Of a stretch of DNA of 64,000 bases, positions 1 through 64,000 are shown piece after piece; the stretch's first letter is position 1, and every line of letters begins with the position of its first letter. A program made the position numbers and the translations under genes. The stretch is taken from contig NZ_CP049786.1 of assembly GCF_011290365.1 (NCBI RefSeq), positions 992,001 to 1,056,000 on the forward strand, read 5' to 3'. The notes under the pieces are model-generated. The model made no database searches, was not told the origin of the DNA, and saw nothing but the letters and a program-made list of their open reading frames with translations. This stretch comes from Leclercia sp. 29361. GTDB lineage: Bacteria; Pseudomonadota; Gammaproteobacteria; Enterobacterales; Enterobacteriaceae.

Positions 1-261
1 ATTTCTGTCGCTCTCATTGGTGGTGTAGGCATCCCAGAACCACTTCATCATATTGCGTGTCAGGAAATAGCCGTTTTCATACTGATTATAAGAATCGGTA
101 TTAAAATTCGCGTCAGTGACAGGCCAGAGCATGACGTCATAGCGAATAGCAGGCGTTTTATGTTGTTTAGCCTGAAGCGCTACGGCCGCGACCATATTAC
201 CGCCGACGCTGTTACCCACCAGTGCCAGACGTTTGCCGTCCACGCCAATATCGGGCTTATC
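1..261 (-). pseudogene. 5'-truncated alpha/beta-hydrolase remnant (runs off window start)
   Basis: Reading the minus strand from about 261 to the window edge gives an open frame resembling the central part of an alpha/beta-hydrolase-3/esterase. It has the nucleophile elbow GNSVGGN, followed by MLWPVTDANF and an aromatic-rich segment typical of this family. The N-terminal half, including the HGGG oxyanion region, is missing: homology-like sequence stops at a perfect 9-bp inverted repeat (253-277), after which the DUF1348 gene begins. The 3' end lies outside the window. I read it as the relic of a deletion, but a frameshifted gene cannot be excluded from this part alone. Confidence 0.6.
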
Positions 262-277
262 AAGACCTGATAAGCCC
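253..277. repeat. Perfect 9-bp inverted repeat at hydrolase breakpoint
   Basis: GGGCTTATC and GATAAGCCC flank a 7-nt loop. The hairpin sits between the end of the DUF1348 gene and the point where hydrolase-like coding sequence begins. It could be a transcription terminator without a T-tract or a rearrangement scar. Confidence 0.6.
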
Positions 278-329
278 AGGGCATTATTTGAATTTGAAAC
301 TCTTATCTGCAGAGGAATAAACCGGGACG

Positions 330-806
330 TTACAGGCCAAGTTCCGATAACCCTGGATGATCGTCCGGACGACGCCGCAGCGGCCAGTGGTACTTGCGCT
401 CGCTTTCCTTGATGGGCATATCATTGATACACGCGAAACGGCGTTGCATCAGACCATCTTCGCCGAATTCCCAGTTCTCGTTGCCGTAAGAACGGAACCA
501 GTTACCTGAATCATCGCGCCACTCGTAGGCATATCTGACTGCAATGCGGTTACCGCCAAATGCCCATAATTCTTTAATAAGACGGTACTCAAGTTCCTTT
601 TTCCATTTGCGCTCAAGGAATCCTTTGGCTTCTTCTCGATTATTGGCAAATTCTGCGCGGTTACGCCATTTGGTATCCAGAGAATAGGCCAGCGAGACCT
701 TTTCAGCATCGCGGCTGTTCCAGCCATCTTCAGCAAGTCTTACTTTTTCAATCGCTGATTCAAGGGTAAACGGCGGAATCGGTGGACGGATTTGTGCATC
801 AGACAT
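330..806 (-). CDS. DUF1348 family protein (NTF2-like fold)
   Basis: This 158-residue protein belongs to the DUF1348 group of small SnoaL/NTF2-like proteins; the exact substrate or role is unknown. Visible hallmarks are the N-terminal segment [12 protein letters not shown], the [11 protein letters not shown] helix, and the C-terminal YGNENWEF and [11 protein letters not shown] blocks. The ATG at 806 is preceded by AGGAG at good spacing. It has no signal peptide and is probably cytosolic. A promoter about 150 bp upstream has TTGACG and TACCAT hexamers 17 bp apart with a palindrome between them that also precedes the neighbouring tetR gene. The gene is therefore very likely a target of that repressor. 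Confidence 0.85.
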
Positions 807-953
807 GGTAAAGACTCCTGTAAATTTGGGTGGATCGGTATGATCCTGCTTTACGAAACTCAGACATAAATTCCTCCACTGTTATTTGATGGTTCAGCAT
901 TGTCTATTAGCACTGACATTCATTTTCAGAGGGGGCGTCGTGTCTATGAGTTG

Positions 954-982
954 ATGGTAGAACGATCGTTCTACCTCGTCAA
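954..982 (-). promoter_or_regulatory. TetR-type operator inside the DUF1348 gene promoter
   Basis: The perfect 18-bp palindrome GTAGAACGATCGTTCTAC spans 957-974. On the minus strand a -35 hexamer TTGACG (982-977) and a -10 hexamer TACCAT (959-954) are spaced 17 bp and bracket it, the layout expected for repression by promoter occlusion. The rest of the 807-1266 intergenic stretch is AT-rich (notably 985-1200), and I see no gene in it. Confidence 0.75.
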
Positions 983-1266
983 CATAGTTTTTATGAAAAT
1001 AGTTAAAAAATAAAAAACATCTCGATAAGGTTTTTAATTTGCTGATTAATAAGGTTTTAATGAAATGAGGAATAGCGGTAGGGATAAGGGAAGGAAAAGC
1101 AGAATACGATATCTATCGTTAGGGGTGAATTAACGATAATAAAAGTTGATACAGGGAGTTAATATTTCAGGGCACAGTGTGGAATTAAATTAATCACATA
1201 TGTGTCAAAGCCTCCAGTAATACTGGATATTCAGTGAGTATTCTATCTCTGGAATTCAGGCCTCTG

Positions 1267-1833
1267 TTATGAGACCTGTTTCAGTAATAGCTGAGCAATA
1301 TCTTTGGCATCATCTGCGGCGCTGTAATCGCCCATAACACGTGACATAGTGATGGCACCTTCAATCAATAACAGCAACTGCCTTGCCAGTGCTGAGGAGT
1401 GCTCAATATTCAGCTGTCCGGTAAGTTCAAGGGCATAGTCCAGGATTTTTTGTTTATGCAGTCTGGCAATCTGGCGAACGGGATCGGCACTGTCACCCAC
1501 TTCCCCCGCGGTGTTGATGAATGCGCACCCGCGATAGCCCTCTGACTCAAACCATCCTTTGAGCACGGTGAACATATTCAGGATGCGTTCCTGCGGCGTA
1601 TCCGCTTTGTCGCACTCAGTCCTGAACCATTCCATCCAGCGTACATCCCTTGCGTTCAGCGCTGCTGCCGCCACTTCGTCTTTGTTGGCGAAATAGCGAT
1701 AAATACTTTTGCGCGCCACACCTGAAGTCTTTACCAGAAGATCCATACCGGTGGCATGAATACCGTTCTGATAAATGAGCTGTTCAGCGGTCGCGAGAAT
1801 TTTTTCTCGGGTATCAGTCGTATTTTTGTTCAT
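1267..1833 (-). CDS. TetR/AcrR family transcriptional repressor
   Basis: A 188-residue one-component regulator. The N-terminal helix-turn-helix is recognisable (TREKILATAEQLIYQNGIHA, then SGVARKSIYRYFANKDEV, about residues 7-53). The C-terminal ligand domain includes a GCAFINTAGE segment common in YcdC/AefR-like members. The start codon at 1833 has no Shine-Dalgarno sequence. A -35 (TTGACC, 1868-1863) and -10 (TACCAT, 1845-1840) with 17-bp spacing would start transcription at about the ATG, suggesting a leaderless mRNA. The operator lies between these hexamers, so autorepression is expected, together with control of the downstream DUF1348 gene. The inducer cannot be deduced. Confidence 0.9.
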   Translation of the reverse strand: MNKNTTDTREKILATAEQLIYQNGIHATGMDLLVKTSGVARKSIYRYFANKDEVAAAALNARDVRWMEWFRTECDKADTPQERILNMFTVLKGWFESEGYRGCAFINTAGEVGDSADPVRQIARLHKQKILDYALELTGQLNIEHSSALARQLLLLIEGAITMSRVMGDYSAADDAKDIAQLLLKQVS

Positions 1834-1839
1834 GGGTTA

Positions 1840-1868
1840 ATGGTAGAACGATCGTTCTCCTCGGTCAA
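1840..1868 (-). promoter_or_regulatory. Promoter and operator of the tetR gene
   Basis: GTAGAACGATCGTTCTCC at 1843-1860 carries the same 14-bp core AGAACGATCGTTCT as the site at 957-974. It is flanked by TTGACC and TACCAT at 17-bp spacing on the minus strand. The -10 hexamer ends only 7 nt before the ATG. Confidence 0.75.
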
Positions 1869-1962
1869 GTGTGCGTCAACACTCTTTTTGACCAGAGGGG
1901 TTAATGAGATGGGGGCGGTCAGCCTGAACGCGTCATCTGACAAACACAGGCGACCAGAATCG

Positions 1963-2538
1963 CTATGAACCCTTTCTGTTGCGGTAGGCCGCCACTTTCA
2001 TGCGATTACCGCACGTCGCCATACTGCACCAGCGGCGGCGATGCGATTTGCTCAAATCCTGGAAAAGCAAAATACAGTTATGTGCTTCACACTGTCTCAC
2101 GTATTCAAACTTGTCATCCGTGACCAGTTTCACCAGGGCATCAGCAACGGGCCAGAGCAGGCCTGCAGAGCTATGCGCGTCGGAACAGACATCAACACGG
2201 TATCGCTGTGTATTTTCATCCCATTGCAGCCCAATCTCAGGACGTCCCGCTTGCAGCACCCTGTTAATCACCGTCAGGTTAGCCGCAACGGATTTCATCG
2301 CGGCGTGGACCACTGCTCTGGCGGCATCGCGCAGCTGACGGGCTTCAGCCAGTAAGTCATCGGGTGCTTCAGTGCCTTTTGGCACCAGTCCCGCCGTTTC
2401 CAGCCAGTCGATGACGCTGAGATTGTCTTCAAAACAATCATGCCGCTCATCACCTGTCCCATATTCACTGTTAATAAAATCCAGTGCGAGGTTATCGGCC
2501 AGGAAGAGAGGCTGAGAGGGAGGTTGTTTGAATTCCAT
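1963..2538 (-). CDS. ABATE/CGNR zinc-finger transcriptional regulator
   Basis: A 191-residue protein with the ABATE domain in its N-terminal two thirds (NLALDFINSEYG near residues 16-27; EARQLRDAARAVV in the middle) and a C-terminal CGNR zinc finger. The likely zinc ligands are C150, C155, C171 and C176, with the CGNR signature at 176-179 followed by a basic tail. Members are thought to be stress-related DNA-binding regulators. The gene is divergent from the hydrolase at 2631 and shares a 92-bp spacer containing repeated GGTTAC half-sites, so control of that hydrolase is a reasonable inference. The effector is unknown. Confidence 0.85.
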   Translation of the reverse strand: MEFKQPPSQPLFLADNLALDFINSEYGTGDERHDCFEDNLSVIDWLETAGLVPKGTEAPDDLLAEARQLRDAARAVVHAAMKSVAANLTVINRVLQAGRPEIGLQWDENTQRYRVDVCSDAHSSAGLLWPVADALVKLVTDDKFEYVRQCEAHNCILLFQDLSKSHRRRWCSMATCGNRMKVAAYRNRKGS

Positions 2539-2564
2539 AATTATCCGTAACTCATAAAATCATT

Positions 2565-2618
2565 TTGACAGGTTACCAAATTTGCATGTAACCTTCAAAT
2601 TATCACTTTAACGGTTAC
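2565..2618 (+). promoter_or_regulatory. Candidate control region between CGNR regulator and hydrolase
   Basis: A -35-like TTGACA lies at 2565-2570. Overlapping it is the inverted repeat AGGTTAC (2570-2576) / GTAACCT (2588-2594), with a further GGTTAC at 2613-2618 close to the hydrolase start. I could not place a convincing -10. The repeated half-site suggests a regulator-binding cluster, most plausibly for the divergent CGNR protein. Confidence 0.45.
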
Positions 2619-2630
2619 AAGGAATTTGTC

Positions 2631-3542
2631 ATGACCACCTCCATCACAGATAACGCATCTGCCTCGCCAGCTACGCAGATCCATTACCGCTATCAACAGT
2701 CAGGCGATGTTAACGTTTTCTACCGGGAAGCAGGCGATCCGGCTGCACCTGTATTGCTGATGCTTCACGGCTTCGCGGGCTCATCCTTTATGTTCCGTGA
2801 TCTTATTGCCCAGTTGGCCGATCGTTATCATCTCATCGCGCCAGATTTGCCGGCCTTTGGTTTTACCGAGGCGCCAGAACGAGGTGAATATGCGTATACC
2901 TTTGACCAGCTTGCTAAGACCATTGGCCAGTTTACCGAAGCGCTCAATCTCGATAGCTATGCTCTGATGGTCCACGACTACGGTGCACCTGTCGGATGGC
3001 GTCTGGCATTAGCCCATCCGCAGCGCGTGACAGCCCTTATTTCCCAGAATGGCAATGCCTACGAAGAGGGCCTGGGAGAGGCCTGGGCACCTATACAGAA
3101 ATACTGGCGCGAACCCACTTCTGAAAACCGACGTTCGCTGAGTGAATTCCCGACGCCAGCTTCAATCAAATGGCAGTATCTGGAAGGGGTTGCCGATCAA
3201 AGTCTGGTTTCACCTGATGGTTATACGCTTGAAGGGATGCAGGTATTACGGCCGGGTAATGCGGATATTCAGCTGGATCTGTTACTGGATTATGCCTCTA
3301 ACGTGAAGATGTACCCGCTGTTTCAGCACTATTTTCGTCAGTATCAGCCACCGTTATTAGCCGTATGGGGAAAAAACGATCCGTTTTTCATGGCGGCGGG
3401 AGCTGAAGCCTGGACACGTGATCTGCCTGAAGCTGAAATACACTTTTATGACACCGGCCACTTCGCACTTGAAACGCATGCTCAAGAGATAGGTATCGAC
3501 GTGCGTGATTTTCTTGACCGGCATGTCCGCCAGTCAAAGTAA
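2631..3542 (+). CDS. Alpha/beta-hydrolase with Asp nucleophile (dehalogenase/epoxide-hydrolase type)
   Basis: This 303-residue enzyme has the oxyanion motif LHGFAGSS (residues 45-52) and a nucleophile elbow HDYGAP. The nucleophile is therefore Asp116 rather than Ser, as in haloalkane dehalogenases and epoxide hydrolases. The acid lies in VWGKNDPFF and the base is His277 (TGHFALETH). A cap domain occupies roughly residues 140-220. No signal peptide is evident. AAGGAA precedes the ATG. The divergent CGNR regulator is its likely controller. Substrate is not predictable; many enterobacterial relatives are simply annotated alpha/beta-hydrolases. Confidence 0.85.
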   Translation: MTTSITDNASASPATQIHYRYQQSGDVNVFYREAGDPAAPVLLMLHGFAGSSFMFRDLIAQLADRYHLIAPDLPAFGFTEAPERGEYAYTFDQLAKTIGQFTEALNLDSYALMVHDYGAPVGWRLALAHPQRVTALISQNGNAYEEGLGEAWAPIQKYWREPTSENRRSLSEFPTPASIKWQYLEGVADQSLVSPDGYTLEGMQVLRPGNADIQLDLLLDYASNVKMYPLFQHYFRQYQPPLLAVWGKNDPFFMAAGAEAWTRDLPEAEIHFYDTGHFALETHAQEIGIDVRDFLDRHVRQSK

Positions 3543-3605
3543 CGGGCTGGCCAATCAGATTGAAATTGAATTCTACTACCCTGGATAAGGGTAGTTAAAA
3601 CCGTC

Positions 3606-4169
3606 TCAGTCAGGAACGTCGGAGGTTACGTTCCGTATTTCCTGCGCTGTCCGTAAATCTGCCAGCGTATCGATATCAAACGTAATCCCACTATCCGCAA
3701 GCGAAAGATCCAGAACATCCCCCTGACTGCGCGCATCCATGACTATCTCCCGTGCGCCCCTGTCTCCACTTAACCCCAGCAACGCCTCGCGATATTCCTG
3801 CCGGAAGCCCACCGGGTGCCCCGCCTGCTGCTGGTGGTGAGGAACCACAATCCCTTTCTCCCCAAGCCCTTCAGCGACACTCAGCAAGGAAGCTGGCTGG
3901 ATCAGCGGCAGATCCGCAGGCAAAATCAACCACCCCGACGCCTCAGCCGTCGCCTGCACCCCAAGTGAGATTGACTCTCCCATACCAGAAGTGCCGCTCT
4001 CGGGTCTGACCAGATGCCAGGGTAGGTGCGCGGCTTCTACCGCCTGAATGACATGTGCCAGCACGGTTTGCCCGCCCAACAGCGCCTCCAGCTTGTGGGT
4101 ATTGCCCCCCGAGGCGAGAAAGCGTTCGCCACGTCCGGCGGCGAGAATAAGCACAACCGGCGAGGACAT
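3606..4169 (-). CDS. MobA/MocA-like nucleotidyltransferase (molybdenum cofactor)
   Basis: A 187-residue protein with the NTP-transferase loop LILAAGRGERF near the N-terminus and the later motifs WLILPADLPL and VVPHHQQQAGHPVGF. These match the MobA-like family that transfers a nucleotide onto molybdopterin, as MocA does when making molybdopterin cytosine dinucleotide (MCD). It is the last gene of the pao cluster; its ATG touches the stop of paoD (shared base 4169), implying translational coupling. A role in supplying MCD to the PaoABC enzyme is inferred from context. An exact mocA orthology is not certain. Confidence 0.8.
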   Translation of the reverse strand: MSSPVVLILAAGRGERFLASGGNTHKLEALLGGQTVLAHVIQAVEAAHLPWHLVRPESGTSGMGESISLGVQATAEASGWLILPADLPLIQPASLLSVAEGLGEKGIVVPHHQQQAGHPVGFRQEYREALLGLSGDRGAREIVMDARSQGDVLDLSLADSGITFDIDTLADLRTAQEIRNVTSDVPD

Positions 4170-5104
4170 TAGCCTTCGTCCCGACGCAGGCGCGCTGCGG
4201 CCACGTCTGCCAGAACGGACAGCGCCAGGGTGCGCGCATCCCGGGCTTTCGGGAAGATGCCGATCGGCGCCTTGATGCGGTCTATCTCTTCCTCCCGCCA
4301 GCCCAGCTCACTTAGCTTTTGCCGCCGCTGCATGTGGGTTCGCTGGCTGCCCAGCGCGCCGATGTAAAATGGGTTCGCGTTGCGGGCGGCCTGCAGAACG
4401 GGCAGTTCCCGGTGAAGATCGTGCCACAGCAGGATCACCGCCGTGTCAGCATCAATCTGCGAAGCAGGGTGACCCGAGAAGGGATCGAAATGACAAACGT
4501 CATACCCTGCCGCCGCCGCGAGGTCAGCCGTGGCCTGCGCTTCGATGGACCCCCCGTGGATCAGTACCTGCACGCAAGGGTTGAAACACATCTCAATGCC
4601 GTTGTTATGCCAGCCGGTTCGGGTTGGGGCAGGGAGGCAGGTGAGGGTTTGGCTCTGCGGGGCGTAGCGCAACCCGGCGGGCTGGCGCTGCTCAAGGCGG
4701 TTCAGCACCGCCAGCAGCGGCTGCGCCGAACGCAGCTTATGAATGGCAAGCGTAATCCCCCCGCCGCACGGGAGGACAATGTCGAACCAGGGCGAGCCCT
4801 GACCATAACGCACCTCGCGATCCTCTCCTGTCGCGATGACCTCCAGCGCTTCAAACGCCGCCGCCGCTTCGACGCAGCCCCCCGAGACAAAGCCACAGTA
4901 CTGGCCATCCTCACGCACTACCATCTGCGCCCCCAGGGATCGCGCCGCGCCGCCGCATATCTCCGTCAGCATCACCAGCGCCGCCTCCTGGCCGGACATC
5001 AGGGTCTCCACCGCGAAGCGCATTATCTCCCGGCTGTCGTCGGTGAGAAACGCCCGTTCCGGCGTCCGGCGCAGATCGTCCGCCAGATTAAAAAGTTGGG
5101 GCAT
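4169..5104 (-). CDS. paoD: PaoD, XdhC-type molybdenum cofactor insertion chaperone
   Basis: A 311-residue XdhC/CoxF family member, close to the length of E. coli PaoD. The N-terminal XdhC domain carries the CGGAARSLGAQM and GYCGFVSGGCVEA-like blocks. The C-terminal Rossmann-like domain has YIGALGSQRTHMQRR. PaoD binds MCD, promotes its sulfuration and loads it into PaoC before the complex is exported. The gene lies 9 bp downstream of paoC with an AGGAGG-type site before the ATG. It is not expected to be part of the mature enzyme and should remain cytoplasmic. Confidence 0.9.
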   Translation of the reverse strand: MPQLFNLADDLRRTPERAFLTDDSREIMRFAVETLMSGQEAALVMLTEICGGAARSLGAQMVVREDGQYCGFVSGGCVEAAAAFEALEVIATGEDREVRYGQGSPWFDIVLPCGGGITLAIHKLRSAQPLLAVLNRLEQRQPAGLRYAPQSQTLTCLPAPTRTGWHNNGIEMCFNPCVQVLIHGGSIEAQATADLAAAAGYDVCHFDPFSGHPASQIDADTAVILLWHDLHRELPVLQAARNANPFYIGALGSQRTHMQRRQKLSELGWREEEIDRIKAPIGIFPKARDARTLALSVLADVAAARLRRDEG

Positions 5105-5113
5105 GGTTCCTCC

Positions 5114-7312
5114 TTAAACCGCGTCCGGCAGGTTGCTGAGCAGCTTATCGAGGGTGATGGGATAATCCCGGACTCTCACCCCCGTCGCGTTATATACCGC
5201 ATTGGCAATAGCCGCGCCCACGCCGCACAGGCCCAGCTCACCTACGCCTTTGGCTTTCATCGGCGAGGAGATCGGGTCGGTGTCGTCGAGGAAAATGACC
5301 TTCTGCTCGGGAACATCGGCATGGACCGGGACTTCATACCCGGCCATATCGTGGTTGACGAAATAGCCCAGCCGGGTATCCACCGCCAGCTCTTCCATCA
5401 GCGCCGCACCCAGCCCCATGGTCATCGCACCGATAACCTGGCTGCGGGCCGTTTTCGGGTTAAGGATGCGTCCGGCCGCGCACACCGCGAGCATCCGGCG
5501 CACCCGCACTTCCCCGGTGGCGCTATCCACGCCCACTTCAATGAAATGTCCGGCAAAGGTTGACTGCTGATACTGCTTATCCAGATCGCCGAACTCGATA
5601 CCGTCCTCGGCGGTCAGCGTGCCGTGGGCGGCGGCCTCAGCAATGTTCGCGCTGCGGGTGTCATTAGCGATCTTGCCGTCGCTAAACTGCGCCTGGTGGG
5701 GATCAAACCCCAGCTTCGTGGCAATGCTTTCGCGTAGCTTCACGCAGGCGGCGTACACCCCCGAGGTAGAGGTGTTGGCCCCCCACTGACCGCCTGACCC
5801 GGCGGAGACCGGGAAGCTCGAATCACCGAGGTGAACCGTCACCTTCTCCAGCGGGACGCCCAGCATCTCCGCCGCCGTCTGGGCGATGATGGTATAGCTC
5901 CCGGTGCCAATGTCGGTCATGTCGGTTTCGACCGTCACGTTCCCGGCCGCGTCGAGATGCACCCGGGCGGCGGATTTATCTAACAGGTTATTACGAAAAC
6001 CGGCGGCCATGCCGATACCCACCAGCCAGCGACCGTCGCGAACCTGGCCGGGCGTCGCGTTGCGCTGTTTCCAGCCGAACTCTTCCGCGCCGGTGCGCAG
6101 GCACTCGATCAGCTGACGACGGGAAAAAGGCCGACTCGGATCGGCCGGATCGACCTGAGTGTCATTGAGGATGCGAAATTCAACCGGATCGATGCCCGCT
6201 TTTTCCGCCAGCTCGTCGATGGCGATCTCCAGCGCCATCATACCTGGTGCTTCGCCAGGGGCGCGCATGGCGTTGCCCTCCGGCAGATCCAGTTTGGCCA
6301 GCCGCAGGCCGGTATGGCGATTTGCGCCTGCATAGAGCAGTTCAGTCTGCTGCACCGCCGTCTCCGGCGTACCGCCGGGAAGATTCCCGGACCAGCTGTC
6401 GTGGGCGATGGCAGTGATTTTCCCCGCGCTGTCGGTCCCAATGCGGATATGTTGAATGGTAGCCGGACGGTGGGTAGTGTTATTGGGGATCGTCGGTCGC
6501 GACAGCATCACCTTAACCGGGCGTTTTATGGCGCGGGCGGCCAGCGCGGCCAGCAGCGCATCGCTACGCAGGAACAACTTCCCGCCAAAGCCGCCGCCAA
6601 TATACGGGGAGATGATGCGCACATTCTCCTCTGGGATCTTCAGGGTCTCCGCCAGATCGGTGCGACACCAGGCCACCATCTGGTTGGAGGTCCAGACTGT
6701 CACCTTATCGCCCTCCCAGACGGCCATCGAGGCGTGCGGCTCCATCGCCATATGGCTCTGGTCGGGGGTGGTGTAGGTGGCATCCAGCTTCACCGCGGCG
6801 GTGGAAAAGGCGGATTCAAAATCCCCGGTGTTTTTATCGGGCGTATCCTCGGGAGGCTGTTTAACGTTGGGTTTTTCATCCGCCAGCGAGTACGATCCTT
6901 TTTCACGCCGGTAGCTAACCTGCACCAGCGACGCTGCCGCCCGTGCCTGCTCAAAGGTCTCTGCCACCACCAGCGCAACGGCCTGATGGTAGTGCTCTAT
7001 CTTCGGGCCACCCAACAGCGTGGCCGCGTTTCTTTCGCCTTTGCCGAGCTCGCCCGCGTTACTGGCGGTGATTACCGTTAGCACGCCCGGCGCGTTTTTC
7101 GCAGCCTGGGTGTCGAGGGTAGCGATCTCGCCTTTGGCGATCGCCGATCCAACGACATAGCCATAGGCCGCATTGGGCGCCTTATCATGCCATTCGTAGG
7201 CGTAGTGTGCCGTGCCGGTGGTTTTTAATGCGCCGTCAATACGGTCCCGGGGCTGACCGACCACTTTCAAGCGATCGATCGGGTTTTCCCCTGCGGGTTT
7301 ATCGAATTTCAT
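5114..7312 (-). CDS. paoC: PaoC, molybdenum-binding catalytic subunit of periplasmic aldehyde oxidoreductase
   Basis: The 732-residue length is identical to E. coli PaoC. The xanthine-oxidase-family Moco domains are evident: [30 protein letters not shown] and the C-terminal [12 protein letters not shown], in which Glu692 corresponds to the conserved catalytic glutamate. It oxidises a broad range of aromatic and aliphatic aldehydes to acids, probably as detoxification. PaoC has no export signal of its own; in E. coli the assembled heterotrimer is carried across the membrane by the Tat signal of PaoA. The start overlaps the paoB stop by 4 bp. Confidence 0.95.
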
Positions 7313-8265
7313 ACCACAGCCCTCGCTTCTGTCAGCACGGAGGCAAGCGTTCGCTTCGCCAGGGTTAATTTGAACGCGTTTTCAGGCGTCGGGTGAGCGT
7401 CGGCAAACAACGCGTCATAGACGGCCTGAGCGCCCTGAGGGAGTTGCGCATCGGCCTGCTCCACCCGCCAGGGTTTATGGGCCACGCCGCCCAGGGCGAC
7501 GCGTCCGCTACCGTCGGGCTGGACAATCGCTGCGACCGATACCAGCGCAAAGGCGTAGGAGGCGCGATCGCGCACTTTACGGTAGATGTGCTGCCCACCC
7601 ACGGGCGGCGGCAGGGTGACGGCGGTGATCAGCTCCCCTGGCGTCAGAACGGTTTCGATATGGGGCGTTTTCCCCGGGGCGCGATAAAAGTCGGCCAGCG
7701 GGATTTTCCGCGCTTTGCCGTCGGCGGAAATGGTTTCCACTACCGCATCCAGCAGGCGCATCGCGACAGGCATATCACCCGGATGCGTGGCAATACAGGC
7801 TTCGCTGCCGCCCACCACCGCGTGCTGACGGCTAAAGCCCTCAAGCGCCGCGCAGCCGCTGCCGGGAAGGCGTTTATTGCACGGCTGATTGGTGTCGTAA
7901 AAATAGGGGCAGCGCGTACGCTGAAGAAGATTACCGGCCGTGGTGGCCTGGTTGCGGAGCTGCCCGGAGGCGCCCGCCAGTAGCGCCCGGGAAAGCACAC
8001 CATAGTCACGGCGCACGCGTTCGTCGGCGGCCAGATCGGTGTTTCGCACCAGCGCACCGATGCGCAGACCGCCCTCGTCAGTGGCGACAATCTGGTCCAG
8101 ACCGAGCCCGTTAACGTCGATCAGATGGGTGGGGGTCTCGATCTCCAGCTTCATCAGATCAAGCAGGTTAGTGCCACCGGCGATAAATTTTGCGCCGCTT
8201 TTATCCCGGGCGCTGGCAGCAGCTTCGGCCGGGGTTTTTACCCGTTCATAGGTGAAGGCTTTCAT
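7309..8265 (-). CDS. paoB: PaoB, FAD-binding subunit of periplasmic aldehyde oxidoreductase
   Basis: 318 residues, as in E. coli. The N-terminal PCMH-type FAD domain shows [13 protein letters not shown] (27-39) and [12 protein letters not shown]. An insert with cysteines at about 119, 129, 138 and 157 matches the extra [4Fe-4S] cluster known from PaoB, unusual among xanthine oxidase-family flavin subunits. The subunit passes electrons from the Fe-S clusters of PaoA to the final acceptor. It overlaps both paoA and paoC by 4 bp. Confidence 0.95.
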
Positions 8266-8936
8266 GATTTAAGCTCTCCCGCAGCGTCTTCAATGGCGTC
8301 CAGAATGTTGGCGTACGCGCCGCAGCGACAGATGTTGCCGCTCATGCGTTCACGAATTTCATCCGCATTCATTGGTGGAGGGGAGACAAGATCGAGCGTG
8401 ACGTGGCTGGGAATGCCCGCCTCGATCTCTTTCAGGACCGCGACAGAAGAGCAGATTTGCCCTGATGTGCAGTAGCCGCACTGGAAACCATCATGTTTGA
8501 TAAATGCCGCCTGCATGGGATGCAGATTGTCAGGCGTACCCAGCCCTTCGATGGTGGTGATGTCAGCATCCTGATGCATGACAGCCAGCGTCAGGCAGGC
8601 GTTAATCCGGCGGCCATCCACCAGCACGGTACAGGCTCCGCACTGCCCATGGTCACAGCCTTTTTTGGTGCCGGTAAGCTGCAAATTCTCGCGCAGCGCA
8701 TCCAGCAGGGTAGTGCGTGTATCCACCTCAAGTTGCTGACTTTTGCCGTTAACGCGCAGCGTCAGGGGCAGGATCTCAGGTGGGGGCGTGACCGCGGGTT
8801 CGCCCTCGGCCAGTGCGCCACAGGGATAAACGGCCGCGGTTGCCGCCGCTGCGGCACTGACTTTGATCAGATCCCGTCGGGACAGGCTGAAATCGTGCGA
8901 CTGACCATCTTCAGGGTATTCGCCTTGGTTGCTCAT
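8262..8936 (-). CDS. paoA: PaoA, 2Fe-2S subunit with Tat signal
   Basis: A 224-residue iron-sulfur subunit. A twin-arginine signal peptide ([17 protein letters not shown], about 19-35) directs the whole PaoABC complex to the periplasm. The plant-ferredoxin-like cluster is bound by C94, C99, C102 and C114; the second [2Fe-2S] cluster by C153, C156, C203 and C205 (CGYC ... CRC). GGAGG precedes the ATG. As the first gene of the operon it sets the order paoA-paoB-paoC-paoD-mobA-like, all joined by overlaps or short gaps. No specific operator was recognised in the 225-bp upstream region. Confidence 0.95.
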
Positions 8937-9124
8937 GCCAGGCCTCCGGTATGTAAAGGGGATAAAAAAGAGAGAGGGTGCGACTGTGTCGTCTGTTTTT
9001 TTAAACGTTAAGCATAGACGGCGATGGGGGTGGGATTACTCTTAAATCGAGAATGCTGTTATGAGGAGGTTTGATAAGTGGGCAGGGGGAAAGGGGAGGT
9101 GGTGAAGGCCGGGCCAGCTCATAC

Positions 9125-9150
9125 GCCGGGTGGCGCTGCGCTTACCCGGC
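9125..9150. repeat. REP palindrome
   Basis: The REP-type hairpin, GCCGGGTGGCG paired with a TTACCCGGC end, is a single unit between the paoA start and the end of the MarR-GNAT gene. Confidence 0.8.
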
Positions 9151-9161
9151 CTGTGAATGAC

Positions 9162-10106
9162 TTATCTGCGCGTAAACTGTTGCTCGGTGATGGAGCTACC
9201 CCACTGGTCGCCCTGCCACTCTTTCGCGAGTTCAAAACCGAATGACTCATACAAACGCCGTGCCGCCGCCAGCTTATTGAAGGTCCACAGCTGAATCGCA
9301 GAAAACGCCTTCTCATCGCAAAATCTCATCGCTTCGGCAATCAGCTTTCTGCCTACGCCGCTGCCGCGACAGCCGTCATCCAGGATAAACCAGCGCAAAT
9401 GCGCCTCGTTGTTTCCCAGGTCTTCGCCATCAATGGCGACAGAGCCGACGATGCGCCCGTTGAGCATTGCCAGCCAGATTTGATTGTCCGGGTTATCCAG
9501 ACGCCCTGAAAATTCTGCCAGGCCCGCGGCGACCTTACTCTCAAAGAAACTGCCGAAATTGTGTTCGCGAGCATAAAAGCTGCCGTGCATTTCCGTTATG
9601 CGGCCAATCATGCCCGGGTGATAGCCAGAGACAATCTCGATGGCGCTCCTGGTGTTCAGGTCGGCATCATCGCGGCAGGCTTTCAGGGCGCTGGCATAGA
9701 AGCCAAGACCCTCGGCAACGATGCGCTGCTGGCTGGCGTCCATTTTTTGCAGAGCAGAAATGACACGTTCATTGCCGTAGGCATTAATCTTGCGCACCGT
9801 TTCTTTGCCCTGTGCGCTAAGGCTCAGCTGCTTGAACCGTGCATCTTCCGTGGAGGGGGTTTCTTCCAACTCACCGGCCTTAATCAGTTTGGCGAGCATC
9901 CGGCTGACGCTGGATTTCTCCAGTCCCAGAACCTGTACGATCTGGGCTGCCGTCATTGAGCCCCGGCTCTCCATTTCCAGCAGGGTATGCACCACCGAAG
10001 GGGAGTAGTCCGTTGCCGCCAGGGTGTGATTCATGAAACCGAGTTCCCGCACCATCAGGCGCGACGAGATACGAATTTCTTCAACAATCGACGAATCAGC
10101 CATCAT
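9162..10106 (-). CDS. MarR-GNAT fusion: HTH regulator with acetyltransferase domain
   Basis: A 314-residue two-domain protein. Residues 1-150 form a MarR winged helix (TAAQIVQVLGLEKSSVSRMLAKLIKAGELEE, with the wing EDARFKQLSLSAQG). Residues 150-314 form a GNAT N-acetyltransferase domain with the acetyl-CoA loop DDGCRGSGVGRKLI and the following AIQLWTFNKLAAARRLYESFGF. The fusion is a recurrent enterobacterial architecture of unknown substrate. Two adjacent ATG codons (10106, 10103) could serve as start. A perfect inverted repeat immediately upstream, together with a -35 TTGACA at 10166-10161, suggests autoregulation. Confidence 0.88.
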   Translation of the reverse strand: MMADSSIVEEIRISSRLMVRELGFMNHTLAATDYSPSVVHTLLEMESRGSMTAAQIVQVLGLEKSSVSRMLAKLIKAGELEETPSTEDARFKQLSLSAQGKETVRKINAYGNERVISALQKMDASQQRIVAEGLGFYASALKACRDDADLNTRSAIEIVSGYHPGMIGRITEMHGSFYAREHNFGSFFESKVAAGLAEFSGRLDNPDNQIWLAMLNGRIVGSVAIDGEDLGNNEAHLRWFILDDGCRGSGVGRKLIAEAMRFCDEKAFSAIQLWTFNKLAAARRLYESFGFELAKEWQGDQWGSSITEQQFTRR

Positions 10107-10128
10107 TAACCTTAACTTGTGTCATTTA

Positions 10129-10143
10129 GTTGTACTATACAAC
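10129..10143. promoter_or_regulatory. Palindromic operator upstream of the MarR-GNAT gene
   Basis: GTTGTA-CTA-TACAAC is a perfect 6-bp inverted repeat 23 bp upstream of the start. It overlaps a -10-like TATAGT on the minus strand (10139-10134), typical of MarR autorepression. The binding protein is inferred, not shown. Confidence 0.6.
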
Positions 10144-10166
10144 CATGTTTCACAAGCGGCTGTCAA

Positions 10167-10499
10167 TCAAGGCCAGAACCGCCAGGCTGCCAGCAGCACC
10201 ACGACGTTCACTACCACAGTGATCATAAAGTACGTTCTGAACGGCTGTTTCTGGGTTTTATGGCGAAACAGCTGCTGACCGAGGATCGCCCCAGGCCATC
10301 CGCCCACCACGCCAAATAGCAGCAATGTCGACTCAGGTACCCGGCGCCAGGCTTTGCGGGCCGCCAGTTTGTCTGCGCCGTAGATGATCATCGTCAGCAC
10401 GCTGGCAAGCACAAACCACGTCGGCAAAGGGTGTGGTAGCAGGGCGCTGCCCACCGCGGTAAAGACCAGAAGAAAATAACAGAGGGGATTGAGATTCAT
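10167..10499 (-). CDS. DUF1294 small membrane protein
   Basis: A 110-residue hydrophobic protein with about four membrane segments (FLLVFTAVGSALL; WFVLASVLTMIIYGADKLAA; LLLFGVVGGWPGAILGQQLF; FMITVVVNVVVLLAAW). The family signature is YGADKLAARKAWRRVPE followed by GGWPGAxxGQ and a basic HKTQKQPFR stretch. These match DUF1294, whose function is not established. The Shine-Dalgarno sequence is weak. It lies on the same strand as the flanking genes but 60 bp or more from each, so operon membership is uncertain. Confidence 0.85.
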   Translation of the reverse strand: MNLNPLCYFLLVFTAVGSALLPHPLPTWFVLASVLTMIIYGADKLAARKAWRRVPESTLLLFGVVGGWPGAILGQQLFRHKTQKQPFRTYFMITVVVNVVVLLAAWRFWP

Positions 10500-10564
10500 A
10501 GGACAGTAATGGCATGAGCGAAAACAGGGGAGGGCAATGATACGTGATTCTGGCGGGAGAGTAA

Positions 10565-11026
10565 TCAGGCCTGGTCCGGTAACCGTTTTGCCAGACAGAT
10601 CGCCTCTTCACGCCCGACATAGGGGCCGTAATTGGCTATCTGTGTGTAGCCGTGCTTCAGGTAAAACTGCACGGCACGAGTGTTAATCTTTCGCGTCTCC
10701 AGCCACAGCTCACGATAGCCCATCGTTCGCGCCGCCTCTTCAAGCCAGGCGAGCAGCGCTGCCCCCGTGCCGGGATAAGCGCGGGAAGAGAACATCCGCT
10801 TGAGTTCGGCAGTGGTGTCCGAGAGGGGCCGCAACGCGCCGCAGCCAACGGGATGATTGTTTTCATCTTTTGCGACAGCCCACACGGCCCGCGCACCTGA
10901 GACATCCTGGGGATTAAAGTGACTTTTACCGCTGTCACCGGTAATCGCGGCCAGCTCAGCGGAAAGTTGCTCGATAAGTGCCTGCGGGTCGGCGGAGGTC
11001 GGGCTGGATTTTTCGATGGTTATCAT
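10565..11026 (-). CDS. GNAT family N-acetyltransferase
   Basis: A 153-residue GNAT enzyme. Motif A is visible as ELKRMFSSRAYPGTGAALLAWLEEAA, then LWLETRKINTRAVQFYLKHGY. I chose the ATG at 11026 (MITIEKSS) instead of an upstream in-frame ATG at 11119. The upstream residues are unlike the family and would run into the promoter region of the toxin-antitoxin pair. Substrate is unknown; relatives acetylate small molecules or amino-acid analogues. Confidence 0.85.
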   Translation of the reverse strand: MITIEKSSPTSADPQALIEQLSAELAAITGDSGKSHFNPQDVSGARAVWAVAKDENNHPVGCGALRPLSDTTAELKRMFSSRAYPGTGAALLAWLEEAARTMGYRELWLETRKINTRAVQFYLKHGYTQIANYGPYVGREEAICLAKRLPDQA

Positions 11027-11112
11027 TTTAAAAGGGTCAGGATCAAGGGCTGCTGTCAGTATAGGACAGCGTGGTAACCCGTATTCATACGGAAAACATT
11101 TGAATACAAATG

Positions 11113-11127
11113 TACCCAACTTGGGTA
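11113..11127. promoter_or_regulatory. Palindromic operator of the toxin-antitoxin pair
   Basis: TACCCAA-C-TTGGGTA is a perfect 7-bp inverted repeat 35 bp before the toxin start. It overlaps a -10-like TACAAT (11128-11133) at its right edge. Binding by the HTH antitoxin is expected from how such modules are regulated. Confidence 0.6.
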
Positions 11128-11161
11128 TACAATTATCAAGGGATCAGGATGAGGTGACGCA

Positions 11162-11494
11162 ATGGAAGCGATTTTTATTGAATTACCCGCGTTTGAACGA
11201 TATCGCGCCGAGTATCTTTCCGATGACGCTTACCGTGAATTTCAGAATGTGTTGCTCGCTAACCCGACAGCCGGAGAGGTTATCAGGGACTCCGGTGGGT
11301 TAAGAAAGGTTCGGTTTGTCGATGAGCGCAGAGGGAAGGGGAAGCGCGGGGGAATTCGGGTGATTTATTACTGGTGGAAAACAGAGACAGAATTCTATTT
11401 GTTCACTTTGTACGATAAAGACCAGGCCAGTGATCTTACAAAAGAACAGCGCCAGACTTTGAAGCACGCGTTAGAGCGTATCAAGGGGAAATGA
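11162..11494 (+). CDS. RelE/HigB-like toxin of a type II toxin-antitoxin system
   Basis: A 110-residue basic protein of the RelE family. The signature lies in ANPTAGEVIRDSGGLRKVRFVDERRGKGKRGGIRVIYYW, followed by FYLFTLYDKDQASDLT. Toxins of this group usually cleave ribosome-bound mRNA. The gene precedes and overlaps (by 4 bp) the antitoxin gene, the HigBA-like reversed order. A palindrome upstream is the likely autoregulatory site. It appears intact. Confidence 0.88.
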   Translation: MEAIFIELPAFERYRAEYLSDDAYREFQNVLLANPTAGEVIRDSGGLRKVRFVDERRGKGKRGGIRVIYYWWKTETEFYLFTLYDKDQASDLTKEQRQTLKHALERIKGK

Positions 11495-11808
11495 TGAGCA
11501 GAGATATTTTTTCAGAATTAATGGAAGGGATGGATGCCTTGCAGGAGCATAAGGAAGGCAAGCGCACGCTTCGTACGCACCACGTCGCTATCCGTCAGGA
11601 AACCGATTTAACGCCGGAAGAAATAAAGGATATTCGTCGTGATTTGAATTTGTCCCAGGCGCTGTTTGCAAGATATTTGCATACCGCAACCAGGACCTAT
11701 CAGAACTGGGAACAAGGTCTGGCAAAACCGAATCGACAGGCGGCGTTGCTGATCCGCATTGTACAAAAAAGCCCCCAGGCATTGTCACTGCTGGCGGCCA
11801 TGAACTGA
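11491..11808 (+). CDS. NadS/HigA-like HTH antitoxin
   Basis: A 105-residue protein with an unstructured, toxin-binding N-terminal half and a C-terminal Cro/CI-type helix-turn-helix (LSQALFARYLHTATRTYQNWEQGLAKPNRQAALLIRIV, about 57-94). This is the NadS/MqsA-like antitoxin layout that accompanies RelE-family toxins. Two consecutive ATG codons (11491, 11494) are possible starts. It should neutralise the upstream toxin and bind the palindrome at 11113-11127. Confidence 0.88.
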   Translation: MMSRDIFSELMEGMDALQEHKEGKRTLRTHHVAIRQETDLTPEEIKDIRRDLNLSQALFARYLHTATRTYQNWEQGLAKPNRQAALLIRIVQKSPQALSLLAAMN

Positions 11809-11858
11809 TCTCCTTTACGCCAGCCTGGTTGGAACAGGCGTTCCGCCGGGTTGGCCGA

Positions 11859-13643
11859 TCACCCCGTCTCCAGCCCCCCAAAACTGACAATGCGTGAACG
11901 CCCCAGCTCCTTGGCCCGGTACAGCGCCACGTCGGCGGCGCGCAGCAGGTTGTCGCTCTGGACGTGCTGCGGATAGCTGGCAATGCCGATCGACACATCC
12001 ACCGTGCCAATCTCCGCCAGCTCATAACGCAGGGCCAGACTGTGTACGTTGGTATGGATTTCCGAGGCGCAGGCAAAGGCTGCAGCGTCGTCTGCCCCCG
12101 GGAGCAGGATCAGAAACTCCTCCCCGCCATAGCGAAACGCCATCCCCTTGTCGCCTACCGCGCGTTGCACCACCGTCGCCACGCTTTTAATCACCAGATC
12201 GCCAGCATCGTGACCAAACTTGTCATTAATGGCTTTGAAATGGTCGATATCGATCATCAGACAGCTTACCGGCTGACCGGTATGCTGTGCCTGGCTGAGT
12301 TGAGTGCGCAGGGCATCCTCAAGATGATGACGATTGCGCAGATTGGTCAGCGGATCGAACAACGCTTTCTCCAGCAAGGCATCGCGCAGGCGCTGGTTGG
12401 CCAGCGCCAGGCCAAGTGCCTCGGCCATCAACTCCAGATAGGCGCGGGAGGGCGCCATCGCCGGGGTTACGTTCTGGAACGAGAGCAGACCAATGGTCTC
12501 GCCCTGAGCAATCAGGGGCACGCAGAGGGAATGGCTGGCGCAGGTGTCTGGCAGGTGATAGCAGGTAATATCCGGCTCACCGGTCACCGGCGGATGGCTC
12601 TGCCCGCGGCGCACCGCCCAGCACTGGTCCGGGTGGAAGGGCGCGGACTCGTCCTGCGGATCAAGCCATTCGGCGGCACAGTGCATCTGCCACGGCTCCC
12701 GTTCGAGGAGCCATAGCCGTCCGGGGATGCCCGGCGCAATTCCGGGCGCGAACAGCCGCGCCACGTTCAGAACATCCTCGACGGATTCGCAGCCCTGCAG
12801 CCGCTGGGTCATGCGCGCCAGCAGCTCCCGGATCGCCCAGTCGGCATCACGCTCCTGCTCCAGCCGCTGTCGCACCAGGCCGTTTTCGCGGAAGATGCGG
12901 ATCGCCTGTGCCATATCGCCAATCTCATCGATCTGACGGTAGTCCGGCGCTTCGACCGCATAATCCTGCGACGCCAGCCGGTTGACCACATCGCTCAGGC
13001 GCACCACCGGGCGCAGCACCCGGCGTTTGAGGATAAACCCGAGCACAAACAAAAACATCAGCGCGGTCAGGCCAACCATCACCTCCGAGAGCGTACGCAG
13101 CGCCCGGGATTTGACCGTGGCATCGTCAATCGCCGCGTCGGTGCGCCTGTCCAGCATCTGCCGGAAATGGTCGAGCTGATTCTGTACCTGCTCCAGCTCG
13201 CGCTCGTAACGCTCACCATAAATTTGCTCTATGGCCTGGGGTTGCTGCCCGCGCCCCACGCTGGCAATAGCGCGCTGTTGCTCATCCTGCAGCGCATCGG
13301 CCACCTGCAAACCTTCATGCAGCAAAGCCAGCTCTTCCTCACCGGCGCCCGCGTCATTCAGTTTTTGCAGGCGATGCTCGATCTTCACCAACGCTTGCGC
13401 TTTCTGGCGGTACGCGTCTGCCACCGCAGGATCCTGCTTGATGACGTACAGCCGCGCCAGGTCGGAGAGCGCCCAGGCGTCAACCTCCACCTCTTCGGTG
13501 AGTTGATCAAATACGTAGCGCTGTTCAACGGCCTGTCGCTCAACGTTTTCGGCGCTGGAGGCCATCAACATGGCCACACCGGAAGCGAGGGTCAGACAGA
13601 CCGTGGCGCCGTATGCCCAGTTAGTGATAGTGGCGATACGCAC
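11859..13643 (-). CDS. Membrane-bound diguanylate cyclase (sensor-HAMP-GAF-GGDEF)
   Basis: A 594-residue signalling enzyme making cyclic di-GMP. There is an N-terminal membrane segment (about 8-30), a helical periplasmic sensor rich in Glu/Gln (30-185), a second membrane segment (about 190-208), a HAMP linker (VLRPVVRLSDVVNRL), a GAF-like domain (about 270-420) and a C-terminal GGDEF domain. The active-site motif is GGEEF at 506-510. The tetrad in the inhibitory-site position before it (GDKG) is not RxxD, so product feedback by the usual I-site seems absent. No signal for the sensor domain can be named. It lies 14 bp downstream of the permease gene. Confidence 0.9.
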   Translation of the reverse strand: MRIATITNWAYGATVCLTLASGVAMLMASSAENVERQAVEQRYVFDQLTEEVEVDAWALSDLARLYVIKQDPAVADAYRQKAQALVKIEHRLQKLNDAGAGEEELALLHEGLQVADALQDEQQRAIASVGRGQQPQAIEQIYGERYERELEQVQNQLDHFRQMLDRRTDAAIDDATVKSRALRTLSEVMVGLTALMFLFVLGFILKRRVLRPVVRLSDVVNRLASQDYAVEAPDYRQIDEIGDMAQAIRIFRENGLVRQRLEQERDADWAIRELLARMTQRLQGCESVEDVLNVARLFAPGIAPGIPGRLWLLEREPWQMHCAAEWLDPQDESAPFHPDQCWAVRRGQSHPPVTGEPDITCYHLPDTCASHSLCVPLIAQGETIGLLSFQNVTPAMAPSRAYLELMAEALGLALANQRLRDALLEKALFDPLTNLRNRHHLEDALRTQLSQAQHTGQPVSCLMIDIDHFKAINDKFGHDAGDLVIKSVATVVQRAVGDKGMAFRYGGEEFLILLPGADDAAAFACASEIHTNVHSLALRYELAEIGTVDVSIGIASYPQHVQSDNLLRAADVALYRAKELGRSRIVSFGGLETG

Positions 13644-13657
13644 GGCTTATTCCTTCT

Positions 13658-14767
13658 TCAAAGATCAGGTGAATTTCTCCCTTCTTCGATAATTGCATCG
13701 TCAATCTCCTCGGCATTACCGGCATGATCGCGACCTGAGAGCAGATTCCAGCAGGCGATAAACAGCGCGGCGATCAGCGGACCAATTACAAAGCCGTTGA
13801 TGCCGTAAATCTCCATCCCACCAAGAGTGGTGATCAGGATGAGATAGTCGGGCATTTTGGTGTCTTTCCCCACCAGCAGCGGACGCAGCAGGTTATCCAC
13901 CAGGCCGACCACCAGCACAAAGAACCCGACGATAAACAGGCCCTGCCACAGCTGATGGGTGGCGAAGAGGAAAATGGCCGCCGGCACCCAGACAATGGCC
14001 GAGCCGACCGCCGGGATCAGCGACAGGAACGCTATTAACGCACCCCACAGGATGCTGCCGTTAATACCGACGAACCAGAAGGCGAGCCCGCCCAGCACCC
14101 CCTGGACAATGGCCACCACCGCTGTGCCTTTTACCGTCGCCCGGGCGACCCCGGCGAATTTAGCAAACAGATGCTGTTTGGCGAAATTCGACAGCGGCAG
14201 GCTGTCGAGGATCTGGCGCACCAGCCAGGGGCCATCTTTCAGCAGGAAAAACAGCAGATAGACCATCACGCCAAAGCTGATGGCGAAGCCAAAGGTGCCT
14301 TTACCAATCAGGAAAGCGCTGCCGGCGAGGTATTGCCCGCCTCTTAACGCCGCATCAGAAAGCTTCTGCTGGATCTGCGAGGCGGTATCCAGGTCATGCT
14401 CGATCATTAGCGCACGCAGCCAGTCAGGCAGATGCGAGAACAGATTCGCGAACACCCCGGAAAACTGGGTATCGTTCTGCTGCAGGCGCGTGTAAACGAT
14501 ATTGAGTTCAAAGGCTAAAGAGGAAAAGATCACCATCAACGGGATAAAGACGATCAGGCAGATAAGCAGCACGCTCAACAGCGACGCCAGCCCATTGCGA
14601 TCGCCCATTTTGATACGCAGCGTATTTTTGACCGGGTAGAAAATCACCGCCAGGATCGCGGCCCACAGGATCGCCGAGAAGTAGGGTGACAACACATCAA
14701 AAAACGCCCAGGTGACGAGCAGAAGTATGAGTATGAAAAACCCTTTGGTCAGTCCGTTAAATCGCAT
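13658..14767 (-). CDS. AI-2E family transporter (UPF0118 permease)
   Basis: A 369-residue polytopic membrane protein of the AI-2E/UPF0118 family, with seven or eight membrane segments and the late motif GLVDNLLRPLLVGKDTKMP typical of the family. Members include TqsA (AI-2 export) and Na+/H+ antiporters, so the substrate here is undetermined. I placed the start at the ATG at 14767 (MRFNGLTKGFF); the longer frame upstream encodes an arginine-rich stretch that is REP sequence. Confidence 0.85.
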   Translation of the reverse strand: MRFNGLTKGFFILILLLVTWAFFDVLSPYFSAILWAAILAVIFYPVKNTLRIKMGDRNGLASLLSVLLICLIVFIPLMVIFSSLAFELNIVYTRLQQNDTQFSGVFANLFSHLPDWLRALMIEHDLDTASQIQQKLSDAALRGGQYLAGSAFLIGKGTFGFAISFGVMVYLLFFLLKDGPWLVRQILDSLPLSNFAKQHLFAKFAGVARATVKGTAVVAIVQGVLGGLAFWFVGINGSILWGALIAFLSLIPAVGSAIVWVPAAIFLFATHQLWQGLFIVGFFVLVVGLVDNLLRPLLVGKDTKMPDYLILITTLGGMEIYGINGFVIGPLIAALFIACWNLLSGRDHAGNAEEIDDAIIEEGRNSPDL

Positions 14768-14839
14768 TAGCTCATCCTTTATGTAATAAACACTACGACT
14801 ATAGAGTGTTTTACGTAATTTAACATATTGCGCTGTTAC

Positions 14840-14910
14840 GCCGGGTGGCGGCTGCGCCTTACCCGGCCTACGTGGATTAGTAGGCCCGCGCAAGCGCAGC
14901 GCCGCCGGGC
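14840..14910. repeat. Paired REP elements (BIME)
   Basis: Two convergent REP hairpins: GCCGGGTGGCGGCTGCGCC with TTACCCGGCC on the left and GTAGGCCCGCGCAAGCGCAG with CGCCGGGC on the right. They lie between the AI-2E permease start and the mmuP leader. The remainder of 14768-15188 carries the MetJ region and one candidate small reading frame. Confidence 0.85.
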
Positions 14911-15026
14911 AACAGGCCGCGACGCTCTCTAAAGTTTAGTGAGGGAAAACAGATACCACTTTCGTTTGACCGACGAGACGACCGGCGCGGTACATGCTTT
15001 ACGTATCGGCTTGCAGGAGATCTCTT

Positions 15027-15116
15027 ATGGCATGGCGACCCTATCTATACGTTATTTACACGGTTCGACCCCGACTAAGCGCTCGTCGCGCTCGACTTCG
15101 TCTGGTGCATGGCTAG
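15027..15116 (+). CDS. Candidate 29-codon small reading frame in the mmuP leader
   Basis: ATG at 15027 preceded by AGGAG at 15016-15020 (6-nt spacing) opens a 29-residue, very basic frame (MAWRPYLYVIYT, then an arginine-rich tail) ending at TAG 15114-15116. I recognise no family. It lies upstream of the MetJ boxes and could be a leader peptide, a separate small gene or chance. Evidence is limited to the ribosome-binding site and the unusual composition. Confidence 0.25.
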   Translation: MAWRPYLYVIYTVRPRLSARRARLRLVHG

Positions 15117-15136
15117 CAATTTGTTAACAATCGCGG

Positions 15137-15186
15137 TATAAAAACACCTTCTTTGGATGTTTAGATGTCCATACGTATAGAAGGTG
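15137..15186 (+). promoter_or_regulatory. MetJ boxes and -10 element before mmuP
   Basis: Tandem 8-mers GGATGTTT, AGATGTCC and ATACGTAT (15155-15178) approximate the met box AGACGTCT in register, the arrangement bound by MetJ with S-adenosylmethionine. A -10-like TATAAA lies at 15137-15142. AAGGTG at 15181-15186 is the mmuP ribosome-binding site. Repression by methionine sufficiency is expected. Confidence 0.75.
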
Positions 15187-15188
15187 AT

Positions 15189-16586
15189 ATGCAAACAGAA
15201 CAAAACGGGCAGCTACAGCGCACCATGAAGACCCGCCACCTGATCATGCTCTCCCTCGGCGGCGTGATCGGCACCGGGCTGTTTTTCAATACGGGTTACA
15301 TTATATCCACCACCGGGGCGGCGGGGACGCTGCTGGCCTATCTGATTGGCGCGCTGGTGGTCTGGCTGGTGATGCAGTGCCTCGGCGAACTCTCCGTGGC
15401 GATGCCGGAGACCGGCGCCTTTCACGTCTACGCCACGCGCTATCTCGGCCCGGCGACCGGTTACACCGTGGCGTGGCTCTACTGGCTCACCTGGACGGTG
15501 GCGCTGGGATCGAGCTTTACCGCCGCCGGATTCTGCATGCAGTACTGGTTCCCGCAAGTGCCGGTCTGGATGTGGTGCGTGGTCTTCTGCGCGGTCATTT
15601 TCGCCCTCAACGTCATCTCGACCCGCTTCTTTGCTGAAGGGGAGTTCTGGTTCTCGCTGGTGAAGGTCATCACCATTATTGCCTTTATCATTCTCGGCGG
15701 GGCGGCAATCTTTGGCTTTATCCCGATGCAGGATGGTTCTCCCGCGCCGGGGCTGAGCAACATCACCGCCGAAGGCTGGTTCCCGCACGGCGGGCTGCCG
15801 ATCCTGATGACCATGGTGGCGGTCAACTTTGCCTTCTCCGGCACCGAGTTGATTGGCATTGCGGCGGGTGAAACCGAAAACCCGCACAAGGTGATCCCTG
15901 TCGCCATTCGCACTACCATTGCCCGCCTGATTATCTTTTTTATCGGCACCGTTTTTGTGCTGGCGGCGCTGATCCCGATGCAGCAGGCCGGGGTGGAAAA
16001 AAGCCCGTTCGTACTGGTGTTTGAGAAGGTCGGTATTCCGTATGCCGCAGATATCGTCAACTTTGTGATCCTGACGGCGATCCTCTCGGCGGCCAACTCC
16101 GGGCTGTACGCCTCCGGGCGCATGCTGTGGTCATTGTCGAACGAGAAAACCCTGCCGCGCTGCTTTGCCCGGGTGAATAAAAACGGCGTACCGCTCACCG
16201 CGCTGTCGGTGTCGATGCTCGGCGGCGTGCTGGCGCTCTTTTCAAGCGTAGTGGCACCGGACACGGTGTTTGTTGCCCTGTCGGCCATTTCAGGCTTTGC
16301 GGTGGTGGCGGTGTGGATCAGCATCTGCGCCTCGCACTTTGTCTTCCGCCGTCGTCATCTGCAGGCGGGTAAGCCGCTGAGCGATCTGCACTACCGCGCC
16401 CCCTGGTACCCGCTGGTGCCAGTGCTGGGCTTTGTCCTGTGTCTGGTGGCCTGTATTGGCCTGGCCTTTGACCCGAGCCAGCGCATCGCCCTTTACTGTG
16501 GCCTGCCGTTTGTGGCGCTGTGCTACGGTGCGTACTACCTTACTCAAAATATGAAAACGCAGGAGCCTGAACATGTCGCAGAATAA
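15189..16586 (+). CDS. mmuP: MmuP, S-methylmethionine permease
   Basis: A 465-residue APC-family amino acid permease that aligns from memory with E. coli MmuP almost throughout ([30 protein letters not shown]-terminal EPEHVAE). Twelve membrane segments are apparent. It imports S-methylmethionine, used as methyl donor by MmuM. The ATG at 15189 fits AAGGTG upstream and the E. coli start MQT; an earlier in-frame ATG at 15165 lies inside the MetJ boxes. The stop lies 14 bp inside mmuM. Confidence 0.95.
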
Positions 16587-17505
16587 TCCGCTTACCGCCC
16601 TCCTTGAGACCCAGCCGTTTGTGGTGCTGGACGGGGCGATGGCAACGGAACTGGAAGCGCGCGGCTGCAATCTCGCCGACAGCCTGTGGTCGGCCAAGGT
16701 GTTAATGGAAAACCCGGCGCTGATCCGCGACGTGCATCTCGACTACTTCCGCGCCGGGGCGCAGGTGGCGATCACCGCCAGCTATCAGGCCACGCCGGAC
16801 GGGTTTGCCGCCCGCGGGCTGGACGAGGCCCAGTCCCGGGCGCTGATCGGTAAAAGCGTGGAGCTGGCGCGCAAGGCGCGGGAAGCGTATCTCTCTGAAA
16901 ACCCGCAGGCCGGTGCGCTGCTGGTGGCCGGTTCGGTCGGGCCCTATGGCGCGTATCTGGCCGACGGGTCGGAATACCGTGGTGACTATGTGCGCAGTGC
17001 TGAGGTGTTTGCCGCGTTTCACCGTCCGCGGGTGGAAGCGCTGCTGGATGCCGGTGCCGACCTGCTGGCCTGTGAAACGTTGCCGTCGTTTGCTGAGATT
17101 AAGGCTCTGGCGGATCTGCTGGTGGCATACCCGCGTGCCCGGGCGTGGTTCTCGTTCACCCTGCGCGACAGCGAGCATCTGAGCGACACCACCCCGCTGC
17201 GGGAAGTGGTGTCGGTGCTGGCGAATTACCCACAGATTGTCGCCCTGGGTATTAACTGTATCGCGCTGGAGAACACCACCGCCGCGCTGCAACATCTGCA
17301 AAGCCTGACCGCGCTGCCGCTGGTGGTCTACCCGAACTCGGGCGAGCATTACGATGCGGTGAGCAAAACCTGGCATCACCACGGTGAAGCGTGCGAAACG
17401 CTGGCGGGGTATCTGCCGCAGTGGTTAGCGTCAGGCGCGAAGCTGATCGGCGGGTGCTGCCGCACGACGCCGAAGGATATTGCAGAGTTGAACGCACAGC
17501 GCTGA
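16573..17505 (+). CDS. mmuM: MmuM, homocysteine S-methyltransferase
   Basis: A 310-residue homocysteine S-methyltransferase. It transfers a methyl group from S-methylmethionine (or S-adenosylmethionine) to homocysteine, giving methionine. N-terminal [11 protein letters not shown] and the zinc ligands, one Cys in GINCIAL and two in IGGCCRTTP, are present. It overlaps mmuP by 14 bp and is thus co-expressed under MetJ. Confidence 0.95.
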
Positions 17506-17511
17506 TTTTGT

Positions 17512-17587
17512 GCCGGGTGGCGGCTACGCCTTACCCGGCCTACGTTTTGTGTAGTTCGTAGGCCCGGCAAGCGCAGCGCCGCCGGGC
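17512..17587. repeat. Paired REP elements (BIME)
   Basis: Two REP hairpins in opposite orientation directly after the mmuM stop, nearly identical to the pair at 14840-14910. They bracket the mmuPM operon. Confidence 0.85.
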
Positions 17588-17607
17588 ATCAATCACCGTA
17601 CCTCTGC

Positions 17608-17912
17608 TTACGCCAGCAGTTCAATCACCCCTTCATCGGTTCTGAGCCAGCGCGGCATCTTAAGCGTATCGGGAAATCCTCTACCGTCAGGCTCGCTTTT
17701 AACGCCTCCGGGATGGGTTCAAGCAGCGTGGGTTGCAGCAGTGCCAGACAGGCCGCAAGCCGTCCGTACAGGGCGATTTTCTCTGCGGGTACATCGCACT
17801 CCAACAGCGCATCCATAAAGCGCTCGCAGTTGTCCGCCAGCTCTGTAAAGGCGGTGCTGTGATTGAAGGGCAGGGTTAATAACGCATGAGTGTGGGTTAG
17901 GGTCGTTGCCAT
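17608..17912 (-). pseudogene. Small hypothetical gene with probable 3' frameshift
   Basis: From ATG 17912, with GGAGGA upstream, a 95-residue frame (MATTLTHTHALLTLPF...) runs to TGA at 17625. Family not recognised. In the alternative frame the sequence after VEDFP reads DTLKMPRWLRTDEGVIELLA and ends at TAA (17610-17608), which looks more natural than the arginine-rich end of the unshifted frame. A missing base in the short C-run (complement of 17671-17673) would explain this. The reading frame also stays open for about 40 codons before the ATG without an obvious earlier start. Confidence 0.5.
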
Positions 17913-18229
17913 AAAGGCATCCTCCGATGAATGATTTAATGAACCACCACCAGAGAGGTCAATCTCATGGGTGGCGGTCTGAGCGGAGTTGACCTTACCG
18001 GCTTCATCGGATACCGGCGCATCTTGCGACGCCCCCGCTCAGCCCACCATTGATGTGTAGCAGAGCGCACGACGCATCATTATACGTCGCCGATGAAGAA
18101 AGCAGGAGGTCAATCCCGACGCCTGATTTTGCAGGCGTGGGAAAACGATACTGTGATAGCCCTGTTGCAATAAGGGGCATTCCCGGAAGCGGCCTCGCAA
18201 AACAAGAAATTAGTGGGTGCGGTCTGGTG
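17913..18229. other. Hairpin-rich intergenic region upstream of the small hypothetical gene
   Basis: Three inverted repeats are visible: AGGTCAA (17956-17962) with TTGACCT (17989-17995); CGACG (18070-18074) with CGTCG (18085-18089); CGCCTG (18120-18125) with CAGGCG (18132-18137). A minus-strand open frame of 87 codons (18267-18004) overlaps it but begins inside a dispersed repeat, so I do not call it a gene. Confidence 0.5.
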
Positions 18230-18262
18230 CCCTCACCCCGGCCCTCTCCCACAGGGAGAGGG
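18230..18262. repeat. GC-rich hairpin repeat, copy 1
   Basis: CCCTCACCCCGG followed by CCCTCTCCC-ACA-GGGAGAGGG. The same unit recurs at 31745, 31823 and 54534. It lies just downstream of afuC and may help terminate that transcript. Confidence 0.75.
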
Positions 18263-18279
18263 AGCAAAACAGTGCCGTT

Positions 18280-19326
<1,047 letters not shown>

Positions 19327-19330
19327 AGTG

Positions 19331-21409
19331 TTACGCCTGGTTTTTGGCTTTAGAGCGGGAGATACGAGCCTCACCGATCAGCCAGTCAAAGAGGAAAATG
19401 ATCGCCAGCATGACCACAATCAGGATCGAGCCGTAGGCGATCGCCACGCCGTATTCGCCGTCTTCCACGCGGTTCAGAATGTACGCCGTAGCCACGCGGG
19501 TATCCGGCGTGACGAGGAACACAATGGCGCTGACGGTGGTAATGGCCCGTACAAAGCTGTAGATCAGCGCCGACAGAATCGCCGGGCGCAGCAGCGGCAG
19601 CAGGATGTGCGTAATGGTGCGCAGCGACCCGGCGCGCAGGCTCAGCGAGGCCTCATCCAGCGATTTGTCGATCTGGCCTAAGCCCGCAATCCCGGCGCGA
19701 ATGCCTACCGGCACGTTACGCATCACCATCGAGATAATGACGATGGCGGCGGTGCCCGTGAGGTACACCGGGGCGCTGTTAAAGGCCAGAATGTAGGAGA
19801 CGCCCGCCACGGTGCCAGGCACCGCGAAGCACAGCATGGTGGTGAACTCGATGGTCTTTTTGCCCCTGAACTGCTGGCGCACAACGACCCAGGCGATCAG
19901 CAGACCAAAGCCCGCGGTGATCGGTGCGGCGATCCCGGCGTACAGCAGGGTATCCAGCAGCGAAGGCCATGCGCCGTCGCTCATCCCCTGGCCGAACAGC
20001 TTGATAAAGTTATCCAGCGTCAGGGTGTAATCCACCCCCCAGTTGACGGTAAAGCTGCCGTAGAAAATGCTGCCGTAGAGCAGGGCGTTAAAGGCGATCC
20101 ACACCGTCAGCAGGGCGACGACTCCCCACACCAGGGTTACCGGCAGCGGCTGGACGTCACCACGATAGGACTTGCCGGAGACGGTCACGTAGGAGCGTTT
20201 GCCGATCCACATGTACTGGATGCAGAACACCAGCAGCGAGAACAGCAGCAGGAACGCCCCGAGGGTGCTGGCGGCCTGATAATCGAGCTGCGAGCCGGTG
20301 ATGTAGAAGTAGATCTGCGTCGCCAGCACGTCGAAGTTACCGCCGAGCACCAGCGGGTTACTGAAGTCCGCCAGCGACTGGACGATGACGATCAAAAAGG
20401 CGTTGGCCAGCGCCGGTTTCAGCAGCGGGACAAAGACGCCGTTAAAGGTCTGCCAGCGGCTGGCGCGCAGGGTATAGGAGGCCTCTTCCAGCGACGGGTG
20501 AATGGTCTTGATCGCCCCGTCGAGGATCATAAAGGCCATCGGGGTGAAGGCCAGCACCTGCGCCAGCCAGATGCCGGTAAAGCCGTACAGCCAGTTGGTG
20601 TTGGTCAGGCCAAACCAGTCGACCATCAGCTCGGTAACGTAGCCGGAGCGCCCCATCATCAGCGTCACGCCCAGACCCACCACGAACGGCGGGGTGACGA
20701 TCGGCAGGATCGAGAAGATGCGGCCAATAATGGCGCTGCGTCTGGCGATGCGGGTGGTGTAGATCGCCAGCACCAGGCCGAAGAAGGTGCAGCCGATTCC
20801 CACCGCAATGGCGAGCAGGATCGAGTTGATGATCACCTGAATGATGTGCGACTGCGACAGCACATTCATAAACGCCAGCGGGGCGAACTCGCCCGCGTCG
20901 TTGGTGAACATCGGAATAAAGATGGCGATGCTCGGCCAGACGATAAAGATGCCGATCAGCGCGACGATGGCGATCAGCGAGCCGATCACAAAGCGGTCGC
21001 CCCCCAGCCATTCAAGGCGCGTCAGGGCCAGGGTCATGATCGCCCCCAGCGCCACAAACAGCACGATCGTGGCGTAGCCCAAACCGCGCCCTTCAATCGT
21101 GGCGCTGATGACGATAAAGGCCATGCACAGCAGCGCCCAGCCGGCGTCGAGGTAGTGGCGGCTGCGCTGTTCGCGTTTTGCCTCGTTAAACGGGCGCACC
21201 AGCAGCAGGCTCGGGAGCAGATACCACAGCCAGCTGATGTTGAAGTGCGACCAGCTGTAGGCCGCGAGGATCTCGTCCCCGGTGGATTCCAGCAGGCCAT
21301 AATCCAGGCTCCAGCTCGGCAGCAGAGCAAAGGCCAGCCAGCCAACGAAAACCCAAAGGAAGACCGCATCCCGTTTTTTCACGGGATGAAGAGCGAGTGT
21401 CTGTGACAT
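19331..21409 (-). CDS. afuB: AfuB, fused permease of the hexose-phosphate ABC importer
   Basis: A 692-residue inner-membrane protein formed of two tandem permease halves. Each carries its own EAA loop contacting the ATPase ([27 protein letters not shown] and [25 protein letters not shown]). About 14 membrane segments are apparent. The gene is full length here; from memory the E. coli K-12 copy is truncated. It is followed directly by afuC and separated from afuA by a REP hairpin. Confidence 0.93.
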
Positions 21410-21428
21410 AGGTATTCCGGTGTTGTAG

Positions 21429-21459
21429 GCCGGGTAAGGCGTTTACGCCGCCACCCGGC
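21429..21459. repeat. REP palindrome between afuA and afuB
   Basis: GCCGGGTAAGGCG / CGCCGCCACCCGGC hairpin in the 70-bp gap. A REP here can stabilise the upstream afuA message, allowing more binding protein than permease. Confidence 0.8.
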
Positions 21460-21479
21460 AAAAGTTCGCAGGAGCGGGC

Positions 21480-22511
21480 TTATTTACCCATCTTCACGTC
21501 GCTGACCCACTTGTTGATCAGCGCTTTGCGCACGTCCGTTGAGCCGTACTTATCCATGTCGTAGCTGATCAGCTTCAGGTCATCCAGCTTCAGCGAGTTC
21601 GGGGAGGTCTCGGCGGTGGTGTTGGTCAGGATCTGATAAGACTTGCCCTGTTTCCACGCCAGCTCCTGAGCCTCTTTCGACAGCACCCAGTCCACGAACA
21701 GCTTCGCGTTCTCTTCGTTACGCGCGCCTTTAAGGATGCTGACGCCGCCGATTTCATACCCGGTGCCTTCGCACGGAGAGATCAGCTCCAGCGGGGCGCC
21801 TTGTTCTTTTTCCAGCGAATAATCGTGCAGGAAGCCGATGCCGATGGCCGTTTCACCGCGGGCGGCGTTACGCGCCGGGGCAATACCCGATTTGGTGTAC
21901 TGGGAGACGTTGCCATTCAGCTGCTTCAGGTAGTCGAAGGCCTGATCTTCACCCCACAGCTGGACGAAGGTCGCCAGCGCGGTATAGGCGGTGCCGGAGC
22001 TTTGCGGATCGGCAATCTGGATCTCGCCTTTGTATTCCGGCTTGGTCAGATCTTTCCAGCACTGCGGCACCGGCAGGTTCTTCTCTTTCAGGCGCTGGGT
22101 GTTAACGCCAAAGCCCAGAATGCCGACATAGACCGCCGAGGAGAGGTTGCCTTTCACCTTCGCTGGATCGCGGAATTTCTCCATGATCTGCTCGAGGTTG
22201 GCGGATTTGTACGGCTGCAGCAGCCCCATCTCACCGGCCTGAGATTGCGGATCCAGAGTGCCGCCGTACCAGACGTCGGCCTGCGGGTTTTTCTTCTCGG
22301 CATCCACCTTCGCCAGGGTGCTGCCGGAGCCGTTGCGGATAAACGAGGTTTTGACGTCGTACTTATCGCCAAACGCTTTGGTTTCGGCTTCGCACATTTC
22401 GTTGGTGGCGCTGCAGTAGACCACCAGACGGCCTTTGGCCTGGGCGGCACCGGTTAAGGTTGCCAGCGCGATCCCGGAAGCAATGAGGGTAGAGAGAAGC
22501 GTTGTTTTCAT
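21480..22511 (-). CDS. afuA: AfuA, periplasmic hexose-phosphate-binding protein
   Basis: A 343-residue periplasmic binding protein. The signal peptide MKTTLLSTLIASGIALATL ends in a GAAQA site at about residue 25. The mature part starts GRLVVYCSATNEMCEAETKAF, typical of the AfuA/iron-type cluster; AfuA itself binds sugar phosphates. It begins only 13 bp after the stop of the UhpC-like gene, suggesting co-transcription with the sensor genes as well as separate induction. Confidence 0.93.
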   Translation of the reverse strand: MKTTLLSTLIASGIALATLTGAAQAKGRLVVYCSATNEMCEAETKAFGDKYDVKTSFIRNGSGSTLAKVDAEKKNPQADVWYGGTLDPQSQAGEMGLLQPYKSANLEQIMEKFRDPAKVKGNLSSAVYVGILGFGVNTQRLKEKNLPVPQCWKDLTKPEYKGEIQIADPQSSGTAYTALATFVQLWGEDQAFDYLKQLNGNVSQYTKSGIAPARNAARGETAIGIGFLHDYSLEKEQGAPLELISPCEGTGYEIGGVSILKGARNEENAKLFVDWVLSKEAQELAWKQGKSYQILTNTTAETSPNSLKLDDLKLISYDMDKYGSTDVRKALINKWVSDVKMGK

Positions 22512-22524
22512 TATTCAGCCCTTG

Positions 22525-23826
22525 TTATGACGTTATGTGACTGCGAGAAGCGGTGATGCCCGCCATCAGCAGGGGCATCAGGAGTAAACCCATCAGCACG
22601 GCGGCAATCGAGAGCAAACTGAACATTCCCGACCAGCCGTAGCGTTCGATAACCTGTGACAGCGGCCACCCGGCCAGCGCCGCCCCCAGATAAGCGAACA
22701 CGCCAAGAAAACCGGTAATCGAGCCTGCTGCCTGTTTGTGCCCGCACTCCACGGCGGCAAGGCCGATGAGCATCTGCGGACCAAAGACAAAAAATCCCAC
22801 CGTAAAAAAGCACATCGCCAGCAGGGCGTAGTGATGAACCGGAGCCAGCCACAGGGCCGCCACCGACACCATTAATCCCAGCGTGAACAGCAAAATCATC
22901 GGTGCCCGCTGGCCGCTGAACAGCAGATCCGATCCCCAGCCGGCGAACAGCGCCCCAAGCAGGCCGCCGACCTCAAACAGCATCACCGTGGCGTTGGCGC
23001 TCAGCAGGTTGACCCCGTGGCTCTCCGCCAGCCAGATGTTGCCCCAGTCGTTGAGGGCGATGCGGATCAAATAGACCAGCACATAGGACGCCCCGAGCAG
23101 CCAGATCATCGGGTTTTGCAGCATGGTGGTGCGTAACATCTGCCACAGCCCCATCGGCGGGCTCTGTTGTTGCTGGCGCAACTCCAGCGGATCGTTGCGC
23201 CACTCCCCGACCGTCGGGAGACCCTCTTCCTGCGGTGTGCCCCGCAGTTGTGTGGTCAGCCACAGGCCGAGCACGATACTGATGATCCCCGGTGTCAGCA
23301 TCGCTGCCTGCCAGCCCCAGCGATGGGCGGCGAAGGCACAGATCAGCGGAATAATGGCCCCGCCGATGTTGATAGAGGTGTTCCAGCATCCCCACCAGAA
23401 GCCGCGCTCGTTGCGCGAATACCAGTGGGTGAGCAGTCTGGCGCAGGGCGGCCATCCCCAGCCCTGAAAGAAGCCGTTCAGTGTCCAGATAAACAGCAGC
23501 AGCGGCAGGGAGTCGCCGAAGGCGAACAGCACGTTCAGCACCCCGGTGACCATCAGGCCGATGCCCATAAACGCCCGCTGACCTTTGCTGTCGTGCCACA
23601 GTCCGGCGGCAAATTTCGACAGGCCGTAGCTGAGGTAAAAGAGCGACCCGATCAGGCCAATGTCGCTTTTGCTCAGCCCCAGATCCATCTGCAATGCAGG
23701 CAGGACGTAGTTGAGGCTTTTGCGCGTCAGGTAAAACGCGGCGTAACCAATCACCATGCAGATCAGCAGTCGCGGACGAAGCCGGCGATAGCGTTGAGTA
23801 ACCTGGTCAGCTGACAGTGCGGGCAT
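22525..23826 (-). CDS. UhpC-like MFS sugar-phosphate sensor
   Basis: A 433-residue major facilitator of the organophosphate:Pi antiporter family with twelve membrane segments (RKSLNYVLPALQMDLGLSKSDIGLIGSLFYLSYGLSKF is the family hallmark). E. coli UhpC binds external glucose-6-phosphate and controls the UhpB kinase. Its place directly after the UhpB-like gene supports the same role. The ATG at 23826 has GGAG upstream and gives MPALSADQVTQRYRRLRPR; upstream codons do not look like this family. A transport role cannot be excluded. Confidence 0.85.
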   Translation of the reverse strand: MPALSADQVTQRYRRLRPRLLICMVIGYAAFYLTRKSLNYVLPALQMDLGLSKSDIGLIGSLFYLSYGLSKFAAGLWHDSKGQRAFMGIGLMVTGVLNVLFAFGDSLPLLLFIWTLNGFFQGWGWPPCARLLTHWYSRNERGFWWGCWNTSINIGGAIIPLICAFAAHRWGWQAAMLTPGIISIVLGLWLTTQLRGTPQEEGLPTVGEWRNDPLELRQQQQSPPMGLWQMLRTTMLQNPMIWLLGASYVLVYLIRIALNDWGNIWLAESHGVNLLSANATVMLFEVGGLLGALFAGWGSDLLFSGQRAPMILLFTLGLMVSVAALWLAPVHHYALLAMCFFTVGFFVFGPQMLIGLAAVECGHKQAAGSITGFLGVFAYLGAALAGWPLSQVIERYGWSGMFSLLSIAAVLMGLLLMPLLMAGITASRSHITS

Positions 23827-23911
23827 GGCGTTCTCCGTTTGAGATGACTGTATGAAAGCGCGACGAAAAAGGGATGAGAGAAAGTCTGGCGTGACTAAGA
23901 CTTTTTCCTGG

Positions 23912-25453
23912 TTAGCGGTGTGTTTGGTGCAAAACTGTGGGCAGGTTAACAATTACGCGCGTGCCGCCCTGCGACTCCAGGGTTAACTCCCCGCCGAGAG
24001 CATGCACGCGCTCGCGCATCCCCTGAATTCCAAAACCGGGCATCTGCTGCGGGCTGATGCCGCTGCCGTTATCCCGCACCTCCAGGCGCAGCTGGTCCTG
24101 GTGCTGGCAGAGCAGGATGCTGACTTCGCTGGCATCGGCATGTTTGCTGACGTTATTCAGCAGCTCCTGTAGCAGACGATAAAGGGTAAAGACCAGGGTT
24201 TCACTCTGGGGCGGGGCCGCCAGCTGGTACTCAAACCGGCACCGGATCCCGCGCTCGGCAAAGGCGAACTCGTTCACCAGATGGTGCAGGGCCTCATTGA
24301 GTGACAGCTCGTCCAGCACCGGGGGGCGCAGCTGACGCAGCAGCTGGCGGGTGGAGTGATGGATGCGCCGCGCCAGCTCGTTGATCTGCCCGGCGGCTTC
24401 CAGCGCCTGCGGGGTATCGCTCGCCCGCTTCACCAGCTGGGACTGGATCTGAATCGCGGTGATGTTCTGGCCAATCTCGTCGTGCAGCTCCCGGGCCAGG
24501 TGCTTGCGGGTATCCTCTTCAGTGTGGATCAGCTTTTCCGCCAGCGCGCGCCGGGCCTGCAACTCCGCCTCCAGCCGACGGCGGTAGTGATCGAGGTTCA
24601 TCGCCAGATGCTGCTGGCGGCTGATGGCGATCCCCAGCCCGATCCCCAGCAGCGACTGGGTGGCGAGGAAAATCTCCAGTTCCAGCAAGTCGCTGAACCC
24701 CACCCCGACCTGGCGGGCAATGGTGATCATCATGCTCCCCAGCAGGCCGGAGAGCACGCCCCCCTGCCAGCCGAACTTCCACGCCATCACCACGTTGGGC
24801 AGAAACACTACGATCAGCAGCAGCCGCTCCAGGGCCGGGGAGAGCACCATCTGGGTGCCGATGCCGATAATAAAAAACAGGCTGCACCAGATGATCAGCG
24901 AGGTACGCAGGGGCGGGTTGCTGGTGTCGAGTCCGAGCAGATGATAGCGGTGCTGCTGGCGTAAAAACTCAAACACCAGGTAGACGAACGGGGTCAGCAG
25001 CACCCCGCCGGTAAAGGAGGCCAGCGCCAGTAGCGTAGTCGGGCTGTCGAGAAAGGGCGCCAGGATCAAAGTCTGGAGCAGGGCATTAAGGCTTACTGCG
25101 GCGATCAGCAGTGACAGGCGCTGCCAGTAGAGCGGAAAGCGGTGCCAGAAATGTTGCGCCAGCCACGCACAGACGGTGCCCACCAGCGGCACCATAAGCA
25201 TCAGGTGATGGGTCAGGAGTTGTTCGCTGTGCAGCCAGAGCATCGCCGCCAGCGGGGGAAGGATCAGCGCTGGCCAGAAGCGGCGCGAGAGCACGATCAG
25301 CAGCGCCAGATAGACGCCCTGGGGCAAAAACAGCGCCGCCTGCTGTCCGTTCTGGGTGAGGTAAAAACTCAGCGTCCAGAGCATCAGCCAGCCGGTGCCC
25401 CAGGCCAGCATAATAAACAGCGAGAGGATGATATGCCGCAGGGAGCGCCGCAT
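23912..25453 (-). CDS. UhpB-like sensor histidine kinase
   Basis: A 513-residue kinase with a MASE1-type multi-helix membrane domain (about residues 8-275), a short coiled linker, a HisKA_3 dimerisation domain with the phospho-acceptor His324 in ARELHDEIGQN, and a C-terminal ATPase domain (ELLNNVSKHADA; VRDNGSGI). This is the UhpB arrangement, in which the membrane part receives the signal from UhpC. The ATG at 25453 overlaps the stop of the response-regulator gene (TGATG), indicating translational coupling. Confidence 0.9.
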   Translation of the reverse strand: MRRSLRHIILSLFIMLAWGTGWLMLWTLSFYLTQNGQQAALFLPQGVYLALLIVLSRRFWPALILPPLAAMLWLHSEQLLTHHLMLMVPLVGTVCAWLAQHFWHRFPLYWQRLSLLIAAVSLNALLQTLILAPFLDSPTTLLALASFTGGVLLTPFVYLVFEFLRQQHRYHLLGLDTSNPPLRTSLIIWCSLFFIIGIGTQMVLSPALERLLLIVVFLPNVVMAWKFGWQGGVLSGLLGSMMITIARQVGVGFSDLLELEIFLATQSLLGIGLGIAISRQQHLAMNLDHYRRRLEAELQARRALAEKLIHTEEDTRKHLARELHDEIGQNITAIQIQSQLVKRASDTPQALEAAGQINELARRIHHSTRQLLRQLRPPVLDELSLNEALHHLVNEFAFAERGIRCRFEYQLAAPPQSETLVFTLYRLLQELLNNVSKHADASEVSILLCQHQDQLRLEVRDNGSGISPQQMPGFGIQGMRERVHALGGELTLESQGGTRVIVNLPTVLHQTHR

Positions 25454-26082
25454 CAGTGGCCGGTCAGCAGCTGGTGATCGAGGGCAAAATGCACCAGCTC
25501 GATGGTGCTGTTGCACTGCAGTTTGCCCAGCACGTTGGCGCGGTGCACGTGAACGGTTTTGTGGCTGAGTTCGAGTTTGAAGGCAATCTCCTTCACGCTG
25601 TCACCCTTGACCAGCAGCTCGAACACCTCTTTCTCGCGCGGGGTCAGGGCGGCCAGCGCCTGGGACACCGGCTCGCCGCCGCGCAGGGCTTTCACCGCAT
25701 CGGCACAGAGATAATGGCCGCCCATCCCGACGGAACGCACGGCCTGCACTAACTCTTCCGGCCCGCAGCGTTTGGTGAGATAGCCGCTGGCCCCGGCGTC
25801 CAGCGCGCTTTGCACAAAGGCGGGAGTGTCGTAGATGCTGAGGATAATGGCGCGAAACCCCGGGCGCTGCTGGCGCAGGCGTTTGAGCAGGCTCAGGCCG
25901 TTCTCATCGGGCATAGCAACGTCGAGCACCGCCACGTCGACGGCATCGCGGGTGAGGGCGGGCCAGGCCTCGGCGGCGCTGCTGTACTGGCCTTCGACCA
26001 CCAGATCGTCTTCCAGATTTAACAGCTGGGCGAACCCGGACCGCACCACCACGTGATCGTCTACCAGCACCACTTTGATCAT
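25453..26082 (-). CDS. UhpA-like response regulator (NarL/LuxR type)
   Basis: A 209-residue regulator: receiver domain (1-120) with phospho-acceptor Asp54 in VAVLDVAMPDE, and a LuxR-type helix-turn-helix (TPREKEVFELLVKGDSVKEIAFKLELSHKTVHVHRANVLGKL). First gene of the same-strand series uhpA-like, uhpB-like, uhpC-like, afuA, afuB, afuC. The expected function is activation of the adjacent afu genes in response to external sugar phosphate; the binding site is not identified. Confidence 0.9.
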   Translation of the reverse strand: MIKVVLVDDHVVVRSGFAQLLNLEDDLVVEGQYSSAAEAWPALTRDAVDVAVLDVAMPDENGLSLLKRLRQQRPGFRAIILSIYDTPAFVQSALDAGASGYLTKRCGPEELVQAVRSVGMGGHYLCADAVKALRGGEPVSQALAALTPREKEVFELLVKGDSVKEIAFKLELSHKTVHVHRANVLGKLQCNSTIELVHFALDHQLLTGH

Positions 26083-26230
26083 CTCAGATACCTTTGCGGA
26101 ATAGTGTCTCTATGATGCCTGTCCGCGTCGGGCTGGCAATTGTGCGGCTGCGGTTATGTAACGGATGTAACAAAATTGCAATAAAGGTTTGAGGGAAGGG
26201 GGAAGGGGGAGAATATGCTGGAACTTGTGG

Positions 26231-26490
26231 TGTGTTCCGTTCACTTTGCGATGAGTGCTTTTCTATAACACCAGAACACGTGAACGTGTCAGGGGGGCTC
26301 GCCGCCGCCCCCCTGACCACCCCGGCTCCCGGCCAGGAAAATCGCCGCTTCGCGGTCCCTTCGGCTAATGACTTGCGGCTGTCGGGTCGGAGGCGATCCT
26401 ACATCCCTGTAGGTCGCCCCCTCTCGGCGCATCCATGCGCCTCGACCCTGCCTCCAGTCAACGCCTCAGCGATTTTCAGCCGGACCATGG
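26231..26490 (+). repeat. Structured 260-bp element, copy A of an inverted pair
   Basis: Copy A aligns with the reverse complement of 26610-26870 along its whole length. It contains a perfect 11-bp stem GTCAGGGGGGC (26288-26298) / GCCCCCCTGAC (26307-26317) and a stem CCTACA-TCCC-TGTAGG (26398-26413). No convincing coding frame. I do not recognise a named element. The spacer between the copies, 26491-26609, shows no gene. Confidence 0.75.
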
Positions 26491-26609
26491 AGCCTCTGTG
26501 AAACTTGCGTCTTAATCGGGTTCTTCATGGCGGTAATTTTTAAAAGGCTGGTATCAAGAACAAGCTACAGCGATAAGATGGCCGCATTTATTTATATTTC
26601 CACAGCGGG

Positions 26610-26870
26610 CCATGTCCGGCCGAAAATCGCCGAAGCGTTTCCCGCAGGCCGGGGCGAGGCGCACGGACGCGCCGAGAGGGCATAGCCTGCAGGGATGCAG
26701 GCTGGTGCCCGACCCGACAGCCGGAGGGAATAAGCTGAGGGCACCGCAACGCGGCGATTTTCTTGCCGGTAGCCCGGGTTGCCAGGGTGGTGGCGATTGA
26801 GCCACCCTGGCACGTTCACGGGTGACGCGGCATACAGAGAAATGCAGAACGTAAAGTGAACGGAACCACC
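26610..26870 (-). repeat. Structured 260-bp element, copy B of an inverted pair
   Basis: In reverse complement it follows copy A from TTCCGTTCACTTT to GGCCGGACATGG. Its hairpins are GCCAGGGTGG (26781-26790) / CCACCCTGGC (26802-26811) and AGCCTGCA-GGGA-TGCAGGCT (26684-26703). The stems differ from copy A but remain fully paired, so the fold seems conserved rather than the sequence. The remaining 26871-27023 is the tauA promoter region. Confidence 0.75.
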
Positions 26871-27023
26871 ACTGAAGCCTGCATATCCCACCCCCAACAA
26901 ATTAACTATCTATTGCCACTTTTTTTCTAAAAACGATTCGGCATTAACGATGCTTTTTAATTCCTTTATCAAAATTCCGCCGCCGGAAATACTGCCCCTA
27001 TAACAACTCGGGGAGCAGACATT

Positions 27024-27986
27024 ATGGCAATTTCATCGCGTTTTACCTTATTTGGCGCACTGGCGCTGTGGGCCGTTCAGGCGCAGGCGGTGGACGTCAC
27101 CATCGCGTATCAAACTTCCGCGGAGCCAGCAAAAGTGGCGCAGGCGGATAACACTTTCGAAAAAGCGAGCGGCGCGAAAGTCGACTGGCGTAAGTTCGAC
27201 AGCGGCGCCAGTATCGTGCGGGCCCTGGCCTCCGGCGATGTGCAGATTGGCAACCTCGGCTCCAGCCCGCTGGCGGTGGCTGCCAGTCAGCAGGTGCCGA
27301 TCGAAGTCTTCCTGTTGGCCTCCCAGCTCGGCAATTCCGAAGCGCTGGTGGTGAAGAAAAACATCACTAAGCCCGAGGATCTGATCGGCAAACGCATTGC
27401 GGTGCCCTTTATCTCCACCACCCACTACAGCCTGCTCGCCGCCCTGAAACACTGGGGGATCAAGCCGGGGCAGGTGGAAATCATTAACCTGCAACCCCCG
27501 GCGATTATCGCCGCCTGGCAGCGGGGCGATATTGACGGGGCCTACGTCTGGTCGCCTGCGGTAAATGAACTGCAGAAAGATGGCAGCGTGCTGACCGACT
27601 CCGCCCAGGTGGGCCAGTGGGGCTCGCCAACCCTCGACGTCTGGGTGGTGCGCAAAGATTTTGCCGAGAAGCACCCAGAAGTGGTGAAAGCCTTCGCCAA
27701 AAGCGCTATCGACGCCCAGCAGCCCTACATTGCCAACCCGGATGAGTGGCTGAAACAGCCTGCCAACCTGGAGAAACTCGCCCGCCTGAGCGGGGTGCCG
27801 CAGGCCGACGTGCCGGGGCTGGTGAAGGGCAATACCTACCTGACGCCCGCCCAGCAGTTGCAACAGCTGGCGGGCCCGGTGAATAAAGCGATTGTTGATA
27901 CTGCTGGCTTCCTGAAAGAGCAGGGCAAAGTGCCCGCGGTGGCGGCGGATTACAGCCAGTACGTGACCGATCGCTTTGTGAAGTAA
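27024..27986 (+). CDS. tauA: TauA, taurine-binding periplasmic protein
   Basis: A 320-residue binding protein with a signal peptide ending at AQA (about residue 22), then [25 protein letters not shown] as in E. coli TauA. It delivers taurine (2-aminoethanesulfonate) to TauBC. The ATG follows GGGGAG. First gene of the tau operon, normally switched on under sulfate limitation by Cbl and CysB; I could not define those sites with confidence. Confidence 0.95.
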
Positions 27987-27996
27987 GGAGGAGCGG

Positions 27997-28764
27997 ATGC
28001 TGAATATTACAAATCTGTACGCTGATTACGCTGGCAAGCCTGCGCTGGAGGATATCAACCTGACGCTGGATAGCGGCGAGCTGCTGGTGGTCCTCGGCCC
28101 GTCCGGCTGCGGGAAGACCACGCTGCTGAATCTGATCGCCGGGTTTGTACCCTATCAGCACGGCACCATTCAACTGGCAGGCAAAAAGGTGGAGGGCCCC
28201 GGTGCCGAGCGCGGCGTGGTCTTCCAGAACGAAGGGCTGCTGCCGTGGCGTAACGTGCAGGAGAACGTCGCCTTCGGCCTGCAGCTGGCGGGCACCTCGC
28301 GGGAAGCGCGGCTGGCCACCGCCCGGGAGATGCTGAAAAAAGTGGGCCTTGAAGGGGCGGAAAAACGCTTTATCTGGCAGCTTTCCGGCGGCCAGCGTCA
28401 GCGGGTCGGCATCGCCCGGGCGCTGGCGGCGAATCCGCAGCTGTTGCTGCTGGATGAACCCTTCGGCGCGCTGGACGCCTTTACCCGCGAGCAGATGCAA
28501 ACCCTGCTCCTGCGCCTGTGGCACGAGACCGGCAAGCAGGTGCTGCTGATCACCCATGACATCGAAGAAGCGGTGTTTATGGCCACCGAGCTGGTGCTGC
28601 TCTCGCCGGGGCCGGGCCGGGTGCTGGAGCGTCTGCCGCTCAACTTTGCCCGCCGCTATGTCGCCGGGGAGCCGGTGCGCAGCATTAAGTCCGATCCTGA
28701 TTTTATCGCCCGACGTGAATACGTCCTGAGCCGCGTGTTTGAACAGCGGGAGGCCTTCTCATGA
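27997..28764 (+). CDS. tauB: TauB, taurine ABC transporter ATPase
   Basis: A 255-residue ATPase with Walker A GPSGCGKT (34-41), signature [15 protein letters not shown], Walker [13 protein letters not shown] and H-loop ITHDIEEAV. It starts 10 bp after tauA behind AGGAGG and overlaps tauC by 4 bp. It powers taurine import. Confidence 0.95.
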
Positions 28765-29588
28765 GCATTGTGGTGAATGACAAAACGGCGGGCAAACGCC
28801 TGACCCTGCGCTGGCCCTTTTCCCGCCAGTTAACCCTCAGCGTCAGCACCCTGCTGGTGCTGCTGGCCGTGTGGTGGGCCGTAGCGGCGGCGCAGTGGAT
28901 CAGCCCCCTGTTCCTGCCGCCGCCGGGTCAGGTGCTGGTGAAACTGTTCACCATTGCCGGTCCGGAAGGGTTTATGGATGCCACCCTGTGGCAGCATCTG
29001 GCGGCCAGCCTGGGGCGTATTCTGGTGGCCCTGCTGGCGGCGGTGATCCTCGGTATTCCGGTGGGGATTGCGATGGGCTTAAGCCCGACGGTGCGCGGGA
29101 TCCTCGATCCGCTGATTGAGCTATATCGTCCGGTACCGCCGCTGGCCTATCTGCCGCTGATGGTGATCTGGTTTGGCATCGGCGAGACCTCCAAGATCCT
29201 GCTGATCTACCTGGCGATTTTCGCCCCGGTGGCGATGTCGGCGGTGGCCGGCGTTAAAAGCGCCCAGCAGGTGCGGATCCGTGCGGCGCAGTCGCTGGGC
29301 GCCAGCCGCACCCAGGTGCTGTGGTTTGTGATTTTACCCGGCGCGCTGCCGGAGATCCTCACCGGTCTGCGGATCGGGCTCGGGGTCGGCTGGTCAACGC
29401 TGGTGGCGGCAGAACTGATCGCCGCCACGCGCGGGTTAGGCTTTATGGTCCAGTCGGCGGGGGAGTTCCTGGCGACGGACGTGGTACTGGCAGGGATCAT
29501 GGTGATCGCCGTGATCGCCTTCGGATTAGAACTGGGGCTGCGCGCACTACAGCGTCGCCTGACGCCCTGGCATGGAGAGATACATTGA
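28761..29588 (+). CDS. tauC: TauC, taurine ABC transporter permease
   Basis: A 275-residue inner-membrane permease with six membrane segments and the EAA loop [27 protein letters not shown]. The coding region is intact and ends HGEIH-TGA. The stop codon is exactly where a tnpB element has inserted: in the reconstructed ancestral sequence the TGA would overlap the tauD ATG as TGATG, so the insertion has broken tauC-tauD translational coupling. Confidence 0.95.
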
Positions 29589-29760
29589 CTGCTCTCCGCC
29601 CTGAAGGGCGAGGATTCCCATTTCACGGAACCGAACCTAAGCCGCGGGGAGCGGCTCAGGATTTACAGGCTCTCCGTGGGCTAACACTGCCAGCCCGGCA
29701 GCTTTGATATTACGGGCCGCATTAATGTCACGATCATGAGTTTCGCCGCACGCCGGGCAA
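29589..29760 (-). ncRNA. Predicted omega-RNA (reRNA) scaffold of the tnpB element
   Basis: In IS200/IS605 elements the RNA guiding TnpB overlaps the tnpB 3' end and the right end of the element. Here the minus strand ends with GGGAATCCTCGCCC, TTCAGGGCGGAGAG and TCAA, strongly resembling known scaffold ends. The guide would then be read from flanking DNA, 29584 down to about 29565, the 3' end of tauC. The 5' boundary given is approximate. Confidence 0.55.
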
Positions 29761-30767
29761 ATCCACTGACGAACATCAAGAGGCATTTTTTGCATGGTGA
29801 AGCCGCAACAATTACAGCGTTTTGAGGACGGGAAAAATTGGTCGATAGTGACAACGCTACGTCCGGCCCAATCGCCTTTGTACTGTAGCTGGCGAACAAA
29901 TTCGTTCCAGCCAGCGTCTGCTATCGCTTTAGACAGCTTCGGATTGCGGATCATGTTTTTCACTTTGAGGGATTCGACGCAAACAACTTGGTTTTCGTTA
30001 ATAAGTTTGCGGGTGGCCTTGTGCAAGGCATCTTGCCGGCAATCGGCTATTTTCGCGTGGAGTCGGGCAACCTTTAAGCGGGCTTTGGCGCGGTTTTTCG
30101 AGCCTCTTGCCTTCCTGCTTAACCGGCGCTGGAGTAGCGCCAGACGTGCCGCGCATTTAGCGGTGTGGCGAGGATTGCCGGATTTAAATCCGGTATCGGT
30201 GATGAACAAATCTTTTAAACCAAGATCAATGCCGACCGTCTTCGGGCTGATCGGCAATGATACAGGCTCAAACTCACAAAGGCAGGAGACGAAATATCGT
30301 CCGGCTGCATCGAGTGTGATGGTGACGGTAGAGGGTGTCGATGGCAACGGACACGACCAGCGTACATTTAATGGTGCTTTGCTCTTTGCCATATATAACT
30401 TGCCCTCGCAGTATTTAAACGCGCTGGCGGTCAATTCTGCTGCTTGTTTATGGCGCTTGCTCTTAAACGTCGGATATTTGGCGCGACCAGCGAAGAAGTT
30501 GGCAAAAGCCGTTTGTTGGTGGCGCAGAGACTGCTGGAGTGGCACGCAGGAAACGTCATTGAGCCAGGCGAATTCCGGCTCTTTTTTCAGAGCCGTTAAC
30601 CGTGCACTCGCCTGAACATAGCCGATCTTTTCCTGATGTTTGTAATAGGCATCGGTGCGCCAACGAAGGATTGAATTGTAGATAAAACGCACACACCCGA
30701 ACGTTTGAGTTAAAAGCTCAACTTGATCGGGGGTTGGATAAAATCTGTATTTGTAGGCGCGTTTCAT
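29637..30767 (-). CDS. tnpB: TnpB RNA-guided endonuclease (OrfB family)
   Basis: A 376-residue TnpB. The split RuvC nuclease residues are all present: Asp181 (VGIDLGLKD), Glu265 (VCVESLKV) and Asp347 (HDRDINAARN). The zinc ribbon has C318/C321 and C337/C340. The N-terminal KRAYKYRFYPT and TFGCVRFIYN blocks are typical. It should therefore be catalytically competent as an RNA-guided DNA nuclease promoting retention of its element. I chose ATG 30767 (MKRAYKYRFYPT) over an in-frame ATG at 30809, which adds 14 residues foreign to the family. Sequence composition is less GC-rich than the tau genes, consistent with acquisition. Confidence 0.93.
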   Translation of the reverse strand: MKRAYKYRFYPTPDQVELLTQTFGCVRFIYNSILRWRTDAYYKHQEKIGYVQASARLTALKKEPEFAWLNDVSCVPLQQSLRHQQTAFANFFAGRAKYPTFKSKRHKQAAELTASAFKYCEGKLYMAKSKAPLNVRWSCPLPSTPSTVTITLDAAGRYFVSCLCEFEPVSLPISPKTVGIDLGLKDLFITDTGFKSGNPRHTAKCAARLALLQRRLSRKARGSKNRAKARLKVARLHAKIADCRQDALHKATRKLINENQVVCVESLKVKNMIRNPKLSKAIADAGWNEFVRQLQYKGDWAGRSVVTIDQFFPSSKRCNCCGFTMQKMPLDVRQWICPACGETHDRDINAARNIKAAGLAVLAHGEPVNPEPLPAA

Positions 30768-30890
30768 GGCCTTACAAAATACGCGAAATAATGTGAGGGA
30801 CATTGACAATGGTCAAACAAAAAAAGTTAGGTTGTTTAGTATCCCCTTTCCTCCCCGCCCGATTGGGCGAGGTCTCCCGGGGGCAATTTG

Positions 30891-31742
30891 ATGAGTGAAC
30901 GTCTGACAATTACCCCGCTGGGGCCGTACATTGGCGCACAGATTTCCGGCCTGGATGTCACCCGGCCATTAAGCGATAACCAGTTTGAGCAGCTCTATCA
31001 TGCGGTGCTGCGCCATCAGGTGGTGTTCCTGCGCGAGCAGGCGATCACCCCGCAGCAGCAGCGCGCCCTGGCCCTGCGTTTTGGCGATCTGCATATCCAC
31101 CCGGTCTATCCGCATGCGGAAGGGGTGGAGGAGATCATCGTCCTCGATACCCACAACGATAATCCGCCGGACAACGATAACTGGCACACCGATGTGACCT
31201 TTATTGAGACGCCGCCCGCCGGGGCGATCCTCGCGGCCAAACAGCTGCCGGAGAGCGGGGGAGACACCCTGTGGGCCAGCGGGATAGCGGCGTTTGAGGC
31301 GTTATCCGCCCCGTTCCAGCAGCTGCTGAGCGGCCTGCGGGCGGAGCATGATTTCAAAAAATCCTTCCAGGAGTACAAGTACCGTAAAACGGAAGAGGAG
31401 CACCAGCGCTGGCTGGAGGCGGTGGCGAAACATCCGCCGCTGCTGCACCCGGTGGTGCGTACCCATCCGGTTAGCGGCAAGCAGGCGCTGTTCGTCAACG
31501 AGGGCTTCACCACGCGGATTGTGGATCTGAGCGAGAAAGAGAGCGAGGCGCTGCTGGGGTTCCTGTTTGCCCACGTTACCAAACCGGAGTTCCAGGTGCG
31601 CTGGCGCTGGCAGGAGAACGATCTGGCGATCTGGGATAACCGGGTAACGCAGCATTACGCCAATGCCGATTATTTGCCGCAGCGACGGATTATGCACCGG
31701 GCAACGATATTGGGGGATAAACCTTTCTTCCGTGCGGGCTGA
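30891..31742 (+). CDS. tauD: TauD, taurine dioxygenase
   Basis: A 283-residue 2-oxoglutarate/Fe(II) dioxygenase that converts taurine to aminoacetaldehyde and sulfite. The iron ligands are His99, Asp101 and His255, the same numbers as in E. coli TauD. The ATG at 30891 matches the family start [16 protein letters not shown]. Because the element ends right at this ATG, translation must now begin from a site supplied by the element end (TCCCGGGGGCAATTTG), not by coupling to tauC. Confidence 0.95.
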
Positions 31743-31744
31743 TC

Positions 31745-31859
31745 CCCTCACCCCGGCCCTCTCCCCAAAGGGGCGAGGGAGAAAAGCTGTACGTGCTCAT
31801 CTTCACACACGGCACCTGACTGTCCCCTCTCCCTTTCAGGGAGAGGGTTAGGGTGAGGG
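31745..31859. repeat. Inverted pair of GC-rich hairpin repeats (copies 2 and 3)
   Basis: Copy 2 (31745-31782) and copy 3 (31823-31859, opposite orientation) are each hairpins of the CCCTCACCC-CCCTCTCCC type and together form a large palindrome between convergent genes. Copy 3 encodes the last residues and stop codon of the acyltransferase gene. It probably works as a two-way transcription stop, though no T-tract is present. Confidence 0.75.
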
Positions 31860-33548
31860 TGTTAAATGCGCCTCAATATACCGCTGATAACGGCTGGCTT
31901 TCAGATAACAGAGATCCACCAGCACCAGCCCGTCCACACAGTTGTTGAACGCCGGGTCGCTGCCGAAATCGATAAACTGCACCCCGCCGGGCTCGCACAG
32001 CTCGGAATACTGCTTGTAGAGCGGCGGGATGCCGCACCCCAGATTGCCGAGCAGCGATTTCAGCCGGGTCAGATCCTCCACGTAATCTTCCCCACCAAAC
32101 TGCGCCAGCACCTCGGGTAACGAGGCGGGATAGGGGCGTCGCGAGGCGGCCAGCGGATGGGTTGCCGGGAACCACAGCCGGTAGAAGGCCACCAGCAGAT
32201 CCCGCGCCCCGGGCGGTAACCCACCGGAGATGGAGACCGGCCCGAACAGGTAGCGATAGTGCGGATAGCGCGCCAGATAAGCACCAATCCCGGACCACAG
32301 GTAATCCAGCCCGCGCCGCCCCCAGTAGCGCGGCTGAATAAAGCTGCGTCCCAGCTCAATGCCGTGCTCAAGAATATCCTGCATCTTGTCGTCGTAGTGG
32401 AACAGGCTGTAGCTGTAGAGCCCCTCCGGCTCCCGCATTGCCGTCGGGATAAAGCGGTAGGCGCCGACGATCTCCAGATCCTCGTCATCCCACAAAATCA
32501 GGTGCAGATAGTCATCATCAAAGCTGTCGGTGTCCCGACGCTTGCCGCTGCCTTCTCCCACCGCGCGAAAAGCGATCTCTCGCAGCCGCCCCAGCTCGCG
32601 CAGGATCGGTGCCTCTTCCTGGCCGTTACGCTGCCACAAATAGATGGTTTTGCCATCGGCGGTGGTGCCCAGCGACTCCGCCTGCGCCAGCTCGCGCTTC
32701 AGGATCGCCCGGTCTTCCGCCCGGGCAATGGCGGATTCGGTTTTGAATACCCCCGGAAGCCCCTTACCGAGACGCAGCACGTGCTGGCGGCACTGCTCGG
32801 CCATCTCCCGCGGGGAGAGCGTGGGGCTGAACCCGTTCTGCCAGCCGATCTGCTGCCCGATTTTCACCGGCAGGTGGCTGTGGCGGCGGCGGAACATCTG
32901 CTGCATCAGCAGCAGCATCGACAGGTTCGGGGAGAGCAGGGTGCTGGCATAGAACAGCAGGCTGTTGCGGGCGTCGATATTGACCGGCAGCAGCGGCGCG
33001 CGGAATTTGCCCGCCAGCTTGATAAAGCCGGGGTGCCACTTTTTATCGCGGATCCCGGTGCGCGTAGGGCGGGAGACTTCCCCCGCCGGGAAGAAGATCA
33101 GCACCCCGGCGTTTTGCAGGTGCTGTTCCATCAGGGTGAACGAGGATTTCGCCGTCCGCCCGCCCATGTTGTCCACCGGAATAAACAGCGAGCTCAGCGG
33201 CTCCAGATGCGTCAGCATGCGGTTGGTCACCACTTTCACATCCCGGCGCACCCGGGAGACGGCATACAGCAGCGCCAGTCCATCCAGCGTACCGGTAGGG
33301 TGGTTAGCCATAACAATCAGCGGGCCGTGAGCGGGGATCTGTTCGAGGTCATGAGCGGGAATGGTGCAGAGGATATCGAGATGGTCCAGAACCTGTTCCA
33401 CCATATCCAGCCCTTTCAGGTGGCGGTGGTCGGCGGCAAACTGCCGGAACTCCTCTTCGTGGAATAACTTCTTTAACAGCCTTTTTTGCCAGGGTGTAGG
33501 CCTCGCCTGCGGCCAAAGGTCATCGAGAACGCTGTCGAGACTAAACAT
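31848..33548 (-). CDS. Fused lysophospholipid acyltransferase / GNAT acyltransferase (OlsF-like)
   Basis: A 566-residue protein with two acyltransferase modules. Residues 60-270 form a PlsC-like domain with MANHPTGTLDG (80-90), FFPAGEVSRP and PVNIDARNS. Residues 310-560 resemble the OlsB/GNAT-like hemolysin-type domain (LEIVGAYRFIP, ELGRSFIQPRYWGRRGLDYLW, GPVSISGG). The order matches OlsF proteins of Serratia and Bacteroidetes, which make ornithine lipids in two steps. That product is a hypothesis here. The ATG at 33548 has AGGAGGT upstream; longer in-frame starts lack this. The final HLTPSP is encoded in a dispersed repeat. Confidence 0.75.
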   Translation of the reverse strand: MFSLDSVLDDLWPQARPTPWQKRLLKKLFHEEEFRQFAADHRHLKGLDMVEQVLDHLDILCTIPAHDLEQIPAHGPLIVMANHPTGTLDGLALLYAVSRVRRDVKVVTNRMLTHLEPLSSLFIPVDNMGGRTAKSSFTLMEQHLQNAGVLIFFPAGEVSRPTRTGIRDKKWHPGFIKLAGKFRAPLLPVNIDARNSLLFYASTLLSPNLSMLLLMQQMFRRRHSHLPVKIGQQIGWQNGFSPTLSPREMAEQCRQHVLRLGKGLPGVFKTESAIARAEDRAILKRELAQAESLGTTADGKTIYLWQRNGQEEAPILRELGRLREIAFRAVGEGSGKRRDTDSFDDDYLHLILWDDEDLEIVGAYRFIPTAMREPEGLYSYSLFHYDDKMQDILEHGIELGRSFIQPRYWGRRGLDYLWSGIGAYLARYPHYRYLFGPVSISGGLPPGARDLLVAFYRLWFPATHPLAASRRPYPASLPEVLAQFGGEDYVEDLTRLKSLLGNLGCGIPPLYKQYSELCEPGGVQFIDFGSDPAFNNCVDGLVLVDLCYLKASRYQRYIEAHLTPSP

Positions 33549-33630
33549 AGTGGCACCTCCTGCTGTCCTGCTCAGACAGTAGAAGCGCCAGATGTCGGTG
33601 GTATTGCAGTGTGGTGAAGGTTTGTCGTAG

Positions 33631-33658
33631 GCCGGGTAAGGCGAAGCCGCCACCCGGC
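33631..33658. repeat. REP palindrome
   Basis: GCCGGGTAAGGCG / GCCGCCACCCGGC hairpin between the hemB stop and the acyltransferase start. Confidence 0.8.
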
Positions 33659-33666
33659 AATACGGA

Positions 33667-34641
33667 TTAACGCAGAATTTTCTTCTCGGCCAGATCCAGC
33701 GCGAAGTAGCTGAAGATCAGATCCGCGCCCGCGCGTTTGATCGCCCCCAGGCTTTCGAGGATCACTTTCTCTTCGTCGATCGCTCCCGCCTGGGCGGCGA
33801 ATTTGATCATCGCGTACTCGCCGCTCACCTGATAGGCGCCCAGCGGCAAATCGGTGCGCTCGCGGATATCACGCAGGATGTCCAGATAGGCGCCGGCCGG
33901 TTTCACCATCAGGCAGTCGGCGCCCTGGGCTTCGTCGAGCAGCGATTCACGGATCGCTTCCCGGCGGTTCAGCGGATTCATCTGGTAGGTTTTGCGATCG
34001 CCTTTCAGCGCGGTGCCCGCTGCTTCACGGAACGGGCCGTAGAAGGAGGAGGCGAATTTGGTGGAGTAGGACATGATCGCGGTATCGGTGAAGCCGGCGG
34101 CGTCCAGCGCCTGGCGAATGGCCTGCACCTGGCCGTCCATTGCGGCAGACGGGGCGATAAAGTCAGCGCCTGCGGCGGCGGCCACGACAGCCTGTTTGCC
34201 CAGGTTGAGCAGGGTTGCGTCGTTATCCACGCCATGATCGCACAGCACGCCGCAGTGGCCGTGGGAGGTGTATTCGCAGAAGCAGGTGTCGGACATGACG
34301 ATCATCTCTGGCACCGTCTCTTTGGCGATGCGCGACATGCGCGCCACCAGACCGTCCTCTTTCCAGGCATCGCTGCCGGTAGCGTCGGTGTGGTGGGAGA
34401 TGCCGAAGGTCATGATCGACCGGATACCGGCGTTGGCGATACGCTCAATTTCGCGCGCTAGGTGTTTCTCCGGGATACGCATGACGCCCGGCATGGCCTC
34501 GATGGCTTTGTAGTCATCGATCTCTTCTTCAACAAAAATCGGCAACACCAGATCGTTTAAGGTCAGTGTTGTCTCTTCAAAAAGCGCGCGCAGAGCCGGG
34601 GATTTGCGCAGACGACGGGGACGAGCAATTAAATCGTTCAT
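33667..34641 (-). CDS. hemB: HemB, delta-aminolevulinic acid dehydratase
   Basis: A 324-residue porphobilinogen synthase that condenses two 5-aminolevulinate molecules in haem synthesis. The catalytic zinc cysteines are C120, C122 and C130 ([11 protein letters not shown]); the active lysines are K195 ([10 protein letters not shown]) and K247 ([10 protein letters not shown]). Length and numbering equal E. coli HemB. Monocistronic, divergent from the autotransporter gene. Confidence 0.97.
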
Positions 34642-35167
34642 GATATGCCTGACGAGTGTGAATCAAAGAGGGCCAGTGTACCCGAAACGCCCGTCGACTG
34701 TTTTACTAAAGTTGTCGTTTAGCCCGCAGAATGCGGGACAGGATAGTCTGGCCTTATTTCCGGGTTTCATTTTATCGTCTGAAATAACTTTACGCTCTAT
34801 TTACCTAAGATAAATCTGCCCCAAAGATATATCGGGACCAGGTAACATCCTAACCCGGTGGGATTCTATTTTTATGTGCACCTTACTACTTATTTATTTA
34901 ATCACTTATTTGCTTTTGTTTTATAACTTCCAATGATCTTTTACCTCTGATGTGTTTGCTTTCGAATGTGTGTAAATTGTTGTATTTGGATGTGTTTTTT
35001 ATTATTTTTTATATTTCAAAAAGTATTTAACTTATTCCGTCTGTTTCCGGACATAATTGCTGGATTCATTGAACCATTTTGTTTTGAGGCTGCATAATTC
35101 GCCACGCAATATATTTGCACTGTATTTACGGACAAACTTGCTTACGTCCCTGAGGAGGGATGACCCA
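34642..35167. other. AT-rich intergenic region, hemB to autotransporter
   Basis: A 526-bp gap with no gene that I can support. The segment 34740-35050 is markedly AT-rich (runs such as TTTTTTATTATTTTTTATATTT) against a GC-rich background, a typical H-NS target composition. It should contain the hemB promoter and a long leader for the autotransporter gene. AGGAGG at 35152-35157 is the ribosome-binding site of the latter. Confidence 0.6.
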
Positions 35168-37942
35168 ATGCAAACATGGAAAAAGAAACTTGTTGTATCT
35201 CAACTTGCATTAGCCTGCACGCTGGCTATCGCTTCTCAGGCCAATGCAAAAGATATTTCTGGTAGCACTTACAACACCTTCGGTTACGATAATACCGCCA
35301 CCTCGGCCTGGTATAACGGATATACCGACTGGAATTACTCTTCTGCGGCCCACGATGGCGATATCTATCCCGTCATCAATAAGTCGACGGTGAACGGCGT
35401 GATTTCAGCCTATTACCTGGATGATGGCGCAGGCGGTCGGGCCAACGCCCTGTCGATCGCCAACAGCACCATTAACGGGATGATCACCTCCGAGTGCATG
35501 ACCACCGAATGTGCCGGCGGTCTGAATACCGACGGCACGACGCATCAACAGTACGATCGTTTTGCGCTGACGGTGGACAACACCACCATCAACGACACCT
35601 ATGAGCATTACGCTTATGACGTGGTGAACGGCTCCACCACTACCACCCAGTACTGGGACACTCACGCGCTGGGCAACGCCATTACCCTCGACGTGGAATC
35701 TGACATCGTTATCCAGAACAACTCCCGCATCGCCGGGATCACCCTGACTCAGGGCTATCACCAGCTGGATAACACCCCATATGACGCGGTCACTGGCATC
35801 GAAGATAACAGTCATGTCTTCACCAATACCCTGCAGGTGAACGATTCCGTGGTCACTTCCGGTGCTTATAGCGATCTGGGCACCAGCGGTTTCTATGGCC
35901 AGTCGGCGAAACCGAGCGATTACGGTGAAAGCGCAGCCACCGCCCTGGATGATGCGGCGCTGATCGTGGCGGCCGGCAGCGCGGATAACGCCATGCGCAC
36001 CACGGCTACCTTCGATCACTCCACCCTGACCGGTGATGTGCTGTTCAGCAGCACCTTCGACAATAACTTCTACCCGGATGGCGATCCGGCCACCGACACC
36101 ACCGCTGACGGCGTCTATAACCCAACTACTAACGGCTGGGACGGGACCGACAGACTGGATCTGACCCTGACCAACGGCAGCAAGTGGGTCGGTGCGGCGG
36201 TCTCCAGCGTCGAAGCGATTGGACCTGCTGATATGTATGGCCTCGGTTACAGCAGCGTCGACTGGCACAGCCTGGTACCGAACAGCATCTGGCCAGGCTC
36301 CACCTTCAACAGCAACGGCCATCTGGTGGGCAACCAGGTTTATCAGAGCGGGATTTTCAACGTTGCGCTGGATAACGGTTCCGAATGGGATACCCGTAAG
36401 CAGTCCAACATCGATACCCTGACCGTCAACAACCGTTCGCAGGTGAACGTAGAGAGCTCTAGCCTGCTGGCTGACAGCATCACGCTGACCAACGCCTCCA
36501 CCATGAATATCGGCGATGCCGGTGGTGTGGCAACCGACAGCCTGTATCTCGACAGTTCAAGTCTGACCACCCTGACTCAGGAAACAGCGGAGCTTTACGC
36601 CAACACCATTACCGTGGATAACCGTGCCGAGCTGGCGCTGGGTCTGGGCCAGGTCGACACCCATAAACTGGTGCTGACCGACGGCGGTGTGCTGAACGTG
36701 GCCAGCCGCGATTACGTGTTCAATTCCGATCTGAACAATGCCCGCTATATCACCAACGATATCCACCAGGCAGAGTACGACTTCGGGACCATCGCCCTGA
36801 ACTCGGATGGTCATCTGGCGGTGAACGGTGAAGTCTCCGGTAACTACAAAGTCCGTCTGGATAATGCGACCGGGGCCGGTTCCGTTGCCGACTATAAAAA
36901 CAAAGAGATCGTTCGTATTTACGATAACAACGCTGATACCCAGGCCAGCTTCACCGCGGCCAACAAAGCGGATCTCGGGGCTTACACTTACCAGGCGCAG
37001 CAGCAGGGCGACACCGTGGTGCTGCATCAGGAGCGCCTGACCGATTACGCCAACATGGCGCTGAGCATTCCGTCTGCCAACACCAACATCTGGCATCTGC
37101 AGCAGGATGCACTGGCTAACCGTCTGACCAACAGCCGTCACGGCCTGGCGGACAACGGTGGCGCATGGGTAAATGTCTTCGGCGGCAATTTCGACGGCGA
37201 TAACGGCACTATCCACTACGATCAGGACGTCAGCGGCATCATGGTGGGTCTCGATACCCATATTGATGGCAACAACGCCGACTGGATCTTCGGTGCGGCA
37301 GCCGGCTTTGCCAAAGGCGATATGAACGATCGCAGCGGCCAGGTGGATCAGGACAGCCAGTCCGCGATGCTCTACTCCGCGGCACGCTTTGCTAACGATG
37401 TTTTCATCGACAGCTCCCTGAGCTATTCACGCTTCAATAACGATCTTTCTGCCAACATGAGCACGGGCGAATACGTTGATGGCAACACCACGACTGACGC
37501 CTGGGGCTTTGGGCTGAAGCTGGGCTACGACTGGAAACCGAATACTGCCGGTTACCTCACGCCGTATGCTGCCATCTCCGGCCTGTTCCAGTCAGGTGAT
37601 GATTACCGCCTGAGCAACGATCTGCGCGTGGGCAGCCAGTCTTACGACAGCATGCGTTATGAAGCCGGTTTCGACGCGGGCTACACCTTCGGTTATGGCG
37701 ACGATCAGGCGCTGACACCGTTCTTCAAACTGGCCTACGTTTATGACGACGCCGGTGAAGATGCCAGCGTTAACGGTGACAACATCGATAACGGTGTGAA
37801 AGGTTCCGCGGTACGTGTGGGCCTGGGTACGCAGTTTAGCTTCACCAAAAACTTCAGTGCCTACACTGATGCCACTTACCTTGGTGGTGGTGATGTTGAT
37901 CAAAACTGGGGTGCCAACCTCGGTGTGAAATACACCTGGTAA
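35168..37942 (+). CDS. Type V autotransporter (passenger plus beta-barrel)
   Basis: A 924-residue outer-membrane autotransporter. The signal peptide MQTWKKKLVVSQLALACTLA ends near SQANAKD (about residue 28). The passenger (30-650) is rich in Asn, Thr, Ser, Asp and Gly with repeated short beta-helix-like strands (LTLTNGS, ITLTNAST, LVLTDGGVLNV) and two early cysteines. The C-terminal 260 residues form the barrel, beginning near GAWVNVFGGNFDG and ending in aromatic YTW. It sits beside hemB, where E. coli has the yaiT autotransporter locus. No protease triad is visible; adhesion is likely but unproven. The ATG at 35168 has AGGAGG upstream. Confidence 0.88.
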   Translation: MQTWKKKLVVSQLALACTLAIASQANAKDISGSTYNTFGYDNTATSAWYNGYTDWNYSSAAHDGDIYPVINKSTVNGVISAYYLDDGAGGRANALSIANSTINGMITSECMTTECAGGLNTDGTTHQQYDRFALTVDNTTINDTYEHYAYDVVNGSTTTTQYWDTHALGNAITLDVESDIVIQNNSRIAGITLTQGYHQLDNTPYDAVTGIEDNSHVFTNTLQVNDSVVTSGAYSDLGTSGFYGQSAKPSDYGESAATALDDAALIVAAGSADNAMRTTATFDHSTLTGDVLFSSTFDNNFYPDGDPATDTTADGVYNPTTNGWDGTDRLDLTLTNGSKWVGAAVSSVEAIGPADMYGLGYSSVDWHSLVPNSIWPGSTFNSNGHLVGNQVYQSGIFNVALDNGSEWDTRKQSNIDTLTVNNRSQVNVESSSLLADSITLTNASTMNIGDAGGVATDSLYLDSSSLTTLTQETAELYANTITVDNRAELALGLGQVDTHKLVLTDGGVLNVASRDYVFNSDLNNARYITNDIHQAEYDFGTIALNSDGHLAVNGEVSGNYKVRLDNATGAGSVADYKNKEIVRIYDNNADTQASFTAANKADLGAYTYQAQQQGDTVVLHQERLTDYANMALSIPSANTNIWHLQQDALANRLTNSRHGLADNGGAWVNVFGGNFDGDNGTIHYDQDVSGIMVGLDTHIDGNNADWIFGAAAGFAKGDMNDRSGQVDQDSQSAMLYSAARFANDVFIDSSLSYSRFNNDLSANMSTGEYVDGNTTTDAWGFGLKLGYDWKPNTAGYLTPYAAISGLFQSGDDYRLSNDLRVGSQSYDSMRYEAGFDAGYTFGYGDDQALTPFFKLAYVYDDAGEDASVNGDNIDNGVKGSAVRVGLGTQFSFTKNFSAYTDATYLGGGDVDQNWGANLGVKYTW

Positions 37943-37952
37943 CACGCCTGAT

Positions 37953-37981
37953 GCGGGGAGGATTATCTCCCCGCTTTTTTT
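37953..37981 (+). terminator. Rho-independent terminator after the autotransporter gene
   Basis: Stem GCGGGGAG / CTCCCCGC with a 6-nt loop followed by seven T. Confidence 0.92.
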
Positions 37982-38009
37982 GCGTCAGTTAAGATGACTC
38001 GAGATCTGC

Positions 38010-38636
38010 ATGAACCGGTATGCAAAACCCATTTCTGAATTCTCCCGGCTCGAAAAGTGCCTCTCTGCGCACAGCACGCCGTTCAAACTCTCTGCCCAGC
38101 TTCCGGTGTTTGCGGAGCGCAATGAAGAAGAGTACTACGCGGTCGTACTGCAGTCAGGATCGCTCAGTATTCACCGACAGCAGGATGACCTGCTGGTTGA
38201 GATTGTCGCCGCACCCTACATCTTCGGGATCAACGCCGGCATGATGGGCTGCAGCACAGAGTACCTGCTGGTAACACAATCCCCCTGTTCCGGGTTCTAC
38301 CTCCCCGCCTCTGGCGCCCGCCATCTTATCCAGCAGGCCGGATTATGGTCTGATGCGTTCTGCTGGCTCTCCTGGCACCACCGGGTGATGGAGATCCGCG
38401 ATAAGCAGCTGGTGGGCAATAACTCCTACAGCCAGATCCGCGCCACGCTGCTGGATATGGCCCAGTGGGATGAATCCTTACGGATGCGGGTGGGGGTGAT
38501 GAGCTACATTCAGCGACGCACGCGCATTTCGCGTTCAGTGGTGGCAGAGGTGCTGGCGGCGTTACGGCAGGGGAACTACATCATTATGGAAAGGGGCAAA
38601 CTGATTAGGGTCAACCATTTGCCCGCTGAATATTAG
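38010..38636 (+). CDS. iprA: IprA-like (YaiV) winged-helix regulator
   Basis: A 208-residue Crp-Fnr-like protein: cyclic-nucleotide-binding-type fold (about 20-130) and a C-terminal winged helix (IQRRTRISRSVVAEVLAALRQGNYIIMERGKLIRV). E. coli IprA/YaiV lies at the same place next to ampH and affects hydrogen peroxide resistance in Salmonella. Assignment rests on the C-terminal match (HLPAEY end) and on position. The stop overlaps the ampH stop by 4 bp (convergent). Confidence 0.8.
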   Translation: MNRYAKPISEFSRLEKCLSAHSTPFKLSAQLPVFAERNEEEYYAVVLQSGSLSIHRQQDDLLVEIVAAPYIFGINAGMMGCSTEYLLVTQSPCSGFYLPASGARHLIQQAGLWSDAFCWLSWHHRVMEIRDKQLVGNNSYSQIRATLLDMAQWDESLRMRVGVMSYIQRRTRISRSVVAEVLAALRQGNYIIMERGKLIRVNHLPAEY

Positions 38637-39811
38637 TCTAAGGACGCGGGGATCGCCCGCGGCTTGTTCTCGCTCAGTTCAACCACCAGCTGGTTGACGC
38701 CGTCGCTCATATTGACGAAACGCGTGAGCGGCGAGCGCGTCACGACCACGAATACGCCCACGTTAGACTGCGGGATCATCGCCATATAGGTAATGAATCC
38801 ACCGCCGCCGCCGGTTTTCTGGATAATGCCCGGACGACCATTTTTCGGTGCCATATAGACCCAGCCGAGGCCCAGCGCATCCGCGCGGCCTGGCACATCC
38901 ATGCCAATCACCCGCGTTAACTGGCTGCGCTGATAAATCAGCGTCTGCATTCTGTCGGCCTGATTGCTGCGCGCATAGAAATCAGAAGAGAGGAACTGCT
39001 GCATCCAGCGCATCATGTCGCCCGGGGTGGAGTAAACTCCGCCGCTGCCCACCGCTGCCAGGGTGTTGTTACACGGGCTGGCTCCTTTCTCCGCCACCAT
39101 CAGACGCTTGCACTGATCGGGGGAGGGGGTAAAGGTGGTGTCTTTCATCCCCAGCGGACGGGCGATTTGCTCGTCGAACAGCTGGGCATAGGGTTTGCCC
39201 GCCGCGGTGCCCAGCGCATCGGCCAGCAGATCAAAGGCCAGGTTTGAGTAGGCGGCCTGCGAGCCCGGCGATGATTTCAGGGTAGCGGTGGATAACCAGT
39301 TCCAGCGTTGATCCCGGGTCGGCCAGACAAATACCGGACGATGCGCGGCGCCGCCCGGCTGTTCGCGTGGCAGGGCGCTGGTATGGGTAGCAAGGTTGAC
39401 GAGGGTAATCGGCGCGCCCTGGTAAGTTGGCACCCGTGCCCCCGACGGGGCATATTTGCTTAACGGATCGTTCAGCTTCACCACGCCCTGATCGAGCAGT
39501 TTCACCAGCATTTCACTGGTCATTAATTTGGTCAGGGAGGCAATGCGCACCACCGAATCCAGCTGCGGGTGAACATTGTTTCCTGGACGCGTTTCGCCAA
39601 AGCTGCGAAATACACGCTGATTGCCGTCAATCGCCACCAGGGCCATCCCCGTTGCGCCGCTGCCGTAAAAAATCAGGTTCGCATAGCGATCGACCACATC
39701 GGAGGCGAAAGCCGGATCGGCAATCGGCTGGGCAGGGGCAGCCTGCACGCAGGTGAGGCTGGCCGTATACAGCACGGCGGAGAGTAACAGACTACGTTTC
39801 AACGAAAGCAT
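38633..39811 (-). CDS. ampH: AmpH, penicillin-binding DD-carboxy/endopeptidase
   Basis: A 392-residue class C beta-lactamase-fold protein of the periplasm. It has a signal peptide ending in VQAAPA, the SxxK motif SLTK (Ser92-Lys95), YSN (in AAYSNLAFDLL) and a late KTGGGGGF motif. AmpH trims peptidoglycan and aids recycling. ATG 39811 gives MLSLKRSLLL; E. coli AmpH starts at the residue equivalent to the TTG at 39802, which remains an alternative. Confidence 0.95.
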   Translation of the reverse strand: MLSLKRSLLLSAVLYTASLTCVQAAPAQPIADPAFASDVVDRYANLIFYGSGATGMALVAIDGNQRVFRSFGETRPGNNVHPQLDSVVRIASLTKLMTSEMLVKLLDQGVVKLNDPLSKYAPSGARVPTYQGAPITLVNLATHTSALPREQPGGAAHRPVFVWPTRDQRWNWLSTATLKSSPGSQAAYSNLAFDLLADALGTAAGKPYAQLFDEQIARPLGMKDTTFTPSPDQCKRLMVAEKGASPCNNTLAAVGSGGVYSTPGDMMRWMQQFLSSDFYARSNQADRMQTLIYQRSQLTRVIGMDVPGRADALGLGWVYMAPKNGRPGIIQKTGGGGGFITYMAMIPQSNVGVFVVVTRSPLTRFVNMSDGVNQLVVELSENKPRAIPASLD

Positions 39812-40015
39812 CCATGAAGTGAATGAAAAAAGTATGCGTATTTATACTACTAAACGGCGTATTGCAAAGGCCTGAACAGCATAACGATAGCGTGAAAAAC
39901 GTAACCATGGGTAAATACAAACAATTTCGTTATTAGCGATCTCATGTTTTGTGACATTGCGCTTATGATACCTGTCAGGTTCACTTACTTTTCCGCTCAG
40001 GTGGCGGTTGACGAC

Positions 40016-40042
40016 GAACTAAAATCGGGCCGGCAGGTCTGA
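40016..40042 (+). promoter_or_regulatory. Candidate sigma-E promoter for sbmA
   Basis: GAACTA, 16 nt, then TCTGA resembles the sigma-E consensus GAACTT-N16-TCTGA. It lies 48 bp before the sbmA ATG; sbmA-yaiW belongs to the sigma-E regulon in E. coli. The rest of 39812-40089 holds the divergent ampH promoter. Confidence 0.6.
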
Positions 40043-40089
40043 TAATCCGTCGTCCACAGCAGTAGCGATAACTACAAGAAGGAAGCGTT

Positions 40090-41310
40090 ATGTTTAAGTC
40101 GTTTTTCCCAAAACCGGGACCCTTTTTTCTCTCGGCCTTTATTTGGGCTCTGATCGCTGTCATTTTCTGGCAGGCCGGTGGTGGCGCCTGGTTAGAGCGC
40201 TTGTTCAGCATCACGGGCGATGTACCCATTAGCGCGGCGCGTTTCTGGTCGCCGGGCAATCTGCTTTTCTATGCGTATTACGCCCTCTGCGTCGGGGCGT
40301 TTGCCCTGTTCTGGTTTATCTGGTCGCCGCACCGCTGGCAGTATTGGTCTATTCTCGGCACCTCGCTGATCGTGTTCGTCACCTGGTTTCTGGTGGAAGT
40401 TGGGGTGGCGATCAACGCCTGGTATGCCCCTTTCTATGACCTGATCCAGACCGCCCTCAGCGCGCCGCATAAGGTTACCCTCAACCAGTTTTATCATGAA
40501 GTGGGCGCCTTCCTCGGCATCGCCCTGATCGCCGTTGTTATTGGCGTGTTGAATAACTTCTTTGTCAGCCACTATGTGTTCCGCTGGCGTACCGCGATGA
40601 ACGAATACTATATGGCGCACTGGCAGCAGCTGCGCCATATCGAAGGGGCGGCCCAGCGTGTGCAGGAAGACACCATGCGTTTCGCCTCTACCCTGGAGAA
40701 TATGGGGGTGAGTTTTCTCAACGCCGTCATGACGCTGATCGCCTTCCTGCCGGTACTGGTAACACTGTCGGCGCACGTGCCGGAGCTGCCGGTCGTCGGT
40801 CATCTGCCGTACGGCCTGGTGATCGCTGCTATTGTCTGGTCGGTAATGGGCACCGGTTTGCTGGCAGTAGTGGGGATCAAGCTGCCGGGGCTGGAGTTTA
40901 AAAACCAGCGCGTTGAGGCGGCTTACCGTAAAGAGCTGGTCTATGGCGAAGATGATGCCAGCCGCGCCTCGCCGCCGACGGTACGCGAATTGTTCGGCGC
41001 GGTGCGTCGCAACTATTTCCGCCTCTATTTCCACTACATGTACTTCAATATCGCCCGTATCCTTTATCTGCAGGCGGATAACGTTTTCGGCATAATCCTG
41101 CTGTTCCCCTCGATTGTGGCCGGTACGATTACGCTCGGTCTGATGACCCAAATCACCAACGTTTTTGACCGGGTACGCGGTTCGTTCCAGTACCTGATCA
41201 ACTCCTGGACTACGCTGGTGGAACTGATGTCCATCTATAAACGTTTACGCAGTTTCGAACATGAGCTGGATGGTCAGGATCTACAGGAAGTGACCCATAC
41301 GTTGAGCTAA
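40090..41310 (+). CDS. sbmA: SbmA, peptide antibiotic importer
   Basis: A 406-residue inner-membrane transporter, same length as E. coli SbmA, with about eight membrane segments and the characteristic [19 protein letters not shown] near the C-terminus. It takes up microcins B17 and J25, bleomycin and proline-rich antimicrobial peptides using the proton gradient. AAGGAAG precedes the ATG. yaiW follows after 14 bp. Confidence 0.96.
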
Positions 41311-41324
41311 TACAGGGAGTCGTT

Positions 41325-42425
41325 ATGTCTTTTACCGTACCGCGTGCGTTACCGTTGTCGTTGCTTGCCGCCCTGGTGTTAGCCGGGTGTGCAGAGAAGG
41401 GGGCTGCGCCACTGAAAAAGGGCGAAAAGCCCGTCGATGTGGCAAGCGTCGTGCGGCAAAAAATGCCTGCCTCGGTGAAAGACCGGGATCAGTGGGCGTC
41501 GGCGCTGGCGAAAACCTTCGAAAGCCAGAAGATCGCCCCTACCGAGGAGAATATCTGCTCGGTACTGGCGGTGGCGCAGCAGGAGTCGCTGTATCAGTCC
41601 GATCCGGCGGTGCCGGGGTTGAATAAGATCGCCTGGAAAGAGATCGACCGTCGGGCAGAAAAGCTGCACATTCCGGCGTTTCTGGTCCACACGGCGCTGA
41701 AAATCACCTCGCCGAACGGGAAAAGCTATAGCGAGCGGCTGGATACGGTGAAAACCGAGAAACAGCTCAGCGCCATCTTTGACGATATGATCGGGACGGT
41801 GCCGATGGGCCAGACCCTGTTTGGCTCCCTGAATCCGGTGCATACTGGCGGGCCGATGCAGGTCAGCATCGCCTTCGCGGAAAAGCATACCGACGGCTAT
41901 CCGTGGAAAATCGAGAATACGGTGCGTCAGGAGGTCTTCTCCCTGCGCGGCGGGCTGTGGTTCGGCACCTACCATCTGCTGAACTATCCCGCCAACTACG
42001 ATGTGCCGCTCTACCGCTTTGCTGACTTCAACGCTGGCTGGTACGCCAGCCGCAATGCAGCATTCCAGAATGCGGTCAGCCGCGCCAGTGGCGTGAAGCT
42101 GGCGCTGGACGGGGATCTGATTGCCTATGGCAGTAGCGAGGCAGGGAAGACAGAGCTGGCAGTGCGTAAGCTGAAAGGCAAGCTGGACATGAGCGATAGC
42201 GAGATCCGCCAGCAGCTGGGGAAAGGCGACAGTCTGGCGTTTGAGAAAACCGAACTGTATCAGCAGGTGTATAAACTGGCGGAGCAGAAGAGCGGTAAGA
42301 CATTACCGAAAGCGATGCTGCCAGGGATCCAGCTTGAGAGCCCGAAAATCACCCGCAATCTGACTACCGCCTGGTTTGCCCAGCGCGTAGACGATCGCCG
42401 GGCGAAGTGCATGGCCTTGAATTAA
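41325..42425 (+). CDS. yaiW: YaiW, DUF1615 outer-membrane lipoprotein
   Basis: A 366-residue lipoprotein with lipobox LVLAGC (Cys22). DUF1615 signature segments include [23 protein letters not shown] and [20 protein letters not shown]. In E. coli YaiW is a surface-exposed lipoprotein co-expressed with SbmA that influences sensitivity to proline-rich peptides. Its stop overlaps the yaiY stop by 4 bp. Confidence 0.95.
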
Positions 42426-42724
42426 CGGTAGCGGCGCCAGCGCACGACCAGCGCAACGGCGCCCAATACCACCAGCCCCACCAGGAACGGGATCAGCCCG
42501 AAGACGGTTCCGACGCCCAGCCCAATTTCCACGCGCGGCCGCCCGGAATCTTCGACCTGCATCAGGTGTTCATACACGCCGGGCGCATGCACCAGGATGT
42601 TCAGCAGCTGTGAGCCTGCCCAGAAGCAGAACAGCACAAACAGAGCGTAAGCGATATTTCCTGCCGTGGAGGTCTTAGGTTGTCTGGTGCTGAAAATCGG
42701 CTTCGACATAGTAAAGTCTGCCAT
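42422..42724 (-). CDS. yaiY: YaiY, DUF2755 inner-membrane protein
   Basis: A 100-residue protein with two membrane segments ([22 protein letters not shown] and [25 protein letters not shown]). Strong similarity to E. coli YaiY, including [12 protein letters not shown]. Function is unknown. The ATG at 42724 follows GGAGGT; an upstream in-frame ATG at 42769 has no such site. Confidence 0.93.
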
Positions 42725-42971
42725 AACTACCTCCGGTATGTTCTGTCTGGCTAAATGCCTGTTGTACACGTTGAGTTTGACAGCACATGGCAGATGTCAA
42801 TATCGGAATGATGGTAATTTGGCCTGGAGAATTCTCCTGGATGTACGAATTTTGCCGCACATCACAGATTTTTTACTTAAGTGAAATTCACTCTCATTTC
42901 AGATTTTCCGCATGCGCCACAGACCTGACGACAAAACTGTGCGAGGATAGATTTTTTCTTCTGGAGCGACC

Positions 42972-43190
42972 ATGAAACTGCCTGCCAAAATCCGCCGTGA
43001 CTGGCATTTCTACGCCTTTGCTATTGGGCTTATCTTTATTCTGAATGGGGTGGTGGGGTTGCTGGGCTTTGAAGCGAAGGGCTGGCAAACCTATGCGGTA
43101 GGGCTGGTGACCTGGGTTGTCAGTTTCTGGCTGGCTGGGTTTATCATTCGCCGTCGCCCGGAAGAGACGACGGCAAACGAGGCGGATTAA
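42972..43190 (+). CDS. yaiZ: YaiZ, DUF2754 membrane protein
   Basis: A 72-residue protein with two predicted membrane helices ([21 protein letters not shown] and [19 protein letters not shown]), positioned as in E. coli between yaiY and ddlA. GGAG lies upstream of the ATG. Its stop codon overlaps the ddlA stop within the palindrome TTAA. Confidence 0.92.
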
Positions 43191-44287
43191 CCTGTTACCG
43201 AAATCTGAAGCGCGCTGTCAGCGGCATGTCGCTCCAGCGCCAGTTCAATCAGACGAGTGATCAGATCCGGATAGCTGAGGCCGCTGGCCTGCCACAGTTT
43301 CGGGTACATGCTGATGTTGGTGAAGCCTGGCAGGGTGTTGATTTCATTGATAACGACGCGGTTATCCGCCGTTAAGAAGACATCAACACGCGCCATGCCG
43401 CGACAGCCCAGCGCCTGATACGCTTCGATGGCAATGGCGCGGATCGCGTCATTAACCTCAGCATCCAGCATGGCAGGCACCACAACCTGCGCGCCCTGGT
43501 CGTCGATGTATTTGGTGTCGTAAGAGTAGAACTCGCTGTTCAGGACCACTTCGCCACAGGTGCTGGCCTGCGGGAAATCATTCCCCAGTACCGCGCACTC
43601 GATCTCACGGCCTTTAATTCCCTGTTCCACCACCACTTTGTGATCGAAGGTGAAGGCCAGACGCACCGCCTCGCTGAACTGCGCTTCGCTGTTTACTTTG
43701 CTGACGCCGACGGAGGAGCCCTGGTTTGCCGGTTTAACGAACAGCGGCAGGCCGAAACGGGCGCTGAGATCGGTAAAGGTATGCTGGTCGCGGTTGGCGC
43801 GGGTGAGGGTGACAAAAGGTGCCACGTTCAGCCCGGCATCGCGCAGCAGGCGTTTGGTCACGTCCTTATCCATGCAGGCGGCGGAACCGAGGACGTCAGA
43901 GCCGACGAACGGCAGGTTAGCCATTCGCAGCATCCCCTGCAGGGAGCCGTCTTCGCCCAGCGTGCCGTGGACGATCGGGAAAATAACGTCGAGGTGCGAA
44001 AGCGTCTGTCCGGTGCTGGCATTGATCAGCTGGCCCTGCATTACCCCCGGTACGGTGGCAACGCTAATCTCAGACGGGTTCAGCGCAATGCGCGCCGGAT
44101 CGTCGGCATTGAGCAGATAGCCCTGCTCGTCGTTAATGTGCCACTGGCCCTGTTTATCGATCCCTAACAGCACGACCTCAAAGCGGCTCTTATCTATCGC
44201 GTTAACGATATTTTTGGCCGATTGCAGCGACACTTCGTGCTCGGCTGATTTTCCCCCAAAGACAATACCTACCCGCAACTTCGCCAT
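43187..44287 (-). CDS. ddlA: DdlA, D-alanine--D-alanine ligase
   Basis: A 366-residue ATP-grasp enzyme joining two D-alanines for peptidoglycan. It has [15 protein letters not shown] near the start, [17 protein letters not shown], the ATP-binding [14 protein letters not shown], and the metal-binding [17 protein letters not shown] end. I place the start at ATG 44287 ([12 protein letters not shown]) to match E. coli MEKLRVG. ATG 44299, adding four residues, is equally open. Confidence 0.95.
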
Positions 44288-44393
44288 CACTTCGCTCATC
44301 CACTCTGACTCAAAACGCTTACCCTATCACGATGCCCGGCGGAATTCGCCGCCTTCTGCCATAATGTTTTGGCACATTGTTTCAGGAGGATGA

Positions 44394-45113
44394 GTGAAAG
44401 GGAAAAGCCTGATTATCTGTATTGCAGTCATTGCTGCGGCCATCGCGGGCTACCGCTGGCTGCCGTCGTATTACAACCCCTTTGCACCGCTTTCCCTCGA
44501 CGATCCCCCCGGCACTCTGACCCAGTTTAAGCTGCGTCGCCTGACCCCTGAGCATTGTGAAATCCTGCTGGCGCAGGCCAATGCGCGCCAGCTGATCCGC
44601 ACCCAGATGGTGGCCGATAGCACCGGGGAGTGCCCGCTGAGTGATGTGGTGCGCGTGCGCAGTTTTGGCCAGGTCAGCCTCAGCAGCAGTTTCCTCGCCA
44701 GCTGCCCGCTGGCACTCAGCTCGGCGCTGTTCGTCAATCAGCAGGCCCGGCCCCTGACCCAAACCATGATGGGCAGTAGCCTGTCGCGCATTGATCATCT
44801 CGGCAGCTTTGCCTGCCGGAATATCTATCATCGGCCCAATGCCCGGCGCAGCGAACATGCTACCGCCCAGGCGCTGGATATCAGCGGCTTTACGCTGGAG
44901 AACGGCCAGCGGATCTCGGTTCTGCGCGGCTGGGAAAATGACGCTTCCGGGCCGTGGCTGCGGGCGCTGCTGGGTGCCAGCTGCGGCTATTTCGGTAATG
45001 CCCTCGGGCCGGACTACAATGCCGCCCACGCCAACCATTTTCATCTGGGGATGCGAGGATTTGGCTACTGCCCGCAAAGCATAAATCACCAGACAAAAGG
45101 CCAAAATATGTGA
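44394..45113 (+). CDS. Extensin-like family protein (peptidase M15-like fold)
   Basis: A 239-residue protein beginning at GTG with a strong AGGAGG at 44385-44390. It has an N-terminal membrane anchor (LIICIAVIAAAIAGY) and an extensin_C domain with CPL and SLSRIDHLGSFACRN segments, the metal-site-like SEHATAQALDISGF and ANHFHLGM; the His/Asp/His arrangement resembles D-Ala-D-Ala dipeptidases. Cell-wall hydrolysis in the periplasm is an inference. It is divergent from ddlA. Confidence 0.85.
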   Translation: MKGKSLIICIAVIAAAIAGYRWLPSYYNPFAPLSLDDPPGTLTQFKLRRLTPEHCEILLAQANARQLIRTQMVADSTGECPLSDVVRVRSFGQVSLSSSFLASCPLALSSALFVNQQARPLTQTMMGSSLSRIDHLGSFACRNIYHRPNARRSEHATAQALDISGFTLENGQRISVLRGWENDASGPWLRALLGASCGYFGNALGPDYNAAHANHFHLGMRGFGYCPQSINHQTKGQNM

Positions 45114-45246
45114 CATGTTTCACAGATATGATGACTGGGAAGATAAAACACCGAAGTCACGGCAGGCGCATCCCTGACAACTTTCGGCGCAGTGTAACTT
45201 GCTAATCTGATAGTGAATTCACGCAAAATGTAGACAGTATCCGCCT

Positions 45247-46470
45247 ATGGAATCCTGGAAAGTTAACCTCATTTCGGTCTGGTTTGGTTGTTTTTTCACC
45301 GGCCTTGCCATCAGCCAGATTTTACCCTTTTTGCCGCTGTACGTGTCCCAGCTTGGCGTCTCGTCCCACGAGGCCTTATCGATGTGGTCAGGCCTGACCT
45401 TCAGCGTCACTTTTCTGGTTTCCGCTATCGTCTCGCCGATGTGGGGCAGCCTTGCCGATCGTAAAGGGCGCAAGCTGATGCTGCTCCGCGCCTCCCTGGG
45501 AATGGCAATTGCGATCCTGCTCCAGGCCTTTGCCACCAACGTCTGGCAGCTGTTTCTGCTGCGTGCGCTGATGGGGCTGACTTCCGGCTATATTCCAAAC
45601 GCCATGGCGCTGGTGGCATCGCAGGTGCCCCGGGACCGTAGCGGTTGGGCCATCAGCACGCTGTCGACGGCGCAGATCAGCGGTGTGATTGGCGGGCCAC
45701 TGATGGGCGGTTTTCTCGCTGACCACGTCGGTCTGCGAGCGGTGTTCCTCATCACCGCCGTCTTGCTGGTGATCAGTTTTCTGGTGACGCTGTTTCTGAT
45801 TAAAGAGGGGGCGCGTCCGAGCGTGAGCAAGGCGGAGCGCCTCAGCGGCAAGGCGGTCTTTGCCTCGCTACCCTATCCATGGCTGATGATCAGCCTGTTT
45901 ATCACCACCATGGTGATCCAGCTCTGCAACGGTTCGGTAGGGCCGATCCTCGCGCTCTTTATCCAGTCGATGGCGCCGGAGAGCACCAATATCGCCTTCC
46001 TGAGCGGGATGATTGCCGCCGTGCCGGGCGTCTCGGCGCTGATGTCTGCCCCGCGTCTCGGTAAGCTGGGGGATCGCATCGGCACCGGCCGCATTCTGAT
46101 GGCGACGCTTATCGTGGCGGTGGTGCTTTTCTTCGCCATGTCCTTTGTCACCACCCCCTTCCAGCTCGGGGTGCTACGCTTCCTGCTGGGCTTTGCCGAT
46201 GGCGCCATGCTGCCTGCGGTGCAAACGCTGCTGATTAAGTACTCCAGCGATCGGGTGACCGGGCGGATCTTCGGCTATAACCAGTCGTTTATGTATCTGG
46301 GGAACGTCGCCGGTCCGCTGATGGGGGCGGCGGTCTCTGCGATGGCCGGATTCCGCTGGGTGTTTGCCGCTACCGCGGTGGTGGTATTGCTCAATATTAT
46401 CCAGCTGGCATGGGCCATGCGGCATCGACGCCAGCAGGAAGCCCGGACGCGGGCGAATAAAAGGTTGTAG
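45247..46470 (+). CDS. MFS multidrug exporter, MdtG-like
   Basis: A 407-residue transporter of the DHA1 drug:H+ antiporter family with twelve membrane segments and the motif [16 protein letters not shown]. Blocks such as ISGMIA(A)[20 protein letters not shown] and LPAVQTLL match E. coli MdtG, but overall divergence and location differ, so I leave the symbol blank. Substrate is unknown. Confidence 0.88.
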
Positions 46471-46708
46471 CGCCGCTGTAGAATAGAGTTAAGCCGGGCT
46501 GTCATTATTCTTTATTTGAAATGGCGGTTCTGCTTTTATTTGGCATTGTGGACTCAGTTTGAATTTAATTTAAGTCACACTTTTCCGACAGCCAGCCAGA
46601 TTAATTTATGAGGCGTGTGGCGTTTGGCTAAAAATAGTACTTTTAACTACTTTGCAAGCCTCAGGCATAATGATAACGTCGGAAAAAACGTGATAAGGAA
46701 ATAGCGCT

Positions 46709-46969
46709 GTGAAAAATCTCATTGCTGAGTTGTTGCTGAAGCTTGCCCAAAAGGAAGAAGAGTCGAAAGAGCTGGTGGCCCAGGTCGAAGCCCTGGAAAT
46801 TGTGGTGACTGCCTTGTTACGCCAGATGGCGAAAAGCGAGCAGCAGGCGCTGATCGACAGCGTGGAAGGCGCGCTGGATGAGGCCCGACCGGCTACGCAG
46901 GTATCGGCCCAGGACAGCGAAATGCTGCAGCAATACGTAAAAAAGCTGTTACGGCACCCGCGCAGCTGA
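46709..46969 (+). CDS. iraP: IraP, anti-adaptor protecting RpoS
   Basis: An 86-residue, highly helical protein starting at GTG with AAGGA upstream. It corresponds throughout to E. coli IraP ([23 protein letters not shown]...). IraP binds the adaptor RssB so that sigma-S is not delivered to ClpXP during phosphate starvation (E. coli) or low magnesium (Salmonella). The 238-bp upstream gap contains its promoter; I saw no clear operator. Confidence 0.95.
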
Positions 46970-46990
46970 ACGGTCATATGACATAAGTTT

Positions 46991-47024
46991 GTGTCATAGA
47001 ACCGTCATATCGGTTGCCTATAGT
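46991..47024 (+). promoter_or_regulatory. Pho box and -10 of the vanished phoA
   Basis: GTGTCATAGAACCGTCATAT (46991-47010) is a PhoB-binding Pho box (consensus CTGTCATAAATCTGTCAT). TATAGT at 47019-47024 is the -10. The sequence onward (TCGCTCTGTTTTATTTTTT, then a GGAG site and GTGAAACAGAGC) matches the E. coli phoA promoter. Confidence 0.85.
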
Positions 47025-47067
47025 CGCTCTGTTTTATTTTTTATCTATTTCTCCATGGAGAAAATAA

Positions 47068-47205
47068 GTGAAACAGAGCGCACATTATATAGCATGACTT
47101 CGTCTTTTATGTACTTCCACCATTTATGCTGAAACTGTGGCATCGACTGCGGTTCTGGATAATCGCGCCGCCAGGGTGATATTACCCAGCCTGCCGCTGA
47201 CCGGC
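47068..47205 (+). pseudogene. phoA: phoA relic (alkaline phosphatase)
   Basis: GTG AAA CAG AGC is the phoA start as in E. coli, preceded by GGAGAAAATAA. The frame then breaks (TGA after nine codons). At 47150-47190 the sequence again encodes VLDNRAA and, after a one-base shift, QGDIT, matching the mature PhoA N-terminus (VLENRAAQGDIT) at the expected distance. Nothing of the remaining 440 or so residues, including the catalytic Ser, is present. The gene has been lost by internal deletion plus decay. Confidence 0.85.
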
Positions 47206-47235
47206 AGGAAAAAAACGTCTGCCGGGTGGTTTTTT
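47200..47235 (+). terminator. Terminator retained from phoA
   Basis: CCGGCAG (47201-47207) pairs with CTGCCGG (47219-47225), followed by GTGG and six T. It resembles the sequence following phoA in E. coli and lies between the relic and psiF. Confidence 0.75.
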
Positions 47236-47284
47236 CAGCAGTACGAACCAGACTTACTGTGATCATCCACAGAAGGATAGTGCT

Positions 47285-47605
47285 ATGAAAATCACCCTGC
47301 TGGTTACCCTGCTTGTCGGCCTGTTTTCTCTTACCCCGGTAGGGGCACAGGATAAACAGCTCACCCCGCAGCAGCAACGAATGACCACCTGCAATCAACA
47401 GGCGACCGCCCAGGCTCTGAAGGGCGATTCCCGCAAGACTTACATGAGCGACTGCCTGAAAAACGCCTCCTCGAAACCGGGCGAAAAAAGCCTGAATCCT
47501 CAGCAACAAAAGATGCGCGAATGTAATAGCCAGGCGACCCAACAATCCCTTAAAGGCGACGATCGAAATAAGTTTATGAGCGCCTGTCTGAAGAAAACCG
47601 GCTAG
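47285..47605 (+). CDS. psiF: PsiF, phosphate-starvation-inducible protein
   Basis: A 106-residue secreted protein: signal peptide to VGAQ (about 22), then two copies of a PsiF repeat (LTPQQQRMTTCNQQATAQALKGDSRKTYMSDCL and LNPQQQKMRECNSQATQQSLKGDDRNKFMSACL), each with two cysteines. It is normally co-transcribed with phoA; here it follows the phoA relic and its Pho box, so phosphate control may persist. Function is unknown. Confidence 0.95.
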   Translation: MKITLLVTLLVGLFSLTPVGAQDKQLTPQQQRMTTCNQQATAQALKGDSRKTYMSDCLKNASSKPGEKSLNPQQQKMRECNSQATQQSLKGDDRNKFMSACLKKTG

Positions 47606-47611
47606 TTCAAA

Positions 47612-47639
47612 CGGGTGAGCGAGCCCGGACGCTCACCCG
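47612..47639. terminator. Hairpin after psiF
   Basis: Perfect 10-bp stem CGGGTGAGCG / CGCTCACCCG with an 8-nt loop. It lacks a clear T-tract, so terminator function is likely but not certain. Confidence 0.6.
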
Positions 47640-47695
47640 AAATATCATACTTAGCCTAAAGTAAGCCTTTCTATAATTTGGGAAAATGCTTTTGA

Positions 47696-48811
47696 GTGTT
47701 CCCAAAAACCATGAATGATGAAAACTTTTACAGCAAAATCTTTTCCCGGGAAGGAATCGGTCAGGCATATTCGGCGGATGAGCATCACCGCTCGGGTCTC
47801 CGCCTGGCGCGTCAGTTGCGCTGGCCGCGTACAGCGGGTCTGGCCATTCTCTTTTTCCCGATTGCCAGCGTGCTGGTTGCGCAGCCAGTCAACGGTGTCT
47901 GGTGGCTGCTGCTGGTTGGCTGGGCGTTTGTCTGGCCCCATCTGGCCTGGCAATTAGCGGCGCGTTCGACCAATCCCTGGAACGGTGAGATGTTTAACCT
48001 AAAGATCGACGCCATTATGGCCGGGGTCTGGATTGGGGTGATGGGAGTTAACGCCATGCCCAGCGCGGCGCTGGTGATGATGATGAGCATGAACCTGATT
48101 GGCGTGGGTGGCATTCGGCTGTACGGCCCCGGGGTGATAATGACCGCGCTGGCCGCGCTGGTCTCCCTGCAGCTTACGCACGTCACGCCGGACTATGCCA
48201 GCACGCCGCTGGAAATCGGGCTCGCGCTGCCGGTGATCGTCTGTTACCCCATGCTGTTTGCCTGGGTGAGCTTCCATACGACAAGTCGTCTGGTGGAGCA
48301 TAAGCGCCGGCTTGAGTTGATGAGTACCCTGGACGGCATGACGGGGGTCTTTAACCGTCGCCACTGGGAAGTGTTGCTGCGCACGGAGTATGAAAACTGT
48401 CGCCGCTACCAGCGTAGCGCCACGCTTCTGCTGATCGATATCGATCACTTCAAGAGGATTAATGACAGCTGGGGCCATGATGTGGGCGATCAGGCGATTG
48501 TCGCCGTCACCCGTCAGCTGCAGCTCACGTTACGCGCCAGCGATATTATTGGCCGTTTTGGCGGGGATGAGTTCGCGGTGATCATGAGCGGGACGACGGC
48601 GGAGAGCGCCATTGCGGCGATGTCGCGGGTACACGAGCGGCTGGCAGATTTACAACTGCCGGGGCCGCCGCACGTAAAGATCTCCATCAGCGTCGGCGTA
48701 GCGCCGCTCACGACGTCGATGGTGCATTATCAGGAGTGGCTTAAAGCGGCGGATATCGCGCTCTACAAAGCGAAAAATGCCGGACGTAACCGCACCGAAG
48801 TGGCCGCCTGA
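47696..48811 (+). CDS. dgcC: DgcC (AdrA), diguanylate cyclase for cellulose activation
   Basis: A 371-residue protein, same length as E. coli DgcC, starting at GTG. It has a MASE2 membrane domain (about 40-190) and a GGDEF domain with active site GGDEF at 289-293 and an intact inhibitory RxxD (RASD, 280-283). It makes the cyclic di-GMP that activates cellulose synthase; transcription normally depends on CsgD. Located between psiF and proC as in E. coli. Confidence 0.95.
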   Translation: MFPKTMNDENFYSKIFSREGIGQAYSADEHHRSGLRLARQLRWPRTAGLAILFFPIASVLVAQPVNGVWWLLLVGWAFVWPHLAWQLAARSTNPWNGEMFNLKIDAIMAGVWIGVMGVNAMPSAALVMMMSMNLIGVGGIRLYGPGVIMTALAALVSLQLTHVTPDYASTPLEIGLALPVIVCYPMLFAWVSFHTTSRLVEHKRRLELMSTLDGMTGVFNRRHWEVLLRTEYENCRRYQRSATLLLIDIDHFKRINDSWGHDVGDQAIVAVTRQLQLTLRASDIIGRFGGDEFAVIMSGTTAESAIAAMSRVHERLADLQLPGPPHVKISISVGVAPLTTSMVHYQEWLKAADIALYKAKNAGRNRTEVAA

Positions 48812-48825
48812 CGCCCGGCAGTCGG

Positions 48826-49635
48826 TCAGGACTTACTTAGCAGCTCTGATTTTTCCATGCACTTCGTCATGGCTTCAATGACGGCAGCACGGAAGCCGCG
48901 CTCCTCCAGCACCCGCACCGCTTCGATGGTAGTGCCGCCCGGGGAACAGACCATATCTTTCAGCTCGCCCGGATGCTTGCCGGTTTCGAGTACCATTTTG
49001 GCTGACCCCATCACCGCCTGTGCGGCAAATTTATAGGCCTGCGCACGGGGCATTCCCCCCAGAACGGCCGCATCGGCCATCGCTTCAATAAACATAAATA
49101 CGTAGGCAGGCGCCGAACCGCTGACCCCGACTACCGGGTGGATCATCGCCTCGGCAATCACTTCGGCTTCCCCGAAGCAGCGGAAAATATTGATCACATC
49201 GGCCACTTCTTCAGCGGTCACCAGCGCGTTAGGGGTGATGGAGGTCATGCCTGCGTTGACCAGCGACGGCGTGTTAGGCATCGCGCGGACAATTTTACGG
49301 TCATGGCCCAGGGCGCGCGCCAGCTGGTCGAGGGTAACGCCCGCGGCGATAGAGACCACCAGCGTATCTTTATTCAGGCTGGAGGTGACGTCGCTCAGGA
49401 CTTTCACCATCATGTTCGGCTTCACCGCGCCGAAGACGATATCGGCCACCTGCGCCACTTCCTGGGCGCTTTGCGCGGCGTTGACGCCATACTGATCGTG
49501 CAGAGCGGCAACCTTGTCAGGCGACGGGGTATAGACCCAGATCTGGCCTGGCAGCACCTGGCCGCTGGCGATCAGACCGCCGAGAATGGCTTTGCCCATG
49601 TTACCGCAGCCGATAAAACCGATTTTCTTCTCCAT
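48826..49635 (-). CDS. proC: ProC, pyrroline-5-carboxylate reductase
   Basis: A 269-residue enzyme for the last step of proline synthesis. The NADPH-binding loop [14 protein letters not shown] is at the N-terminus; the C-terminal [21 protein letters not shown] block is conserved. The ATG at 49635 gives MEKKIGFIG; a GTG one codon upstream is open but unnecessary. Confidence 0.97.
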
Positions 49636-49721
49636 CACGTCTCCCTCTTAAACTTTGTTATGATTGTGGAACTTTAGCCTATCAGGTTTTATCACGCAGC
49701 ATTATATGCCGGAGAGAGAAG

Positions 49722-50180
49722 ATGGCGATTTGGGTGGATGCCGATGCGTGTCCGAATGTCATTAAAGAGATCCTGTTTCGTGCCGCCGAGCGCGTGCAGA
49801 TGCCGATGACGCTGGTGGCGAATCAGACCCTGCGCGTGCCGCCGTCCCGCTTTATACGCACCCTGCGCGTGCCGGCCGGTTTTGACGTGGCCGATAACGA
49901 AATCGTGCGCCAGTGCAGCCCCGGGGACCTGGTGATCACCGCCGATATCCCGCTGGCGGCAGAAGTGCTGGAGAAAGGGGCGGCGGCGCTGAATCCGCGC
50001 GGGGAACGTTACTCCCCGGCCACCATCCGCGAAAAGCTGACCATGCGCGATTTTATGGATACGCTGCGCGCCAGCGGCGTCCAGACCGGCGGGCCGGACA
50101 GTTTGTCCCAGCGCGACAGACAAGTGTTTGCTGCCGAACTCGATAAATGGCTGCTGGAAGTGAAACGCCGCCAGAGTTAA
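49722..50180 (+). CDS. yaiI: YaiI, UPF0178/DUF188 protein
   Basis: A 152-residue protein with the family motifs [14 protein letters not shown] (N-terminus), [23 protein letters not shown] and [12 protein letters not shown]. The acidic residues suggest a PIN-like nuclease fold, but the biochemical role is not settled. GGAG precedes the ATG. Divergent from proC. Confidence 0.93.
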
Positions 50181-50271
50181 TCATCACTGTGACATATGAT
50201 TCGGCCACTATTACCTCGTTCCGGGGTTGTCAACGGCGGGTGGGTTCAGGTAAGGTGAGCGCACCGTTAAG

Positions 50272-50391
50272 TGCAATCATTTCTTTACAGGATATCCCCT
50301 GATATTTCTGGCATTGAGTGAAATGGCATATTAACGCCACGCCTGATGTAATAAATTTTTTACGATTACTTGTGTACTAGCTTAATGGTAT
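50272..50391 (+). promoter_or_regulatory. TyrR boxes and TrpR operator of aroL
   Basis: TGCAATCATTTCTTTACA (50272-50289) and TGTAATAAATTTTTTACG (50347-50364) fit the TyrR box TGTAAA-N6-TTTACA. GTACTAGCTTAATGGTAT (50374-50391) resembles the TrpR operator core (ACTAG). This is the same dual control by tyrosine and tryptophan as at E. coli aroL. Confidence 0.8.
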
Positions 50392-50452
50392 CATGGCACT
50401 CTTTTCGACTTCACCCACCGCATGCCTGCGGCCTTAAGGGGAACACCTGGTT

Positions 50453-50977
50453 ATGACCCAGCCTATTTTTTTAATTGGCCCCCGCGGCTGTGGAAAAACC
50501 ACCGTCGGCCTGGAACTGGCGCGTCTGTGCCAGAGCGAATTTGTTGACACCGATCACTGGTTGCAGACCCATGCCGGTCAGAGCATTGCTGAGATCGTTG
50601 AGCAGGAAGGGTGGGAGAGCTTCCGCGCCCGCGAGACGGCCACTCTCGAGGCGGTGACGGCGGGTTCCGGCATCATTGCCACCGGCGGCGGCATTATTTT
50701 ATCGGCTTATAACCGGCAGTTTATGCGCGAAAAGGGAACGGTGATTTACCTGTGCGCCCCGGTGCCGGTGCTGGTCGAACGCCTGGAAGCCTTCCCGGAA
50801 GAGGGCCAGCGCCCGACCCTGACCGGCAAGCCCATCAGCGAAGAGGTGAGCGCCGTGTTGGCAGAGCGCGACGCCCTCTATCGCGAAGCGGCTCACCACG
50901 TGGTGGATGCCTCTCTGCCACCGGCTCAGGTGGTGCAAAATATCGTAACCGCACTGCATCTAGCATGCGCCAGCTAA
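50453..50977 (+). CDS. aroL: AroL, shikimate kinase II
   Basis: A 174-residue kinase phosphorylating shikimate in aromatic amino acid synthesis. It has Walker A GPRGCGKT (9-16), the shikimate-binding VDTDHWLQ and GWESFRARE segments, and [10 protein letters not shown]. Preceded by GGGG and a TyrR/TrpR-controlled promoter; yaiA follows after 46 bp. Confidence 0.97.
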
Positions 50978-51023
50978 CTGATGTCTATACTGTTAGTTCA
51001 GCCATGAAAAAAAAGGATGAACT

Positions 51024-51215
51024 ATGCCAACCAGACCTCCCTATCCACGTGAAGCCCGTATTGTTGCCGTTGAAAAAGGTGCGACGGGCCAGACTGTCAC
51101 CTGGTATCAGCTGCGCGCCGACCACCCGAAACCCGATTCGCTGATCAGCGAGCACGAAACGGAGCTGGAAGCGCAGGATGCCAAAAAGCGTTATGAAGAT
51201 CCCGATAAAGCCTGA
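51024..51215 (+). CDS. yaiA: YaiA, small conserved protein
   Basis: A 63-residue protein ([35 protein letters not shown]...) corresponding to E. coli YaiA, cotranscribed with aroL there. It is hydrophilic with no transmembrane segment; function is unknown. Two further genes of the group follow. Confidence 0.93.
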
Positions 51216-51288
51216 TCAAATTCTGAAAGCGGAAAAAACCGTACCCTAATCACACTATTTAAAAAGCGATAACTTTAAACGGAGGGTA

Positions 51289-51462
51289 ATGTACTGGCTT
51301 AACAGACACATCCTGTCAGGCTCGCGGATCTTTACATTCCGGCTCGTTAATCAACTGCTACGCTTTTCAGCACTTTTTCTGAACAGCGCACTGTACAGCG
51401 AAGCGAGCCTGTCTCTGTGTCCCGATCACGGTAGTGGTAGTAAAGAAAGGCGAGAACAATGA
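51289..51462 (+). CDS. Candidate 57-residue small protein overlapping the aroM start
   Basis: ATG 51289, preceded by GGAGGG at 51281-51286, opens a frame of 57 codons ([22 protein letters not shown]..., ending SKERREQ). Its TGA stop overlaps the aroM ATG as ATGA. The strong ribosome-binding site and the overlap suggest translational coupling to aroM. The N-terminal half is moderately hydrophobic and basic. No family recognised; conservation needs to be checked. Confidence 0.45.
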
Positions 51463-52136
51463 AAGCGACGTTGGCGATCCTCACCATTGGGGTAGTCCCG
51501 GTAAGCGAAGTACTCCCGCTCTTAACGGAGCATATCTCTGAACAACAGATCACGCATCACAGTCTGCTCGGTACGCTGAGCCGGGAAGAGGTCATGGAAG
51601 ACTACGCCCCTGAACCGGGGGAGGCGCAGCTGCCAACCCTGCTCAGCGACGGCGAGCTGGGCAATGTCTCGCTGCCAAAGATCGAGCGTGCCCTGCAAAG
51701 CGTTATCGAAGTGCTCGATAATCAGGATTATGAAGTCATCCTGCTGATGAGTACCGCGCCCATCACCGGGCTCGTTGCCCGTAATGCGATCCTGCTGGAA
51801 CCGATGCGGATCATCCCGCCGCTGGTGGGATCGATTGTCGACAGCCATCAGGTGGGGGTGATCGTGCCGATCCCCGAGCTGCTGGAGAACCAGTCGCACA
51901 AGTGGCGCGGGCTGGTCAAAACGCCGCTGCTTTCCGTGGCGAATCCGTTCTGGGACAGCGAAGCGAAACTGATCGACGCCGGACGCGATCTGCTGGAGCG
52001 CGGCGCGGACGTTCTGATGCTCGATTGCCTCGGTTTCCATCAACGCCACCGCGATTTACTGCAAAAAACGTTGGATGTGCCAGTGCTGCTGTCAAACGTG
52101 CTGGTAGCCCGGCTGGCCTCGGAATTGCTGGTCTGA
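51459..52136 (+). CDS. aroM: AroM family protein
   Basis: A 225-residue protein matching E. coli AroM ([22 protein letters not shown]), which belongs to the TyrR-linked aroL-yaiA-aroM group. The fold is probably racemase/decarboxylase-like, similar to Asp/Glu racemases; activity is unknown. GAGAAC precedes the ATG, which overlaps the stop of a possible small upstream frame. Confidence 0.93.
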
Positions 52137-52208
52137 TGATTTTGCGTGACAGGCATGGAGCGTCACCCCTATATTGGATTCACATCCAATGACAATAAGG
52201 ACCAGTCC

Positions 52209-52493
52209 ATGCTTCAGAGTAATGAATACTTTTCCGGTAAAGTGAAGTCCATTGGTTTTACCAGCAGCATTACTGGCCGTGCCAGTGTTGGCGTGATGGC
52301 GGAAGGGGAGTATGCCTTCGGTACCGCGCAGCCTGAAGAGATGACCGTGGTCAGCGGTTCACTGAAAGTATTATTGCCGGGGGAAACGGAGTGGAAAGTG
52401 TATAACCCGGGCGATGTTTTTAACGTACCCGGCCACAGCGAGTTCCATCTGCAGGTAGCTGAGCCTGCGTCCTATCTGTGTCGTTACCTGTAA
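52209..52493 (+). CDS. ppnP: PpnP, pyrimidine/purine nucleoside phosphorylase
   Basis: A 94-residue cupin-type enzyme of the DUF1255 family (formerly YaiE). It phosphorolyses several nucleosides to base and ribose-1-phosphate. The cupin strand [37 protein letters not shown] is conserved. I took ATG 52209 ([14 protein letters not shown]) as start, which gives the E. coli length. Confidence 0.95.
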
Positions 52494-52499
52494 AAAAAA

Positions 52500-52519
52500 G
52501 AGCCGGGTTAACCCGGCTC
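52500..52519. terminator. Bidirectional terminator between ppnP and rdgC
   Basis: Perfect palindrome GAGCCGGGTTAACCCGGCTC, with an A-run on its left (T-run for the rdgC strand) and T-rich sequence on its right. Confidence 0.9.
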
Positions 52520-52550
52520 CTGTTTCTGGCATAAAGCCTGGTATTAAGCA

Positions 52551-53462
52551 TTAACGCTGTGCTTCGCCGCCCAATCCTTCCACCACGCTCTGAATCAACG
52601 CCGCCAGTTCACCCGTCATCAGAATGAAGTCAGCATCAAAACGCTGGGCATAGTCGTCCCGGTCGATATCGTCGTTCTGATCGCGAAGCTCATCGGAGAA
52701 CTTCAGTCGCTTGATCGAGCCATCGTCACACATCATGAATTGAATGCGCTGCTGCCAGTCGAGCGCCAGCTTGGTCACCAGCTTGCCGGCTTCGATGTGT
52801 ACTGCGATTTCGTCGCTGACCAGCTCCTGCTTCTTGGCGCGGATCACGCCGCCGTCTTCGAGGATCGCTTTCAGTTCGGCTTCGTCCAGCAGCTGGAAGC
52901 CCTGCGGAACGCTGTTGCCCCGCACCCACTCGGTGAGGGTCAGCTCGATCGGGTTTTCCATCGTCAGCGGCACCACCGGCAGCGAACCGAGGCTTTTACG
53001 CAGCAACGCCAGCGTATCTTCTGCTTTTTTGGCGCTGGCGCAGTCGACCATAATCAGGCCGTTAACCGTGTCGATCCACATCATGGTCTGGCTGAAGCGG
53101 CTAAAGGCACGCGGCAGCAACGAGTGAAGAACTTCATCTTTCAGCGAATCTTTTTCGGTTTTTTTCAGCTTACGGCCCTGTTCGGCTTCAAGCTTGAAAA
53201 TTTTGGCTTCCAGCGCCTGTTTCACCACCGGCGTCGGCAGGATCTTCTCTTCCTTACGCGCACAGATGATGATTTGACCATTGGTAGTGTGGGTCAGCGC
53301 ATCGCTTTGTGATCCCATAGGCGGAACCCATCCGGTTTTCGCCATGTCCTGGCTGCCACACGGGGTAAATGCGTAAAGGTCTAACTGTTTTTCCATCTCG
53401 TCGGCGCGCAGCTCGATGTCGCGGCTGAGACGGTAAACCATCAAATTTTTGAACCACAGCAT
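52551..53462 (-). CDS. rdgC: RdgC, recombination-associated DNA-binding protein
   Basis: 303 residues, the E. coli length. RdgC forms a ring around double-stranded DNA and restrains RecA. Nearly the full middle region ([23 protein letters not shown]) is recognisable. The ATG at 53462 ([15 protein letters not shown]) matches the family; upstream in-frame codons extend into the mak promoter. Confidence 0.96.
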
Positions 53463-53586
53463 GATAATTTCCACGGTCTTGTCGTTTAATTCAGCGGGCA
53501 TGATAGCGAATTGTCGCATCGCTTGCATTGCTAATCGGGTAGCAGGCTTCTACTCTGTTGATAATCAAAAAAATGAGGAACGTCCT

Positions 53587-54492
53587 GTGCGAATTGGTAT
53601 AGATCTCGGCGGCACCAAAACAGAAGTCATTGCTCTGGGCGAGCAGGGGGAACAGCTGTTCCGCCATCGCCTGCCGACCCCGCGTGACGACTATCAGCAG
53701 ACCATCGAAACCATCGCCAGCCTGGTGGAGATGGCCGAAAAGGCCACCGGCCAGACGGGCACGGTGGGCATGGGCATTCCAGGTTCGATTTCGCCCTATA
53801 CCGGGGTGGTGAAAAATGCTAACTCCACCTGGCTTAACGGCCAGCCCTTCGACCGCGATTTAAGCCAGCGGCTGAACCGTGAGGTGCGCCTCGCGAACGA
53901 CGCCAACTGCCTCGCGGTGTCGGAAGCCATTGATGGTGCAGCGGCGGGCGCGCAGACGGTATTTGCGGTGATCATCGGCACCGGCTGCGGAGCAGGGGTG
54001 GCCTTTGGCGGCCGCGCCCATAGCGGCGGCAACGGCACCGCAGGGGAGTGGGGGCACAACCCGCTGCCGTGGATGGATGAGGATGAGTTGAAGTACCGCG
54101 CTGAAGTGCCGTGCTACTGCGGCAAACAGGGCTGTATCGAAACCTTTATCTCCGGCACCGGCTTCGCTACCGATTACCGCCGTCTGAGCGGGCATCCGCT
54201 TAAAGGCAACGAGATCATGCGCCTGGTGGAAGAGCAGGATGCCGTCGCGGAGCTGGCCTTCAGCCGCTACGAAATGCGGCTGGCCAAATCGCTAGCGCAC
54301 GTGGTGAATATCCTTGACCCGGATGTCATTGTGCTGGGCGGTGGAATGAGCAACGTGGATCGTCTGTATACCACCGTTCCGCAGCTGGTGAAGCAGTGGG
54401 TGTTTGGCGGTGAATTCGAAACCCCTATCCGCAAAGCGGTGCACGGCGACTCCAGCGGCGTACGCGGCGCGGCCTGGTTGTGGCCAGAATAA
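53587..54492 (+). CDS. mak: Mak, fructokinase (ROK family)
   Basis: A 301-residue ROK-family sugar kinase phosphorylating fructose and, more weakly, mannose. It has the phosphate-binding [10 protein letters not shown], the ROK zinc motif [12 protein letters not shown], and the base [11 protein letters not shown]. It starts with GTG at 53587, giving MRIGIDLGG, with GAGGAA upstream. In E. coli araJ separates mak from sbcC; it is absent here. Confidence 0.95.
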
Positions 54493-54498
54493 AAGCAA

Positions 54499-54523
54499 AA
54501 CGGCAACGTACGTTGCCGTTTTT
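54499..54523 (+). terminator. Terminator after mak
   Basis: Palindrome AACGGCAACGTACGTTGCCGTT followed by a short T-run. Confidence 0.9.
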
Positions 54524-54533
54524 AGTGTTTGTT

Positions 54534-54569
54534 CCCTCTCCCCTGTGGGGAGAGGGTCAGGGTGAGGGG
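54534..54569. repeat. GC-rich hairpin repeat, copy 4
   Basis: CCCTCTCCCC-TGT-GGGGAGAGGG followed by TCAGGGTGAGGGG, in the opposite orientation to the unit at 18230-18262. It lies between convergent mak and sbcC. Confidence 0.75.
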
Positions 54570-54583
54570 TAAAGACCGCACCG

Positions 54584-57500
54584 TTAATCCACCGCAAATA
54601 CCTTATCCAGCCTGCTGTACCCCAGCCCGTTAATCTTCTTCACTTTGATCTGCACCGGAATGCGCTCTTTCATCGCCTCGACGTGGCTGATGACGCCAAT
54701 GGTTTTGCCGCTGGCATTCAGCGCGTCCAGCGCATCCAGGGCGGTATCCAGCGTTTCGCTGTCGAGGGTGCCAAAGCCCTCATCGAGGAACAGCGAGTCA
54801 ATCTGCGTTTTATGGCTCACCAGGTCGGAGAGCGCCAGCGCCAGCGCCAGACTCACGAGGAAGCTCTCCCCGCCGGAGAGAGTACGGGTATCGCGCACGG
54901 CATCCGCCTGCCAGGTATCCATCACCTCCAGCTCCAGCGCGTCGCTGGCCTTGCGTTGCAGCAGGTAGCGACCATGCAGGCGGGTCAGTTGCTGGTTGGC
55001 GAGCCACACCAGGTTGTCGAGGGTTAAGCCCTGGGCAAACTTACGGAAGCGATCGCCCTCTTTAGAACCGATCAGCGCGTTGAGATACCCCCAGTCATCC
55101 GCCAGCCGGGCTGCAGCCTCAATCTCCTGCATCAGCGCCTGCTGGTGCAGGCGGTTATCGCTGTCCTGCTTGAGCTGCTGGCGGATCTCCCCCTGGCGGG
55201 TGGTGTTTTCGCGAAGCCGGAGCGCGAGCTGCTGTAGCTGCTCCTGAAGAACCGGGGCTTCTGAGGTCACTCCTTCGGGGCGGTGTTCCAGATGCTCGTT
55301 CAGCCGCTGACCGGCCTGCTGGAGCAGCGCCGTCGCCTGCTGGATCTGGTTCTCCAGGGTCTGCTTGCGTTGCTCCAGGCGGTGGAGGGTATCGTCATCC
55401 AGCAGGGCGGCGAGAAACGCCTCGCGATCGGCAAAGACGCTGGCGGCCAGCGCGGCGGCAAACTGCGCTTCGGCATGCTGCAGGCGTTCGCTCTCCAGTT
55501 TGCGCTGCTGTTGCAGGGTGGCAAGCTGGCTGTGCAGCGACACACACTCGGTATGGATCTCGCGCCAGTTTTCCGGGATAACGCTTTCTGCTTCAGCCGA
55601 TTCCGTGGCTGGAAGGGTCTCCAGCAGCGGTGTCAGGGCAGTGATGCGGTCCCGCAGGGCGCTATGCTGAGACTGCTGCGCCTGCCAGCGCTGCGACGCT
55701 TGTTCACGTTCAGCGAGCCAGGCCTGCTCTGCGCCGTCTTCGGGCATCGCCAGCGACAACGCCTGAAGAGATTGCTCCATCGCGGTGCGCGCTGCCGCCA
55801 GCTGCTGGAGATGGCTTTGTTGCAGGGCTTCCTCTTCGTTGAGCTGACTTTGCAGCGTCAGGCGCTGGCTAAGCTGGTATAGCTGCTGTTCGTACTGCTC
55901 CTGCTGATCCAGCCAGGGGGCAATATCATCCTGAATATTCAGGTTCACCCTCAGGGAGGTGCAAACCTGCTGCCACTCTTCAGTGAGCGCCTGCGCGTCC
56001 CGGACCAGCGTCTGCGCCTCGTCAGTTTCCCGCTGCAGTTGTGTGGTGAGGGCGTTCACCTGGCCCAGCACCAGCAGGCCCTCCTCTTTAAGGGTGGCGA
56101 CCTCTTTCTCCATCGCCTCCCGGCGAAGCTGGTTTTCCGTGAGCGCTAACGCCTGGTATTGTGCAATGGCAGGGTGCTCGGTGGACCCGCAAAGCAGGCA
56201 GGGTTTGCCGGCCTCCAGTTCCGCCCGATAGCTCTCCAGCTTTTTGATCTTCTCTTCCTGCTCGCATAAGGCCTTTAGATCGAGATAGTGCTGGTTTTTC
56301 TCTTTGTACTGCTGGCGGCGCAGCGTCAGCGTTTCATTGAGTTTTGCCAGATCGCCCTGCGCCTTTTGCACGCTCTCATTATTCTGGCTGAGCCGCTTTT
56401 GCAGGGGCTGATAGCGGGCATGGAGAGTGGTCAGACGCTGGCGCGCCGCGCGGGCCTGAGTTTGCTGCGCCATTTCGGCGGCAACTTGTTCTGCCGTGAG
56501 CGTCAGGGTGTTTTCCGGCAGGCCCGCCAGCTTCTGGCGTAATTCCGCGATACGCCGGGTCAACGTCGCGAGCTGCGTTTTATCCCGGTTTAGCTGGGTG
56601 AAGTGCGCCCGCCAGCCCGCCATCTCCTGACCCCACTGGCGGAAGCGGTCGTGGTCGGCCAGCCATTGCGTCAGGGTGGTGAATTCGGTCTGCAACTGAT
56701 CCTGTACGCGCAGCGCCCCGTTGCGGATCCGCGCGCGCAGCGCCTCGCTGGACTGTAAGCGAGTATTCACATCCAGTATCTGCTGTTCCGTTTGCGCCAG
56801 GCGGGCGATCTGCTCCTGCTGTCGTTCCCACTGCGGGCGCAGCAGGGCAGCGGGCTGGGCCAGATGCAGCTTTTCCAGCTCGGGGGTGGCGTCGGTCAGG
56901 GCCTGCTGCGCCTGCTGCTGCGCGGCCATCGACCGCTGCTGCTCGCGCAGCAGTTCATCGTGGCGGGTCAGCCAGTTAAACGCTTTCTGCTGGGCCTGCT
57001 GTTGGGCCAGCAGCTGTTGTTCTTCGTCAGTAAGTACCTGCAAACCTTGCTGGAGCTGCTGCTGTTGCTCGTCGCTGAGTAACACCACCCCGGCGGCCTG
57101 GGCTTCACGCCTCTCCAGCTCGCTGCGGGCGGCTTTATGTTTTTCAAACACCATCGCCGAGATCTGGCCGTAAATTTCGGTCCCGGTCAGCTCCTCCAGC
57201 AGTTCGGCGCGCTCTTTCGGCCGGGCGTTGAGGAAGGCGGCAAATTGCCCCTGGGAGAGCAGCATCGAGCGGGTAAAGCGGTCATAGTCCAGCCCGGTCA
57301 GCGAGGCGACAAGCTCCAGTTTATCCTTCACTTTATCCGCGAGGATTTTGCCGTCTTCACACTGGGCCAGCTCCACGCGCGGCACCTGCAGATTGCCGTC
57401 CGGCTGATTGCGCGCCCGGTTCTGGCTCCAGAAGGCGCGGTAGGCGACGCCTTTCACCTCAAACTCCACCTCCGCCAGACACTCGGCGGTGTCGCGGGTC

Positions 57501-57715
57501 ATCAGATCGTTCTGCGATTGCGAGACGGTGTTGAGGCGCGGCGTCTCGTGATAGAGCGCCAGGCAGATGGCATCCAGCAGGGTGGTTTTCCCGGCGCCGG
57601 TCGGGCCGGTGATGGCAAACAGGCCGTTGCTGAGAAAAGGCTCGGCGGTAAAGTCGATTTTCCATTCGCCCTTGAGCGAGTTGAGGTTTTTCAGACGCAG
57701 GCTGAGAATTTTCAT
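54584..57715 (-). CDS. sbcC: SbcC, SMC-like ATPase of the SbcCD nuclease
   Basis: A 1043-residue Rad50-type protein. Walker A is at 37-44 (GPTGAGKT); two long coiled-coil arms very rich in Gln/Leu/Glu flank the zinc hook CLLCGS in the middle; the C-terminal lobe has [20 protein letters not shown] and the Walker [13 protein letters not shown]. With SbcD it cuts DNA hairpins and cruciforms and processes double-strand ends. Its ATG overlaps the sbcD stop. Confidence 0.97.
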
Positions 57716-58917
57716 GCGTTATCCTCCTCGTTATCCAGCGCGTGCAGCGTATGGCTGAACAGCTCGTTTAACCGGGCCCGCCGGGCGTCATCGAGGGTCT
57801 CCTGCGCCAGGCGGCGCTCAAACACCTCCTCCACCCGCAGCTCGCTGAGGGTTTCACGCAGGCTGTTGGCGAGGAGCTTCTCGCGCAGCTCGCGGCTGCG
57901 CCGCACCAGCAGCACCTCTACCGGCAGATCTTCCGTCAGGTGCTGAATCTTACGCTGCATGTCGTGCAGGTACTCCTCGGTGGCAATTTCGATATCCAGC
58001 CAGACGGGAGGCGTCTGCGCCACGCCGCGCCACTGCTCAAGCTGGGCGGCGATGGCCGCCAGATCGCCCTTCAGCACCGCCAGCGGTTGGGTGATGGGCA
58101 CCTCCAGGGCGTCGACAGCGCTGAGCTTACCCTGGTCAAAACTCACCAGATGCACGCTTTTGCTTTTGCCGGTTTCATCAAAGCTGAGGGGGATAGGGGA
58201 GCCGCAGTAGCGAATGTGATCGCAGCCGCCAATCTTCTGGGCGCGGTGAATATGGCCCAGCGCAATATAGTCCGCCGCCGGGAAATGCTGTGCCGGGAAG
58301 GCGTCCAGCGTCCCGATGTAGATGTCACGTACCGCGTCACTTTTACTGGCCCCGACGGTGGTGAGATGCCCGGTGGCGATAATCGGCAGGACGCTGTCGC
58401 CGCGAAGCTGGCAGGCGGCGGTATATTGTTCGGCATAATAGTGGGTGATGGCCTCTAACAGCTGCTGCTGTTTCTGAATCCCGGAGAGGCCCGCCTGGCT
58501 TTTCATCACGTCGCGAGGGCGCAAGAACGGGATCGGGCACAGCACCGCGCCGGGCGTCCCGTCGCGTTTGCGCAGGATCTGCGGCCCGTGGCCGGCGCTG
58601 GCGACCACGGTGGTATTAAGAAAGGCCAGAATTTCACGGGATTCATTCAGCGTGGCCACGGAATCATGGTTGCCGGCCACAATCACCAGATGACAGCCGG
58701 TCTTCTGAAGGTTGACCACGAAACGGTTATACAGCTCTCGCGCATAGCTTGGCGGCGATCCGGTGTCGAAGATGTCCCCGGCCACGAGGATGGCGTCCAC
58801 CTGGTGGGATTCTGCCATCTCAAGCAGCCAGGTGAGGAAGGCTTCATGTTCGGCGGCGCGGCTTTTACTGTAAAAGTTCTGTCCCAGATGCCAGTCCGAG
58901 GTGTGAAGTATGCGCAT
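57712..58917 (-). CDS. sbcD: SbcD, Mre11-type nuclease
   Basis: A 401-residue metallophosphoesterase. The metal-binding motifs [25 protein letters not shown] and ALGHIHRAQ are in order. It forms the SbcCD complex. The ATG at 58917 ([13 protein letters not shown]) fits the family; an upstream in-frame ATG at 58959 adds an unrelated hydrophobic stretch. It overlaps sbcC by 4 bp. Confidence 0.97.
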
Positions 58918-59043
58918 AACAGATCCGTGGCAAAAAAAAGTAAGCAGGATTATAAACATTCAGGGGAAGGAAGATAACCGCTACAATCAGGGCAGCCAGA
59001 AAACAACGGCTTGCCTTTATTGGTGGGCAGGTTTTTCATAAAT

Positions 59044-59063
59044 CTGTCATAAATCTGACGCAT
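59044..59063 (+). promoter_or_regulatory. Pho box before phoB
   Basis: CTGTCATAAATCTGACGCAT is an almost canonical Pho box 48 bp before the ATG, for autoactivation of phoBR by phospho-PhoB. Confidence 0.92.
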
Positions 59064-59111
59064 AATGACGCCGTATTACAAACATGTAACCTAAATAAGA
59101 CAGGGCTAAGT

Positions 59112-59801
59112 ATGGCGAGACGTATTCTGGTCGTAGAAGATGAAGCACCCATTCGTGAAATGGTCTGCTTTGTGCTCGAACAAAATGGCTTTCAACCGGT
59201 AGAAGCCGAAGATTACGACAGCGCGGTGAATCAGCTCAACGAACCCTGGCCCGATCTGATCCTGCTCGACTGGATGTTGCCCGGCGGCTCAGGTCTGCAA
59301 TTCATCAAACATATCAAACGTGAAGCCTTAACCCGCGATATCCCGGTGATGATGTTGACCGCGCGCGGCGAAGAGGAAGATCGTGTTCGCGGCCTTGAGA
59401 CCGGCGCGGATGACTACATCACCAAACCTTTCTCTCCGAAAGAGCTGGTGGCGCGTATCAAGGCCGTGATGCGCCGTATTTCACCGATGGCGGTGGAAGA
59501 GGTGATTGAGATGCAGGGCCTGAGCCTGGACCCTACTTCGCACCGCGTCATGACCGGTGAAAATCCCCTTGATATGGGGCCTACCGAATTCAAACTGTTG
59601 CACTTCTTCATGACCCACCCGGAGCGCGTCTACAGCCGCGAGCAGTTGCTCAATAATGTCTGGGGCACTAACGTATACGTTGAAGACCGGACGGTGGATG
59701 TACATATTCGTCGTCTGCGTAAGGCCCTGGAAACCAGCGGTCACGATCGCATGGTACAGACCGTCCGCGGCACGGGTTATCGTTTCTCAACCCGTTTCTG
59801 A
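59112..59801 (+). CDS. phoB: PhoB, phosphate response regulator
   Basis: A 229-residue OmpR-type regulator; phosphorylation site Asp53 (LLDWMLPGG), receiver 1-122, winged helix 130-229 ([34 protein letters not shown]). It activates phosphate-scavenging genes under starvation. Within this window its expected targets include itself and the phoA relic/psiF promoter. phoR follows after 21 bp. Confidence 0.97.
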
Positions 59802-59822
59802 ACAATGACAGGAGTGTGACGC

Positions 59823-61118
59823 GTGCTGGAACGTCTGTCATGGAAAAGGCTCTGCTTTGAACTGATTCTTTGCTGTATCCCGGCCCTGATCCTCGGGGCC
59901 CTTTTCGGTTATCTACCCTGGTTTTTGCTGGCGGCAGTCACTGGACTGCTGGTCTGGCACTTCTGGAATCTGCTCCGCCTGTCATGGTGGCTGTGGGTTG
60001 ACAGAAGCATGACCCCTCCGCCGGGAAGCGGCAGCTGGGAACCGCTGCTGTATGGCCTGCACCAGATGCAGATGCGTAATAAAAAACGCCGACGCGAGCT
60101 GGGCAGCCTGATCAAACGCTTTCGCAGCGGTGCGGAATCCCTGCCGGATGCGGTGGTGCTCACCACCGAAGAGGGGGCGATGTTCTGGTGTAACGGACTG
60201 GCGCAACAGCTGCTGGGCCTGCGCTGGCCGGACGATAATGGACAGAACATCCTCAACCTGCTGCGTTACCCTGAGTTTGCGCAGTACCTGAAAAAACGCG
60301 ATTTCACCCGCCCGCACAATCTGGTGCTGAACACCGGTCGCCATCTGGAGATCCGCGTGATGCCCTACAGCGACAAACAGTGGCTGATGGTGGCGCGCGA
60401 TGTGACCCAGATGCACCAGCTGGAAGGGGCACGGCGCAACTTCTTCGCCAACGTCAGCCATGAATTACGCACGCCGCTGACGGTGTTGCAGGGCTATCTG
60501 GAGATGATGCAGGAGCAGACCCTGGAGGGCGCACCGCGGGAAAAAGCGTTGCAGACCATGCGCGAGCAGACGCAACGGATGGAAGGGCTGGTGAAACAGC
60601 TCCTGACCCTCTCCCGCATTGAGGCCGCGCCAACCTTAGCGCTCAACGAAACCATTGATGTGCCGATGATGCTGCGGATGTTAGAGCGTGAGGCGCAAAC
60701 CTTAAGCCAGCAGCAGCACCAGATCACCTTTGAAGTGGATAACAGCCTCAAAGTGCGCGGCAGTAACGATGAGTTGCGCAGTGCCATCTCCAACCTGGTC
60801 TATAACGCGGTGAATCATACCCCGGCGGGGACCCACATCACCGTGCGCTGGCAGCATGCGCCCACGGGGGCGGAGTTCAGCGTCGAGGATGATGGCCCGG
60901 GTATCGGTCCGGAACATATTCCCCGTCTTACCGAGCGTTTTTATCGGGTGGATAAAGCCCGTTCCCGCCAGACCGGCGGCAGTGGTCTGGGGCTGGCTAT
61001 CGTCAAGCACGCCATTAATCATCACGACAGCCGTCTCGATATTGTCAGCACGCCGGGCAAAAGTACGCGTTTCAGTTTCGTGATCCCGGAACGTTTGATT
61101 GCCAGTAACAGCGCCTGA
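59823..61118 (+). CDS. phoR: PhoR, phosphate sensor histidine kinase
   Basis: A 431-residue kinase starting at GTG. Two membrane helices (about 10-60), a PAS domain (about 95-200), the HisKA domain with His213 ([15 protein letters not shown]) and an ATPase domain ([28 protein letters not shown]). It phosphorylates PhoB when PstSCAB-PhoU signals low phosphate. Confidence 0.97.
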
Positions 61119-61145
61119 CAGCCAACCTGTAATCAGATATTGCCA

Positions 61146-61170
61146 CAGGCCAGCGTAAGCTGGCCTGTTT
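61146..61170 (+). terminator. Terminator after phoR
   Basis: CAGGCCAGC-GTAA-GCTGGCCTG stem followed by TTT. Confidence 0.85.
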
Positions 61171-61527
61171 GCTTTGCAGTCAACCGAAGCGCGGATAAAT
61201 TTTATACGCCTGTTGCTTTTTTGTTCGCATGATTAGCCATGGGTTTTTCTTATAATTGGTGTAATGTTTCAGGTCTGACTTTCAGGCTGGTATATTGTTC
61301 TGGTTTTGCGATCCCATATTGCCTTTAAACGTTATAAGCGTTTAAATTGCCCTCCTGATGTTGTCGGACAGACTGTATTTGCGTGGTAAATCGAAAAAAT
61401 ATTCCTGACCACGGCAGCAGGGGAGCATTTCCCGCTGAAATTGCACATTTTTTCCGCTGTTTTGTTCCGCATGGGATAGCGAAAAATTCAACGTTTTCAA
61501 CACCACATCCACAGGCAGTAAGGTTCT
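61171..61527 (+). promoter_or_regulatory. brnQ upstream region with inverted repeat
   Basis: No gene that I can support. TTTAAACG (61324-61331) and CGTTTAAA (61339-61346) form a perfect 8-bp inverted repeat, either an operator or a hairpin. AAGG close to 61520 serves as the brnQ ribosome-binding site. The promoter position is not clear. Confidence 0.5.
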
Positions 61528-62847
61528 ATGACCCATCAATTGAAATCGCGTGACATCATCGCACTGGGCTTTATGACATTTGCGCTGTTCGTTGGCGCAG
61601 GCAACATCATCTTCCCACCTATGGTTGGCCTGCAGGCGGGTGAACATGTCTGGACCGCGGCGCTCGGCTTTCTGATCACCGCTGTGGGCCTGCCGGTTCT
61701 GACCGTCGTGGCGCTGGCGAAAGTTGGCGGCGGCGTCGATAGCCTCAGCGCGCCGATTGGTAAAGTGGCCGGGGTGATGCTGGCCGTCGTCTGCTATCTG
61801 GCGATCGGTCCACTGTTCGCGACCCCTCGTACCGCGACCGTCTCCTTCGAAGTGGGGATTGCCCCGCTAACCGGTGATGGCCCGCTGCCGCTGTTTATCT
61901 ACAGCCTGGTCTACTTTGCTATCGTGATCCTGGTGTCGCTCTACCCGGGTAAACTGCTGGATACCGTGGGCAACTTCCTCGCCCCGCTGAAGATTCTGGC
62001 GCTGGTGGTGCTGGCGGTCGCGGCGATTGTCTGGCCGGCTGGCCCGCTGAGCTCGGCTACCGAAGCCTATCAAAACGCGGCCTTCTCTAACGGCTTTGTG
62101 AACGGCTACCTGACCATGGATACGCTGGGCGCGATGGCGTTCGGGATCGTGATCGTTAACGCCGCGCGTTCCCGTGGCGTGACCGAAGCACGTCTGCTGA
62201 CCCGTTACACCGTCTGGGCTGGCCTGATGGCGGGCGCGGGCCTGGCACTGCTCTATCTGGCGCTGTTCCGTCTGGGTTCCGACAGCAGCGTGCTGGTTGA
62301 CCAGGGCGCGAACGGTGCAGCTATTTTACATGCCTACGTGCAGCACACCTTTGGCGGTGCGGGCAGCATGATGCTGGCTATCCTGATCTTCCTGGCCTGT
62401 CTGGTGACTGCGGTTGGCCTGACCTGTGCCTGTGCAGAGTTCTTTGCTCAGTATGTTCCGCTCTCCTATCGTACGCTGGTGTTTATCCTCGGCGGCTTCT
62501 CGATGGCGGTGTCAAACCTGGGTCTGAGCCACCTGATTCAGGTCTCTATTCCGGTGCTGACCACCATTTACCCGCCGTGCATCGTGCTGGTTGTGCTGAG
62601 CTTCACCCGTGGCTGGTGGAATAATTCCACACGAATTATCGCCCCGGCCATGTTTATCAGTCTGCTTTTTGGTATGCTTGACGGCATTAAGGCATCGGCA
62701 ATCAGCGCCATGCTGCCCGCCTGGACACAGCGTCTGCCGCTGTCTGAACAGGGTCTGGCGTGGCTGATGCCTACCGTTGTGGCACTGGTACTGGCTATTA
62801 TCTGGGATCGTGCTGCAGGGCGTCAGGTTACTTCGAACGCGCACTAA
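61528..62847 (+). CDS. brnQ: BrnQ, branched-chain amino acid carrier
   Basis: A 439-residue LIVCS-family Na+-dependent symporter for leucine, isoleucine and valine, with about twelve membrane segments. The N-terminus [25 protein letters not shown]-like block, [12 protein letters not shown] and [15 protein letters not shown] are as in E. coli BrnQ. It lies between phoR and proY, the conserved order. Confidence 0.96.
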
Positions 62848-62864
62848 GCAACGGCTGAAAGTTA

Positions 62865-62896
62865 AACCACGGGGCGTAATGCCCCGTGGTTTTTTG
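62865..62896 (+). terminator. Rho-independent terminator after brnQ
   Basis: AACCACGGGGC pairs with GCCCCGTGGTT around a 5-nt loop, followed by a T-run. Confidence 0.93.
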
Positions 62897-62927
62897 TTTT
62901 TTTTAGTCTCAATTGGCAAGTCAAAAA

Positions 62928-64000
62928 ATGGAAAGCACTAACAAACTCAAGCGTGGATTGAGCGCCCGCCACATCCGCTTTATGGCGCTGGGTTCTGCAA
63001 TCGGCACCGGTCTTTTTTATGGCTCGGCAGATGCCATCAAAATGGCCGGTCCCAGCGTTCTGCTGGCATATCTTATTGGCGGTGTTGCCGCCTACATCAT
63101 CATGCGTGCCCTGGGGGAGATGTCCGTTCATAACCCGTCAGCCAGCTCCTTCTCCCGCTATGCTCAGGAAAACTTAGGCCCGCTGGCCGGGTATATCACC
63201 GGCTGGACCTACTGCTTCGAAATCCTGATTGTGGCCATCGCCGACGTGACGGCCTTCGGCATCTATATGGGCGTCTGGTTCCCGACGGTGCCGCACTGGG
63301 TCTGGGTACTCAGCGTGGTGCTGATCATCTGCGCCATCAATCTGATGAGCGTGAAGGTGTTCGGCGAGCTGGAGTTCTGGTTCTCCTTCTTCAAAGTTGC
63401 CACCATCATCATCATGATTGCCGCCGGTATCGGCATCATCATCTGGGGGATTGGCAACGGCGGACAACCGACCGGGATCCACAATCTGTGGAGCAACGGC
63501 GGCTTCTTCAGCAACGGCTGGATCGGCATGGTGATGTCGCTGCAGATGGTGATGTTCGCCTACGGTGGGATCGAAATCATCGGTATTACCGCCGGTGAAG
63601 CGAAAGACCCTGAGAAGTCTATTCCGCGCGCCATCAACTCGGTGCCGATGCGTATTCTGATTTTCTACGTGGGCACGCTGTTTGTGATCATGTCCATTTA
63701 TCCGTGGAACCAGGTCGGCACCAACGGCAGCCCGTTCGTGCTCACCTTCCAGCATCTGGGCATTACCTTTGCCGCCAGCATCCTGAACTTTGTGGTGCTG
63801 ACCGCCTCGCTCTCCGCCATCAACGCCGACGTCTTCGGCGTCGGGCGTATGCTGCACGGCATGGCGGAGCAGGGCAGTGCGCCGAAGGCCTTCGCCAAAA
63901 CCTCCAGCCGCGGCACGCCGTGGGTGACGGTGCTGGTGATGACCGTGGCGCTGCTGCTGTCGGTCTATCTGAACTACATCATGCCGGAGAACGTCTTCCT
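62928..64000 (+). CDS. proY: ProY, APC-family amino acid permease (3' end cut by window)
   Basis: 357 codons are present of about 457 expected. N-terminal [29 protein letters not shown] and the later [23 protein letters not shown] identify a ProY/AAP-type permease; the sequence follows E. coli ProY closely. ProY is a cryptic proline permease in Salmonella and has also been linked to histidine uptake. The ATG at 62928 has only a weak GGCAAG site. It starts 31 bp after the brnQ terminator. Confidence 0.95.

Follow-up and report, generated by a model that had tools for sequence, protein, structure and literature searches.

BIME/REP elements and REPINs are palindromic sequences of intergenic regions that often lie between gene ends and can pair in inverted orientation. 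MITEs and composite transposon ends are non-coding and dispersed, and their inverted copies bound a cargo.

TRIP1 is a repeat of Escherichia coli that was described earlier by Rudd (1999, as cited in PMC10888264) and whose coordinates were given by Li et al. (2024, PMC10888264). According to the retrieved text of the latter paper, TRIP1a–e all lie downstream of a stop codon, 38–96 bp past it, and TRIP1 is called when a blast match covers >80% of its length. A term search of that text found no Klebsiella, Enterobacter, covariation or compensatory change. Among the matches listed for the word TRIP1 in open-licence papers, only PMC10888264 treats the TRIP1 repeat, and among those listed in the open-licence literature no paper deals with such repeats flanking units of a C4 antisense RNA and an open reading frame (ORF). 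In the C4 antisense RNA and isrK modules of phages, as seen in the retrieved records (RF01695, RF01394; IsrK of Gifsy-1, PMC4825925), the RNA lies directly upstream of an ORF.

Two TRIP1-related repeats between a response-regulator gene and tauA

We analyzed a 64-kb stretch of the genome of Leclercia sp. 29361 (the window), in which the region 26231–26870 consists of two inverted repeat copies, A and B (Table 1). An earlier sequence-only reading had described the copies as matching in inverse orientation along their length. This was borne out, as copy A matched the reverse complement of copy B with 75% identity over 272 nt (E = 1e-45), and an inverted-repeat search of the window resolved the match into three collinear blocks. 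The repeat element is ~255 nt long, or perhaps 330–360 nt if one adds, by eye, an outer box and an inner tail. Both additions are common to other copies, so the conserved unit is wider than the pair as originally noted. Of the 175 distinct copies collected, 104 had the outer-box motif (≤3 mismatches) within their outer 45 nt, versus 20 of 1420 window tiles. The spacer had a G+C content of 44.0%, versus 63.4 and 65.0% in the 254-nt cores of A and B.

Table 1. Features of the repeat pair in the window and of the cargo at the same site in genome G053 (locus L076)
Feature	Coordinates	Strand	Remarks
Inverted block 1	26318-26485/26614-26781		168 nt, 76%
Inverted block 2	26234-26267/26833-26866		74%
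Inverted block 3	26276-26300/26799-26823		88%
Copy A core	26234..26487	+	Profile positions 2-254, iterated nhmmer profile; 74% to TRIP1, 178 nt
Copy B core	26613..26866	-	Profile positions 2-253, iterated nhmmer profile; 75% to A, 272 nt
Copy A hairpin 1	26238..26286, stem 26238-26244/26280-26286	+	Helix 1; 3/7 pairs with double-sided changes
Copy A hairpin 2	26288..26317, stem 26288-26297/26308-26317	+	Helix 2; 7/10 pairs with double-sided changes
Copy A large branched domain	26329..26483	+	Closing stem CCGGC/GCCGG; helices 3-8, MFE fold
Copy A outer box	26198..26233	+	By eye; degenerate form of shared motif
Copy B outer box	26867..26898	-	By eye
Spacer (tails of A and B)	26488..26612	.	Place of C4 RNA and 149-codon gene in G053
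Left neighbor, response-regulator gene	25453-26082	-	86% to E. coli O157 protein beside tauA; Pfam Response_reg, GerE
Right neighbor, tauA	27024-27986		88% identity to E. coli O157 TauA
C4 antisense RNA in G053	L076:2288-2375		RF01695, 70.2 bits, above Rfam gathering score
149-codon ORF in G053	L076:2430-2879		Just downstream of C4 RNA

The sequence-only reading had recognized no described family, which did not hold up: TRIP1a and TRIP1c, fetched from E. coli by their published coordinates, matched copy A with 74.2% identity over 178 nt (E = 1e-27), and a profile of the repeat also matched both. Besides this homologous core, the A/B repeats share with TRIP1 their intergenic position, their length and their helices, in which pairs are substituted. 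The cores of A and B fall within the size, composition and fold of TRIP1 (146–273 nt, 62–65% G+C, branched stable fold), with 63–65% G+C. They differ from TRIP1 in the terminal hairpin, which still pairs in TRIP1, in their number per genome and spread over genera (given below), and in the opposed pairs and C4-ORF units, which are absent from the account in the retrieved text of PMC10888264. Default blastn covered 176 of 266 nt of TRIP1a and 176 of 273 nt of TRIP1c (about 66%), and the coverage of TRIP1c was ~79% with permissive scoring and 89% (243 of 273 nt) by profile. Because the blast coverage fell short of 80%, we call the whole set TRIP1-related rather than TRIP1. A and B are thus two copies of a TRIP1-related dispersed intergenic element of ~255 nt, with two hairpins and a branched domain.

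Copy A matched nine places in its own genome (a number that counts A and B themselves) and had matches in 55 of 60 same-genus genomes (its own counted), with up to 18 matches per genome. Across the family, matches were found in 72 of 295 genomes and 34 of 154 genera (E 1e-3, some matches short), and in a sample of the order in eight of 295 genomes, all of the same family (blastn, E 1e-6). In E. coli, 5,376 of 5,426 genomes had at least one place matching an 801-nt query that includes ~150 nt of flanks (median 6). The 661-nt region had no match in phage sequences. The suggestion of a mobile non-coding element is therefore right in the sense of dispersal, since the copies are scattered and a given site may carry the repeat in one species and lack it in another. 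Comparison with Rfam, which had also been suggested, gave no family, as the repeat scored below the gathering score in all 4227 models and matched none at E up to 1. The suggested comparison with retron msr/msd gave no support for such an element, as the immediate neighbors are the response-regulator gene and tauA, with no reverse transcriptase gene. An IS605 OrfB/TnpB-type gene lies beyond the tau genes, at 29637–30809 (-) of the window (Pfam PF01385, PF07282, PF12323).

Like BIME/REP elements and REPINs, the A/B family is palindromic, intergenic, often located between gene ends and found in inverted pairs, but its unit exceeds a REP several-fold in length. In 80 of 175 copies, the outer 90 nt contained a GAG-type REP motif, compared with five of 165 stretches located 300–390 nt outward and with 14 of 711 window tiles. 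Like MITEs and composite transposons, the family is non-coding and dispersed, and in some genomes a cargo is bounded on either side by inverted copies. No target duplication was seen by eye at tauA or alx-sstT, where alleles differ widely around the site. Unlike MITEs, neither A nor B contains an inverted match of at least 14 nt that could represent terminal repeats.

Fold and compensatory changes

The fold of the A/B repeat family is conserved. Stretches 26234–26500 and 26600–26866 each folded better than all 200 dinucleotide shuffles (z of -5.7 for A and -6.0 for B as RNA, and -5.5 for A as DNA). A and B differed at six of 47 consensus pairs, four of which were compensated (T-A/C-G, G-C/T-A, G-C/C-G and A-T/G-C), and the three compensated pairs named in the sequence-only reading were all correct and belong to these four. 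The remaining two differences are a mismatch in A (A.C versus G-C) and a wobble in B (A-T versus G.T).

We aligned 43 divergent copies using MAFFT without structure (alignment A1). Its rows were 45 copies chosen at <86% identity, minus four that were interrupted, incomplete or slightly short (L121, L074, L117 and the first L052 copy), plus A and B. RNAalifold found 42 pairs in A1, of which 27 had double-sided changes. With one further hairpin the structure comprised 47 pairs, and 94.9% of 2,002 cells were paired and 5.1% unpaired. Double-sided changes were found at 31 of the 47 pairs and in 226 cells. The shuffle means were 17.1 pairs and 61.0 cells and none of 500 shuffles reached the observed covariation, a comparison in which kinship among the rows can beat shuffles even without structure. 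Slid-structure controls gave 17–43 double-sided cells, and here the consensus structure is favored because it was derived from A1 itself. Covariation was strong in hairpin 2 of copy A, and helix 7 was the weakest, being paired in only 75.3% of cells. TRIP1c (row L015) fits the same helices, and its hairpin 1 stem has another sequence with the pairing kept. Some unpaired consensus columns, e.g. 102, 103 and 106, were also invariant. Mispairs in the 43 copies were 27 G.T and 24 A.C, and those in the 175 copies, whose rows are related, were 126 G.T and 75 A.C; we claim no strand bias in either direction.

A search of Enterobacteriaceae for further copies and covariation had been proposed, and it yielded both, in the 72 genomes and at the 31 pairs given above. 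Stem changes left uncompensated in these copies had been named as evidence against the idea, and most changes proved to be compensated. The claim of selection on a folded molecule stands in part: the covariation in A1 indicates a fold that is maintained by selection or another process. To our knowledge, this is the first fold of the repeat that is supported by covariation.

Among the 175 distinct copies, 27 groups had both flanks in common and were considered orthologous. When every group was represented by its most divergent pair, the total was 63 double-sided paired changes, 16 wobble, 34 single broken and seven double broken (1,256 cells), which looks like maintenance in place. In the orthologues L174 and L187, an entire hairpin arm was swapped between two forms found in other copies. 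This points to a contribution of copy-to-copy recombination, and the counts of in-place changes are therefore not independent events.

The two copies can also pair with each other. The predicted MFE fold of one strand spanning A and B had -390.8 kcal/mol, versus -111.9 and -123.9 kcal/mol for the cores alone, and contained 203 A-B pairs and 40 pairs elsewhere, with no base pair internal to either copy. The very large cruciform or duplex anticipated from the sequence is thus predicted to be favored over the local folds, and a single A-B hairpin is supported thermodynamically. We rejected a coding function of the repeat, as stop-free runs of 60 codons were similarly frequent in the three forward frames (106, 116 and 113 of 175 copies) and were not in register; they were rarer in the reverse frames (47, 43 and 37 of 175 copies).

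Arrangement of the copies and the C4 RNA-ORF units

Opposed neighboring copies are placed tail to tail. Adjacent copies ≤1,200 nt apart at distinct places comprised 40 +/- pairs, in which the outer hairpins face outward, 13 ++, three -- and no -/+ pairs; a site that recurs in related genomes enters these counts more than once. Ten of the 13 ++ neighbors involved a fragment. When both copies had ≥200 profile positions, the counts were 31 +/-, three ++, three -- and no -/+. The spacers of the 40 opposed pairs measured 47–97 nt in 26 cases, which leaves no room for a 149-codon gene, 119–288 nt in nine and 703–1,045 nt in five. Tight cargo-free pairs were thus the commonest opposed form, both in this genus (e.g. 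L004, L005, L028) and in others.

Grouped by flanking genes, 80 clusters of copies included 47 between convergent, 25 between tandem and eight between divergent genes; these are raw counts from a simple ORF rule applied on both sides. By makeup, 54 clusters were single copies, 21 were opposed pairs and five were other. Single copies in tandem-gene settings pointed in the same direction as the genes in nine cases and in the opposite direction in nine. Duplicate loci were removed from the 80 clusters by a hand list, with one place (L024/L125) counted twice, and from the 175-copy and neighbor-pair sets by sequence.

The same site as in the window carries, in genome G053, copy A, a C4 antisense RNA, a 149-codon ORF and copy B in this order, and its copies are 93% (A) and 91% (B) identical to those of the window. 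In G045, copy A and a broken B enclose a gene remnant at this site, and G045 spacers matched the 149-codon ORF both here (E 1e-5) and at another pair (E 1e-7). The window spacer matched the tail of A in G053 (69%, 51 nt, E 0.002); it had no recognizable ORF remnant, and the cargo is absent. Elsewhere in the window, at 17617–18054 (-), a C4 antisense RNA (Rfam, 70.4 bits) and a truncated copy of the 149-codon gene sit without repeats between a homocysteine S-methyltransferase gene and an ABC-transporter gene.

The ORF had no Pfam match at cut-off (best E 0.19) and no NCBIfam or PHROGs match, and a PADLOC match at E 0.047 did not name it. Its family was matched in 57 of 61 same-genus genomes, many weakly, and in 71 of 295 family genomes. 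The ORF family is under purifying selection, with a median dN/dS of 0.13 (138 pairs from 67 distinct ORFs). At loci L105–L166 it forms a multi-copy orphan gene family, with isrK in some of the loci scanned for C4 RNA. A search by close-relative patterns matched one genome contig, from Mangrovibacter, and a single-sequence structure model of this relative had five helices and a mean pLDDT of 58.5, too weak for a fold search. A phage origin of the ORF was considered and set aside, as there was one match to a 1.5-kb unannotated phage record and none in IMG/VR by close-relative patterns.

C4 RNA accompanied the ORF in 17 of the 20 loci scanned first (missing in L019, L078 and L125) and in 19 of 20 of a second set (missing in L144), i.e. 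36 of 40 combined, and in six of nine loci of a third, later-chosen set (missing in L262, L024 and L022); some of the scanned loci are the same place. The RNA lies directly upstream of the ORF as in the phage C4/isrK modules of the retrieved records, from which the present units differ in lying between chromosomal genes in the examined loci and in having an ORF that Pfam, NCBIfam and PHROGs leave unnamed. Within the genus, 14 of the 30 top-ranking ORF loci had a repeat ≤600 nt away, as did three of 29 ORF loci in other genera. Among 71 distinct ORFs, 22 had a repeat within this distance and 49 had none; loci retrieved because of their repeats are overrepresented in this set. The cargo and the repeat are thus separable, and their association is strong where it exists: the nearest upstream repeat pointed with the ORF in 17 of 19 cases, the other two being upstream tight pairs, and the nearest downstream repeat was opposed to it in eight of nine, the exception being a tandem array. 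In G051 (L184, L179), repeats and C4-ORF units were repeated in tandem ~1.55 kb apart, and an inner 407-nt unit was also tandem (98% match). A group II intron match (RF02005, 186.6 bits) adjoined a repeat and ORF copy at one place in G038 (L125:1009-1234/L024:363-588, -).

Origin of the pair and its meaning

The states of the tauA site ranged from the full unit (G053) through a partly deleted one (G045) to the bare pair of the window. Fragments were present in G051 and G035, an end scar was seen by eye in G036, and G038, the nearest genome by flank identity, and G055 had another REP element. The site was empty in G015, G043, G018 and E. coli O157 strain Z1486, and its left neighbor differed in several other genomes. 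The yhgN end of the yhgN-gntU site was matched in all 61 genomes, and 30 yhgN-gntU loci were examined. Twelve had short or REP-type sequence only, including the window's own genome (87 nt), three had repeat and ORF (L234, L240, L262), three had the ORF only, and one each had an ORF fragment, a repeat fragment and another insert (L253). Two had traces by eye (L241, and L251, where the repeat start is fused to the ORF end), and in the remaining seven gntU could not be located and no element was visible. Further loci had repeat-ORF-repeat (G020, G051) or a pair with an ORF remnant (G045). The states of the two sites indicate that internal deletion forms recur. Several kinds of palindromic element accumulate in the yhgN-gntU intergenic region (L234–L263 and others) and vary between species. 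Between alx and sstT in E. coli, the three alleles (L168, L169, L170) carried either two REP-type elements, a single one, or TRIP1d flanked by unrelated sequence, and they differed over most of the intergenic stretch. No target-site duplication was seen by eye at tauA, yhgN-gntU or alx-sstT; alleles differ widely around these sites, so the insertion ends could not be defined.

We read A and B as TRIP1-related ends of a mobile composite unit that has lost its cargo here, and we judge the chances of this reading as a whole to be evenly balanced. That the pair at tauA is the leftover of a repeat, C4 antisense RNA, small protein gene and inverted repeat is supported by the full unit in G053 and the gene remnant in G045 at the same site. 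We infer that these folded copies terminate a non-autonomous mobile cassette from their number and spread, the covariation over 47 pairs, the excess of +/- over -/+ neighbors, the orientation of repeats to the ORF, the low dN/dS of the latter and the bare-to-full states at yhgN-gntU. The middle of such a unit would have been lost at the window site, leaving A and B facing each other. The hairpins, exposed on single-stranded DNA or extruded, may be recognized by a putative enzyme supplied in trans, and selection for this recognition, aided by recombination between copies, would keep the stems paired. Mobile ends are opposed by the fact that no target-site duplication or clean insertion boundary was seen at tauA or alx-sstT, and the cargo by the 49 of 71 ORFs and 26 of 29 other-genus ORF loci without a repeat within 600 nt. 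The 54 single-copy clusters and the 26 opposed pairs with 47–97-nt spacers speak against cargo loss; such single copies and tight pairs could be either deletion forms or an older form. As the window spacer has no ORF remnant, the cargo may possibly have been gained in G053 instead.

A host-serving element is a rather unlikely alternative. Repeats of this BIME/REP-like kind would be selected in place at gene ends, as two-way barriers or stabilizers at the 3' ends of convergent transcripts, and pairs would be neighbors or duplications. The 47 of 80 clusters between convergent genes, the position of TRIP1a–e past stop codons in the retrieved text of PMC10888264 and the mostly compensated stem changes in the 27 orthologous groups agree with it. 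However, presence varies among the yhgN-gntU loci examined, the terminator-like signal was not above chance, the arm swap in L174/L187 points to recombination between copies, and chance neighbors would not yield 40 +/- versus 0 -/+.

Quasi-palindrome correction during replication can make stems match. Together with gene conversion, it could have produced the paired changes from mutation and recombination alone, with no selection on the fold. The same arm swap and the similar numbers of G.T and A.C mispairs in the 43 copies, as for a process acting on two-strand DNA, fit this explanation, which we nonetheless regard as improbable, given that some unpaired columns are invariant too and that G.T exceeded A.C in the 175 related copies. 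The small-RNA locus suggested by the sequence-only reading, or a source of double-stranded RNA, could account for the stable folds of A and B, the predicted preference for an A-B duplex over local folds and the mild G.T excess on the + strand of the 175-copy set. It appears very unlikely, as Rfam gave no match, the promoter-like and terminator-like sites were not above shuffles and lie outside copies A and B, and single copies in tandem settings had no orientation preference (nine versus nine).

These results link a little-studied E. coli repeat to structured elements across Enterobacteriaceae and to small C4-RNA gene units, so that the purpose of the repeats and the way they spread can be tested at known sites whose alleles are full, partly deleted or empty. 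A further proposal, which we consider rather doubtful, is that they represent a new class of mobile cassette in Enterobacteriaceae, with long TRIP1-like inverted ends whose folded DNA is read in trans by an enzyme of the host or a phage, and with a cargo of phage-type C4 RNA and a small protein. If so, the cargo would perhaps be an immunity or addiction module, and TRIP1 and the solitary repeats would be relics of the cassette.
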